DNA from: Ignavibacteriales bacterium
GTDB lineage: Bacteria > Bacteroidota > Ignavibacteria > Ignavibacteriales > Melioribacteraceae
Assembly (NCBI GenBank): GCA_003599395.1
Contig: QZJX01000098.1
Location: 1 to 47,370, forward strand
Reading direction: 5' to 3'
DNA: 47,370 nt
The stretch's first letter is position 1; each line of letters opens with the position of its first letter. The notes below the pieces were generated by a model. That model saw only the letters and a program-made list of their open reading frames with translations. It ran no database searches and was not told the origin of the DNA. A program made the translations under genes and the position numbers. Below, one piece after another: positions 1-47,370 of this stretch.

Positions 1-1584
1 TAAAGGAATATCTTCCAACATCGTAATTGAAGATTTACCAACAAGATAATCCATTTCACTTCCTGCTACTACAAATTCAACATTCATACCTTGACATTTG
101 GAAACAACACTGAACATTTGATTAAAAGTAAGTTCATCCGAAGAAAAAATTACTTTATCGATTCTGTTTTCTTGAATAACTTTTTTGATGTTTTCTAAAG
201 AACCAATAACCGAAAAATTATCAATAACTTCTCCGATATCTTTGCTGCTGCTTCCGACCAATCCGATTATGTGATGAATAGAAGTCAAACTGGATTTTAA
301 TTTTTTAGTAAGTGTTAATGCTTTTTGATTTGTTCCAACAATCAGTGTTCTATTTTTCCTTTCATTTGCAGAAAGTCCGATCTTAAAAATTGTTTTAGCA
401 ATAATTCTCCAAAGTGAAAATCCCAATAACATAAATCCGAATGCAATAAGAACAACTGCTCTGCTGAATGCATATTGCTTAAGGAAGAATGTCATTGAAG
501 TTATCACCATCAATCCAACTATTAAAGAAAGTGAGCTTCTAAGAACAGAAAAACCATCCTTGCGATATGAATTCATCAGTGAAGAAATAATAATCTGAAT
601 AAATGCCGGGACGAAGTAAACAGCAGGTTTAAAAATTTCCGGGAATCCCTCCCATCTTTCATTGCTGTAAATTTCTTCGGCAAATAGAAATGAAATCGTT
701 CCAACAACCATATCAAGAATGATTGCAAGAATTACAAGCCGGTATAGATTTGAAAACGCAACGAATCTCCTAAAAAATATCGCTGCTCGTAAGATCAATT
801 CAACAATAAAGAATGACGAAAAATGTTTCCGGACAAACAGATGCATCGCGTCATAAAAAACTTTTGTCTCGTCTATACTGCTTCGCTTTGTGCTTTCACC
901 TTTATAATGAATAATCTCTGTAGTATGAACGTAATAAACTTTATAACCTTCTTTTTGAGTTCTGTAACAAAGATCTAAATCCTCACCATACATAAAAAAT
1001 TGAGGATCGAAACCTTTTGTTTTTTGATAAACTTCGCAGGTCATCATCATGAATGAACCGGAAATTGCGTCAACTTCGTAAGTTTCATCTTCGTTCAAAT
1101 AAGTGAGGTTATACTTTGCGAATAATTTACTGTTAGGGAAAATCTTACTCAAACCGGTAATTTTTGTAAACGAAGTCCACGGCCCGGGAAAACTTCTTCT
1201 GCATGCAAGTTGCAGTGTTCCATCGGGATTTAAAACTTTGCAGCCGACCATTCCCGCATCCGGAGTTGATCCCATGAAGTCTATTAATTTTGTAAAAGTG
1301 TCTTCCTTTACAATAGTATCCGGATTAATAAGAACCAAATATTTACCTGATGCAATTTCCAACGCTTGGTTATTGGCGGCACCAAATCCAACATTAGTTT
1401 TATTAGCAATTAATTTTACTTGCGGAAATCTTGATTTGACTAATTCAACACTTCCGTCATCCGAAGCGTTGTCTACAACAATAATTTCATTTTCAAATTT
1501 GGAAACAGCTTTGTGAAGCGAATCGAGAAGATTTAGAAGAAATTCCTTTACGTTATAGTTCACTATAATTATTGATAAATCCAT
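1..1584 (-). CDS. GT2 glycosyltransferase fused to a membrane and Rossmann module (partial)
   Basis: The reading frame is open from an ATG at 1584 to the window edge, giving 528 residues with no stop, so the C-terminus is missing. Residues 1 to about 220 form a GT-A, GT2-type domain (MDLSIIIVNYNV, VVDNASDDGS near 35, DxD-like NPDT near 86, GEDLDLCYR near 198), as in rhamnosyltransferase-like enzymes. About four membrane helices follow (roughly 282-393). A Rossmann-like segment begins near 405 with RTLIVGTNQKA. This second half resembles the N-terminal membrane bundle and nucleotide-binding fold of polyprenyl glycosylphosphotransferases such as the gene at 2319-3722. Whether the catalytic phosphoglycosyltransferase domain follows cannot be seen. 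It likely adds a sugar during polysaccharide assembly at the inner membrane. It starts 7 bp after the stop of the preceding GT2 gene. Confidence 0.82.
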   Translation of the reverse strand, partial: MDLSIIIVNYNVKEFLLNLLDSLHKAVSKFENEIIVVDNASDDGSVELVKSRFPQVKLIANKTNVGFGAANNQALEIASGKYLVLINPDTIVKEDTFTKLIDFMGSTPDAGMVGCKVLNPDGTLQLACRRSFPGPWTSFTKITGLSKIFPNSKLFAKYNLTYLNEDETYEVDAISGSFMMMTCEVYQKTKGFDPQFFMYGEDLDLCYRTQKEGYKVYYVHTTEIIHYKGESTKRSSIDETKVFYDAMHLFVRKHFSSFFIVELILRAAIFFRRFVAFSNLYRLVILAIILDMVVGTISFLFAEEIYSNERWEGFPEIFKPAVYFVPAFIQIIISSLMNSYRKDGFSVLRSSLSLIVGLMVITSMTFFLKQYAFSRAVVLIAFGFMLLGFSLWRIIAKTIFKIGLSANERKNRTLIVGTNQKALTLTKKLKSSLTSIHHIIGLVGSSSKDIGEVIDNFSVIGSLENIKKVIQENRIDKVIFSSDELTFNQMFSVVSKCQGMNVEFVVAGSEMDYLVGKSSITMLEDIPL

Positions 1585-1591
1585 AATCCAA

Positions 1592-2311
1592 CTAATCTAA
1601 ATATCCGAACATGCTGGCGAAACGTAATTTCCAAACCATAAATATTGCCTCATATACAATGTGCTTGGACATTTTAGAACTGCCGTCAGCTCTATCGACA
1701 AAAATGATCGGGATTTCTTTTACGCGGAAACCTTTTTTCCACGTCTTAAAATTCATTTCGATTTGGAAAGAATATCCGTTTGAGGTGATTTTATCCAGAT
1801 TGATTGATTCCAAAACTTCTCTTCTAAAACATTTAAACCCGCCTGTTGCATCATAGATCGGCATACCGGTTATAACTTTTGTGTATATGTTTGCAAAGTA
1901 ACTTAGAAGCAATCTACTCATGGGCCAGTTAACAACGTTAACACCTTTAATATATCGGCTTCCGATCACCAAATCATTTTCTTCAATTTCTCTTAAAAAA
2001 TTTTTCACTTCTTTGTGGTCATGCGAAAAATCGGCATCCATTTCCATTGCGGCATCATAACCGTTTTCAAGTGCGAATTTAAATCCACGAACATAAGCTG
2101 TCCCTAAACCTAGTTTTCCTTCGCGCTCAATCAGATGAATTTGAGGATCACTTTCCGCTAATTCAAGAACTTTCTTACCGGTTCCGTCAGGTGAATTATC
2201 GTCAACAACAAGCACATCAACTTGCGGATATTCGCTTCGTAGTAGCGGAACAAGTTTTTGTATGTTGTTCAACTCGTTATATGTTGGAATAATTATTAGT
2301 GTTTTTTTCAT
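1592..2311 (-). CDS. DPM1-like polyprenol-phosphate glycosyltransferase (GT2)
   Basis: This 239-residue GT2 protein begins MKKTLIIIPTYNE and has VVDDNSPDGT, GLGTAYVRGF and the metal-binding MDADFSHD motif. These are the hallmarks of dolichol/polyprenol-phosphate mannosyltransferase (DPM1) relatives, which transfer a sugar from a nucleotide donor to a polyprenol phosphate on the cytoplasmic face. The length matches the short DPM1 type without C-terminal GtrA-like membrane helices, so it would act as a peripheral enzyme. It lies 7 bp downstream of the phosphoglycosyltransferase gene and just upstream of the GT2 fusion, consistent with one operon. The sugar donor (mannose or glucose) cannot be told from sequence alone. 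Confidence 0.85.
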   Translation of the reverse strand: MKKTLIIIPTYNELNNIQKLVPLLRSEYPQVDVLVVDDNSPDGTGKKVLELAESDPQIHLIEREGKLGLGTAYVRGFKFALENGYDAAMEMDADFSHDHKEVKNFLREIEENDLVIGSRYIKGVNVVNWPMSRLLLSYFANIYTKVITGMPIYDATGGFKCFRREVLESINLDKITSNGYSFQIEMNFKTWKKGFRVKEIPIIFVDRADGSSKMSKHIVYEAIFMVWKLRFASMFGYLD

Positions 2312-2318
2312 GATTCAC

Positions 2319-3722
2319 CTATTCGTAATGACCTTTTCCAAAGAGTACGACAAAAACTGTTCTAAAAATTATTTTAAGATCCATGCGAAGGGACATATTT
2401 TCGATATAAAAAAGATCATAGCGCAATTTGGCTTTTACATCTTCAATCGATTCATCGTACTTGTGTTTAACTTGTGCCCATCCTGTTATTCCCGGACGAA
2501 CTCTTAATCTTCTTTTATAAAGTGGAATTTCTTCGGCTAACTTTTCAACAAAAAAAGGTCGTTCCGGTCTTGGACCCACAAAACTCATTTCTCCTTTCAA
2601 TACATTTATTACTTGAGGAATTTCATCCAATCTTAGTTTACGCATTATTCTTCCTACTCTTGTAATTCTTGGATCATCTTTCATGGACCATATTGGTCCG
2701 GAAACTTTCTCCGCGTCATTTATCATTGAACGGAATTTATAAATTTTAAAAACCTTTCCATTCAATCCACTTCTTTCTTGCTTGTAAAAAATTGGACCTT
2801 TACTATCAAGTTTAATTGCAATCGCAGTCAATAATGTTAAAGGTGCTGTAAAAACTAAAAACGCTAAGGAAATTCCGATATCCATCAACCGTTTAATTTT
2901 CTTTTCCCATTCGGGCATTAATTGCGGCATGATATCAATCAGTGGGAAACCATAAATTTGTGTTGTTCTCGCCTGTCCGCTAATAATTTCATAAAGGTCC
3001 GGGACAATCTTTATACCAATATCTAAACCATCGGTAAGTTCAATCACTTTCAGAAAAATGTCTTCTTCGTGATGTTCCAATCCAATGATAATTTCTTTAG
3101 CTTGATAGTTTTCAACTACACTTCTGAGATTCTCTGTCGTGTCAATTACTTTTATACCGAGATGTTCTTTTCCTACATTTTCTTTTTTCACGGCAACGTA
3201 AGCTTTAACATCTATTCCGAGTCCACGGTGATTTGCGATAGAATTATGAATTCGATGAGCTTTTTCGTTGAAGCCAATTATTAAGGCGTTTCTTCTCCCT
3301 AGACCTTTAATAAGAATATTTCGCTGAATACTTCTAACGGAAATTCGACCGATAGAAACGTAAACAAAGAAGATAGCCCAATATACTATAATCATGTATC
3401 GTGTATTTGAAGCTACATTGTGGGACATGTCGTCGTAGTATATAAGAAAGAACAAAATGAAAATTCCGAAGAACGCAGTCTTGAATAGCAAAGTGATTTC
3501 ATCAAACCGAGAATATGCAAACCATGTTCGATACATTCCGACAAAAATGAAAAGTATCAACCAATAAAAGTAAACAGCAAACATCGGGAATAAGAATGCA
3601 GGTTCGGAAAAAAGTTCAAACCAACCCGTTTCAACTCTTATAAGAAAAAACGTAGCCCATGCAGCATTGATGGTTAAAAAATCTACAATGAGAACTAATA
3701 TTTTTTCTAATCTTTTATTCAA
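2319..3722 (-). CDS. Initiating polyprenyl-phosphate glycosylphosphotransferase (WbaP/WcaJ type)
   Basis: This 467-residue protein transfers a sugar-1-phosphate to undecaprenyl phosphate, the first committed step of repeat-unit synthesis. Four N-terminal helices (about 10-120) are followed by a Rossmann-like segment (RNALIIGFNEKA) and a further hydrophobic helix (MDIGISLAFLVFTAPLTL). The catalytic domain then shows KFRSM, LRLDEIPQ, SFVGPRPE and RPGITGWAQV, the diagnostic motifs of the family. The length is normal. The start is a TTG at 3722-3720 overlapping the TGA stop of the upstream flavoprotein gene (TTGA). No early in-frame ATG offers an alternative, so I accept it. Glucose or galactose specificity cannot be assigned. 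Confidence 0.92.
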   Translation of the reverse strand: MNKRLEKILVLIVDFLTINAAWATFFLIRVETGWFELFSEPAFLFPMFAVYFYWLILFIFVGMYRTWFAYSRFDEITLLFKTAFFGIFILFFLIYYDDMSHNVASNTRYMIIVYWAIFFVYVSIGRISVRSIQRNILIKGLGRRNALIIGFNEKAHRIHNSIANHRGLGIDVKAYVAVKKENVGKEHLGIKVIDTTENLRSVVENYQAKEIIIGLEHHEEDIFLKVIELTDGLDIGIKIVPDLYEIISGQARTTQIYGFPLIDIMPQLMPEWEKKIKRLMDIGISLAFLVFTAPLTLLTAIAIKLDSKGPIFYKQERSGLNGKVFKIYKFRSMINDAEKVSGPIWSMKDDPRITRVGRIMRKLRLDEIPQVINVLKGEMSFVGPRPERPFFVEKLAEEIPLYKRRLRVRPGITGWAQVKHKYDESIEDVKAKLRYDLFYIENMSLRMDLKIIFRTVFVVLFGKGHYE

Positions 3723-4921
3723 TTAACTACCTGTGAATAATATTTTTCCGCGACATATTTACCAATTGATAGTGATGATGTTGCTGCCGGTGACGGAGCA
3801 TTACAAACATGAATAATATTCTTTTGTTCAACAAAGTAGAAGTCATCAACTAATCCACCGGTCTTGTTACATGCTTGAGCACGAACACCAGCTCCACCTT
3901 GAATCAAATCATCTTTCTGAATTTCGGGAATCAATCTTTGCAAAGCTTTCACAAATGCATCTTTGTTGAAAGATCTGAAGAATTCACCGAATCCGGTTTT
4001 CCAATATTTCGCTGCAACTTTTTGAAATCCGGGCCAAGTTAAACTTTCAAAAGTATCTTTTATATCCAAACTATATTTTGAATAACCTTCTCGCTTAAAT
4101 GAAAAAACTGCATTAGGACCACACTCAACTTCACCGTTAATCATTCTTGTAAAATGAACTCCAAGAAACGGAAAAGCCGGATCGGGAACCGGGTATATTA
4201 AATTGTTTACCAAATTCTTTTTATGATTCTTTAATTTATAATATTCCCCTCTAAACGGGATAATTCTTATATCAAGATCAGGTTTGGTTAACATTGCTAT
4301 TCTATCGGATTGTAAACCTGCACATGTTATAAGAAATCTGGTATCAATTTCAAAATGATCACATATCACAGAAATTCTGTTATTGTCTTGTTGAATATTT
4401 TTTACTTCCGAATTAAATTTTATTTCACCACCAAGTTCAAGGATTCGTTCACTTAACTTTACTGAAACCTCTAAGAAATCTATAATTCCCGTTTGCGGAA
4501 CGAAAACTCCTTTAATTCCATTAACGTGAGGTTCCTTTTCTTTAAGTTCGTCTTTTGTTAGAAAAGTTAATCCTTTTAATCCATTTTCCAATCCACGCTG
4601 ATAAATTTTTTCAAGCTGCACAAGTTCGGATTCTGAAACTGCAACAATCACTTTTCCACAAATTTGGTAGTTAATGTTATTCTCATCACAAAAGTTCAAT
4701 AGTAAATCATAACCTCGTTTACAATTGATTGCTTTTAAACTTCCCGGATTATAATAAATTCCCGAATGAATAACGCCGCTGTTATTTCCCGTTTGATGCT
4801 TAGCAACTTCGCTTTCTTTTTCAATCAGTAATAATTTAGTACCCGGTTTCTCTTTAAGAATAGTATAAGCGGTTGCTAAACCTACAATCCCGGCACCTAT
4901 GATTGTGATGTCATACATCAT
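3719..4921 (-). CDS. lhgO: L-2-hydroxyglutarate oxidase/dehydrogenase-like FAD protein
   Basis: This DAO-superfamily flavoprotein has about 400 residues. It has an N-terminal dinucleotide fold (DITIIGAGIVGLA), the LhgO-type signature HQTGNNSGVIHSGIYY near residues 45-60 and a C-terminal FAD loop (GGAGVRAQA). Family members oxidise L-2-hydroxyglutarate to 2-oxoglutarate and pass electrons to the membrane quinone pool. I choose the ATG at 4921, which forms a TAATG junction with the stop of the preceding GT2 gene, over an in-frame ATG 21 bp further upstream. The upstream choice would put seven residues before the canonical flavin fold. Its place between polysaccharide genes is odd: it may only be carried along, or it may act on a different hydroxy-acid here. 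Confidence 0.85.
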   Translation of the reverse strand: MMYDITIIGAGIVGLATAYTILKEKPGTKLLLIEKESEVAKHQTGNNSGVIHSGIYYNPGSLKAINCKRGYDLLLNFCDENNINYQICGKVIVAVSESELVQLEKIYQRGLENGLKGLTFLTKDELKEKEPHVNGIKGVFVPQTGIIDFLEVSVKLSERILELGGEIKFNSEVKNIQQDNNRISVICDHFEIDTRFLITCAGLQSDRIAMLTKPDLDIRIIPFRGEYYKLKNHKKNLVNNLIYPVPDPAFPFLGVHFTRMINGEVECGPNAVFSFKREGYSKYSLDIKDTFESLTWPGFQKVAAKYWKTGFGEFFRSFNKDAFVKALQRLIPEIQKDDLIQGGAGVRAQACNKTGGLVDDFYFVEQKNIIHVCNAPSPAATSSLSIGKYVAEKYYSQVVN

Positions 4922-6081
4922 TAACGTTCTGTTTTTTCCCAAACATATGAATGCTTATTTGAAAAAAATTTATAGACCCCTATTGTTATTGCAATATTTG
5001 CTGCTACAAAAAAGAATGGTAACGAAAATATCGAAATTCGAACTTTTATTGAATTAAGGAACCAACCAATAAGTGATAATGATATAAAAATAATTTGTGC
5101 TATTAATAAATAATTAGCCACTAAATAACTATTGCTAAGAAAAATACTTGTGACGAATAAAAGAACAAAAAATAAAGGAGAAAACCATCTCAGCACTTTA
5201 TGAGAAATAAAAGCATAGCTAATTAAAATTTTTCTTCCAAAAAGTAATTGAGAAAAATAGACGAGAGTTTGAAGATTTGTCGCAGCGAATCTAACTTTCC
5301 TATTAAATTCAGAAATAACATTCTTCCCAACTTCTTCAAACGCAAGAGCGTCTTCTCGATAAACAAATTTATAATTCTTTTTCAATACGTTTAAAGAATG
5401 ATAAAGATCGTCTGTTACCGGTGTTTGGATGGGAAGTAATTCAACTAAATTACTCCTTATTGCATAAATGCCGCCGTTGGCACCAATTAAAATTCCGCAT
5501 CTACCCTCTGCACGCTTGATGAATGTTTCATAATTCCAATACTTAACTTCTTCCACACTTTGATTATCAACTATTTCATTATCAGTAAGAACTAATCGTC
5601 CACAAACCCCACCTATTCGTTTATCATCAAAATATGGCATCAACTTATTAAGAGCGTCTTTATCAAAGTTGGTATTTGCATCTGAAAAAACGATTATCTC
5701 ATTCGAGACCAGTTTTATAAGATCATTCAGGACAGCAGCTTTACCTCTTCGTTCCTCAAATAAATGGACCTGAAGCCATGAATATTTTTCAGCTGACTTT
5801 AATAAAATTTCATTTGTTTTGTCCGATGAACAGTCAGAGCCTATTAGAACTTCTAACTGGTCAAAATTATAGTTTAGAGAAGCAATATTCTCTATTCTAT
5901 TTTCAATTACTTTTTCTTCATTGTAAGCAGAGATTACAATACTAGCAGAGATAGATTTGCCTGGTAATTCATTTTTCTTGAAAGATTTTGAGATTAAGAA
6001 AATAGAAATCGGATAGAGCACATAAGTTTGGAAAACAACTAAGAAACTTATTATAAAAATAACGATAAAAATTAAGTTCAA
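4921..6081 (-). CDS. Membrane-bound GT2 glycosyltransferase
   Basis: This 386-residue inner-membrane glycosyltransferase resembles processive or hyaluronan-synthase-like GT2 enzymes. An N-terminal helix (about 3-25) precedes a GT-A domain with VISAYNEEKVI, IGSDCSSDKT, the metal-binding VFSDANT and an acceptor-side PVTDDLYH segment. An RKVRFA motif follows, in the position of the QxxRW-type motif. Three or four C-terminal helices (about 285-375) close the protein. It probably extends a lipid-linked oligosaccharide on the cytoplasmic side. A 96-bp gap separates it from the upstream GT4 gene, and it shares a TAATG junction with the downstream lhgO-like gene. Donor and linkage are unknown. Confidence 0.85.
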   Translation of the reverse strand: MNLIFIVIFIISFLVVFQTYVLYPISIFLISKSFKKNELPGKSISASIVISAYNEEKVIENRIENIASLNYNFDQLEVLIGSDCSSDKTNEILLKSAEKYSWLQVHLFEERRGKAAVLNDLIKLVSNEIIVFSDANTNFDKDALNKLMPYFDDKRIGGVCGRLVLTDNEIVDNQSVEEVKYWNYETFIKRAEGRCGILIGANGGIYAIRSNLVELLPIQTPVTDDLYHSLNVLKKNYKFVYREDALAFEEVGKNVISEFNRKVRFAATNLQTLVYFSQLLFGRKILISYAFISHKVLRWFSPLFFVLLFVTSIFLSNSYLVANYLLIAQIIFISLSLIGWFLNSIKVRISIFSLPFFFVAANIAITIGVYKFFSNKHSYVWEKTER

Positions 6082-6177
6082 GATAGTATTCTATTTAATT
6101 AGTGATTTAACAGTCTTAAATATATAGTTAATAGTTAAATTTTACCGGAAATTACTTAGATAAATTTTAGAAGAAAA

Positions 6178-7293
6178 TCATTTCAGCTTGTTGATTGTGT
6201 TCACAAATTGTTTTGAAGATTTTATATAATCATATTTCCGGGCATGTTCTAATCCTTTGAGTTTATATTCCTCATAATATTTTGAATCGGAAAACATTTT
6301 TTTAATTTCTTCAACAAATCTATCAATATTATTCGGTGGTAGAAGAACAGCGGCATCTCCCAAAACTTCCGGAAGTGATGTTGTATCTGAGGAAATTACC
6401 GGAATTCCCGATTGCATAGCTTCTATTGGCGGAATTCCAAAACCCTCATAAAACGAAGGGAATAAAAACAAGTATGCTAAATTATAGATTTTGGGCAGAT
6501 CCTCATCGGAGACAAAATTTATGTAAATAATTTTTCCATTGGAATTTTCTGCTCTTTGTTGAATGTCACTATAGCCAAATCCTTGTCTTCCAATTACAAC
6601 TATCGGAATGGTGATATTATCATTTTCTAATTTATTTGCGATTTCAAAAAGTCCAGAAATATTTTTTCTTTTTTCAATTACGCCTACATAAAGTAAAAAT
6701 TTTCGGGGTAAATTATATTTGGTATGAAGATCCGCTTTTTCAGCCGTACTTAGGTGGCGTTGTTGAAATTTCTTCTCCGCACTTGTATAGATTACTTGCA
6801 ATTTAGCTTTTGTGATGGGATAAAATCTAACAATATCACTTTTTGAAAACTCCGATGCTGTAATGATTACATCTGCATTACGAAATGTAATGGGAAGCAA
6901 AATACCCAGATATATTCTGTATGAAATGGGATAAAATTCTTTTTTTGCTTTTTGTATTATATCGTGGACAACAGTAATTGTTTTTGTTTTGCGAATTTTT
7001 AAAAACGGCAGCAAAATATTACATGTAAAGAAGACGTCTATTTTATATTTCTTTATTTCAGACGGAAGAATAAAATTTAACCATAATGCCGAATAAATTT
7101 TATCCGGTAACCAACTATCTTTAACAGGAATTCTCTTGTAAAATTTTGTATCTATCAATGTTTCGTCATTGATGAAAACATAATACTCATTTTCTAAATC
7201 AATCTTTGGTATTCCATCGATTAAATTTTTTAGATACCTGCCAACCCCGGTCATTTTTCTATCTAACACTCTAGCATCAATACCAATTTTCAT
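6178..7293 (-). CDS. GT4 family glycosyltransferase (GT-B fold)
   Basis: This 371-residue protein has the GT-B arrangement of GT4 retaining glycosyltransferases. The N-terminal half starts MKIGIDARVLDRKMTGVGRY, the usual acceptor-domain opening. The C-terminal half carries LLYVGVIEKRKN and the nucleotide-sugar EX7E motif within PSFYEGFGIPPIEAMQSG. There is no membrane helix, so it is likely a cytosolic or peripheral enzyme that adds a mannose- or glucose-type residue to the lipid-linked repeat unit. The length is typical. It follows the GT2 gene at 7299-8207 by 5 bp and is therefore probably cotranscribed. Substrate not assignable. Confidence 0.88.
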   Translation of the reverse strand: MKIGIDARVLDRKMTGVGRYLKNLIDGIPKIDLENEYYVFINDETLIDTKFYKRIPVKDSWLPDKIYSALWLNFILPSEIKKYKIDVFFTCNILLPFLKIRKTKTITVVHDIIQKAKKEFYPISYRIYLGILLPITFRNADVIITASEFSKSDIVRFYPITKAKLQVIYTSAEKKFQQRHLSTAEKADLHTKYNLPRKFLLYVGVIEKRKNISGLFEIANKLENDNITIPIVVIGRQGFGYSDIQQRAENSNGKIIYINFVSDEDLPKIYNLAYLFLFPSFYEGFGIPPIEAMQSGIPVISSDTTSLPEVLGDAAVLLPPNNIDRFVEEIKKMFSDSKYYEEYKLKGLEHARKYDYIKSSKQFVNTINKLK

Positions 7294-7298
7294 AATAA

Positions 7299-8207
7299 TT
7301 ATCCAAGTGGTTCGGTTAATTTCCCAAATTTATTCCTTTTAAAATCCGCAAATGCCCTTTTTACAACCCTCGCTACTTCATTATTCTTAAAAGCATCGAC
7401 AAAGTTTAACTTAAGGCAAAAGGTAATTTTTAGATAAAGATGTGTAATTATGTAAATGGGTCCAAAATTTTTCTTCGAAAAATATAGTCTATTCCGAGTA
7501 GTGTAATAGAGTGGGAGCAGGCTATTATCTTTTTTTGTTGTAGCATTAACTTTGTGATAAATCAAACTATCTTTTACTACTAGATTCTTTTTATTGATCC
7601 GGTTTGTTCGGAAACTAAAGTCAGTATCTTCTAAATAGAGAAAATAATTTTCATCTAAATACCCTATCTCATGAATTAGGCTTTTATGAAATAACATGCA
7701 ACAGCCAGAAACAAACTGTACATACATATCCTCCCGAACATCCGATACATCATTATTAAAATGATGAGCAAAACCAGAACCTCTTAACTTAGAAATTCTT
7801 CCACCAGCAGCCCAAACTTTTTTTCTATCATGATAATAACATATTACTGGTGTAAGAATTCCAATTGAAGCGTTGTACTTAGATATAAGTTTTGTTAAAA
7901 AATCAGGCTCAACTATTGTATCATTATTCAGAAGACAAATAAATTCTGACTCTAAACCTAAAGCCTTCTTTATCCCGACATTATTTCCACCAGCAAAGCC
8001 CAGATTTTCATTTGTTCTCACAAGTGAAATTCTTTCGTCGGATGTGAAGTTTTCAATTAACAATTCATAATTCTTTGTCTCGGAGAGGTTATCAACTATT
8101 ATAATCGAAAAATTCTTGTGATCAATTTTTTTCAAAGAATTAACACACTCAATTGTATCGGATGTGCTATTATAATTAACCAGTATTATGCAGACCGAGT
8201 CTATCAT
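7299..8207 (-). CDS. GT2 glycosyltransferase, rhamnosyltransferase-like
   Basis: This 302-residue GT2 enzyme starts MIDSVCIILVNYNS. It has the donor-binding IIVDNLSE, the NEN(L)GFAGGNNVGIK segment, a DxD-like LLNNDT and the acceptor-side YLEDTDFSFR motif. This combination is typical of the WcaA/rhamnosyltransferase branch that builds O-antigen or exopolysaccharide units. No membrane helices are evident. It sits 7 bp after the polymerase gene and 5 bp before the GT4 gene, so translation is probably coupled within one operon. The sugar it transfers is not known. Confidence 0.87.
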   Translation of the reverse strand: MIDSVCIILVNYNSTSDTIECVNSLKKIDHKNFSIIIVDNLSETKNYELLIENFTSDERISLVRTNENLGFAGGNNVGIKKALGLESEFICLLNNDTIVEPDFLTKLISKYNASIGILTPVICYYHDRKKVWAAGGRISKLRGSGFAHHFNNDVSDVREDMYVQFVSGCCMLFHKSLIHEIGYLDENYFLYLEDTDFSFRTNRINKKNLVVKDSLIYHKVNATTKKDNSLLPLYYTTRNRLYFSKKNFGPIYIITHLYLKITFCLKLNFVDAFKNNEVARVVKRAFADFKRNKFGKLTEPLG

Positions 8208-8214
8208 AAAAAAA

Positions 8215-9486
8215 CTAAACCGTATTTTCTGCTAAAGTAGGTTTTTTCGGATTATTCCTAATAATTTGCTGCATAAGGAGTATAATAGCAACTGAAAATA
8301 CAAAATGCAGTAGCCCTAGAAAATTATTAAAGAATGAAAACATCATTACAAATACCGCAACTGAGTATAGAGTCACAGTTGTTATGTTAGGATTCTGCTT
8401 CATTCTATAATAACTTATTGCACAAACCAGACCAAGGAAGAGCGGAATTATACTTAATCCAAATACTCCAAAATCTCTGTAAAAATCCCAGAACATTGTG
8501 TACGTGTTATAACCACTAATTAAGAAAGGGTAATCATTTAAATGCAAATACTCGCTTAATACTCTCTTTGTACCTGTAAGTGAGAATAAATAATTAAATG
8601 TATAATATCCAAAAGAATGTTCTTCAAGTCTAGCAACAGCGCGTGCAAAATTTTCAACATTCATCACCAAATACATATATGGTTCAGTGAGAATAGCATA
8701 CTTAATATCAAATTTCATTTGCGAATAGTAATAAAGAAAATTGGCAGCAAACTTACTCCACCTTATTAAATTTACCGCAAAAACAAATGCTGCAAGCGTA
8801 CCTGAAAAAATTATAAATTTTCGAAATGTCAAGATGTATGACGAAAAATAGACAAATACCATAGACATGGTGACAAATAAAATAAGATTAAATCGCTGTA
8901 GTAGAAAGAAGTACAATATAAAAGTGATCAAGCCTAGAAAAACTAATAGTATCTTCTTGCCAGTATTTTCTTTTACTAACACAAAAAATTCGACAATTAA
9001 AAACAACACTACTGGAGCGAGGTGGATTAACATTCCTAACCCAAACACGCCAAAATATACACGAGATTCCGAGGGTCTGGCATGAAAAATTGGTATAAAT
9101 CCTTCAAAAAAAACGTTCCCCCAATAAGCAACAAAATAAATTGAGAAAACGATCAATATTAATCTAAAGAATAAGACTTCATCGTATCGAAATTCTCTTA
9201 TTTTATCTCGCACGGTATTCTTTGGGAAAAGATTCTTATCAATAAACAAAACAAATGCAATGTATAATCCTAATAAGAACGAGAAAATGCTAATACCTAT
9301 CATCAGCCAACTAAAACCACTAAAATCTGTCTGAAGACGGCTGAACTTGAGATCCGCTAAACCAATTACTAAGGCCCAAATAGCTACAAAAATTTTGGAA
9401 GGTGAAAACACATCCTTTTCTTTATTTGAAAAAGTGAAAAGTACTATAACAAATACGATAAACGCTATAAAGGAAACTAATGTCAT
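8215..9486 (-). CDS. O-antigen/oligosaccharide repeat-unit polymerase (Wzy-like)
   Basis: This 423-residue protein is almost entirely hydrophobic, with about eleven or twelve predicted membrane helices and a larger loop in the second half (around EPYMYLVMNVENFARAV through the SGYNTYTMFWDFYRDFG stretch). Wzy polymerases are poorly conserved, so the call rests on topology, length, the periplasmic-loop pattern with Arg and aromatic residues, and position. It lies between the flippase and glycosyltransferase genes in a locus that also has Wza and Wzz. It would join lipid-linked repeat units in the periplasm. It begins 11 bp after the flippase stop. Confidence 0.78.
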   Translation of the reverse strand: MTLVSFIAFIVFVIVLFTFSNKEKDVFSPSKIFVAIWALVIGLADLKFSRLQTDFSGFSWLMIGISIFSFLLGLYIAFVLFIDKNLFPKNTVRDKIREFRYDEVLFFRLILIVFSIYFVAYWGNVFFEGFIPIFHARPSESRVYFGVFGLGMLIHLAPVVLFLIVEFFVLVKENTGKKILLVFLGLITFILYFFLLQRFNLILFVTMSMVFVYFSSYILTFRKFIIFSGTLAAFVFAVNLIRWSKFAANFLYYYSQMKFDIKYAILTEPYMYLVMNVENFARAVARLEEHSFGYYTFNYLFSLTGTKRVLSEYLHLNDYPFLISGYNTYTMFWDFYRDFGVFGLSIIPLFLGLVCAISYYRMKQNPNITTVTLYSVAVFVMMFSFFNNFLGLLHFVFSVAIILLMQQIIRNNPKKPTLAENTV

Positions 9487-9497
9487 TTATTTATTTT

Positions 9498-10946
9498 TCA
9501 CCTACTTTTGAAAAATCTCTCAAGCCCCATTTTGTCTCTAAATATTATATTCTTATCATCCAGAGTAAATAAAAACTTCCAAATAAACATAAAATAAAAT
9601 AAACCAAAAATTGGAATGGCTCCCCAAAATGGAAGTTGAGGAAACTGCATCATCATAGCTATTCCTATTAAGATAAAAACTATTGCAAATGCAAATTCTT
9701 TATTAAACACCCACTCGGAAACTAATGGGTAAGTAAAGAATATATATCCAATTCCGACAATTATACTGGTTATAAGAGAAGTAATAGCTGCTCCGATTGG
9801 ACCATATTCCGGAATAAGAAAATAGTTTATACTAAAATTCAAAATTGTTGCGGTAATTACTACATACATTCTGAGCTTTTGTCTATCTGAAATAGTCAAC
9901 ATGAGTGCAAAGGATTCTACGGAAAATCTAATAAGTAGTATGAATGCAAAAATTTTGAATACCGGGATTGCATCGCTATAATCTGAAGTTCTATAAATAA
10001 AATAAATAAATTGATCTGCATAAAGAAAAATAACAGCAGAAATTGGTAAGACAATTAATGTTAATGTTTTATTGAGAAGCATTCCTAATTTTTCAGATTT
10101 CATTGGATCAGTCGAATGTATTCTTGATAAAACCGGCATCAATGCGCTTATAAATACTTCCGGAATGATTAAAGTAAGAACTACGAGTTTGAAAACAGAT
10201 TGGTAAATACCTACTTCAAAATCCCCTCTCCAGAATGAGAGTAATATTGTATCTAACTGAAAATATAAATTGCCAAACAATAAGTGAAAACCAAAAATAA
10301 AAATTGTTGATTTATAGATTTTCCAATCATGGAAAATAGGCTTAAATGAAATCTCGGGGATTAACTTTCTTGAATAGAAAATGGCTAATAACAGGCCTAA
10401 CATCCTAGAAAGTACAAATACCAATGCTATAATATAAATTGGTGTTCTAAACCAACCTAGCAATAGTGTTGCTAAGAGCAAAGCTACATTAATTATCAAT
10501 GAAACTTTTGTTTCATATTTAAAAAGCTCAATACCCTTAAATAATGCGAATATGAAATTAGTAAGAGCAGTAAAGATTACAAAAAAGCTAAAGATATTAA
10601 CTAATTGCTGAGCCTCTGTACTAATGCTACCGAATAAAGCAATCATCCACATTATAAAAACGGCGATGAGTGAAAACATTAATTTGAATGAAAAAAATGT
10701 TCGAAAAATTCTTCCGGCATTTTCTCTGTTTTTTGCAACTTCAAGAGTTAATAAAATATCGAATCCGAAATCTGCAAAGATTATTAGAAGAGTAGCAACA
10801 GTATGTGCGAACGTAAACTGACCAAAAACCTCCGGTCCATAGAAGCGTGCAATGAGAAGGAATAGCAATACATTAGCAACTAGTCGGGTAGAGATTGTTA
10901 GAAAAGAAAAAAATGAATTCCATCTAACTCGTGAGGCTCCATTCAT
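9498..10946 (-). CDS. Polysaccharide flippase, Wzx type (MOP superfamily)
   Basis: This 482-residue protein has about fourteen predicted helices and a start typical of Wzx flippases (RWNSFFSFLTISTRLVANVLLFLLIARFYGPEVFGQF quoted in part: the ARFYGPEVFGQF segment near 30-45 is characteristic). It would move undecaprenyl-linked repeat units from the cytoplasmic to the periplasmic face of the inner membrane, driven by an ion gradient. It lies 5 bp downstream of the wzz-like gene and upstream of the polymerase gene, the expected company for this role. Length is normal; no truncation is visible. Confidence 0.9.
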   Translation of the reverse strand: MNGASRVRWNSFFSFLTISTRLVANVLLFLLIARFYGPEVFGQFTFAHTVATLLIIFADFGFDILLTLEVAKNRENAGRIFRTFFSFKLMFSLIAVFIMWMIALFGSISTEAQQLVNIFSFFVIFTALTNFIFALFKGIELFKYETKVSLIINVALLLATLLLGWFRTPIYIIALVFVLSRMLGLLLAIFYSRKLIPEISFKPIFHDWKIYKSTIFIFGFHLLFGNLYFQLDTILLSFWRGDFEVGIYQSVFKLVVLTLIIPEVFISALMPVLSRIHSTDPMKSEKLGMLLNKTLTLIVLPISAVIFLYADQFIYFIYRTSDYSDAIPVFKIFAFILLIRFSVESFALMLTISDRQKLRMYVVITATILNFSINYFLIPEYGPIGAAITSLITSIIVGIGYIFFTYPLVSEWVFNKEFAFAIVFILIGIAMMMQFPQLPFWGAIPIFGLFYFMFIWKFLFTLDDKNIIFRDKMGLERFFKSR

Positions 10947-10951
10947 TAGAG

Positions 10952-12205
10952 CTAACCCTTTTTACCAACTTTACGTCTGATTCGATTAAAGTCTGATCTT
11001 AGTTCTGTTGATATAAAATTGTATTTGTCAGGTGAAGTTATTTCTACTTTCTTTAACAACTCTTTTGTGAACACAAATCCCAAACCAAGTAAACTTGATA
11101 TAATAAACGAAACCGCCAAATAAATTGTCCCTTTCGGCTTTGCTTTTCTTTCTGCAGGACCTGCATAATCCAGAACAAGGACTGATGGAGTATTTCTTAC
11201 TTCTTCAACTTTTGCTTGTTCGTAAAGCGGTGTTACAAATTCCAGAATTTCGTATTGTATTTCTAAATCCCTGTAAATTTTTAAATAATTTCTGCCAAGT
11301 TCCGGAGCTTGCCTAAATGGTATTAACAAATTAACATCATCATCGGTCATTTTACTACCGGTTGTACTCATCGAGTTTATTCGCTTCTCTAATTCATTTA
11401 CTTGCGCTTTTGATATACTTACTAAAGGATGATTTTCATTAAGTGATTGTTCCAACACTTTTAATTCCAGTTGTTTCTCAACTAACTGTCCATACATCGC
11501 AGCCATTGCAGTCACGGTAGTTTTTAATTGTTCAGGTACCGCAATCACACCATATTTTTCTTGAAAATCCCTCATTGCATACTCTAACGAATCGATATCA
11601 GCTAAATTTTTGAAATATCTTTTTTCGATAAACTCCCTATTTGCCTTTGCATTGAATACATGCATCCGGGTGTTAACTTCATTTAGCTGATCGACAAAAT
11701 AATTGGCCATGTCAGCGGCACGTTGTTTATCCTTATCATAAACAGAGATAATCAACTGACCTTCATCGCCGACTTCCATGTTTACGTTTCCTTGCAATTC
11801 TTTGACAAGCTTTTCATAATAATCATCTTCCATTTCATAAACTTCGCGGAGATTAAATTTCTTTATAACGTTATCGTAAACCGTGCTACTTTGTAAAATA
11901 GCTAAATATCTATCGGTTTCTGTGTTCCCGGTAAGACTAGCCAAACCGCTCGAAGCAGAAAAACCTTTTACTATTGATGATAAGCCTCCCAGACTACCTA
12001 ACAGACTTGATTGTTCTGCCGCTAAAACTACCGATGTTGATTTGTACCATTTGGGCGCAACCAGGGCATACACCGTAGCAATAATAGTTATCGATAAAAT
12101 AAAGATTACTAAGAAGTATCTATACCTTACGATAGTTGTTACGAATTCTACTAAAGGTGAACCGGTCATTTTTTGTTCTTGTATTTGTGTTTCTTGATTA
12201 TTCAT
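10952..12205 (-). CDS. Wzz-type chain-length determinant (polysaccharide co-polymerase)
   Basis: This 417-residue protein has two membrane helices, one near 30-52 (YFLVIFILSITIIATVYALV) and one near 370-390 (IYLAVSFIISSLLGLGFVF). They flank a long periplasmic region rich in coiled-coil sequence, which includes the typical PxxP-like element before the second helix. It matches the Wzz/FepE N-terminal family, which sets polymer length with Wzy. No Walker A/B or tyrosine-rich kinase tail follows, so this is a kinase-less co-polymerase and not a Wzc fusion, and no separate kinase is seen in the window. It lies 5 bp after the wza-like gene. Confidence 0.88.
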   Translation of the reverse strand: MNNQETQIQEQKMTGSPLVEFVTTIVRYRYFLVIFILSITIIATVYALVAPKWYKSTSVVLAAEQSSLLGSLGGLSSIVKGFSASSGLASLTGNTETDRYLAILQSSTVYDNVIKKFNLREVYEMEDDYYEKLVKELQGNVNMEVGDEGQLIISVYDKDKQRAADMANYFVDQLNEVNTRMHVFNAKANREFIEKRYFKNLADIDSLEYAMRDFQEKYGVIAVPEQLKTTVTAMAAMYGQLVEKQLELKVLEQSLNENHPLVSISKAQVNELEKRINSMSTTGSKMTDDDVNLLIPFRQAPELGRNYLKIYRDLEIQYEILEFVTPLYEQAKVEEVRNTPSVLVLDYAGPAERKAKPKGTIYLAVSFIISSLLGLGFVFTKELLKKVEITSPDKYNFISTELRSDFNRIRRKVGKKG

Positions 12206-12210
12206 AAATT

Positions 12211-14058
12211 TTAGTTTCCTCCTCCACTAGAACTTGATTGAGCGACAAGAATAACGGTTGCTATACCCGCAGCAACAGCGACTATTTCAGCAAACCAAGA
12301 AAACCAGTAGCTAAATGTTTTATCCTCAAAATCCATATCACGAGGTATATAAATCACATCTCCGGGTTCAATGTTTGTATCGCTTGGATCAACCCAATTT
12401 TTTGTACCGGCTTTAATAATTCGAGTATCCCCCGATTGAGCCATTTCACCATAACCCCCGGCTAAATTAATGTAGAAATCATACTCGGCATCGGGTACAT
12501 AGTTATAATATCCGCTCCTTGCAATTTGTCCAAAGACATATACTGTATTTTGCTTTTCAGGTATTATTATTACATCACCATCCTGCAGTGTTATATTATA
12601 ATTCTCATTTTCATTTATGAAAAGTTCAACAAAATCAACGGCAACAAAACCACGTTTAATTGCATATTCATAGTTAAAATATTCTCTCATTCTTTGGTTG
12701 AGGGCACCAAGACGCATCTCTTCGAGCCGCATGTAATCAGGATTCTCTTTTGCTTTGTCAATTTCCTCACCAAATCTTATAACAGAAGCTTGCGAAAGCG
12801 ATGCATGTTTTGTAAATCCTCCGGCTTCCTCAATCAAGTCCCTAATTGTGGTTTGATTTCGTATAATCGGATAAACACCAGGGGAAACAACTTCACCTTT
12901 GATTGTAACACTCAATGCTTGTTCACGAGGATATTTGGGTCGGAAGACAATTCTATCTCCCGGTTGAAGAGGCATACCAGTCTTCTTAGAATTAATTATA
13001 TCTGTAACATTAATCACCATTTTTGTGATTTCGCCGGTATTAAAATTAGTACGATACAGATTTACTTTTTCCAAATCAGCGATTTCAGTTGGGCCTTGGG
13101 AAATTGCAAAAATTGAGCTCAAGGAATCGTGGGGTGAATATTCATATTCACCAGTCAATCTTACTTCCCCACTTATTGTTAGACTGTTACCATGCAAAGA
13201 TTCATTCGGAATGAATATTCTATCGCCGTCTTGCAAAAACGGATTATATTTTACATCTCCTGTTGCATAATATCTGACCAAATCAACATTAAGAGTATCG
13301 CCATTTAATCTAATCAGCTTAATATTTCTCAATGACATTTTCAGTCTCTGTTCTTTAAGCTCGTCATTTCTGAAGTACTGAATTACACCTTGTCTGTTTA
13401 GTAATTCTCTTTCTTGAGTTTGTAACTGAGAAATATCAGATTGCGCTAAATTGGTTTTAAGGTTGGCCAAATAAATGACCTCATCTACTCTTTGAACTGA
13501 AGATGCATAAAAATTACCAGGATTATTTACCACCCCGCCAACCGATACAGTAAAAATTCTAGGAGAAATTAAGGTAGTAGATACTTTAGAATTCTTGAAT
13601 TGGCTTGATAAAACTTTTTCTACCTCTTTCTTGGCTTGCGATAAATACATGTTTCTGACATTAATCACACCAATTGTAGGGATTACAATTGTAGCTTCCG
13701 GTGAAACTTGCAGAATAAATGAGTTTGGTAAATTACCAACAATTGTAACATCCAAAATATCACCCGGTCCAACCAAATACTTGTCTGGATCAATTGGTCC
13801 TTGAAGCGGAATCGCTTCTCTCAATTTTTCGATTAATTTTTCTTTATCAACATCATAAGATGGAAAAAGATCACTTGTTAATTGGGAAGATTTGGATCCA
13901 AATAGATTTTGGTAATAACTTTGAATCGATTTCGTATCGTTCATCGACCAAGTTTCCAACATTCCGGTAGGTTTTTTCTCTTCTGTATCATCATCCTGAG
14001 CAAATAAGACTGAGGATATAAAAATTAGAGCAAAAATTATTTCAAAGACTTTTTTCAT
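12211..14058 (-). CDS. Outer-membrane polysaccharide export protein with SLBB domains (Wza-like)
   Basis: This 615-residue secreted protein has a signal peptide (MKKVFEIIFALIFISSVLFA) followed by an acidic linker. The polysaccharide-export domain starts at the GPGDILDVTIVG segment near residue 92. At least four SLBB-like units are visible (VGGVVNNPGNF, ISGEVRLTGEY, IKGEVVSPGVY with the AGGF motif, FGQIARSGYYNY). A hydrophobic C-terminal helix (about 585-605, FAEIVAVAAGIATVIL) would span the outer membrane, as the helical barrel of Wza does. The signal lacks a lipobox cysteine, unlike E. coli Wza. It opens the assembly block and precedes wzz by 5 bp. The product probably forms the export channel for the polymer. 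Confidence 0.92.
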   Translation of the reverse strand: MKKVFEIIFALIFISSVLFAQDDDTEEKKPTGMLETWSMNDTKSIQSYYQNLFGSKSSQLTSDLFPSYDVDKEKLIEKLREAIPLQGPIDPDKYLVGPGDILDVTIVGNLPNSFILQVSPEATIVIPTIGVINVRNMYLSQAKKEVEKVLSSQFKNSKVSTTLISPRIFTVSVGGVVNNPGNFYASSVQRVDEVIYLANLKTNLAQSDISQLQTQERELLNRQGVIQYFRNDELKEQRLKMSLRNIKLIRLNGDTLNVDLVRYYATGDVKYNPFLQDGDRIFIPNESLHGNSLTISGEVRLTGEYEYSPHDSLSSIFAISQGPTEIADLEKVNLYRTNFNTGEITKMVINVTDIINSKKTGMPLQPGDRIVFRPKYPREQALSVTIKGEVVSPGVYPIIRNQTTIRDLIEEAGGFTKHASLSQASVIRFGEEIDKAKENPDYMRLEEMRLGALNQRMREYFNYEYAIKRGFVAVDFVELFINENENYNITLQDGDVIIIPEKQNTVYVFGQIARSGYYNYVPDAEYDFYINLAGGYGEMAQSGDTRIIKAGTKNWVDPSDTNIEPGDVIYIPRDMDFEDKTFSYWFSWFAEIVAVAAGIATVILVAQSSSSGGGN

Positions 14059-14112
14059 CGAAAAATATTCCTTTTGAACTTGGTTTAAATTCTTTTTAAA
14101 GTATAACTTTAT

Positions 14113-14838
14113 TTAAAACGCAAAAAATCCTAAGTAAACACCTGCTTGAATAAAAAATGAATTTGCATTTAAATCTGATGGAACTCCGTTTAATTTTAAT
14201 TCATTGTTTAGTTTCCAATCATCTGCAAAGGTTACTATATACCCTGTCCCGATTCTGAATGCTAAGTATCTTGTAACCGGGTAATCTATATTCAAAGTTG
14301 GTGTAATTGTATAAAATGTATTTTCTATTGAATTCATTTTTGTATCAGTCTCAGTGCCAAAACCTGACCAGGTATCATTCCATTCTGCTGAATTAGTATT
14401 TTGGTAAAGATCTATATTTATACTTCCGGTACCTAGGATTGCCCCAACTGATATTGCCGGTGTTTTAAGAATTGGCAATGTGTATTCGATCGTTACTCCT
14501 CCCATTGATAAGGAATAATCAACTTGTCGATTTACTCCGTTTACATTTCCTTCACGAGATTGAGTTAGTCCAAATCCCATTCCACCGATTCGTAAATTTT
14601 CTACCAATAATATATAGATATAACCCGAACCACCGTATGCCATCATACCCGACGTAGAGAGTTGATCGACTCCAAAATTTGGTAACATGCTGTTAACAGG
14701 ATCAACATTTGGCATTACCCAAACAGGATTGAATCCGCCGGCAAGACCGAATTTTGTAATCCATCCAACATTTTGACCATCTTGTGCAAAATTTGGGAGG
14801 GAAATTAATAGAAATAAAACAAAAACCTTTTTTGTCAT
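14113..14838 (-). CDS. Outer-membrane beta-barrel protein of unknown function
   Basis: This 241-residue protein has a signal peptide (MTKKVFVLFLLISLPNFAQ). Alternating hydrophobic and polar strands follow, rich in Gly, Tyr and aromatic girdles, and it ends in phenylalanine (GVYLGFFAF), the usual signal for the BAM barrel assembly machinery. No specific family is recognised. Its size suggests a small barrel of eight to ten strands. It sits between the ftsZ terminator and the wza-like gene, 54 bp upstream of the latter, and may be the first gene of the polysaccharide operon. A role in surface polymer attachment or secretion is possible but not shown. Confidence 0.75.
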   Translation of the reverse strand: MTKKVFVLFLLISLPNFAQDGQNVGWITKFGLAGGFNPVWVMPNVDPVNSMLPNFGVDQLSTSGMMAYGGSGYIYILLVENLRIGGMGFGLTQSREGNVNGVNRQVDYSLSMGGVTIEYTLPILKTPAISVGAILGTGSINIDLYQNTNSAEWNDTWSGFGTETDTKMNSIENTFYTITPTLNIDYPVTRYLAFRIGTGYIVTFADDWKLNNELKLNGVPSDLNANSFFIQAGVYLGFFAF

Positions 14839-14919
14839 TACGTCTGATTTAATAATGGATTAAGAAAGTAAAATTAGTAATAATAAACTAAAATAAAAAC
14901 CAATAACGAAGGTAAAAAC

Positions 14920-14990
14920 AAAAGGCTGTGTCGATATCTTGTTTTGCAACCATGTCACCACAACAAGGTAAGATTCGTCAACAGCCTTTT
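14920..14990 (-). terminator. Long hairpin and T-tract after ftsZ, putative dcw operon terminator
   Basis: Perfect 10-bp inverted arms (AAAAGGCTGT at 14920-14929 and ACAGCCTTTT at 14981-14990) enclose a second 6-bp pairing (CTTGTT at 14938 with AACAAG at 14962). On the minus strand the 3' arm runs into a TTTTGTTTTT tract. It begins 25 bp after the ftsZ stop. The span is longer than a minimal rho-independent terminator. Confidence 0.65.
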
Positions 14991-15015
14991 GGCAGAAAGG
15001 GATTTAGGGTTAACC

Positions 15016-16305
15016 TTAATCCATCATCATTCGTAAAAATGAGGAACTGTCTTGCTCTCTCATTTCAAATTCTTTCTTTTTCTTCTTTTCCTCAGCTTTT
15101 TCACTTTCGAAGGCATCCATCTGTTCAATTTTGAATCCGCCTTTAATTTCGGATTCTGCAGATTCAAACATCTTCTTCTGTGATCCTTTTACTCTGAAGA
15201 TTGTCGGTACATCTAAATTTTCTTCGTCTTCAATTTCCAATTCTCGTCGATTAAATCCACCGATGGGAAATCTTTCTGTTTCTTCTTTCGGCTTTTCGGG
15301 TTTTTCTGCTCTCAATTTACTTACACCGCTAGATTCACTTCTTGAAGAAAATCCAGTTGCAATTACAGTGTACGAAACATATTCATTCATTTCTTCTTTA
15401 TTAACTAAACCAAATATAATGTTAGCTTCTTCACCGGCAGCTTCGTAAATAACTCTGTTGCCTTCTTCAATTTCCTGCATCGTTAAATTGCTTGAACCGG
15501 TTACATTAAGTAGAATATTCTTTGCACCTTTGATTGAAATACCTTCCAACAGAGGTGATGAAATTGCTTTTTGAGCAGCTTCAACGGAACGATTTTCACC
15601 TGAAGAAATTCCGCAACCCATCAATGCTTCGCCGCTATGATTCATTACTGAACGCACATCGGCGAAATCAACATTTATAATTCCGGGTACGGTTATAATA
15701 TCAGCGATACCTCTGGTAGCTTCATAAAGAACTTCGTTGGGTTTATCGAATGCAGTTAACGCACCAACCGAACTATCCAAAATGTTTAGAATTCTTTCGT
15801 TAGGGATAACTATTAAACTATCTACAAATTGTCTGAGTTCTTGAATACCTGCTTCGGCATTCATCATTCGCTTTTTACCTTCCCAGCGAAATGGTTTTGT
15901 AACAATTCCGATCACTAAAGCACCAACACTTTTTGCTATAGATGCAACAATAGGTGCTCCACCGGTTCCGGTTCCACCACCCATTCCGGCAGTGACAAAT
16001 ACCATATCACTGTGGTTTAAAATTCCCTTAATTTTTTCTCTATCCTCTTCGGTTGCTTTCTTTCCTACTTCAGGATCAGCTCCGGCACCAAGACCCTTTG
16101 TCAGTCCAACACCTACTTGAACTTTATGATCTGCACTATTTTTTTGGAGAACTTGTGCGTCAGTATTAATAGCGACATACTCTACGCCTGTCAATCCTCT
16201 TTTGATCATACTTTCGATAGCGTTACAACCGCCACCGCCTACGCCTACAACTTTAAGACGTGCGGAAAGTTCATGATCGCGTTCTAGGGTGGCAAATTTA
16301 CTCAT
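15016..16305 (-). CDS. ftsZ: Cell division GTPase FtsZ
   Basis: This tubulin-like GTPase polymerises into the cytokinetic ring. The 429-residue protein has the G1-type VVGVGGGGCNAI (19-30), the tubulin signature GGGTGTG (109-115) and the T7 synergy loop NVDFADV (211-217) that completes the neighbour's active site. The globular core ends near 320. The tail is unusually long and charged. It holds a conserved-peptide-like NLDVPTIFRVK at 363-373, a lysine/glutamate-rich stretch, and a second peptide-like ending SSFLRMMMD (421-429). The start is preceded by a strong Shine-Dalgarno (AAGGAGG, minus strand, about 16308-16316). It is the last gene of the dcw operon, 29 bp after ftsA. Confidence 0.98.
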   Translation of the reverse strand: MSKFATLERDHELSARLKVVGVGGGGCNAIESMIKRGLTGVEYVAINTDAQVLQKNSADHKVQVGVGLTKGLGAGADPEVGKKATEEDREKIKGILNHSDMVFVTAGMGGGTGTGGAPIVASIAKSVGALVIGIVTKPFRWEGKKRMMNAEAGIQELRQFVDSLIVIPNERILNILDSSVGALTAFDKPNEVLYEATRGIADIITVPGIINVDFADVRSVMNHSGEALMGCGISSGENRSVEAAQKAISSPLLEGISIKGAKNILLNVTGSSNLTMQEIEEGNRVIYEAAGEEANIIFGLVNKEEMNEYVSYTVIATGFSSRSESSGVSKLRAEKPEKPKEETERFPIGGFNRRELEIEDEENLDVPTIFRVKGSQKKMFESAESEIKGGFKIEQMDAFESEKAEEKKKKKEFEMREQDSSSFLRMMMD

Positions 16306-16334
16306 GTTACCTCCTTGTTGTGGTATTTATGTTT

Positions 16335-17579
16335 TTATAATTCATCAAAAAATTCTTGTATTCGTTTGAAGAAACTTCCAATTTTAACCGTACTTTTATC
16401 TTTCTTTAGTTTGAAAGTTTTTCCGGTATCTTCTGCTGGTGAACCGGGAACTCCCTTTATCAATCCACCTACGGTTGCAAATTCAGGACTTTCAATTTCA
16501 TTTGATAAACCAGATCCAAGTTCAATAGGTATTCCGATTCTTGCAGGCATACCAAAAACTTCTTCGGCTAATTCTTTACAACCTTTTAATAATGAGCCAC
16601 CACCGGTTAAAACTATTCCGGCTTTAATTTTATTTTTGAATCCCGTTTGTCTTAATTCGTTATCTATTATAGAGAAGAGTTCACGCATTCTTACATGTAT
16701 AACCTGTGTTAAGAGTGTTACGGGAATTTTAACATTACCTCTTGCACCAACACCTTTTATATAGATATCTTCTTCTTTGATTATTGCCTCTTCAGTTGCG
16801 TAACCAAATTCTTTTTTCAATTTCTCAGCTTCTGATGTAACAATTCCCAAAGATTCTCTTATATCATTTGTTACTTGGTTGCCGGCAACACCGATAACTT
16901 TTGTATGCTTAATACTCTTATCATGAAAAATTGCGACATCTGTGGTACCACCGCCAATGTCAATAAGAGTAACTCCCAAATCCATTTCATTTTCATCAAG
17001 TACGGAGACACTTGATGCAATCGGTTGAAGAATATAATTTGAAACCGAATAACCGGCTCGTTCAACCGATTTTTTAATGTTCTGAATTGCCGGTATTGAT
17101 GCAAGCACAACATGATTAACAGCTTCTAACCTTGAACCTGACATACCAATTGGATCTTCTATTCCACCTTGATAATCAACAAAAAATTCTTCCGGAATTA
17201 TGTGAAGGATTTGTCGATCCGAAGGAATTCTAATTGTTTTAACATCGGCTCGTAATCTATCAAGATCACCTTGCGTAATTTCTTTATCCGGATTACTTAT
17301 GGTAACATAATTTCTATGACGAAGGCTAGTGATATGTTCACCGGCGACACCAACATTTAGATTTCTAACTTCGAAACCCGCACGGTTAGAAGCTATTTCC
17401 ATTGCTTCTTTAATTGCTTCTGCAGTTTTAGCAATGTTCGCAACTAATCCACGATTAAGACCTTCAGAAGGAGCAACACCGAAGCCAAGGATATTCAGTT
17501 TGTTATCCATCTGCTCTGCGATAACAGCACATACTTTCGTCGTACCTAAATCTAATCCGGCTATAATATTTTTTTTCAT
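16335..17579 (-). CDS. ftsA: Cell division protein FtsA
   Basis: This actin-like ATPase tethers FtsZ to the membrane and recruits later division proteins. The 414-residue sequence starts KKNIIAGLDLGTTKVCAVI, the phosphate-1 motif of the actin fold. It has LIDIGGGTTDVAIF (phosphate-2) in the middle and VLTGGGSLLKG (adenosine motif) towards the end, with the FtsA-specific 1C subdomain region near 85-160. The last 15 residues (IGSFFKRIQEFFDEL) form a good amphipathic membrane-targeting helix. Its ATG overlaps the ftsQ stop (ATGA) and it is followed by ftsZ, the standard order. Confidence 0.97.
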   Translation of the reverse strand: MKKNIIAGLDLGTTKVCAVIAEQMDNKLNILGFGVAPSEGLNRGLVANIAKTAEAIKEAMEIASNRAGFEVRNLNVGVAGEHITSLRHRNYVTISNPDKEITQGDLDRLRADVKTIRIPSDRQILHIIPEEFFVDYQGGIEDPIGMSGSRLEAVNHVVLASIPAIQNIKKSVERAGYSVSNYILQPIASSVSVLDENEMDLGVTLIDIGGGTTDVAIFHDKSIKHTKVIGVAGNQVTNDIRESLGIVTSEAEKLKKEFGYATEEAIIKEEDIYIKGVGARGNVKIPVTLLTQVIHVRMRELFSIIDNELRQTGFKNKIKAGIVLTGGGSLLKGCKELAEEVFGMPARIGIPIELGSGLSNEIESPEFATVGGLIKGVPGSPAEDTGKTFKLKKDKSTVKIGSFFKRIQEFFDEL

Positions 17580-18352
17580 GTTTGAGTTTCCTCTACTTGT
17601 AAATTTTCTCCGATGAGACCAAGATAAACTTTATCAGTAAATCGGAGATCGACATATTCGAGTAACTTGTTTGCCTGAACAGTTCCAATACTTTCCCAAA
17701 GTTTTTCGAAGACAACCATTTTCTTTATTTCATCTTTTGCACCGAGTATAACCGGATAATCAACCGATGAAAAATGTATTACTGCGTTTTTACCATTTCT
17801 AAAATCAATTTCGGAAAGGTTATCATACAAACTTGGATTTAACAGTTTTGCAGCCGTTAATATTTTGAATGATGTTTTTAGTTCGTAATTATCTCTTACT
17901 ATCTTAAAGTGGGAGATGCTTTTATCATCCGATGCAATTTGAATAACCGGATAATTTATATTCTGCGAATTTTTTAATACCGGAATTATTTCCATATCAC
18001 CGGACATTAAGTATCTATTGTTGTTAGTTATTAACAATGCTTTTAACTCTTTTTCTTTGATACGAACAACAACTTTTCCATCTCCTGTATATTCAACGTT
18101 AACTTGCTTTATATATGGATGTTTTTGAAATCTATCTCTTATTAATTGAAGTGATAGTAAATGATAATCAGTTTTCTCATGCAGATTAGCATACTCGAAG
18201 TAGGAATTTTTCGGAAGATGAAAATTTCCGTTAATCTCAATCACAGAAATATTAATCTTATCGTTTCGTTCAACCCCAAACGATAAATAAATAACCATTC
18301 CGATTAAGAAGATTAATACGATCGTCGCTATTTTTCCGCTGAGATTTTTCAT
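17576..18352 (-). CDS. ftsQ: Cell division protein FtsQ (POTRA domain)
   Basis: This 258-residue bitopic protein has a short cytoplasmic N-terminus, a membrane helix (about 8-25, IATIVLIFLIGMVIYLSF) and a periplasmic POTRA-type domain starting at ISVIEINGNFHLPKNSYF. An FtsQ/DivIB C-terminal region follows. It links the FtsL-type proteins and FtsW/FtsI to the early ring. Sequence conservation in this family is low, and the call leans on topology, the POTRA pattern and position between murC and ftsA. It begins directly after the murC stop and overlaps ftsA by 4 bp. Confidence 0.9.
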   Translation of the reverse strand: MKNLSGKIATIVLIFLIGMVIYLSFGVERNDKINISVIEINGNFHLPKNSYFEYANLHEKTDYHLLSLQLIRDRFQKHPYIKQVNVEYTGDGKVVVRIKEKELKALLITNNNRYLMSGDMEIIPVLKNSQNINYPVIQIASDDKSISHFKIVRDNYELKTSFKILTAAKLLNPSLYDNLSEIDFRNGKNAVIHFSSVDYPVILGAKDEIKKMVVFEKLWESIGTVQANKLLEYVDLRFTDKVYLGLIGENLQVEETQT

Positions 18353-19735
18353 TTATTTATTTTTTAACATTTCGACAAATTTTTCACCGAATTTCCAAAT
18401 ATCACCGGCACCCATTGTTACAATTATGTCATTCTTCTTATGGAGCTTCATTAAAAGATCGGGTATTTTATTTTTATCCGATTCATAGATTACATGCTTA
18501 TGTCCAAAATCTTTTGCTGTGTTAGCAATTAATTCACCAGAAATTCCATCAATTGGTTTTTCCCTTGCAGGGTAAACATCAGTACAAATGAAAACATCTG
18601 TATTCAGGAATGATCTACCAAATTCCGCATAGAAATCTCTCGTTCTTGAATAAAGATGCGGTTGAAAAACAACGACAAGTCTATTTTTCCATCCAGCTCT
18701 AATTCCGGATAAAGTTGCGTTTGTTTCTGTCGGATGATGTGCATAGTCATCAATTACAAGAATATCGTTGCTGTATTTAGTTTCAAATCGTCTGTAAACA
18801 CCGGTGAATGATTCTAAAGCTTTTTTAATTGTTGTAAAATCGATTCCCATTTCTTTAGCAATACATACAGCAACAAGTGAATTTTTCACAAAGTGAACAC
18901 CGGGCATTTGCAAAGTAATTCTACCAAGTTCTTCACCTTTATAAATTACGGTATAACTACTTGTGTAATGCTCGTGTTTAATATCGATTGCTCTGATATC
19001 AGCTTGGGAAGTCAAGCCGTATGTAAATACTTTTTTGTTTATTAACGGAATAATATCTTGAAGCGCCGGTTCATCCATGCATAAAACAACAAAACCAAAG
19101 AATGGAACTTTGTTTGCAAACTGAACAAATGCCGATTTTATGTCATCCAAATCTTTGTAAGTATCAAGATGCTCTTTTTCTAATGTTGTAATTGCTGCAA
19201 TACTTGGTGTCAATTTTAAAAATGTTCTATCAAATTCATCGGCTTCAACTACAATAAATTCGCTGTTGCCAAGTCGAGCATTAGTTCCGCCTAATCCACT
19301 TAGTTTACCACCAACAATAATTGTAGGATCAATTCCGCCTTCAGTTAAAACCAATCCCACCATTGAAGTAGTTGTAGTTTTACCATGTGTACCGGCAATA
19401 CCAATTCCATATTTCATTCTCATACATTCTGCAAGCATTTCCGATCTTTTGATTACCGGTATCTTTCTAGCGATTGCTTCTTTAACTTCGGGGTTTTCAA
19501 CTGTCACTGCCGATGAATAAACAAGCACATCTGCTTCTTCTAAATTTTCAGTTTTATGACCTTCGTAAATTTTGATACCGAGCGATTCAAGTCTATCGGT
19601 AACTTCACTTTTAGCAATATCGGATCCGGAAACTTTGAAACCTTGTGTAAGAAGAATTTCTGCGATTCCGCTCATGCCAATTCCACCGATTCCAACCATG
19701 TGAACATTTTTTACAGTATTCATCATCATAGCCAT
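18353..19735 (-). CDS. murC: UDP-N-acetylmuramate--L-alanine ligase MurC
   Basis: This cytoplasmic ATP-dependent ligase adds L-alanine to UDP-MurNAc. The 460-residue protein has the N-terminal UDP-binding segment HMVGIGGIGMSGIAE, the Mur ligase P-loop GIAGTHGKTTTTSM, the acidic EADEFDRTF region and the C-terminal DDYAHHPTE motif, all characteristic of MurC. Several ATGs lie at the start (MAMMMN), so the exact initiation codon is uncertain by up to five residues. It lies 2 bp after murG and 0 bp before ftsQ. murB, which often lies next to murC, is absent here. Confidence 0.97.
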   Translation of the reverse strand: MAMMMNTVKNVHMVGIGGIGMSGIAEILLTQGFKVSGSDIAKSEVTDRLESLGIKIYEGHKTENLEEADVLVYSSAVTVENPEVKEAIARKIPVIKRSEMLAECMRMKYGIGIAGTHGKTTTTSMVGLVLTEGGIDPTIIVGGKLSGLGGTNARLGNSEFIVVEADEFDRTFLKLTPSIAAITTLEKEHLDTYKDLDDIKSAFVQFANKVPFFGFVVLCMDEPALQDIIPLINKKVFTYGLTSQADIRAIDIKHEHYTSSYTVIYKGEELGRITLQMPGVHFVKNSLVAVCIAKEMGIDFTTIKKALESFTGVYRRFETKYSNDILVIDDYAHHPTETNATLSGIRAGWKNRLVVVFQPHLYSRTRDFYAEFGRSFLNTDVFICTDVYPAREKPIDGISGELIANTAKDFGHKHVIYESDKNKIPDLLMKLHKKNDIIVTMGAGDIWKFGEKFVEMLKNK

Positions 19736-19737
19736 AA

Positions 19738-20838
19738 TTACAATTGCTCCGCTAAATTAATTGCATTTTCTGCGACAACTTTTGCCGCATCAGGTTTAGA
19801 AAATTTTAGGATGTTTTTTTTCATTAAATCTAATTTTGTCGAGTCATTTATAATTGAATTTACTTTCTCAAATAAATCCGAATTTATTTTTCCATCTTCA
19901 ATTAATTCTGCTGCATTTTCTTTTACTAATGATTCAGCATTTTTAAATTGATGATTTGCCGCTACATTTGGTGACGGAACTAGAATTACAGGTAATCCTA
20001 AATAGCTTAACTCTGCAATTGTTGTAGCTCCTGCTCTTGCAATAATTAGATCAGCACATGAATAAGCTGACGACATATCATCAATGTATGGCATTGCTTT
20101 TATTGAGTTGGAGTTATAATTCAAATAATCTTCGTAATAATTTTTTCCTGTCTGCCATATAATCTGGATATCATTTGCAACAAAAGATTGAATATTGTTT
20201 GCAATGGCTTTGTTGATAGATCCGGCACCACCACTTCCCCCAATGATAAGAAGAACCTTTTTTGATGCGTCTAGATTCAACTGCTTTACTGCTTCAACTC
20301 TATCAATCAATTTTAATTTTGGTCTGATTGGATTTCCAGTGACAACAAGCTTCTCGCTTTGTCTAAAATATTTTTTTGAGTCTTCATAGCTTATATGTAT
20401 TTGATTAGCTTTCTTTTCTAACAATCTATTTGTCACACCGGGATAACTATTTTGCTCTAATAAGATGATCTTAGTTCCTAAAGTTGATGCAGCCGAAATA
20501 ACCGGTCCGGCAACATATGCGCCTGTTCCGATAGCAACACGCGGCTTAAATTTTATCAATGCAACCAGACTTTGGAAATATGAAACAAATACTTTTAATG
20601 GAAAAAGAATATTGCTAAGATTCAACTGCCGAGAAAACCCGCTTATCCAAATAGAAACAAAGTTAAACCCACTAGCGGGAACAACTTTGGATTCAATTTT
20701 ATTTTTTGTTCCTATAAACAATATTTCTGATTCCGGTTTTAGTTCTTTTATTTTTTCTGCAACTGCAATTGCCGGATAAAGATGTCCACCTGTGCCACCT
20801 CCGGCAAAAACAAAGCGATATATTGGTGAACCTTTCAT
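19738..20838 (-). CDS. murG: MurG, lipid II-forming GlcNAc transferase
   Basis: This 366-residue GT28 enzyme transfers GlcNAc from UDP-GlcNAc to lipid I on the inner face of the membrane, giving lipid II. It shows the N-terminal glycine-rich VFAGGGTGGHLYPA loop, a second phosphate loop LLIIGGSGGAGSIN and the C-terminal IARAGATTIAELSYLGLP UDP-binding region. The length is usual. The ATG overlaps the ftsW stop (ATGA), indicating coupled translation with the flippase-region genes. Confidence 0.97.
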   Translation of the reverse strand: MKGSPIYRFVFAGGGTGGHLYPAIAVAEKIKELKPESEILFIGTKNKIESKVVPASGFNFVSIWISGFSRQLNLSNILFPLKVFVSYFQSLVALIKFKPRVAIGTGAYVAGPVISAASTLGTKIILLEQNSYPGVTNRLLEKKANQIHISYEDSKKYFRQSEKLVVTGNPIRPKLKLIDRVEAVKQLNLDASKKVLLIIGGSGGAGSINKAIANNIQSFVANDIQIIWQTGKNYYEDYLNYNSNSIKAMPYIDDMSSAYSCADLIIARAGATTIAELSYLGLPVILVPSPNVAANHQFKNAESLVKENAAELIEDGKINSDLFEKVNSIINDSTKLDLMKKNILKFSKPDAAKVVAENAINLAEQL

Positions 20839-21944
20839 GCCTGAGCCAATCTCAATTCACGTTTTTTTATAGTCTCTTTAGCAATGCTTAAAATTATTCC
20901 GACCGAAAGACCGAATACTATAATTGATGTTCCGCCAAAACTTATAAATGGCAAGGTAATACCGGTTGTCGGCAAAATACCGGATACAACTCCAGCATTA
21001 ATGAACGCACTGATTATTATGTTAAACGATAATCCGAATGCAAGTAGTTGACCAAATTTATCAGTTGCTTTTTTTGCAATAATCAATCCGGCTAAAAAGA
21101 TTGTTAAGTAAATTAGAAGAGTAACAACCGCTCCAATGAATCCATATTCTTCACCGAGTATCGAAAAAATAAAATCACCGTATGATTCAGGTAAAAACAA
21201 ATCACTCTGCCTGCTGTTACCAATTCCTTTACCGATTAATCCTCCACTTCCTAAGGCAACTTTAGCTTGATATACCTGTATGTTCATGCTTGTTTCGCTT
21301 CCAAAGCTATTTATGAATGCTAAAATTCTTTGCCTCGAATGCGAAAACAACATCATCATTATAAATCCAACTGATGCAGTTCCGGATAGTGTAAAAAGAA
21401 TATGTTTAAGTCTTGCACCGCCAATATATAGCAGAGTAAAGCTTGTGAGAATAATTATCATACTAGTACTTAAATTCGGTTGAACTAAAACCAAACCACT
21501 AATTAAAAACACCCAGAAGAGTAAATAGATTAAACCATTTTTAAAATCATGTAGAATTTCATTTTTCTTTTCGATAAGAACGGCTAGATGCATAATCAAA
21601 ATAATTTTGGCTAAATCCGATGGCTGGAATTGTATGAATCCAAGATTTATCCATCTCGATGCACCTTTTACAGACGGAGCAATAAATAAAGTCAATACAA
21701 GTAAAAAAACAATTCCAAACATTGCTTGTTTGCTGTACCTCTTATAGAATTCATACGGGATTGATGCGAAAATTACCATTACACCTATTGCTGCAATTAT
21801 TTTCCACAAATGTGAGTTGAATAAATAATAGAAATTATTAAACTTCATTTGGCTGTATGTTCCGCTTGCGGAAAACACCAACACACCGCCGAGCAACATC
21901 AACGAAATAACACAGAGCAATATTATTCTGGTCAATAATTTCAT
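20835..21944 (-). CDS. ftsW: SEDS glycosyltransferase FtsW
   Basis: This 369-residue SEDS-family membrane protein has about ten helices. It acts as the septal peptidoglycan polymerase in partnership with FtsI. Family marks include the GASRWINLGFIQFQPSDLAKI segment (quoted here in part: SRWINLGFIQFQPSDLAK), the ALGSGGLIGKGIGNSRQ loop and the C-terminal LPTTGITLPFISFGGTSI stretch. FtsW rather than RodA is chosen because of the dcw location. Its start shares a TAATG junction with murD and it overlaps murG by 4 bp. Confidence 0.96.
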   Translation of the reverse strand: MKLLTRIILLCVISLMLLGGVLVFSASGTYSQMKFNNFYYLFNSHLWKIIAAIGVMVIFASIPYEFYKRYSKQAMFGIVFLLVLTLFIAPSVKGASRWINLGFIQFQPSDLAKIILIMHLAVLIEKKNEILHDFKNGLIYLLFWVFLISGLVLVQPNLSTSMIIILTSFTLLYIGGARLKHILFTLSGTASVGFIMMMLFSHSRQRILAFINSFGSETSMNIQVYQAKVALGSGGLIGKGIGNSRQSDLFLPESYGDFIFSILGEEYGFIGAVVTLLIYLTIFLAGLIIAKKATDKFGQLLAFGLSFNIIISAFINAGVVSGILPTTGITLPFISFGGTSIIVFGLSVGIILSIAKETIKKRELRLAQA

Positions 21945-23293
21945 TAGTTAAGACTCATTACGATTTGTTTGAAAACTTCACCTCTATGTTCAAAGTTTTT
22001 GAACATATCAAAACTTGCGCATGCAGGTGAAAGTAAAACTATTTCATTTGCTTCTGCTTCATTTCTTCCGGCTACCACACAATCTTCCATCGTTTCTTTT
22101 TTATCAACGCTTACAATGTCATGGAAAAAATCATATACTTTATCTTTGGATGATCCTATTGCATAGATTTTTTTAACTTTTGATTTCACTAAATCTTTAA
22201 TAATATTATAATCGTTGCCTTTATCTTTGCCGCCAAGTATTAATAAAATTTTAGTATCGAAGCTTTGTAAAGCATACCAAACCGAATCAACATTTGTGGC
22301 TTTGGAATCATTAATAAATTTTATTCCTTCAATTTCTCTTACAAATTCTAAGCGATGTTCAACACCTTTGAAACTTGCAAACGCATCTTTAATTTTTTCG
22401 TTTGTAATACCAATTAATTTTGCTACAATTAATGCAGCTAAAGCATTTGATCTATTGTGTTCACCCTTTATATAAAGTTCACTGCAATCACAAATTTCTT
22501 CTTCAACATTATTATTCACGAATATGAATTTTCCATCCGAACAAAAAGCTCCGTTTTCAACTTTATTTTTTGTAGAGAAAAAGTATCGATTTACTTTTGA
22601 ATCTATATGAAGTTTGGATAATGATGAATCATCAGCGTTTAATATCAAAAAGTCATTTTCGTCTTGGTTTTCGAAAATTCTTAGCTTTGCTTGTTTATAT
22701 TTTTCGAATGAGTTTTCATAACGATCTAAATGATCCGGTGTGATATTTAAGATCACTGAAAATTTTGGTTTGAACAGACTTATATGGTCCAGCTGAAAAC
22801 TCGAAGTCTCAAGTGAAACAAAGTCATTACCATTAAGTTTATCGACTATTCCTGATAGCGCATTTCCAATATTACCCGCTGGATAAGAAATATAACCAGC
22901 CTCATTTAATAGATAATTAAGTAATGTGGTTGTGGTTGTTTTTCCATTTGAGCCTGTAATTGAAATGATTGTTCCTTCACAAAACCAGGATGCAAATTCA
23001 ATTTCACTATAGATCGGAATGTCTTTCGATTTTGCATTTACTAGAACATCGGAATCACTTGGTACACCAGGACTTGTAACTATAAAATCGCAATCAAAAA
23101 CTTTTTCCGAGTGTTTACCGAATTCGTATTCAATCCTAAATTGATCGAATTCTCGTTCGGCTTCAATTAATTTTTCGGGAGAACCTGAATCAGAAACAAA
23201 TGGAATTGCACCATGATACAATGCAAGCTTAGCAGCAGCAACACCGCTTCTAACGGCACCAATAATCGATATTTTTTTATTTTTTATAATCAT
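21944..23293 (-). CDS. murD: UDP-MurNAc-L-alanine--D-glutamate ligase MurD
   Basis: This 449-residue Mur ligase adds D-glutamate to UDP-MurNAc-L-Ala. It has an N-terminal Rossmann fold (ISIIGAVRSGVAAAKLAL), a VTSPGVP segment typical of MurD, the P-loop ITGSNGKTTTTTLL, the carbamylated-lysine region HLDRYENSFEKYKQAK and a C-terminal INDSKATNVDSV motif. The length is normal. It shares TAATG stop-start junctions with both mraY upstream and ftsW downstream, so the three are almost certainly translated in a coupled manner. Confidence 0.97.
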   Translation of the reverse strand: MIIKNKKISIIGAVRSGVAAAKLALYHGAIPFVSDSGSPEKLIEAEREFDQFRIEYEFGKHSEKVFDCDFIVTSPGVPSDSDVLVNAKSKDIPIYSEIEFASWFCEGTIISITGSNGKTTTTTLLNYLLNEAGYISYPAGNIGNALSGIVDKLNGNDFVSLETSSFQLDHISLFKPKFSVILNITPDHLDRYENSFEKYKQAKLRIFENQDENDFLILNADDSSLSKLHIDSKVNRYFFSTKNKVENGAFCSDGKFIFVNNNVEEEICDCSELYIKGEHNRSNALAALIVAKLIGITNEKIKDAFASFKGVEHRLEFVREIEGIKFINDSKATNVDSVWYALQSFDTKILLILGGKDKGNDYNIIKDLVKSKVKKIYAIGSSKDKVYDFFHDIVSVDKKETMEDCVVAGRNEAEANEIVLLSPACASFDMFKNFEHRGEVFKQIVMSLN

Positions 23294-24402
23294 TAACGTA
23301 TCTTAAATGAAGCCAAACTTATTATTGCCAAAATTATTGTAATAATGTAAAATCTGATTACAATTTTTGGTTCGGTCCAGCCTTTCATTTCAAAATGATG
23401 ATGAATTGGAGCCATTAAAAAAACTCTTCTTCCTTCACCGTATTTTTTTTTTGTGTATTTGAAATACAATCTTTGAATTATCACCGAAACTGTTTCAAGA
23501 AAGAAAATCCCACCTAAGATAGGTATCAACAGTTCTTTTTTAATTAGTATTGCTATAATTCCGAAAGCTCCTCCCAATGCAAGTGAACCTGTGTCGCCCA
23601 TGAAAATTTGTGCCGGATAAAAATTAAACCATAAGAATCCCAAACCTGCCCCGACAAAAGCGGCAATGAAAACTGTAAGTTCACCAGAACCGGGTAAGTA
23701 CATAATATTCAAGTAATCCGAGTAGATAACATTGCCGGATACATATGCGATGACAGCAAGTGTTAGCATGACTATTGTCATTGTTCCCATCGCAAGTCCG
23801 TCCAAGCCGTCAGTAAGATTTACGCCGTTTGAAATTGCTGTTATTATAAAGATAACCGCCGGTATATATAGATAAGAGAAATCAAAATTGAGATTTTTAA
23901 AAAACGGCAATGTTGTTTGAGTACTATACTGTGCAAACTCGGGCGAAAAATAAATTACTGCACCTACAACTAATCCTACAAAAATTTGACCGACTAACTT
24001 ATACTTTGCAATTAATCCTTTTGGATATTTTTTCACAACTTTTAGATAGTCATCAATGAAACCGACTAAGCTTAAAAATAGCATTCCAAAAGTTGGAAGA
24101 AGTATATATGTACTTTTTAAATCACTCCAAAGTAATATTGGAATTGTAATCGATATCATAATGATGATACCGCCCATCGTAGGAGTTCCGGCTTTAGCTT
24201 TATGAGTTTCTGGACCGTCAACTCTAATTGTTTCACCAATTTGTTTGCGATGTAAATAATTGATCAACTTTGGTCCGACATAAAATGCAAGAATCAACGC
24301 AGTAATAGCCGCTAAAATTGAGCGGAATGTTAGGAACCGGAAGATATCGAATCCCGGCGGACTAAATTTGTCATTGATATAATCAAACAAATAGTAAAAC
24401 AT
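23293..24402 (-). CDS. mraY: Phospho-MurNAc-pentapeptide transferase MraY
   Basis: This integral membrane enzyme makes lipid I by moving phospho-MurNAc-pentapeptide onto undecaprenyl phosphate. The 369-residue protein has about ten helices. Diagnostic loops are KAGTPTMGGI (about 70-80), FIDDYLKV with the catalytic aspartates, NGVNLTDGLDGLA, the FMGDTGSLALGG loop, and APIHHHFEMKGW, the histidine motif near the C-terminus. It shares TAATG junctions with murF upstream and murD downstream. Confidence 0.98.
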   Translation of the reverse strand: MFYYLFDYINDKFSPPGFDIFRFLTFRSILAAITALILAFYVGPKLINYLHRKQIGETIRVDGPETHKAKAGTPTMGGIIIMISITIPILLWSDLKSTYILLPTFGMLFLSLVGFIDDYLKVVKKYPKGLIAKYKLVGQIFVGLVVGAVIYFSPEFAQYSTQTTLPFFKNLNFDFSYLYIPAVIFIITAISNGVNLTDGLDGLAMGTMTIVMLTLAVIAYVSGNVIYSDYLNIMYLPGSGELTVFIAAFVGAGLGFLWFNFYPAQIFMGDTGSLALGGAFGIIAILIKKELLIPILGGIFFLETVSVIIQRLYFKYTKKKYGEGRRVFLMAPIHHHFEMKGWTEPKIVIRFYIITIILAIISLASFKIR

Positions 24403-25790
24403 TATTGCATTCTCTTTTTAATTATTTCGACGAACTCTTCCATCTTCATTCCACGCGAGCCTTTTATCAAGATTACAGAATCATTTATATCCATCACATT
24501 TGCAAAACGTTTTAGACTTTCTCGTAGTGTAAAGTGTAAAGTTGCAATCTTTGTAGAAGGTAAAGCTTCATACAAATTCTTCATAAGTTTACCATGCATA
24601 TAAACTTCGTCGACTTTGCTTTTCATAATATAGTCTTTAAGATCAGCATGGAGTTTTTCTTTTCCTTTACCGAGTTCGAGCATATCACCCAGAATTAAGA
24701 TTCTTCGTTTATACTTTTTGATCTGACTTAGCAAATCAACTGCCGCTCTTACCGAATCCGGATTTGAATTATATGTATCGTCAATTAACATTGTTGTTTC
24801 TGAAATAATTGGATTTAATCTTCCTTTTACTACCTCAAATTTTTTGGTTGCATCGATAATTTCCTTTTTAGTTAGACCAAATGTGATTGCAACCGCGACT
24901 GTTGCTAGATAATTTTTTACATTTGATTCGCCTAAAAGTGGAAGAATAACTTTTAACTTTTTCCCTTTGCCAATAATCTCAACTTCGGGATATCCATATT
25001 GACTGAAACCGATTAGTCTTCCTTTTATATCGACTTTTCCCTTGAAGCCATAAGTAATAACATCTTTATAATTCTTTTTACTTTTGCTTAGATACGGATC
25101 ATCATTGTTGATTAGAATTGTTCCATTGTTATCATCCGTTACAGATAACAAATATGATTTTTCCTTGAAGACGCCATCTCTATCTACTAAGAATTCCAAA
25201 TGTGAGTCACCGATATTAGTAATTAAAGACAAATCAGGTTCGGATATTTTTGCTATGTATTCAATTTCACCAAAATGATTTGTGCCTTCTTCAAGTACTA
25301 CTGCTTGAGTTTTTTCATTTGCAGTAAATAGGGTCAACGGGACACCAATATGATTATTATTGTTTGCAACTGATTTTGTTACTGAGTATTTGGCTGATAA
25401 AAGTGTCGCAATCATTTCCTTGGTGCTGGTTTTACCGTTACTACCCGTCAACCCAATGACTTTTGCATTTAGTTTCTGTCTCCAAAGATTTGCAAGATTA
25501 CCGTAAGCTTTAGTTGTATTATCAACAGCGATTACCGGAATTTTAATAGATGAAAAATCTTTCACTCTCTTTTTTGAAATCATTACTGCTGAAGCACCGT
25601 TAGTAATTGCTTCTTTTATATATTTATGCCCGTCAGTTCGCTTACCTTTTATTGCAACAAACAAAGTGTTTTTACTTATGTTACGGGAATCAATAGAAAC
25701 TTTTTTAACAGGCTTAAATTCATCGGGATTATAAATGACCGCGCCTGGCAAATTGAAAAAATCATCCAATGTAATTTTTAATGATTTCAT
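24402..25790 (-). CDS. murF: UDP-MurNAc-tripeptide--D-Ala-D-Ala ligase MurF
   Basis: This 462-residue Mur ligase attaches D-Ala-D-Ala to the tripeptide precursor. It shows the N-terminal DSRNISKNTLFVAIKGKRTDG segment (quoted in part: SRNISKNTLFVAIKG), the P-loop GLTGSNGKTSTKEM, the MurF-type NNNNHIGVPLTL region and a C-terminal DDTYNSNPDSV motif. The NNxxGVPLTL element distinguishes it from MurE. It follows murE by 2 bp and shares a TAATG junction with mraY. No ddl gene, which makes its dipeptide substrate, is found in this operon. Confidence 0.97.
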   Translation of the reverse strand: MKSLKITLDDFFNLPGAVIYNPDEFKPVKKVSIDSRNISKNTLFVAIKGKRTDGHKYIKEAITNGASAVMISKKRVKDFSSIKIPVIAVDNTTKAYGNLANLWRQKLNAKVIGLTGSNGKTSTKEMIATLLSAKYSVTKSVANNNNHIGVPLTLFTANEKTQAVVLEEGTNHFGEIEYIAKISEPDLSLITNIGDSHLEFLVDRDGVFKEKSYLLSVTDDNNGTILINNDDPYLSKSKKNYKDVITYGFKGKVDIKGRLIGFSQYGYPEVEIIGKGKKLKVILPLLGESNVKNYLATVAVAITFGLTKKEIIDATKKFEVVKGRLNPIISETTMLIDDTYNSNPDSVRAAVDLLSQIKKYKRRILILGDMLELGKGKEKLHADLKDYIMKSKVDEVYMHGKLMKNLYEALPSTKIATLHFTLRESLKRFANVMDINDSVILIKGSRGMKMEEFVEIIKKRMQ

Positions 25791-25792
25791 TG

Positions 25793-27277
25793 TTATCTCA
25801 TTAATCCTTCGGATAAATACTTCATTGCAGTTTCTTTATCAGAGAAATAACTCCTCACACCGTTTATCTCTTGATAGTTTTCGTGTCCTTTGCCTGCAAT
25901 TAGGATGACTGCGTTGTCCTCGGATTTTTCTATTGCTGTTTTAATTGCTTCTTCTCTATTTTCAACTCTATGATAGTCTTTTCTTGATATACCTTTTATA
26001 ACATCGTCAATAATTTTATTTGGATCTTCAGTTCTCGGATTATCGGAAGTAACATAGATTACATCGCTAAGTTCATCAGCAATTTTTCCCATCACCGGTC
26101 TTTTAGTTCTATCCCGATCACCACCACAGCCAAATACAGTGTGAATTGTTCTTCCTTCTTTATTCACATGCTGCAATGACATTAATACCTCTTTTAAGCT
26201 GCTGGCATTATGGGCATAATCAATTATTACTTTTTTGTTTTCCATCTGAATTAATTCAAATCTGCCCGGAACCTGTGGTGTGTTTTTAATTCCTTCAACT
26301 GCTTGTTCAATATCAATTCCGAGAGAAGTTGCTGCAGCTAACGCGGCAACTGCATTAAAAGCATTAAACAAACCAATTAATTTTGTTTCGACAGAATATT
26401 TTCTTTCTTTATAAAACAAGTCAAACTTAGTTCCGCTGAAATCATATTGTATATTCTTTAGTTTATAATACGCATTAAGATTTGTACCGAATGAAAATGT
26501 TTTTGCTTTTGTAGAACTAATAACAGTCGGAGAATTAATATCGTCTATATTATAAATTGCCGTTGCATTTGGCTTTAGTTGATCAAATAATATTTTTTTA
26601 GCTGCTAAATAATTTTCAAATGTTTTGTGAAAATCCAAATGATCTGATGCGATGTTTGTGAAGATTGCAGAATCAAAATCGATATTTGCTACTCGATCTA
26701 AAGAGAGTGAATGAGATGAAACTTCCATAACACAATATTTTGAATTTACACTTAACATCTCTTGCATCATGAAATTAATTTCATTCGCCTCGGGAGTTGT
26801 TAATCGAGATTTTAATTCTTTATTTCCGGCATAGTTCGCAATCGTTCCAATCAATCCACATTTATCCCCCATCTCTTCGAGAATTGACTTTAAATAAAAT
26901 GCAGTTGTGGTCTTTCCTTTTGTGCCCGTGATTCCTATTACTTGTAACTTTTCGGAGGGATGATTGTAGTATTCATCAGATATTTCGGATAATGCTTTGC
27001 GACTGCTTTTAACAAGGATTTTTACCAAACCGGATTTATCAAATACTTGGTCGGGTACAGCATAATTATCTTCAAGAATAATTGCTACAGCCCCTTTATT
27101 GATCGCATCTAGAATGAATCTATGTCCGTCTGTTTTATATCCTTTTATCGCAACAAAGAGTGAATCTTTTTTTACCGCTCGTGAATCAATTGTGATATCT
27201 TTTATCTCAATCAATTCGGCGTTTCCGGTGACATGAATCGTTTTAACATTATTTAATAATTGTGATAATTTCATCAA
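25793..27277 (-). CDS. murE: UDP-MurNAc-L-Ala-D-Glu--meso-DAP ligase MurE
   Basis: This 494-residue Mur ligase adds the third stem residue. The P-loop GITGTKGKTTTAFY lies at about 115-128, with a VMEVSSHSLSLDRV segment and the DYAHN motif near 353. The DNPR motif at 412-415 (SDNPRTEDP) is the established marker of meso-diaminopimelate-adding enzymes, so the peptidoglycan is predicted to be the DAP type. The start (MMKL) overlaps the ftsI stop by 4 bp; either methionine could be used. Confidence 0.97.
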   Translation of the reverse strand: MMKLSQLLNNVKTIHVTGNAELIEIKDITIDSRAVKKDSLFVAIKGYKTDGHRFILDAINKGAVAIILEDNYAVPDQVFDKSGLVKILVKSSRKALSEISDEYYNHPSEKLQVIGITGTKGKTTTAFYLKSILEEMGDKCGLIGTIANYAGNKELKSRLTTPEANEINFMMQEMLSVNSKYCVMEVSSHSLSLDRVANIDFDSAIFTNIASDHLDFHKTFENYLAAKKILFDQLKPNATAIYNIDDINSPTVISSTKAKTFSFGTNLNAYYKLKNIQYDFSGTKFDLFYKERKYSVETKLIGLFNAFNAVAALAAATSLGIDIEQAVEGIKNTPQVPGRFELIQMENKKVIIDYAHNASSLKEVLMSLQHVNKEGRTIHTVFGCGGDRDRTKRPVMGKIADELSDVIYVTSDNPRTEDPNKIIDDVIKGISRKDYHRVENREEAIKTAIEKSEDNAVILIAGKGHENYQEINGVRSYFSDKETAMKYLSEGLMR

Positions 27278-29286
27278 TAAACTCCCAGAGTTCGAAGTGA
27301 GCTATTGGTTTCACATTTTATGAAACATATATCTCCAACTTTAATTTGGGTTCCGGGTTTAATGCTTTGGTCAACAACTTTTCCGCTACCTTCAATATCA
27401 AATCTTAATCCCATTTCATTCATAGCTGCAAGTGCATCGCGTAAAGATCTATTAACTAAATTGGGCATTGTGACTCTGCCGACAAATTGACTTGCAAGTT
27501 CGACTTTGGGAATTACATCACCAATATTTGCGGTTTCCAGAAATACAGGATTTTCATCACCGGTTACGGATTCCAAAATTTTATCAAGACTTTCATCTTG
27601 CCGGGCTATCATAACTTTTTGCGGAATAACATTTATATCTTCTTGTACTATTCTATTTACAATTCGCTTATATACAGGTGCAGCCACTACACCGCCATAT
27701 TTTCCTTTTGCAGGGGAACCGAGTAATATTAATCCAACTACTTGCGGATTATCTGCAGGGAAGAAACCAATGAATGAAGCATTATAATCTTTTGCATAGG
27801 CTCCGTTTATAATTTTCTGTGCAGTTCCGGTTTTGCCGCCGACAAACATATTATCTGTTCTAGCAAGCTTACCGGTACCGTGTTCTACAACTCCAAGCAT
27901 CAAGTTTTTAATTCGTTCCGAAGTTTCAGCACTAATAACATTTCTAATTTTTTTGGATTGGTAGCTTTCAATTACTTTACCATTTTCATCTACTATTTTA
28001 TCAATTATTCTAGGTTGATAAAGGATACCTCCATTAATAAGCGAAGCAAATGCGGTGACCATCTGAAGCGGAGTCACAGAAATTTCGTAACCAAATGACA
28101 TAAACGGTTTACTCAGTGTTGAGTAGAAATCCGGTTTCTTTAAGAATCCGGGCGATTCACTCGGAAGAGTAATTGAAGTTGAGTTACCAAATCCAAAATC
28201 ACGTAAATATTTATAGAAAGTCCTATCATCGACTCTTTCAATTAACTTTGTCATTCCAACGTTGCTTGAATGTTCTAAAACTTCTCTTACAGTTAACCGA
28301 TCATATTTATGAACATCAATAATACTTGCATTCGCAATTTTATATCTTCCGTTTTCCGTATCGATTACTTCATCTTCTCTTACTAAATCGTTGTCAATCA
28401 AAATAGACATAGTGAGAGCTTTCATTGTCGAACCGGGTTCATAAGTATCTGTTACAGCTCTGTTTCTTCTTATTTGATCATTGAATTTGGAATATGCATC
28501 CGGATCAAAGGTGGGATAGTTTGCCAGTGCAATTATTTCACCGGTATTCGGATTCATCAAAATTCCTATACCCGATTCAGCACCACAGTCTTCCGTCCCT
28601 TTTTGAAGTTCTTGTTCAAGTATTTTTTGGTACTTTGTATCGATTGTTAAATAAACATCATGCCCGGGTTTTGGTTGACGAGAAAGTTCATCTTTTACCG
28701 TTACAATTCTTCCTTGAACATCACGTTCGACATAAAGTAATCCATCAACTCCGGTTAGATATTCATCAAAGACACGTTCAACTCCATCGAGTCCAATCAT
28801 TTCATTATTTACATAACCTAGTATGTGTGCGGCTAGAGTTTCGTTGCTATAAACTCTTGTCGGATCTTCAACTGAAACCAAACCATCGACAACGAATGAT
28901 TTGAAACTAAGATATTTCTCGCGTGGAACTTTCTTCTCTAAAAAGACATTACCTTTAGCAGAGTTCATCAAATTGAGATAATAACTTTCACTCTTTGAAA
29001 ACACCTCAGAAAATTTGGCTGATATTTTCTGTCTAGAATTTGCATTTAGCATTCTTGCATCAACAAAGAAAGAAATATCATCTTCTGTGTAAGAAAGGAT
29101 ATCGCCATTTCTATCTTTTATTAATCCTCTTTCGGCTTTAATAAGAAGTGATCTATCTTGTTGGTTTTTTGCGACTTCGGAATAGTAATTGTGATCGAGC
29201 ACTTGTAGGTTGAAAAGTCTTGCCGCAATTACGCCAAAACTTACAAACAAGATAAAAGTAATTAAAAGTGCTCGTGAATTAATCAT
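27274..29286 (-). CDS. ftsI: Division-specific class B penicillin-binding protein FtsI/PBP3 with PASTA domain
   Basis: This septal transpeptidase has 670 residues. An N-terminal membrane helix (about 7-25) is followed by the PBP dimerisation domain (about 50-205) and the transpeptidase domain. The SxxK nucleophile is S286-K289 (GSTMK), the SxN motif is S340-N342 and KTG is at 485-487. Residues of about 603-658 form a PASTA domain (MPNLVNRSLRDALAAMNEMGL). Such a domain is absent from E. coli FtsI but common in other phyla, where it may bind peptidoglycan. It overlaps ftsL by 8 bp and murE by 4 bp. Confidence 0.96.
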   Translation of the reverse strand: MINSRALLITFILFVSFGVIAARLFNLQVLDHNYYSEVAKNQQDRSLLIKAERGLIKDRNGDILSYTEDDISFFVDARMLNANSRQKISAKFSEVFSKSESYYLNLMNSAKGNVFLEKKVPREKYLSFKSFVVDGLVSVEDPTRVYSNETLAAHILGYVNNEMIGLDGVERVFDEYLTGVDGLLYVERDVQGRIVTVKDELSRQPKPGHDVYLTIDTKYQKILEQELQKGTEDCGAESGIGILMNPNTGEIIALANYPTFDPDAYSKFNDQIRRNRAVTDTYEPGSTMKALTMSILIDNDLVREDEVIDTENGRYKIANASIIDVHKYDRLTVREVLEHSSNVGMTKLIERVDDRTFYKYLRDFGFGNSTSITLPSESPGFLKKPDFYSTLSKPFMSFGYEISVTPLQMVTAFASLINGGILYQPRIIDKIVDENGKVIESYQSKKIRNVISAETSERIKNLMLGVVEHGTGKLARTDNMFVGGKTGTAQKIINGAYAKDYNASFIGFFPADNPQVVGLILLGSPAKGKYGGVVAAPVYKRIVNRIVQEDINVIPQKVMIARQDESLDKILESVTGDENPVFLETANIGDVIPKVELASQFVGRVTMPNLVNRSLRDALAAMNEMGLRFDIEGSGKVVDQSIKPGTQIKVGDICFIKCETNSSLRTLGVY

Positions 29287-29605
29287 ATTTCTCGTTTACA
29301 ATTTTTTCAATTTGATTAATGCGGTTACCGTCAACATAAACTTCATCAAAAGGATGAAGTGATCTAACTAAGCCGAGTGAATCTTCGGCAATCTTAACGA
29401 TTCTGTATTCATCTTGTAAAACTTTGAAATCTCTTTCCACTAAGCGTTCAATTTTATCATTGATAGCTTTAAGAGACAATTGTAATGTTTGTTCTTGGTT
29501 TTTAAGTAGATCAATTTCAGAGCTGAGAAAGAGGTGCGGGAAAATCCACAAGCAAATTAATGCAAATAGAAAAATTAGATTTTTAACAAAATTACTTTTG
29601 TTCAT
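29279..29605 (-). CDS. ftsL: FtsL-like division protein
   Basis: This 108-residue bitopic protein has a short basic cytoplasmic start, one membrane helix (about 8-27, KNLIFLFALICLWIFPHLFL) and a periplasmic coiled-coil-like segment (SEIDLLKNQEQTLQLSLKAI and onward), followed by a short tail. FtsL proteins are too divergent for a sequence-only proof. Position between rsmH and ftsI, length and topology make this the clear candidate for the scaffold that activates FtsW-FtsI with FtsB and FtsQ. It overlaps rsmH by 4 bp and ftsI by 8 bp. Confidence 0.85.
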   Translation of the reverse strand: MNKSNFVKNLIFLFALICLWIFPHLFLSSEIDLLKNQEQTLQLSLKAINDKIERLVERDFKVLQDEYRIVKIAEDSLGLVRSLHPFDEVYVDGNRINQIEKIVNEKYD

Positions 29606-30531
29606 ACCCTTTCTGCCACTCTTAGTTTTGCGCTTCGCGCTCGCCTATTTTCTTTTATCTCATTTGTAGTTGGTGTGACAGGTTTTCTTGTAAGTATGTT
29701 AATCCGTTTCTCTTTTCCGCAAATACAGACCGGTGTTCCCGGCGGGCAAATGCAGTCCAGGCTTTCATACTTAAATTGTTCCTTAACAATCCTGTCTTCT
29801 AAAGAATGGTAACTTATAATTACTATTCTTCCTCCCGGAGTTAAAAGATCAAAAGACTTTTGTAAGAACTCTTTTAGTTCGTCTAATTCGTTATTCACAT
29901 AAATCCGCAGTGCTTGAAATACCCTCGATAATGTTTTAAAAACAAATGGCTGCGGAGTGGTACTTTCGATTAATTGTTTAAGATGAGTTGTTGTGGTGAT
30001 CTTTTTTTTTGTTCTCTCATCTTTAATTAACCGAGCAAGTTTCCTAGAGTTTTTCTCTTCACCATAATGAAAAAGAATATTTGCGATTTCCGTTTCTTCG
30101 AATTCATTTAAAACTTTATGAGCAGGAATACCTTCCTCTTTATTCATACGAAGATCAAGAATCGCTTCTTCTCTATATGTGAACCCCGAATCAGATTCAT
30201 CCAGCTGAAATGAGGAAACTCCCAAGTCAGCAAAGATGCCGTCAAATTTATCAATGAACTCGATCTTAGAAATCAGATCAATTTTTGTGAATCCGGTTTT
30301 ATAAAGCAAAACTCTTTTATCTTCGGCAAACATCTCTTTGCAAGCTTTGAATGCGACATCATCTTTATCAATGCCTACAAGTTTTGCTTTACTACTCAGT
30401 TTATTTAAGAACATTTTGGAGTGACCACCAAAACCGATTGTTGCGTCGAGATAACTTCCGTTAAGATCAGTAATAAGGTGATCAATACTTTCGTTTAATA
30501 GTACAGGTTGATGAACAAGTTTACTCATCAC
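29602..30531 (-). CDS. rsmH: 16S rRNA (cytosine1402-N4)-methyltransferase RsmH (MraW)
   Basis: This 309-residue SAM-dependent methyltransferase modifies C1402 in the ribosomal P site. It has HQPVLLNESIDHL at the start, the SAM loop DATIGFGGHSKMFL, VGIDKDD, the FDGIFADLGVSSFQLD motif and the family C-terminal VISYHSLEDRIVKE with the RSAKLRVAERV ending. These together are diagnostic. The gene overlaps the end of mraZ by 11 bp; the second methionine (30528) is an alternative start that shortens this to 8 bp. Confidence 0.97.
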   Translation of the reverse strand: MMSKLVHQPVLLNESIDHLITDLNGSYLDATIGFGGHSKMFLNKLSSKAKLVGIDKDDVAFKACKEMFAEDKRVLLYKTGFTKIDLISKIEFIDKFDGIFADLGVSSFQLDESDSGFTYREEAILDLRMNKEEGIPAHKVLNEFEETEIANILFHYGEEKNSRKLARLIKDERTKKKITTTTHLKQLIESTTPQPFVFKTLSRVFQALRIYVNNELDELKEFLQKSFDLLTPGGRIVIISYHSLEDRIVKEQFKYESLDCICPPGTPVCICGKEKRINILTRKPVTPTTNEIKENRRARSAKLRVAERV

Positions 30532-30964
30532 GTTTCATTACATCTTTAGCAATTTCCTTAAAAGAGGAAAAATTTTCTTTGATGTAACTTTCATAAACAT
30601 CGGGATTCCAGACTTCAATTTTATCCATTGAACCAAAAATCAAAACTTCTTTATCAATCTCTGCGTATTCTATTAATCGTTTGGGTATTAATAATCGTGA
30701 TTGTGAATCGAGGGTATCCTCTGCAGCTTCATTTAAGAATAACCTTAGGAACATTGCTTCTTTCGGATCGAACTGGTTGATCTTAAGTTTCTCGGCAGCC
30801 ATTTTTTTCCAAATATCCAACGGATATATGCTGATACATTTTTCGGTATCGCGGGTAAGTACAAAAGTATCATTTGCTTCCGGGTTTATATTTTTACGCA
30901 ATTTTGCCGGTAAAGCAATTCTGCCTTTTGCATCAATCGAATATTTAAAGCTGCCAATAAACAT
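30521..30964 (-). CDS. mraZ: Division/cell wall cluster regulator MraZ
   Basis: This 147-residue protein has the duplicated AbrB-like MraZ fold. The first half contains SIDAKGRIALPAKLR and the second contains DSQSRLLIPKRLIEYA, each with the DxxGR-like signature. MraZ forms a ring-shaped oligomer that binds TGGGN direct repeats and usually represses its own operon. Matching repeats lie 41-55 bp upstream of the start codon here, supporting autoregulation. It is the first gene of the dcw operon. No strong Shine-Dalgarno precedes the ATG. Confidence 0.96.
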   Translation of the reverse strand: MFIGSFKYSIDAKGRIALPAKLRKNINPEANDTFVLTRDTEKCISIYPLDIWKKMAAEKLKINQFDPKEAMFLRLFLNEAAEDTLDSQSRLLIPKRLIEYAEIDKEVLIFGSMDKIEVWNPDVYESYIKENFSSFKEIAKDVMKRDE

Positions 30965-31004
30965 AATTTTTCAAGTTTAATGTATGGGAAAATTCAACAC
31001 TTTT

Positions 31005-31019
31005 CCCCACTCATCCCCA
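31005..31019 (-). promoter_or_regulatory. MraZ operator: TGGGG direct repeats
   Basis: On the minus strand TGGGG occurs at 31019-31015 and again at 31009-31005, a spacing of exactly 10 bp, with a degenerate third unit TGTTG at 30999-30995. This is the known MraZ recognition pattern (TGGGN units with 5-bp spacers). The repeats start at the edge of the -10 element, so bound MraZ would block the transcription start. Confidence 0.85.
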
Positions 31020-31048
31020 AAATAACGCTTTTGGTATTGTAAAGTCAA
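31019..31048 (-). promoter_or_regulatory. Putative sigma70-type promoter of the dcw operon
   Basis: On the minus strand TTGACT (31048-31043) is followed after 18 bp by TATTTT (31024-31019). The start site would fall near 31012, within the MraZ repeats. The leader to the mraZ ATG would be about 48 nt. The spacer is one base longer than ideal; shifting the -10 by one (TTATTT) gives 17 bp. Confidence 0.7.
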
Positions 31049-31141
31049 GCTTTTTTTACACAAAAATTATGTTTTTGACGTAGGTAACTTTTTATGAAAT
31101 AATAGATTGGGGAAATGGATACGAAGGTTTATTTAGGATTT

Positions 31142-31167
31142 AAACTGCGGGATTAAACCCGCAGTTT
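31142..31167. terminator. Perfect 10-bp hairpin between hydrolase gene and dcw promoter
   Basis: AAACTGCGGG and CCCGCAGTTT form a perfect 10-bp stem around the 6-nt loop ATTAAA. It lies 19 bp after the stop of the alpha/beta hydrolase gene and could end that transcript. The U-tract on the minus strand is weak, so it may instead be a REP-like palindrome related in style to those at 37606-37743. Confidence 0.55.
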
Positions 31168-31186
31168 TGGGAAGGATAAAATCGGA

Positions 31187-32131
31187 TTATCTGAGAAAAT
31201 TTTTGACTGCATCGTTGAAAACTTCCGGCTTTTCAAACTGCAAAAAATGACCGCATTCGGGGATCATAACTAATTCGCTGTTTGGAATTAACTCTTTTCC
31301 TTTTTGTGCAACTTCTGAAGTGTAGCCGGGATTGAGATAAGGATTAGGAATTAAGTTATCATTTTCACCAAAAACAATTAATGTTGGCTGTGTGATTCTA
31401 TCCAGTAAATTTACAACCGGTTGGTCAACCATTCCGTTTACGGATTGAACTACAGCGTAACAGTAATTATCAAATTGCTCAGCTTCGCGGAGTGCAATTC
31501 GATCTGTGATCATAAATTCAGCATCATCCGGCATGTTGTAAAAATTAGAATAGACATTTGCTCTAAGTTGATTAACAGGAGTTAGTTTAACTCCTTGGAC
31601 AGTCATCACTTCTCTAAACCATTCTTTTTGACCTTCGGTAAATGATTCTATTCCGGCAGGAGCAACTAAAATTAATCTTTTTACTTGTTGAGGATATTTA
31701 ATAGCCATAGTAATTGCTGCTTGCCCACCCATTGAATGTCCGGCAATATTTGCCTTTTCAATGTTTAATTTCTTCATAAAATTAAAAATTACATCAGCAT
31801 AAAATTCCGGAGTTCCTTCATGCGGTTCTTTGCTTGATTTTCCATAGCCGGGAAGATCGATTGCAATAGTTCTGTAATTATTTTTTAATTCTTCTATATT
31901 TTTCTTCCAAGCTGGTAAATAACTTCCTAAACCGTGGACAAATATTATCACTTCCTCGGATTCACCTTCATCAACAAATGCAATTGTTCGTCCATCGTCT
32001 AAGTTCACTTTGTGAACTTCATACGGATATTGTAATTCATCGAATTCCATTTTGCTTAAATTCCCATAAGGTGAACAGGCTATTAATAAACTCGTTACAA
32101 AAATTGCTAGTATTACTTTTATATTTCTCAT
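31187..32131 (-). CDS. Lipoprotein alpha/beta hydrolase (esterase/lipase-like)
   Basis: This 314-residue alpha/beta-fold hydrolase has a lipoprotein signal (LLIAC, lipidated Cys19), so it is anchored to a membrane outside the cytoplasm. The fold is complete: the oxyanion HG region IIFVHGLGSYLPAW, nucleophile elbow GHSMGG (Ser133), acid in FGENDN (Asp258) and histidine in ECGHFLQFE (His295). The closest general group is the MhpC/esterase type; the substrate is not readable from sequence. It lies 28 bp after an outer-membrane barrel gene and ends the gene run that starts with the GbsR-type regulator. In that setting an ester substrate outside the cell is plausible. Confidence 0.85.
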   Translation of the reverse strand: MRNIKVILAIFVTSLLIACSPYGNLSKMEFDELQYPYEVHKVNLDDGRTIAFVDEGESEEVIIFVHGLGSYLPAWKKNIEELKNNYRTIAIDLPGYGKSSKEPHEGTPEFYADVIFNFMKKLNIEKANIAGHSMGGQAAITMAIKYPQQVKRLILVAPAGIESFTEGQKEWFREVMTVQGVKLTPVNQLRANVYSNFYNMPDDAEFMITDRIALREAEQFDNYCYAVVQSVNGMVDQPVVNLLDRITQPTLIVFGENDNLIPNPYLNPGYTSEVAQKGKELIPNSELVMIPECGHFLQFEKPEVFNDAVKNFLR

Positions 32132-32159
32132 TTTATACTCAGTGATTATTGATTAAGAA

Positions 32160-33707
32160 CTAGAACATAAGCCATTTAAATACTAGGAAAACTGTAAATG
32201 GATTATCCGGTTTGATATCAACATTCCCGTTAGTGACTTTGCTGTCATAAAAATCACCCAACCATAAATAAGCTCCGTGTAATTCGACATCCATAAATAC
32301 AGCCGGTTTGTAACCGATCATCGCATTAATTTCAGATCCAACCATTTTCCCGCCGCCGTTTGGTTCAACTAAACTTTGAGCGGCAGCAGCTCCAACTTTT
32401 GCAACCATTTTATTTGGGATAAGTGATTTCGAAAAATTGATTGTTCCGCCAACTTGTCCATAACCCATATTTGATAAGTCGTTGATTGCTGATACATACC
32501 TATTGACTACATTTCCGTGAGGATAAAGTAGATAAGCGCCATGACTTACCATAATTGCACCGGGAGAACCCCAGTTATTTCCTGTTAATATACCACTGTA
32601 TTTTTTATCATCAAGATTATTATCATCACCGGAAGCATAAAACATATCAAGCATAACATTATCATCTGCTGTTTGTCCGTATTTGTAGCCTGCTCTTAGA
32701 TTAGCTGCGTAGCCAAAAATATCTGCTGCTTTCTTGAATTCGCCACCTTGTTCGGATTGAACTTCACCCAAATTTGCCATGAAGAATCCGTTTAAGGACC
32801 ATCTCCCCATTGTAAATTCCGGGTTATAATTCCCGTGTGTACCCAACCAAATTACATCAGCTTTATAAGTATTGGCGCCGAGAGGGAAACGATAGACACC
32901 GTTATAAGCCGCAAGATTGCTGTTTAATCCTTGACCTAAAACTGAGACTCCACCTTCACCGTTTGCTCTATCATAAAGGTAGTAAGCTGTTACACCCTGC
33001 CGCCATTCTTTTGCAACATCCATTTCAAAATTTAATTCCCAAAGAGTAACGTCATCGTTTTGATTAATATTATTTTCATACAACTGATAATATCCCGCTT
33101 TTATACGATGATAATCCCAATCATATCTTGCAGAAATACCAACCGCATCACTTCCCCAATACATTAATCTGTAACCGGTTTTAAGCATTGTACTTGCAAA
33201 GGTTCGATATGGATTGTATGGAGTGTCGTAAAGTCTTTGTAAACCGAGATTAACAGCAAAATTTTTAAATGGTATAAGCTCCAATTCGATGTTTTGTGTT
33301 TGCAAGTTTACTTGGTCGGCAGATAGAGCTGAACCGAAATTGCCACCGGCACCGTAAGAAACATCTCCCCACGTCCAATCAATCTCGAAAGCCATTCTTA
33401 AAATCGCTTTCCCATTTAAGAGTTTGGGCTGATAAATAAAAAATGGAATGATTCTCTGTTCAAAGTAATTTGAATTCTGTCCGGTCGTTGTTGTGTTCCC
33501 GCCGAATAATCTTCCGACAGTCTGCCCTTTTAACAAATCATTGGTTGCATAAACATTATTACTTACACCTTGACTTATAAAGAAGGCAAGAAATTGAAAT
33601 TCTTGAGGATGTTTTGTAGGTATGTTGTTTTCATCATAATTCCAGTTACCAGATTGAGCAAGACCTACAAAAGTAGTTAACAAAAAAAATAAAATAAATT
33701 TTTTCAT
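32160..33707 (-). CDS. Outer-membrane beta-barrel protein, porin-like
   Basis: This 515-residue protein has a signal peptide (MKKFILFFLLTTFVGLAQS) and a long run of amphipathic strands rich in aromatic and glycine residues, such as NLGLQRLYDTPYNPYRTF and ELHGAYLWLGDFYDS. It ends with an aromatic residue (LVFKWLMF), the outer-membrane barrel signature. The size suits a 16- to 18-strand channel. It recalls alginate-export or substrate-specific porin families, but I cannot name one. It lies directly upstream of the lipoprotein hydrolase and may let the substrate or product cross the outer membrane. Confidence 0.75.
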   Translation of the reverse strand: MKKFILFFLLTTFVGLAQSGNWNYDENNIPTKHPQEFQFLAFFISQGVSNNVYATNDLLKGQTVGRLFGGNTTTTGQNSNYFEQRIIPFFIYQPKLLNGKAILRMAFEIDWTWGDVSYGAGGNFGSALSADQVNLQTQNIELELIPFKNFAVNLGLQRLYDTPYNPYRTFASTMLKTGYRLMYWGSDAVGISARYDWDYHRIKAGYYQLYENNINQNDDVTLWELNFEMDVAKEWRQGVTAYYLYDRANGEGGVSVLGQGLNSNLAAYNGVYRFPLGANTYKADVIWLGTHGNYNPEFTMGRWSLNGFFMANLGEVQSEQGGEFKKAADIFGYAANLRAGYKYGQTADDNVMLDMFYASGDDNNLDDKKYSGILTGNNWGSPGAIMVSHGAYLLYPHGNVVNRYVSAINDLSNMGYGQVGGTINFSKSLIPNKMVAKVGAAAAQSLVEPNGGGKMVGSEINAMIGYKPAVFMDVELHGAYLWLGDFYDSKVTNGNVDIKPDNPFTVFLVFKWLMF

Positions 33708-33738
33708 GGTTGTATCACCACTTGTTGAATAATAAAAT

Positions 33739-33764
33739 TTGGGTCTGCTCGATCACAGACCCAA
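33739..33764 (-). terminator. Putative rho-independent terminator
   Basis: TTGGGTCTG and CAGACCCAA form a perfect 9-bp stem around an 8-nt loop. On the minus strand it is followed by ATTTTATTATT. It lies 9 bp after the stop of the lipoprotein gene at 33774-34526 and before the porin-like gene, so it may reduce read-through within the locus. Confidence 0.65.
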
Positions 33765-33773
33765 TTATAAAGA

Positions 33774-34526
33774 TTATTGTCTGACGTAAGTCTGAACATT
33801 AAGTGTACCGAGTGCACCGGCATTTGTACTTCCAAAACCACCTGCAGGAGTTGGAGGTGTCGCACCAATATCCGGAGTCGTTTGCACAATTTCATATTTC
33901 ATGTTGAAAGGTGAAGAATCAGCATAGATTTCAAAAATTCCGGATGAAGTAAGTGCTGCCGGACTTGTCTGTTCAGCTGTGATTTCAAAAATATTATTGA
34001 CAGTACTTTTTGTCATAGTAAAAGTACCTGTTAATGTAAATGATGCTCCGGATGTATCTGTTTGAACTACAGTATAACTTCCGTTTTGATTAAATGTAGC
34101 TTCAATTTTTGCTGTAGCAAAAAGAGCGACTAAAAGAGGAGCTACATTAGCACCTTCTGAAACCCAAGTACCGTAAAGACCAACAGCTGTAAAGTTAACT
34201 GTCGCATCAGCATTTAGAGTAACTTGTCCGGTACCTGTTGTAGTAAAATAATAATCGGTACCATTTGCAGTAATGGTATAGGTAGTTCCTGCTGTTAGAC
34301 CTGTAAATACATATGCGCCTTGTGCATCTGTGGTAGTTGTTTTTGTATCATCGGCACTCTTAGCTTCTACGGTTTGGTTAGCAACACCGTTACCATCAGC
34401 ATCCGTAATTGTACCGGATACTTTGTAAGTAGTAGTTCCAGTTGGACCTTCATCATCATCGCTGCTGCATGCGATAAAGTTAATTGCAACAAAAGCAATT
34501 AATAACAATGTGAGTAATTTTTTCAT
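33774..34526 (-). CDS. Surface lipoprotein with carboxypeptidase-regulatory-like and lipocalin-like domains
   Basis: This 250-residue lipoprotein has a lipobox ending FIAC (Cys20), followed by SSDDDEGP. This acidic segment after the lipid cysteine resembles the lipoprotein export signal used for surface exposure in Bacteroidota. Residues of about 33-115 look like a carboxypeptidase-regulatory-like beta-sandwich (VSGTITDADGNGVANQTVEA). The rest, from LYGTWVSEG, resembles a lipocalin-like domain. No enzyme motif is seen, so it may bind a ligand or a surface partner. It lies between the acyl-CoA ligase gene (24-bp gap) and the porin-like gene (66 bp plus a terminator). Confidence 0.8.
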   Translation of the reverse strand: MKKLLTLLLIAFVAINFIACSSDDDEGPTGTTTYKVSGTITDADGNGVANQTVEAKSADDTKTTTTDAQGAYVFTGLTAGTTYTITANGTDYYFTTTGTGQVTLNADATVNFTAVGLYGTWVSEGANVAPLLVALFATAKIEATFNQNGSYTVVQTDTSGASFTLTGTFTMTKSTVNNIFEITAEQTSPAALTSSGIFEIYADSSPFNMKYEIVQTTPDIGATPPTPAGGFGSTNAGALGTLNVQTYVRQ

Positions 34527-34550
34527 TTGTACATCTCCTCTGATGTTAAT

Positions 34551-36071
34551 TTAGTTAGTTTGTTTTAGGTGTATCTCGAGTAATTTTTTCTTATCAATTT
34601 TACCGGCTTCATTTTTTGGTAATTCATCTAGTATTTCAAAATATTTAGGAATTTTGTACTTGGCTAAATTTCCTGTACAGATTTTTTTTAATTCGTCTTT
34701 ATTTAATTTAGAATTTTCTTTAAGAGATAAATATGCTTTGCCAACTTCGCCCCATTTCTCGTCAGGTACTCCAATAACAGCAACTTCTCTTATAACATCA
34801 TTAGTGTACAAGAAGTTTTCAATTTCGGAAGGATAAACATTTTCTCCGCCGCTTATATACATGTTCTTTTTGCGGTCAACTACATAATAAAAATCCTCTT
34901 CATCTTTACGAACCATATCACCTGTGTGAAACCATCCATCTGTAATTGATTCATTTGTTTCTTTTTCTTTTTGCCAATAACCCGGTGTAACAACCGGAGA
35001 TTTCAACCATAATTCACCGACTTCATTTATTCCAAGCTCATTACCTTTATCATCAACTACTTTTGCTTCTACATAAAAGTTTGTAAAACCTATTGAACCT
35101 TTTTTCCGGATTGCATCATCTTGATGAAGTGAGAAGCAATTCGGTCCAACCTCCGTGAGTCCATAACCTTGCCTTATGAACACACCTTTTTCATGCCACT
35201 TGTTTATTAAAGGAATAGGCATTGGGGCGCCACCAACAATTGCATATCTTACCGATGAAAGATCAACTTTATCGAAATATTCAGATTCAGCCATCATTTG
35301 CAACATTGTAGGAACGCCAAATAAAATTGTCGATTTCTCTTTTTCCATTAATTGTAAAATTAGATCGGCGTCAAATTTTGTTAATAAAGTATGAGATGCT
35401 CCGTGGTGCATAAATGGAGTAAACAAAACATTCCAACCGCCGGTATGAAAAAACGGAGCAAAACTTTGTGTATGATCTTGTGAAGACAAATCTAATCTTA
35501 ATGCAGTATTAATTGAATTCCAATACAACATCTTATGAGTTATAATTGCACCTTTTGATAATCCGGTTGTCCCTGCCGTATATAGAATCATTACAGGATC
35601 AGATTCTTGAATTTTGTGATCATATTTAAAATCTATTAGCTGAATTTTTTCTTTGCTGAACTTAGTAATTATATCCAATGACAATTTTATCGGAATCGAG
35701 TTAATTGTTTTCAGCCTTTTTACTTCTTCTTCAAACTCTGTTTCATACAAGAATAATTTTGGTGCAGCGTCTGCAATTAAAGTATCCAGTTCTCTTGGAG
35801 TCAATCTAAAATTCAATGGAACTAGTATTGCGCCTATCTTAACGCAAGCCGAAAACAAAAAGACAAACTCAGATTTATTTTTTGAATAGATTGCTACTCT
35901 ATCTCCCTTTTCAATTTTCAATTCATTTCGAAGATGATTCGCAAGTTGATTGGCTCTATTATTAAAATCGTAATAGTTCCATTCCAAACCCGTTTCATAT
36001 TCTCTTATGAATAAACGATTGGGAGTATATTTTGCCCACCGTGCTATCCAGTCAAATTGAGTATTAAACAC
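34551..36071 (-). CDS. Acyl-CoA ligase (AMP-forming), long-/medium-chain type
   Basis: This 506-residue ANL-superfamily enzyme activates a carboxylic acid to its CoA thioester through an acyl-AMP. Visible motifs are the phosphate loop ILYTAGTTGLSKGAIITH, the ATP-binding QGYGLTEVG, the hinge region GWFHTGDMVRKDEEDFYYVVDR with GGENVYPSEIE, and the catalytic lysine in EAGKIDKKKL. The length is typical of FadD-like or medium-chain ligases. It overlaps the upstream symporter gene by 8 bp, so import and activation are likely coupled. Substrate unknown; context suggests a (hydroxy)acid. Confidence 0.9.
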   Translation of the reverse strand: MFNTQFDWIARWAKYTPNRLFIREYETGLEWNYYDFNNRANQLANHLRNELKIEKGDRVAIYSKNKSEFVFLFSACVKIGAILVPLNFRLTPRELDTLIADAAPKLFLYETEFEEEVKRLKTINSIPIKLSLDIITKFSKEKIQLIDFKYDHKIQESDPVMILYTAGTTGLSKGAIITHKMLYWNSINTALRLDLSSQDHTQSFAPFFHTGGWNVLFTPFMHHGASHTLLTKFDADLILQLMEKEKSTILFGVPTMLQMMAESEYFDKVDLSSVRYAIVGGAPMPIPLINKWHEKGVFIRQGYGLTEVGPNCFSLHQDDAIRKKGSIGFTNFYVEAKVVDDKGNELGINEVGELWLKSPVVTPGYWQKEKETNESITDGWFHTGDMVRKDEEDFYYVVDRKKNMYISGGENVYPSEIENFLYTNDVIREVAVIGVPDEKWGEVGKAYLSLKENSKLNKDELKKICTGNLAKYKIPKYFEILDELPKNEAGKIDKKKLLEIHLKQTN

Positions 36072-37581
36072 TTTTCTTGCTCCTTGTAACTAGGTATAAT
36101 ATTCCTCCAACAAGTATAGATAACAATATTGCCATCGCTGCTGCAACACCCGGATTTTCTCCGGTGGCAATTGTAAACGGAACTCCAATTTGTCCATAGT
36201 AAAAACTAAAATGAACAACAACCGCAGTCAATGATGCTATAATTGCTACATTCTTTTTTACATCTTTCAAAAACATTCCGAATAATATAGGAACGAACGC
36301 TGCGGAGAAATAAGCATACACTCCATTCTGTGCAAATATAGCAACGCTTAGTTTTGGGTTTATTAATTGATCATATGATAATAGAATAGCAACCAAGCCT
36401 ATAAGTGCAATAACAATTTTGTTAAGTCCAATCTGAAACTTTTCTCTTTTTATTTCATCCATTGGATAATACTTGCCAAATAACGGCTCGGCAATGTCCG
36501 AAGTAACAGTTGTTGCGAGTGCTTGAATTAATCCTTCAAGAGTTGAGATGCCTGCGGAAATCAATCCCATAACTACTATTAGTCCAATAAATACCGGAAA
36601 CTCAGCAACAACATATGCCGAGACTACTCCATCTAGTTTTAAAGGAACACCATCAACTGTAAGATCGGGAAAAGTGATTCGAGCATACAATCCAGCAAAA
36701 ACAACAAAGAAGAAAATTAGCTCTGTAATTACACCAACAAACAAATATCTATTTACATCCTTATCGGTTTTCAATAAAAGTGATTTGGTTATTATGTGCG
36801 GTTGACACACAATTGCAACACCAACAATAATTTGAGCAATAATTATTTCAAAAAAATCTCTAAATAAAAAACTTGAATCATTTGTAAAACCGATTAGTTT
36901 GGGATCAATAGATTCGAGTTTATTTAGAAATCCATTTATTCCTTCGCTGAAATGTTCGTAACCGGAACCTAGCAGTATAAAAGCTACAACAAGCATTAAC
37001 ACTGCTTGAATAGTATTTGTGTACACCATTGAATTTGCACCGCCAAACATCATGTAACCGAATATGAAAACAATAATTCCGATCATCATATAAATTTCAT
37101 CTACGTTTAATGATTTTGAAAGTACTTTCGTTAAGCCAACTGCTATAAGAACTATGAATGTTATAAGAAGCAAAGAAAGAAATGCAAAGAACATAGAATA
37201 ACTTTTACTATTATATCTCGTTCCCATCCATTGAGCCATGCTTAGTGCCTTAACACTACTTCCATGTTTTCTAAAACCTTTCGTGAGAACAACAAGAGAT
37301 ACCATTGCTGCAATAGGTAAAGCGATAGCATAAGATATAACTCCGCTGATACCATAATAGGCAATAAAACCCGGATTGATTATAAACGTTGCCGCGCTAG
37401 TCATTGAAGCAGCTAAAGCTAAACCAACTGCAACCGGAGAAAATGAAATATTACCGACTGCATAGTCTTTCATAGTTTTTATTTTCAACGCACCGCGAAC
37501 AACAAAAAATAGAATAACGGATGCATAAAGCACTATTAAAACCCAGCTCGCAATAACTAATTCATTTGATGCAATGTTCAT
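36064..37581 (-). CDS. Sodium:solute symporter (SSS family)
   Basis: This 505-residue inner-membrane protein has about thirteen predicted helices and the SSS-family layout. A substrate/Na+ region (VGLALAASMTSAATFIINPG, about 50-70) matches the unwound TM1 of the LeuT fold. GGANSMVYTNTIQAVLML matches the family signature region, and a conserved late-helix region GLISAGISTLEGLIQALAT follows. SSS proteins import organic acids, sugars or amino acids with sodium. The acid-transport branch would fit the cotranscribed acyl-CoA ligase, which it overlaps by 8 bp. A 165-bp gap with REP-like palindromes separates it from the KAS III-like gene. Confidence 0.92.
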   Translation of the reverse strand: MNIASNELVIASWVLIVLYASVILFFVVRGALKIKTMKDYAVGNISFSPVAVGLALAASMTSAATFIINPGFIAYYGISGVISYAIALPIAAMVSLVVLTKGFRKHGSSVKALSMAQWMGTRYNSKSYSMFFAFLSLLLITFIVLIAVGLTKVLSKSLNVDEIYMMIGIIVFIFGYMMFGGANSMVYTNTIQAVLMLVVAFILLGSGYEHFSEGINGFLNKLESIDPKLIGFTNDSSFLFRDFFEIIIAQIIVGVAIVCQPHIITKSLLLKTDKDVNRYLFVGVITELIFFFVVFAGLYARITFPDLTVDGVPLKLDGVVSAYVVAEFPVFIGLIVVMGLISAGISTLEGLIQALATTVTSDIAEPLFGKYYPMDEIKREKFQIGLNKIVIALIGLVAILLSYDQLINPKLSVAIFAQNGVYAYFSAAFVPILFGMFLKDVKKNVAIIASLTAVVVHFSFYYGQIGVPFTIATGENPGVAAAMAILLSILVGGILYLVTRSKKSV

Positions 37582-37605
37582 CTATCTTTCTCTGTGATTT
37601 TTATA

Positions 37606-37743
37606 ATGGGGCTAAAGCCCATAATCAATTTACTTTTTTAAAACCGTCAGCTAAAGCAGACGGCAATTTTCAATTTTGTTTAATTACCGTTGACTTTAAG
37701 TCAACCGTTCAAAAACAGTTAACTCTCCGAGGCTTCAGCCCCA
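37606..37743. repeat. Cluster of REP-like palindromes
   Basis: Four short palindromes lie within 138 bp: 37606-37622 (GGGGCTAAAGCCC), 37644-37663 (CCGTC, A, GCTAAAGC, A, GACGG), 37689-37705 (GTTGACTT, T, AAGTCAAC) and 37731-37740 (GGCTTCAGCC). The outer two are inverted copies of each other (ATGGGGCTRAAGCC at either end), giving a bounded unit. Most share a GCT..AGC-like core. This resembles bacterial interspersed REP/BIME elements. No transposase is present here. Confidence 0.75.
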
Positions 37744-37746
37744 TTT

Positions 37747-38736
37747 TTACCATTTAAAAAGAGCACTTGCAAATGCAAGTCCGCCACCTGATCCCATAAA
37801 AATTATTCTATCACCGATTTTTAATTGCCCTTTTTCAAAAGCATCATTTAATGCCATAGGAATACAAGCGGAACCGGTATAACCAAATCTGTCCATAATT
37901 GTATGAGCTTTATTTCGATCAACTTCTAGGTTATCCATTGTCTCCCAAATTGAATTGATGTTGATTTGAGTAAAGAAAAAATGATCAACATCTTTTGGGG
38001 ATAGATTCTCTTTAGAAGTAATTTCATTTATCATTCTTGTCCATGTTGTCGGATTAATTTCTTTCGGAAATTTTTTAACAAATTTTAAAAGGTGTTCTTT
38101 ATTTTCAACATCGGCCGGAGTAAGTGGATGTCTTGTTCCGCCTCCATAAATTCCCATCCATTCATTATATTGTCCTTCACTATATAATTTACTTCTTATA
38201 AATCCTCTATTGCTATTTTCTTCTGCAGATAAAACAACCGCACCCGCACCATCAGCAAATAGTGTTACAGTTTTTTTATCTTGTAGATCTAAATACTTGC
38301 TCATAGCGTATGCACCTACAACAAGAATATTTTTATAATTTTCATCCGCTCTTATAAATTTTGATGCAACATCGATTCCTGTGACAAAACCTGCACAAGC
38401 TGTATTAATATCAAACGTACCGGCGTTTACCGCTTTTAATTTATCTTGAACAACCGAAGCAGTAGAGGGTGAAATAAAATCCGGTGTATCTGTTGATATG
38501 ATAATCAATTGCAAATCTTCAGGTTTTAGATTCGCCCTGTCTAAGACTATTTTTGCGGCTTCAACTGAAAGATCACTTGTTGATTGATCTTTGCTCGCCC
38601 ATCTTCTTTCTTTAATAGTTAGATTACTTTTTAGCCAAGTATCAACATCTTCACCCAATAGTTCATTAAAATATGAGTTTGGTATAATACGATCGGGAGC
38701 ATAAGCTCCAATTGATTTTATAACTGCATTTCTCAT
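37747..38736 (-). CDS. KAS III (FabH)-like thiolase-fold protein with altered active site
   Basis: This 329-residue thiolase-superfamily protein has the KAS III layout. The nucleophile is Cys114 in NTACAGF. The usual His of the PHQANxR motif is Thr256 (FFFTQININ), and the usual Asn of GNTSAA is Tyr286 (FGYTGSACIP). The terminal glycine loop (MGSGGGLAF) is kept. Loss of both decarboxylation residues argues against ordinary malonyl-ACP condensation. It could act as an acyltransferase, a non-decarboxylating synthase or a thiolytic enzyme. The SDR gene lies 17 bp upstream. No ACP or malonyl transferase is nearby, which also points away from standard fatty-acid synthesis. Confidence 0.85.
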   Translation of the reverse strand: MRNAVIKSIGAYAPDRIIPNSYFNELLGEDVDTWLKSNLTIKERRWASKDQSTSDLSVEAAKIVLDRANLKPEDLQLIIISTDTPDFISPSTASVVQDKLKAVNAGTFDINTACAGFVTGIDVASKFIRADENYKNILVVGAYAMSKYLDLQDKKTVTLFADGAGAVVLSAEENSNRGFIRSKLYSEGQYNEWMGIYGGGTRHPLTPADVENKEHLLKFVKKFPKEINPTTWTRMINEITSKENLSPKDVDHFFFTQININSIWETMDNLEVDRNKAHTIMDRFGYTGSACIPMALNDAFEKGQLKIGDRIIFMGSGGGLAFASALFKW

Positions 38737-38753
38737 TAACTATCCTTTGCAAA

Positions 38754-39497
38754 TTAAATTACTATTCCGCCGTCAACACTTAATGTTGTTCCATTAATAA
38801 ATGATGCTTCATCGCTTGCAAGGAAACAATATGCATTAGCGATGTCCTCGGGTCTTCCGAGTCTACCAAGCGGAGTTTTTTCTTCCATCGTTTGGATAAC
38901 TTTTTCAGGCATGGCGGCTACCATTTCAGTTGCAATAAAACCAGGTGCAACCGCATTCACGCAAATTCCTTTTCGTCCTAATTCGCGTGCCCAAACTTTT
39001 GTCATTCCAATTACACCGGCTTTAGTTGCCACGTAGTTGGTTTGTCCGAAGTTTCCATATAACCCAACAACCGAAGAAGCATTAATAATTCTTCCGCTGC
39101 CATTTTCAATCATATGGTCCGCAATTGCTTGAGTACAATTGAAGACACCAGTTAAATTAACATCAATAACTTGCTGCCATTGTTCTTGTGTCATTTTTTT
39201 TAGGGTGGAATCTTTCGTAATTCCCGCGTTGTTAATTAGTATGTCAACCTTTCCAAATTCTGAAATTACTTTTTGCATCGTTTCTTTCACTTCAATAGCA
39301 TTAGCGACATTCACTTTGTAGAAAATCACATTTTGATCATCGCTTTTAAATTCGTTTGCTAAAGAATTTCCTTTATCCGAATCAAGATCCCAGATTGCAA
39401 CATTTGCGCCTTCATTGACAAACTTTTGAACGGTTGCTTTTCCGATCCCTTGTGCGCCGCCTGTAATTACTGCTGATTTTCCTAGTAATTTTTTCAT
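38754..39497 (-). CDS. Short-chain dehydrogenase, FabG-like, probably NAD-dependent
   Basis: This 247-residue classical SDR has the TGGAQGIG nucleotide loop (12-19), NNAG (89-92), Asn114, Ser141/142, Tyr155 and Lys159 (YVATK). The C-terminal half has the PGFI and SVDGG segments usual in 3-oxoacyl-ACP reductases. The residue at the end of the second strand is Asp37 (IWDLD), which in SDRs favours NAD(H) over NADP(H). That hints at an oxidative, hydroxyacyl dehydrogenase role. The gene starts 17 bp downstream of a palindrome shared with the regulator gene promoter and is the first gene after the regulator. Confidence 0.88.
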   Translation of the reverse strand: MKKLLGKSAVITGGAQGIGKATVQKFVNEGANVAIWDLDSDKGNSLANEFKSDDQNVIFYKVNVANAIEVKETMQKVISEFGKVDILINNAGITKDSTLKKMTQEQWQQVIDVNLTGVFNCTQAIADHMIENGSGRIINASSVVGLYGNFGQTNYVATKAGVIGMTKVWARELGRKGICVNAVAPGFIATEMVAAMPEKVIQTMEEKTPLGRLGRPEDIANAYCFLASDEASFINGTTLSVDGGIVI

Positions 39498-39514
39498 CTT
39501 AAATCCTCACTGCG

Positions 39515-39543
39515 TTTTTAACGTTTGAAAATTTTAAAACGTT
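39515..39543. promoter_or_regulatory. Operator A, palindrome upstream of the SDR gene
   Basis: A 24-bp palindrome (39520-39543) with arms AACGTTT and AAACGTT pairs at 11 of 12 positions. With its 5' flank (TTTTTA from 39515) it matches operator B at 40071 in 24 of 29 positions, with the same centre of symmetry. It is the likely binding site of the GbsR-type regulator encoded just upstream. Confidence 0.75.
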
Positions 39544-39577
39544 CAATCAATAAAAATTCTCTTTGTCGATTGTTAGT

Positions 39578-40066
39578 CTATTTAGAATATATTTTTTCTC
39601 GCTCTAATTCCCACTCGTCCAAAAAATTATTGTAATGCTTTTCAGTCAATTGGTAGAACCTATGCATTTCAGTTAATCTATTCTTGAGAGTATTTAAATT
39701 GGAGTTTTTTTCTTTTGCTACTAACGATTTAAGTTGTTTTGCGAGACGTGTATTTGATTTAATCAATTCAAAGTTGTTACGGAATGCATTTTCAAAAATT
39801 TCCGGCTGAATTTCATAATAATCTTTACGGCTGTTTTCGTGCCAAACTCTCCTTATAAGATTTCGATCACGCAAGCGTTTCATTATTTGACTAATTGGTC
39901 CTTTGCTTCTACCAAGATTTTTACAAATTTCATCAAGCGAGAGTGGCTCAGGGGAAGAAATTAGCAGAGCAACAACGTGACCCATCAATTTACTTAAACC
40001 AAAGGCTCTGTAGGCATGACCAAAATTTTGTATGATCTCTTTTTTGATTCGTTCTTCTGAAGTCAT
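39578..40066 (-). CDS. GbsR/MarR-type transcriptional regulator
   Basis: This 162-residue protein matches the GbsR branch of MarR-like winged-helix regulators. After FGHAYRAFGLSKLMGHVVALL comes a winged helix with LSLDEICKNLGRSKGPISQIMKRL and a wing at NLIRRVWHENSRKDYYEI. A helical C-terminal part (about 115-160) probably dimerises. GbsR proteins usually repress neighbouring uptake or metabolic genes and respond to a small ligand. The start codon lies only 4 bp from a palindrome (operator B), and a near copy lies before the next gene, so it probably regulates itself and the locus. No clear Shine-Dalgarno is present, perhaps because the operator occupies that space. Confidence 0.87.
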   Translation of the reverse strand: MTSEERIKKEIIQNFGHAYRAFGLSKLMGHVVALLISSPEPLSLDEICKNLGRSKGPISQIMKRLRDRNLIRRVWHENSRKDYYEIQPEIFENAFRNNFELIKSNTRLAKQLKSLVAKEKNSNLNTLKNRLTEMHRFYQLTEKHYNNFLDEWELEREKIYSK

Positions 40067-40070
40067 AACA

Positions 40071-40104
40071 TTTTTATCGTTTGAAATTTTTGAAATGATA
40101 AAAA
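40071..40104. promoter_or_regulatory. Operator B, palindrome upstream of the regulator gene
   Basis: A 34-bp imperfect palindrome has outer arms TTTTTATC and GATAAAAA and pairs at 14 of 17 positions. It is centred exactly as operator A. Where operator A has an A/T pair at the seventh position and its partner, this one has T/A, so symmetry is kept while sequence differs. It abuts the regulator start codon (40066), suggesting autorepression. Confidence 0.75.
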
Positions 40105-40163
40105 CTTAGGAAATACCAAAATTAAATGCAATTGAATTCGTAACACTTAGAATAAATTTAATA

Positions 40164-40178
40164 TAGACGCTGAGTCTA
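40164..40178. promoter_or_regulatory. Small inverted repeat upstream of the regulator gene
   Basis: TAGAC and GTCTA form a 5-bp inverted repeat with a 5-bp spacer, about 100 bp upstream of the regulator start and 25 bp from the end of it nearest the PLD gene stop. It could be a second protein site or part of a weak terminator; the arms are short and may be chance. Confidence 0.25.
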
Positions 40179-40202
40179 ATTTTGAGAGTGTTCTGATTAA
40201 AG

Positions 40203-41627
40203 TTATCTCTTTCTAAACTCCTGCATGAATTGGTTGGTAATAAATCGATCGTAGATAATCAATGTATTTTCATCGTTGTTAGCGTCGGCATTTTCACTCC
40301 AGTTGGCGGAACCGACAATTACAACCCCTTCATCTATTATCATTGTTTTCGCGTGCAGTTTTCTAGAATCTCTATCGCGGTAAACCGGTGGGATATTTTT
40401 CCATCTTCTCATTGGATGAAGTTCTGAAGTTTGTTTTGGTGTTCGTCCCGTCATATTAATTGAAGCAGACCACCATTGATTCCAGAAAGTTGCATCAAAA
40501 ATTCCTTTCAAATCAAAATTAGTTCTTTCGCCTTGTAAGTCCTCAATACTTCCTTCCCATTTAACTTTCAACACATCAACTAAAGCTTGATAGGAAAATG
40601 CAAATATTGTAAAATAAACAGATCTATTAGCTTCTCGTTCAACTGTATTAATTATTTTATCAAGCACTTTATCGGATGGACTAAAATAGACTTCAACTCT
40701 TCTACCATCAATATTAATTATGTGTTGAGTGTTGTCTGTTTTTCGTTTATTGAATCTTGCAAAAGTCGGATTAGGTTTCCGGTTATTGCCGCCCCACATT
40801 TCCTCAAATTCTTTTAAATATATTGAAGCTAGTTGTCTATTTCTTATTTCAACTATGTGGTTTTGATTTCCATTTAAGTTGCCATTTTGCATATCTTTTT
40901 CGGTTCCGTACAAACCCGTTATTGTAAAATTCCATGAACCGGTAAAGACCCACTGTGTATCTATTATTGCTATTTTGTTATGCATTTGAGCACCAGGTGA
41001 ATAATAACAATCGCTGCAGCCGGGTTTTAGTTCTGCATCGACTAAAAGATGACCGGAAATATTCTTGTTGCCGATTTTTAGTGTTACATTTTCATAGTCA
41101 TTGAAAGATATCGGGAGTTTATATTTTTTTCTAAGTGTTGTATCGGTCACAGTAAAAATTGGTGAATCGGCAAGAAGCATAATGTCATCATCTGTACCAG
41201 GTATTAAATCCTTGCCCCGACTCATCTTTTCTAGATACAATCTCATTTGTGTATATCGTTCAACTGTTGAAGTATCTTCAACCATTGATTCATCATGACT
41301 CTTTGCATCAATGATAAATCTAATTTGTATTCCCTCACTTGCTCGTTTAATAAGTGCGTCAATTAATTTCGGCAGATTAATTTCGTAGGCCATCATATCA
41401 ATTTTTGAAGTTGCTTTTTCAATTCTATTGATCAACACTTCTTCAAAGTTAATGTTGAATTTTGCTTTATTATTTGGGAAAGCATAACTGGTGTCTGCAT
41501 CTTTATTAAAATAAACATTAATTTCGGATTGAAATTCTTGATGTTGTCTTACTACTTCTGTTGAGCAAGAGACAAAAATGATTATTAAAAATATGAATGG
41601 GAATGATTTCTTAAAAGTTGTTTTCAT
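40203..41627 (-). CDS. Phospholipase-D-family lipoprotein with two HKD motifs
   Basis: This 474-residue protein has a lipoprotein signal (IIIFVSC, Cys21) and two complete HxKxxxxD motifs: H216, K218, D223 (MHNKIAIID) and H425, K427, D432 (LHAKTMIID), each followed by the GSxNW/GSANW element. Both HKD halves are needed for the shared active site of PLD-family phosphodiesterases, which act on phospholipids or nucleic acids. Lipid anchoring puts it outside the cytoplasm. A CSDC pair (204-207) sits just before the first motif. It lies upstream of the regulator but a 136-bp gap with operator B separates them, so it is probably not part of that operon. Confidence 0.9.
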   Translation of the reverse strand: MKTTFKKSFPFIFLIIIFVSCSTEVVRQHQEFQSEINVYFNKDADTSYAFPNNKAKFNINFEEVLINRIEKATSKIDMMAYEINLPKLIDALIKRASEGIQIRFIIDAKSHDESMVEDTSTVERYTQMRLYLEKMSRGKDLIPGTDDDIMLLADSPIFTVTDTTLRKKYKLPISFNDYENVTLKIGNKNISGHLLVDAELKPGCSDCYYSPGAQMHNKIAIIDTQWVFTGSWNFTITGLYGTEKDMQNGNLNGNQNHIVEIRNRQLASIYLKEFEEMWGGNNRKPNPTFARFNKRKTDNTQHIINIDGRRVEVYFSPSDKVLDKIINTVEREANRSVYFTIFAFSYQALVDVLKVKWEGSIEDLQGERTNFDLKGIFDATFWNQWWSASINMTGRTPKQTSELHPMRRWKNIPPVYRDRDSRKLHAKTMIIDEGVVIVGSANWSENADANNDENTLIIYDRFITNQFMQEFRKR

Positions 41628-41688
41628 TGGAGTAAATAATCTAAAAAAGTAATGGAGATTTAGAAGTTTGGGTGTGAAAATTCCCTCG

Positions 41689-41761
41689 AGCCGACTGCCG
41701 GAGTCGAACCGGCGACCTATTCATTACGAATGAATTGCTCTACCAACTGAGCTAAGTCGGC
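41689..41761 (-). tRNA. tRNA-Thr (anticodon CGT)
   Basis: The minus strand folds into a complete 73-nt cloverleaf. The acceptor stem is GCCGACT with AGTCGGC, the D arm is GCTC...GAGC, and the anticodon stem ATTCA/TGAAT holds loop TTCGTAA with CGT at 41728-41726. The T arm is GCCGG TTCGACT CCGGC. The anticodon CGT reads the threonine codon ACG. The 3' CCA is not encoded. Confidence 0.96.
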
Positions 41762-41782
41762 TTCTAAAGAATTATAAAACAA

Positions 41783-41875
41783 CTATTTTTTCTTTTTGTG
41801 TCGGTTTTTTCTGAGTCTTTTTTTGCGTTTGTGTGTTGCCATTTTATGGCGTTTTCTTTTTTTTCCGCTCGGCAT
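41783..41875 (-). CDS. 30-residue COX24/bS22-like basic protein
   Basis: This tiny gene encodes 30 residues, starting MPSGKKRKRHKMATHKRKKR and ending in a run of lysines, and is almost all Lys, Arg and His. The pattern matches the AURKAIP1/COX24 domain, which includes mitochondrial mS38 and the mycobacterial ribosomal protein bS22; these sit in the small subunit near the decoding centre. A strong Shine-Dalgarno (AGAAGGAG) lies 7 bp before the ATG, which supports translation. It sits between the TPR protein gene (13 bp upstream) and tRNA-Thr (21 bp downstream) and may be cotranscribed with both. Confidence 0.85.
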   Translation of the reverse strand: MPSGKKRKRHKMATHKRKKRLRKNRHKKKK

Positions 41876-41888
41876 CTGGAAACTCCTT

Positions 41889-42659
41889 CTACATATTCGT
41901 GTTATTTTTAATTAATTCTTTTGCTCTATTTGCAATGTCAGAAGTCGGGTTTATTTCAATAGCTTTGTTCCACCATTGAACTGCTTCATTGATATTACCT
42001 TTTGTATAAGTAACAATACCTAAATTGAAATGTGCAATTTGATGATTAGGTTCAAGTTCAATTCCCTTAAGCATAGATGAAACTGCATTTTCAAAATCGT
42101 TTAGATCAAAATAGCAGACACCCATATCAACCCAAACATCAGCTTCGTCACCGTGATCTTTCAAGTATTGCCGGTACCATTTAATTGCTTCTTCCTTAAA
42201 TCCGGAATCGTTTAATAAATGAGCAAGATGCAACATTGATTGGTGATCGGCTGGATTGTTTGTCACACTTTCGCGTAAATTGTTGATTTCTTGTAGTTTA
42301 CTCATATCAACCCCACGATGAAAATCATCTACGGGTTGCTCATGATTATGCTGAACTGTGGTTGAAACCGGGTCGTCAAAAATACCGGATGAATAAAGAA
42401 TTGCACCACCAATAACAATCAATGTAACCGTAAGATACGTTAATTTAATCGGATCAATTTTCTTGGTATTCTTTTTATTAACTGGCGCTTTATCTTTCTT
42501 TTTTTCGGTTTTAATTTCTTTGGGAGTCGATGCAACTTCTTCTTTTTTTATTTCATTAATCTGCGCACCACATTCATTGCAGTAAACCGAATCGATTTTA
42601 TTTTCAGTTCCGCAAATTTCACATCTAATAAATTTTTTATTTTCTTGGTTAATACTCAT
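41889..42659 (-). CDS. Zinc-ribbon, single-span membrane protein with TPR repeats
   Basis: This 256-residue protein has three parts. A short zinc ribbon carries Cys13, Cys16, Cys27 and Cys30 (CEIC...CNEC). A lysine-rich linker leads to one membrane helix (about 73-92). A C-terminal region (about 125-250) holds three TPR-like repeats, such as EEAIKWYRQYLKDHGDEADV and the NHQIAHFNLGIVTYTKGNINEA stretch (quoted in part: AHFNLGIVTYTKGN). TPRs bind other proteins, so this may be a scaffold. The ribbon probably faces the cytoplasm and the TPRs the periplasm. It follows the HU gene by 8 bp. No specific function recognised. Confidence 0.85.
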   Translation of the reverse strand: MSINQENKKFIRCEICGTENKIDSVYCNECGAQINEIKKEEVASTPKEIKTEKKKDKAPVNKKNTKKIDPIKLTYLTVTLIVIGGAILYSSGIFDDPVSTTVQHNHEQPVDDFHRGVDMSKLQEINNLRESVTNNPADHQSMLHLAHLLNDSGFKEEAIKWYRQYLKDHGDEADVWVDMGVCYFDLNDFENAVSSMLKGIELEPNHQIAHFNLGIVTYTKGNINEAVQWWNKAIEINPTSDIANRAKELIKNNTNM

Positions 42660-42667
42660 ATCACAAA

Positions 42668-42964
42668 TTATTTTTCTTTTTCTTTCATTCCTTTATCAAC
42701 AGCAGTTTTAAAATCTTTCGAGAATTTAAAAACCGGAACAAAGTGTTCTTCTACAAATACCTTTTCACCTGTTCTCGGATTCCGAGCATATCGAGAATTT
42801 TTCTTTTTAACTTTATAACTTCCGAATCCCCGAATTTCAATTCCTTTTCCTTCTCTTAAAGAATGAATTACAGTATTAAGAAAACCTTCAATAATTGCTT
42901 CGGTTTCAAGTTTTGTTAATCCAGTTCCGGAGGCAACTTTTTCCACAATGTCGGCTTTTGTCAT
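42668..42964 (-). CDS. HU/IHF family DNA-binding protein
   Basis: This 98-residue nucleoid protein has the full HU pattern: MTKADIVEKVASGTGLTKLE, ...GFLNTVIHSLREGKGIEIRGFGSY (quoted in part: GKGIEIRGFGSYKVKKK) and the DNA-binding arm SRYARNPRTGEKVFV. It is a normal HU length with a short basic C-terminal extension. I choose the ATG at 42964 because the extra 24 residues given by an in-frame start at 43036 are hydrophobic and unrelated to the HU family. It binds and bends DNA as a dimer, and may be either HU or IHF-like. Confidence 0.93.
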   Translation of the reverse strand: MTKADIVEKVASGTGLTKLETEAIIEGFLNTVIHSLREGKGIEIRGFGSYKVKKKNSRYARNPRTGEKVFVEEHFVPVFKFSKDFKTAVDKGMKEKEK

Positions 42965-43223
42965 GATAACCCCAAATTTTTGCCAAATCTTTTTTATCAG
43001 AGCTTGGAAAAATATCAAAAACTCGAATAAAATCAAACAAAGAATCTCTATAATTTATTTAATTATAATAACTTACTTGGATTCTACATCAGACGACAGC
43101 CTATCTCATAACGATACACAGTCTCATTTCTATAATAAAGAAACTTGAATAATTGATCAAAAAGCCACAAAATTTCTGGTATGAGTGTTGTATTAGTAGT
43201 GAAAGAGAGAAGAAAGGAATAAA

Positions 43224-43793
43224 ATGTCATTCGTACCTATTATATATACAAGCTTAATTCTTTTTGCAATTTTAATGTTCATTGTAGTTAGTATTTCTTA
43301 CATAGCTTATAAAATTCGCAATAGGAATTCTAATTCGGTTCAAAATAGAAGAACTGATAATTCTATCCATCTTTCACATAATCGAATTGTAAATAATAGT
43401 GTTTCTTATCCTCCACAACCGATTCGGGTTGTAAGTGCTATAAAAAAACCGGAGTTAAGAAAACCAGAAGTTGTACCGGTACAACCAAGAACTACTATTG
43501 TAACATCGATTAGCTCATCATATAATAACGGTTCAAGAGAAAGAGAAGATAATTGGAACAATGATTCTCATCGAATGACAGACTATAACCAAAGAACACA
43601 TTCCGGTTCATTCAAAAGTCGATTAGAAATTCTGAACAAAATAAGTCCGGAAGAATCCAATAAGGAAAAGTTTTCAGTCAGCGGATCAGGTTCAATAGCT
43701 TTACCAAAATATTACGAGAATTTTAAAGCTATTCATTACTATTCGGATGATGATGACGAGCATCTTTACAAGCCTTCAAGATATTATCACTAA
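43224..43793 (+). CDS. Single-span membrane protein of unknown function (paralogue 1)
   Basis: This 189-residue protein has a short N-terminus (MSFVPIIYTSL), one membrane helix (about 10-30) and a polar, low-complexity tail rich in Asn, Ser, Arg and Pro. It ends with an Asp-rich cluster (YYSDDDDEHLYKPSRYYH). A clear Shine-Dalgarno (AAAGGAAT) precedes the ATG. The first 35 residues match the next gene closely (PIIYxSL, ISYxxxK spacing), and both end with an acidic motif. No known family is recognised. It opens a plus-strand run that continues into the metal-regulator genes, so a metal-linked envelope role is possible but unproven. Confidence 0.7.
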   Translation: MSFVPIIYTSLILFAILMFIVVSISYIAYKIRNRNSNSVQNRRTDNSIHLSHNRIVNNSVSYPPQPIRVVSAIKKPELRKPEVVPVQPRTTIVTSISSSYNNGSREREDNWNNDSHRMTDYNQRTHSGSFKSRLEILNKISPEESNKEKFSVSGSGSIALPKYYENFKAIHYYSDDDDEHLYKPSRYYH

Positions 43794-43873
43794 TTAAACT
43801 CTATTGTTGCAAAAGGAGATATTAGTTTATATAATTGTAGATAATACATTTACATTAACATTGTATATCTCTT

Positions 43874-44380
43874 ATGGAACTTCTCCCAATTATTTACAAT
43901 AGTTTGCTAATTGCAGCCGGGTTATTCGTTATAACAATTGCGATTTCATATGTGAGCTTTAAATTCAAGAAAGGTAAAGAGGTATTCAAATCCGAAGAGA
44001 CTCCAAGTTACACTCCCATATTTAAAGATAAGAAAAAAGTTGAGGACGAATTAAAACCTCATCATAGAACGAAAAACATTAAGCCATCTTCAAAAGAAAA
44101 ACAATCATCTCAGGATTTTCGCAAACCAAAAACACCTCGTAAAGAGGAACCGAAAAAGGAAATTAAGCAAAGACCAACCGAACGAATCGAAAGAGTAAAA
44201 GATCTTAATGCAAAAGAGAGAGATCCAATCGAAAAGAATGTTAAACCATTTGAGAAAAAGAAAAACATAACCGAAGAAACTAGAAAGAAAAAGAATCTTA
44301 ACAGTATTAAAGATGATCCGTTAAAAAGATATACCGATTCTGCGGATGACGACCTTCACCCCTTAAAAACCGAAGATTAA
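43874..44380 (+). CDS. Single-span membrane protein of unknown function (paralogue 2)
   Basis: This 168-residue protein starts MELLPIIYNSLLIAAGLFVI, with a membrane helix at about 9-28 followed by SYVSFKFKKGKEVF. The remaining 130 residues are very rich in Lys, Glu, Arg and Pro, probably disordered, and it ends in an acidic DDDLHPLKTED. It shares the N-terminal signature and acidic ending with the previous gene, and the two lie 80 bp apart, so they are likely paralogues. It ends 10 bp before the HMA-AraC gene, implying cotranscription. Function unknown. Confidence 0.68.
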   Translation: MELLPIIYNSLLIAAGLFVITIAISYVSFKFKKGKEVFKSEETPSYTPIFKDKKKVEDELKPHHRTKNIKPSSKEKQSSQDFRKPKTPRKEEPKKEIKQRPTERIERVKDLNAKERDPIEKNVKPFEKKKNITEETRKKKNLNSIKDDPLKRYTDSADDDLHPLKTED

Positions 44381-44390
44381 CACCAAGTGT

Positions 44391-44951
44391 ATGAAAATTA
44401 ATATCAAGAATATGGTCTGCAACAGATGCATTAAAGTTGTTAGTGATGAACTACATAAACTCGGTCATGAGGTTGAACATATCGAATTGGGAGAAGTTGA
44501 ATTAAAGAGAGAGCCAACGAGTTCCGAGTTCGAGAAAATTAAAAAAGTTCTTGAAGAAAATGGTTTTGAATTAATCGAAGACTCAAAAAAAAGAATTATT
44601 GAGCAGATAAAGAATATAATTATATCAAAAATTCATCATTCCGAAGTCGAAGACGATATTGTATTTTCAAAAGTGATTGAGAAAGAATTTAATAAAGATT
44701 ACTCACAGTTAAGTAAAATATTTTCCTCGATAGAACAAATTACAATTGAGCATTTTATAATCTTACAGAAGATTGAAAAAGTAAAAGAATATTTACGTTA
44801 CCGAGAAATGACTTTAAGTGAAATTGCATATAGGCTAGGTTACAAAAGTGTCAATCATCTGTCAAACCAATTTAAAAAATATACCGGATTAACAGCCACC
44901 GAATTTAAAGAGAACACTTCTCAAAAAAGAAAACCATTAGATCAAATCTAG
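44391..44951 (+). CDS. HMA domain-AraC fusion regulator
   Basis: This 186-residue protein joins two domains. Residues 1 to about 62 are a heavy-metal-associated fold (IKNMVCNRCIKVVSDEL, metal-type Cys10 and Cys13; later ...VLEENGFELI). Residues of about 115-175 are an AraC-type helix-turn-helix (MTLSEIAYRLGYKSVNHLSNQFKKYTGLTATEF). Metal binding by the HMA part probably controls DNA binding. The neighbouring chaperone and CopA-like ATPase, plus AraC-style direct repeats at 44984-45018, make it the likely activator of copper export. It has a weak ribosome site and follows the upstream membrane protein gene by 10 bp. Confidence 0.88.
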   Translation: MKINIKNMVCNRCIKVVSDELHKLGHEVEHIELGEVELKREPTSSEFEKIKKVLEENGFELIEDSKKRIIEQIKNIIISKIHHSEVEDDIVFSKVIEKEFNKDYSQLSKIFSSIEQITIEHFIILQKIEKVKEYLRYREMTLSEIAYRLGYKSVNHLSNQFKKYTGLTATEFKENTSQKRKPLDQI

Positions 44952-44983
44952 ATATATAAGAGATATTTGTTTATTTACTTCAG

Positions 44984-45018
44984 TCCAAATTTTGTAAATC
45001 TTTTCCAAAATTGTGTAA
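44984..45018 (+). promoter_or_regulatory. AraC-type direct repeats upstream of copZ-copA
   Basis: TCCAAATTTTGTAA (44984-44997) is followed, 20 bp on, by TCCAAAATTGTGTAA (45004-45018). They agree at 13 positions once a single-base gap is allowed. Two direct repeats at about two helical turns is the usual geometry for AraC-family dimers. The second repeat abuts the expected -35 position of the promoter. Confidence 0.7.
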
Positions 45019-45040
45019 CGCTTCCCCTTTCTTACATTCA

Positions 45041-45046
45041 TATATT
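45041..45046 (+). promoter_or_regulatory. Putative -10 element of the copZ-copA promoter
   Basis: TATATT at 45041 lies 17 bp downstream of position 45018-45023 (ACGCTT), which lacks a good -35. A weak -35 next to the direct repeats suggests activation by the HMA-AraC protein. The same bases also fit the Bacteroidota-type TAnnTTTG element (45041-45048). Confidence 0.5.
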
Positions 45047-45080
45047 TGTACTGTAACTTAAATCAAAAGGAGAATCACAA

Positions 45081-45278
45081 ATGAAAAAAGAATATAAAGT
45101 AGAAGGAATGTCCTGCCATCATTGCGTTCATTCTGTAGTTTTAGAACTAAATAAATTGGAAATTAATTCTCATCAAGTTGATATAGGTAGAGTGAGTGTT
45201 GACTTTGACGAGACTAAAGTAAATGACGAACAAATTAAAGCCGCGATTGAAGAAGCCGGTTATAAAGTGGTGAATTAA
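45081..45278 (+). CDS. copZ: CopZ-like heavy-metal chaperone (HMA domain)
   Basis: This 65-residue protein is a complete ferredoxin-like HMA domain. It has the metal-binding GMSCHHC motif (Cys12 and Cys15) near the start and the IEEAGYKV ending. Such chaperones carry Cu(I) to P-type ATPases. It has a strong Shine-Dalgarno (AAAGGAGA) upstream and lies 1 bp before the ATPase gene, so the two are coupled. Copper is the most likely metal, given the CPC-type ATPase that follows. Confidence 0.93.
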
Positions 45279-45279
45279 A

Positions 45280-47370
45280 ATGGAAAAGTATACAATCCCG
45301 GTAAAAGGAATGACTTGTGCAAGTTGCGTTGCACGAGTGGAAAAAGTTGTCGGAAAATTTGACCACCTTCAAAATGTCGCAGTCAATTTTGCTAATGAAA
45401 AATTATCATTTGAATCTGAGCATGATAATATTGATTTGCATGAAATTGCCAACAAAGTTAAAGAATATGGTTATGAACTGGAATTGCCAAATGAAGATCA
45501 TAGCAAACATGCTGAGACTAATGCTGCCGGTCATCAACATGATGAAGAAAGTTATTCCGGAGTAAAAAAAGATTTCTTCGTTTCGTTGATTTTTACTATT
45601 CCGATATTTCTAATAAGCATGCTCTTTGATTTTGAATTCTTCAGAGAGATTTGGACAATTAGTCATGAATCAACAAATAAAATACTCTTGCTGCTAACCA
45701 CACCAATTATGTTTATCCCGGGAAAAAGATTCTTCGTAATCTTTTGGAACAATCTCAAACATTTTACGGCGGAAATGAATTCTCTTGTCGCAATAGGAAC
45801 AGGTGCCGCATTTTTATATAGCACAATTGCGACTTTATTTCCGGGATTACTTTTTGGAGATTCTCACATACCACATGTTTATTTTGAAACTGCCGCGGTT
45901 ATCATCACTTTGATATTACTTGGAAGATGGCTTGAAGATAGAGCAAAAAAGAAAACTAATTCCGCAGTTAAAAAATTATTGAAACTTCGCCCCGATAAAG
46001 CGTTAGTTAAAAGAAACGGAAAAGAAGAAATTGTTTCGTACTCCGATTTAAGGATTGGTGACATTGTAATTGTTAAACCCGGTGAAAATATTCCAACTGA
46101 TGGTGAAATAATTTCGGGCAGTTCCAATGTCGATGAATCAATGATTACCGGCGAAAGTATGCCTGTTGAAAAATCGATCGGTTCAAAAGTTATTGGAGGC
46201 ACATTCAACACGAGTGGTACATTCAATTTTAAGGTAGAAAAACTTGGCGATAATTCGGTACTCGGTAAAATCATCAAAATGGTTGAAGAAGCTCAAGGTT
46301 CAAAAGCACCTATTCAGAAATTAGCCGATAAAATTGCATCTGTTTTTGTACCGGTCGTAATTCTTGTGGCGATTATAACATTTCTGGCTTGGCTTATTTT
46401 CCCGGAAGCGCTTCAGTTCGATAGAGCGTTAATAAACTTTGTGGCAGTGTTGATTATTGCTTGTCCTTGTGCTCTCGGGTTGGCTACACCAACAGCAATC
46501 ATGGTTGGAACAGGCTTGGGCGCAAATAAAGGAATACTAATCAAGAACGGTGAAATTTTAGAATTGATGCGTGAAATAAAAACTGTTGTGATTGATAAAA
46601 CCGGAACAATAACGGAAGGTAAGCCAAAAGTTAGTTATATAATTCCGATAGATTACGAAGAGAAGGAATTGTTAAAAATTATCGGTTCTATAGAAAACAA
46701 ATCCGAACACCCGCTTTCAAAAGCTATTGTTGAAAAAGCTAAAGAATATGAAATAGAATTTGACGAGCCGGATAACTTTAATTCAAAAAGTGGGTTTGGT
46801 TTATCCGCAGAATTAAACGGAAGGCAATATCTAATCGGTAATAAAAAATTGATGGAAGAAAATTCTGTAGAACTTTCACAAGTTGAAACGAAGTATAACG
46901 ATTACTCGAACGAAGGAAAGACCGTAATTTTTGCAGCTGAAAATAATAAGCTAATCGGATTGCTAACAATAGAAGACCCGGTAAAAGAAAGTTCAAAATC
47001 GGCAATTGAGAAATTGAAGAGAAAAGGTTTGAAAGTTATAATGATGACCGGCGATAATGAGTTGGTTGCAAAATCTTTAGCCGCTAAAATTGGTATCGAT
47101 GATTACTTTGCGAATGTGATGCCGGAAGACAAGTCCGGTAAAGTAAAAGAACTGCAAGCGAACGGAAGTAGAATCGCGATGGTTGGTGACGGAATTAACG
47201 ATGCTCCGGCTCTCGCTCAAGCGGATGTTGGAATAGCAATCGGAACAGGAACCGATATTGCAATTGAAACAAGCGATGTTACTTTGGTTAAAGGTGATTT
47301 AAATGATGTCCTTCATGCAATTAATTTATCTCACAAAACAATTAGAACTGTTAAGCAAAATTTATTCTGG
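45280..47370 (+). CDS. copA: Copper-transporting P1B-type ATPase CopA (partial, right edge)
   Basis: The first 697 residues are present and the frame is open to the edge. An N-terminal HMA domain (TCASC, Cys13 and Cys16) is followed by a histidine-rich linker ([17 protein letters not shown]). P-type ATPase motifs follow: TGES at 290-293, CPC at 395-397 (the Cu-type intramembrane site), the phosphorylation site DKTG at D439, SEHP, TGDN and GDGINDAP at 636-643. The final helices and their metal ligands lie beyond the window. It would export Cu(I) from the cytoplasm, fed by the chaperone encoded just upstream. Confidence 0.96.

Follow-up and report, generated by a model that had tools for sequence, protein, structure and literature searches.

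The gene of a GbsR-type regulator, P0001, lies between two palindromic sites, O1 and O2 (Table 1), in the window, that is, the whole 47,370-nucleotide stretch of contig QZJX01000098.1 analysed here. Taken as a whole, it is very probable that O1 and O2 are operators of P0001, and that P0001 is an autoregulated, ligand-released repressor of itself and of the adjoining SDR operon. The operator pair is real and well conserved across the order, and a weaker form is found across the phylum; binding by P0001 would follow from the comparison of sequences. The operon that P0001 would repress is most likely one for carboxylate or ester uptake.

Table 1. Features of the regulator locus and of the predicted target operon in the window.
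Feature	Position	Strand	Remarks
Predicted regulator promoter	40103..40131	-	-35 TTGCAT (40131-40126), 17-bp spacer, -10 TAAGTT (40108-40103)
Operator O1 (26 bp)	40075..40100	.	Overlaps predicted transcription start of regulator gene; 8 bp 5' of regulator ATG
GbsR/Mj223-type winged-HTH regulator, P0001, 162 aa	39578..40066	-	Sequence, profile and fold matches
Operator O2 (26 bp)	39519..39544	.	Between regulator and SDR genes; 21 bp 5' of SDR ATG
FabG-like SDR (3-oxoacyl reductase)	38754..39497	-	Above NF004198 and TIGR01830 cut-offs; next gene after regulator in 36/36 loci
KAS III (FabH)-like protein	37747..38736	-	Cys kept; usual triad His and Asn replaced by Thr and Tyr
Sodium:solute symporter (SSS family)	36064..37581	-	PF00474; conserved operon member
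Acyl-CoA ligase (AMP-binding)	34551..36071	-	PF00501; conserved operon member
Predicted lipoprotein	33774..34526	-	Relatives in same position at other loci
Predicted secreted/outer-membrane barrel-like protein	32160..33707	-	No Pfam match; barrel inferred from sequence; conserved operon member
Lipoprotein alpha/beta hydrolase, probable last gene of unit	31187..32131	-	PF00561; same place in G208

The palindromes at 39515-39543 and 40071-40099 are identical at 24 of 29 positions, with mismatches at positions 7, 17, 22, 26, and 28; this direct comparison bore out the match given in the preliminary description. Dyad pairing amounts to 11/12 for 39520-39543, 9/12 for 40076-40099, and 14/17 for 40071-40104. 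O1 scored 31.2 bits and O2 32.8 bits; with a leave-out PWM, trained without the window species and without its nearest relative, the scores were 31.1 and 32.6 bits, and no other place in the 47-kb window exceeded 3.6 bits. In the 2.45-Mb draft genome, the exact form of the pattern AWCGTTT-N10-AAAYGWT, proposed together with the palindromes, occurs at O1 and O2 and nowhere else. G208, a closed genome from the window species, likewise has both sites and the operon.

The joint operator motif obtained from related genomes, WAWCGTTTGAAAW/WTTTCAAACGWTW, forms a 26-bp palindrome in which the middle, GAAAWWTTTC, is conserved, and not two arms flanking a free N10. The consensus proposed earlier is incomplete. 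No variation was found in TTT (positions 6-8) and AAA (positions 19-21) among 53 distinct sites. In 38 of 49 distinct sites, AA or TT stands at the centre in place of a self-complementary AT or TA (p 1e-4), so the operator is slightly asymmetric. At position 7 and its partner, A/T in one window palindrome is replaced by T/A in the other, as had been noted. The swap is present, but as evidence of preserved symmetry it did not hold over the wider set, in which 27 of 53 sites are symmetric at this position while 22.3 are expected (p = 0.11), and no half-site pair showed significant covariation between the arms over the 53 sites.

O1 is kept in 22 members of the order with identical promoter geometry. 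The 22 regulator upstream regions, aligned on O1, possess the position-conserved sequence TTGaC-17-TaagTT directly 5' of the operator. Transcription of the regulator gene is expected to start about 7 bases past the -10 element, a predicted position that falls within O1. The locus thus shows the arrangement by which an autoregulated dimeric repressor is recognised, a dyad operator at the regulator's own predicted promoter, kept across orthologs. The distance from O2 to the SDR start codon is 9-23 bp in the order. A position-conserved SDR promoter was not seen in the aligned upstream regions of the order, where just a T-rich stretch is found 5' of O2; the block at O2 may therefore fall on read-through transcription or on a separate promoter. 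The O1-O2 distances of 528-587 bp showed no phasing at 10.4-10.6 bp (p 0.16-0.20), and DNA looping by helical phase was rejected. An intrinsic terminator 5' of O2 was likewise rejected, as a simple scan returned a terminator-like hairpin in just 3 of 31 loci.

The best solved relative of P0001 is Mj223 (PDB 1KU9), with an E of 2.4e-14 over residues 5-144 and a profile E of 1.3e-20. The AlphaFold2 model of P0001 has a pLDDT of 93, and its full-length fold matches are three, 5jbr, 1ku9, and 4nb5 (Z 15-16 over ~150 residues), the match to 1ku9 having a Z of 15.5 over 150 residues at 3.1 A. As in Mj223, the model indicates an N-terminal winged HTH, a linker, and a C-terminal helical dimerisation domain. 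Pfam MarR and MarR_2 scores were under their cut-offs. NF047500 (CudC) is the family matched by most of the aligned relatives of P0001, and 42 of 42 aligned family members match this model, with E values down to 5e-19. These matches agree with the earlier naming of the protein as a GbsR-type regulator. P0001 itself scored 46.4 bits against NF047500, for which the equivalog cut-off is 218, and thus belongs to a GbsR-like branch and is not the choline regulator. Identity with CudC/GbsR was also rejected by the neighbourhood, as genes for choline or betaine transport or oxidation were not found beside P0001, whose neighbours are the SDR, KAS III-like, SSS symporter, CoA ligase, lipoprotein, barrel, and hydrolase genes.

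The order of these seven genes is identical in G208, and the operon fits the uptake of a carboxylic acid or ester and its activation to a CoA thioester. Among 49 aligned KAS III-like proteins, Cys is present in all 49; the columns that we take, from knowledge of FabH, to hold the catalytic His and Asn contain Thr (48) or Ser (1), and Tyr (49), respectively. The KAS III-like enzyme probably performs a chemistry other than the ordinary FabH condensation. In a different family of the same class, PhaC (TIGR01836) is encoded beside the regulator; no match to TIGR01836 was found in the genome of the window or in G208. Since the species lacks phaC, a PHA synthesis locus was ruled out as the function of the window locus. 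The regulon in the window species appears to be a single locus. Further motif hits examined in its two genomes lie inside or across coding sequences, which spoke against a larger regulon, and no motif hit at E 0.2 or better was detected near the unlinked thiolase gene of G208 (1869513). Upstream of the regulator, and in the same orientation, is a phospholipase-D-like lipoprotein gene (40203-41627), which outside the window species is not among the conserved genes of the locus.

Close homologs of the regulator (strong matches only) were detected in 35 of 97 related genomes; one named homolog, with 94% identity, belongs to a Melioribacteraceae MAG. Most loci possess the palindrome both 5' of the regulator and between the regulator and SDR genes. 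The SDR-side site, corresponding to O2, was present in all order members examined, and so was the regulator-side site, except where a thiolase gene heads the unit. In the six thiolase-first loci with enough sequence, the upstream site was found before the thiolase gene and not before the regulator. In two relatives in the class the unit is headed by PhaE-like and PhaC genes, and in loci L029 and L172 the operator is located 5' of the PhaE-like gene. In other classes, a TonB receptor gene follows the regulator and has an operator site. The order-trained PWM was also run on 28 loci around more distant regulator homologs (30-57% identity, 335 kb), where it revealed 22 sites of at least 22 bits vs 0 in shuffles, nearly all of them 5' of genes for the regulator, a TonB receptor, an SDR, a ligase, or PhaE-like/PhaC. 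The motif therefore tags the first gene of the unit near the regulator, whatever that gene is. Class III PHA synthase genes (PhaC and PhaE-like) were observed directly 5' of the same regulator in some relatives (L030:3645-4754, L029, L172).

Co-occurrence of motif and regulator was evaluated with a sequence-only motif model run on the 97 genomes, a strong site being defined by a best-site E below 1e-3. A strong site was found in 32 of the 35 genomes with the regulator vs 3 of the 62 without it (Fisher p 8e-19; Mann-Whitney p 1e-15), p-values that overstate independence because the genomes are related. G018 and G083 possess motif sites despite having no regulator. The strongest exception is G084, with a site 5' of a lone thiolase gene (L130, G084:C126:9300-17300); directly behind this thiolase gene, a fragment of the regulator gene survives in broken form, covering residues 113-160 with one stop, and G084 seems to be a relative losing the regulator system. 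Because the palindrome pair is conserved and co-occurs with the regulator, the paired operators and autoregulated locus put forward in the preliminary description are well supported by comparison. Relatives across the phylum have the pair of regulator and site again, which appears to control an uptake-and-acyl-CoA operon together with the regulator itself.

In the mechanism that we propose, P0001 would bind as a homodimer, with a winged HTH for either half-site. At O1, the dimer would cover the predicted start of the regulator gene, resulting in self-repression. At O2, it would stop transcription into the SDR gene and the six genes that follow, either as a roadblock to read-through or by acting at an SDR promoter. 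Release would come from the substrate of the operon or a CoA intermediate, probably a carboxylic acid or its acyl-CoA.

We infer repression instead of activation from the position of the sites and from precedent. An activating role of P0001 at O2, alone or combined with repression, in place of a simple block of the SDR operon is unlikely: no SDR promoter could be recognised, so that more than one geometry is conceivable at O2, which favours such a role, but the short distance between O2 and the SDR start codon places the site downstream of the usual activator position, and the characterised GbsR-type regulators are repressors (PMC7396694, PMC6096048, PMC6207618). The resemblance of the two palindromes could also be a chance product of A/T-rich sequence. 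Counts of the proposed pattern with two mismatches (232/254) were no higher than those of a reversed control pattern (270/277), so the loose form represents background and is uninformative. However, both places are conserved in more than 30 genomes and a 27-bit gap separates them from the next best site in the window; chance has next to no probability left and can be regarded as already refuted by the comparative data.

Two further readings accept the palindromes as functional, and assign them differently. Regulators may have operators away from their own gene, and the sites could be real operators of another DNA-binding protein, the adjoining regulator being incidental. The co-occurrence of regulator and KAS III genes is nearly perfect, so that regulator-free operons are unusable as a comparison, which leaves some room for this reading. 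Against it, the motif tracks the P0001-type regulator among the 97 genomes, it marks varied first genes near the regulator (regulator, thiolase, TonB receptor, PhaE-like/PhaC, ligase), and a second conserved regulator was not seen in the loci; we therefore regard another protein as quite improbable. Even less probable is that the palindromes are RNA hairpins, acting as terminator, attenuator, or mRNA stabiliser, and not protein sites. The RNA of O1 folds somewhat better than shuffles (z -2.0), and the T-rich stretch and occasional terminator-like hairpins 5' of O2 would fit, but the RNA of O2 has no folding advantage over shuffles (z -0.02), the arms lack significant covariation, the GAAAWWTTTC middle is conserved although it would be loop and weak stem, and O1 overlies a predicted start and not a gene end. 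Operators of P0001 remain the preferred reading of both sites.

P0001 resembles GbsR, OpcR, YvaV, OpuAR, and CudC, which are dimeric repressors of the MarR superfamily modelled on Mj223, with inverted-repeat operators and autoregulation (PMC7396694, PMC6207618). GbsR of B. subtilis is an autoregulated repressor with A/T-rich inverted-repeat operators downstream of the transcription start, where it acts as a roadblock (PMC7396694); an operator downstream of the start is also found here, the start being predicted. In contrast, the five regulators control the uptake and synthesis of choline and glycine betaine, whereas P0001 adjoins an operon of SDR, KAS III-like, symporter, and CoA-ligase genes, and its 26-bp operator has a sequence of its own, unlike the operators of the GbsR group. 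Osmostress genes are the setting in which most GbsR-type regulators have been characterised. CydE of Alishewanella is, as proposed for P0001, a GbsR-type repressor of a non-osmostress operon; it protects TATTTCAGAAATTTCTGAAAGTTCA, and a footprinted site holds TTTCAGAAATTTCTGAAA, with the AAATTT-centred layout of the O1/O2 motif (PMC6096048). Unlike P0001, CydE controls cytochrome bd and is released by sulfate, and its half-site sequence differs from the P0001 motif. Mj223 is the solved structure closest to P0001 by sequence and among the three closest by fold. FabT, PhaR, and PhaQ are regulators of fatty-acid or PHA genes, and their targets are likewise FabG/KAS III/thiolase or phaC-type genes; they belong to families or subfamilies other than that of P0001. 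In the literature searched, largely outside subscription journals, neither a GbsR-type regulator of fatty-acid or PHA genes nor papers linking GbsR to Bacteroidetes regulons or PHA were found.

On a broader reading, to which we give an even chance, P0001 represents a GbsR-type branch whose 26-bp operator code is specific to it and conserved over much of the phylum. The branch would respond to a carboxylic acid taken up by the cell, or to the acyl-CoA of that acid, and regulate a set of uptake and acyl-CoA genes that varies between lineages. This set would comprise a TonB receptor or barrel, hydrolase, symporter, CoA ligase, SDR, and KAS III-like protein, with thiolase or PHA synthase in some lineages. 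A family survey of 2018 reported no consistent gene neighbourhood for the GbsR-type proteins of Bacteroidetes and archaea (PMC6207618). If true, the broader reading would supply a target for the Bacteroidetes proteins of that survey, provided that they belong to the branch of P0001. One GbsR-like branch gains a precise candidate operator and a conserved target operon, and we consider the locus of moderate interest because the branch had neither. The operator motif can be used for finding further regulon members, and the ligand of the regulator might reveal the substrate of the KAS III-like enzyme with its unusual active site.

Strong short hairpins with loops of the TTTAA/CTTTAG type (e.g. AACTGCGGGATTAAACCCGCAGTT) were also observed between and after the operon genes, at 31143-31166, 37686-37709, and about 37600-37745. 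These hairpins look like a dispersed repeat family.
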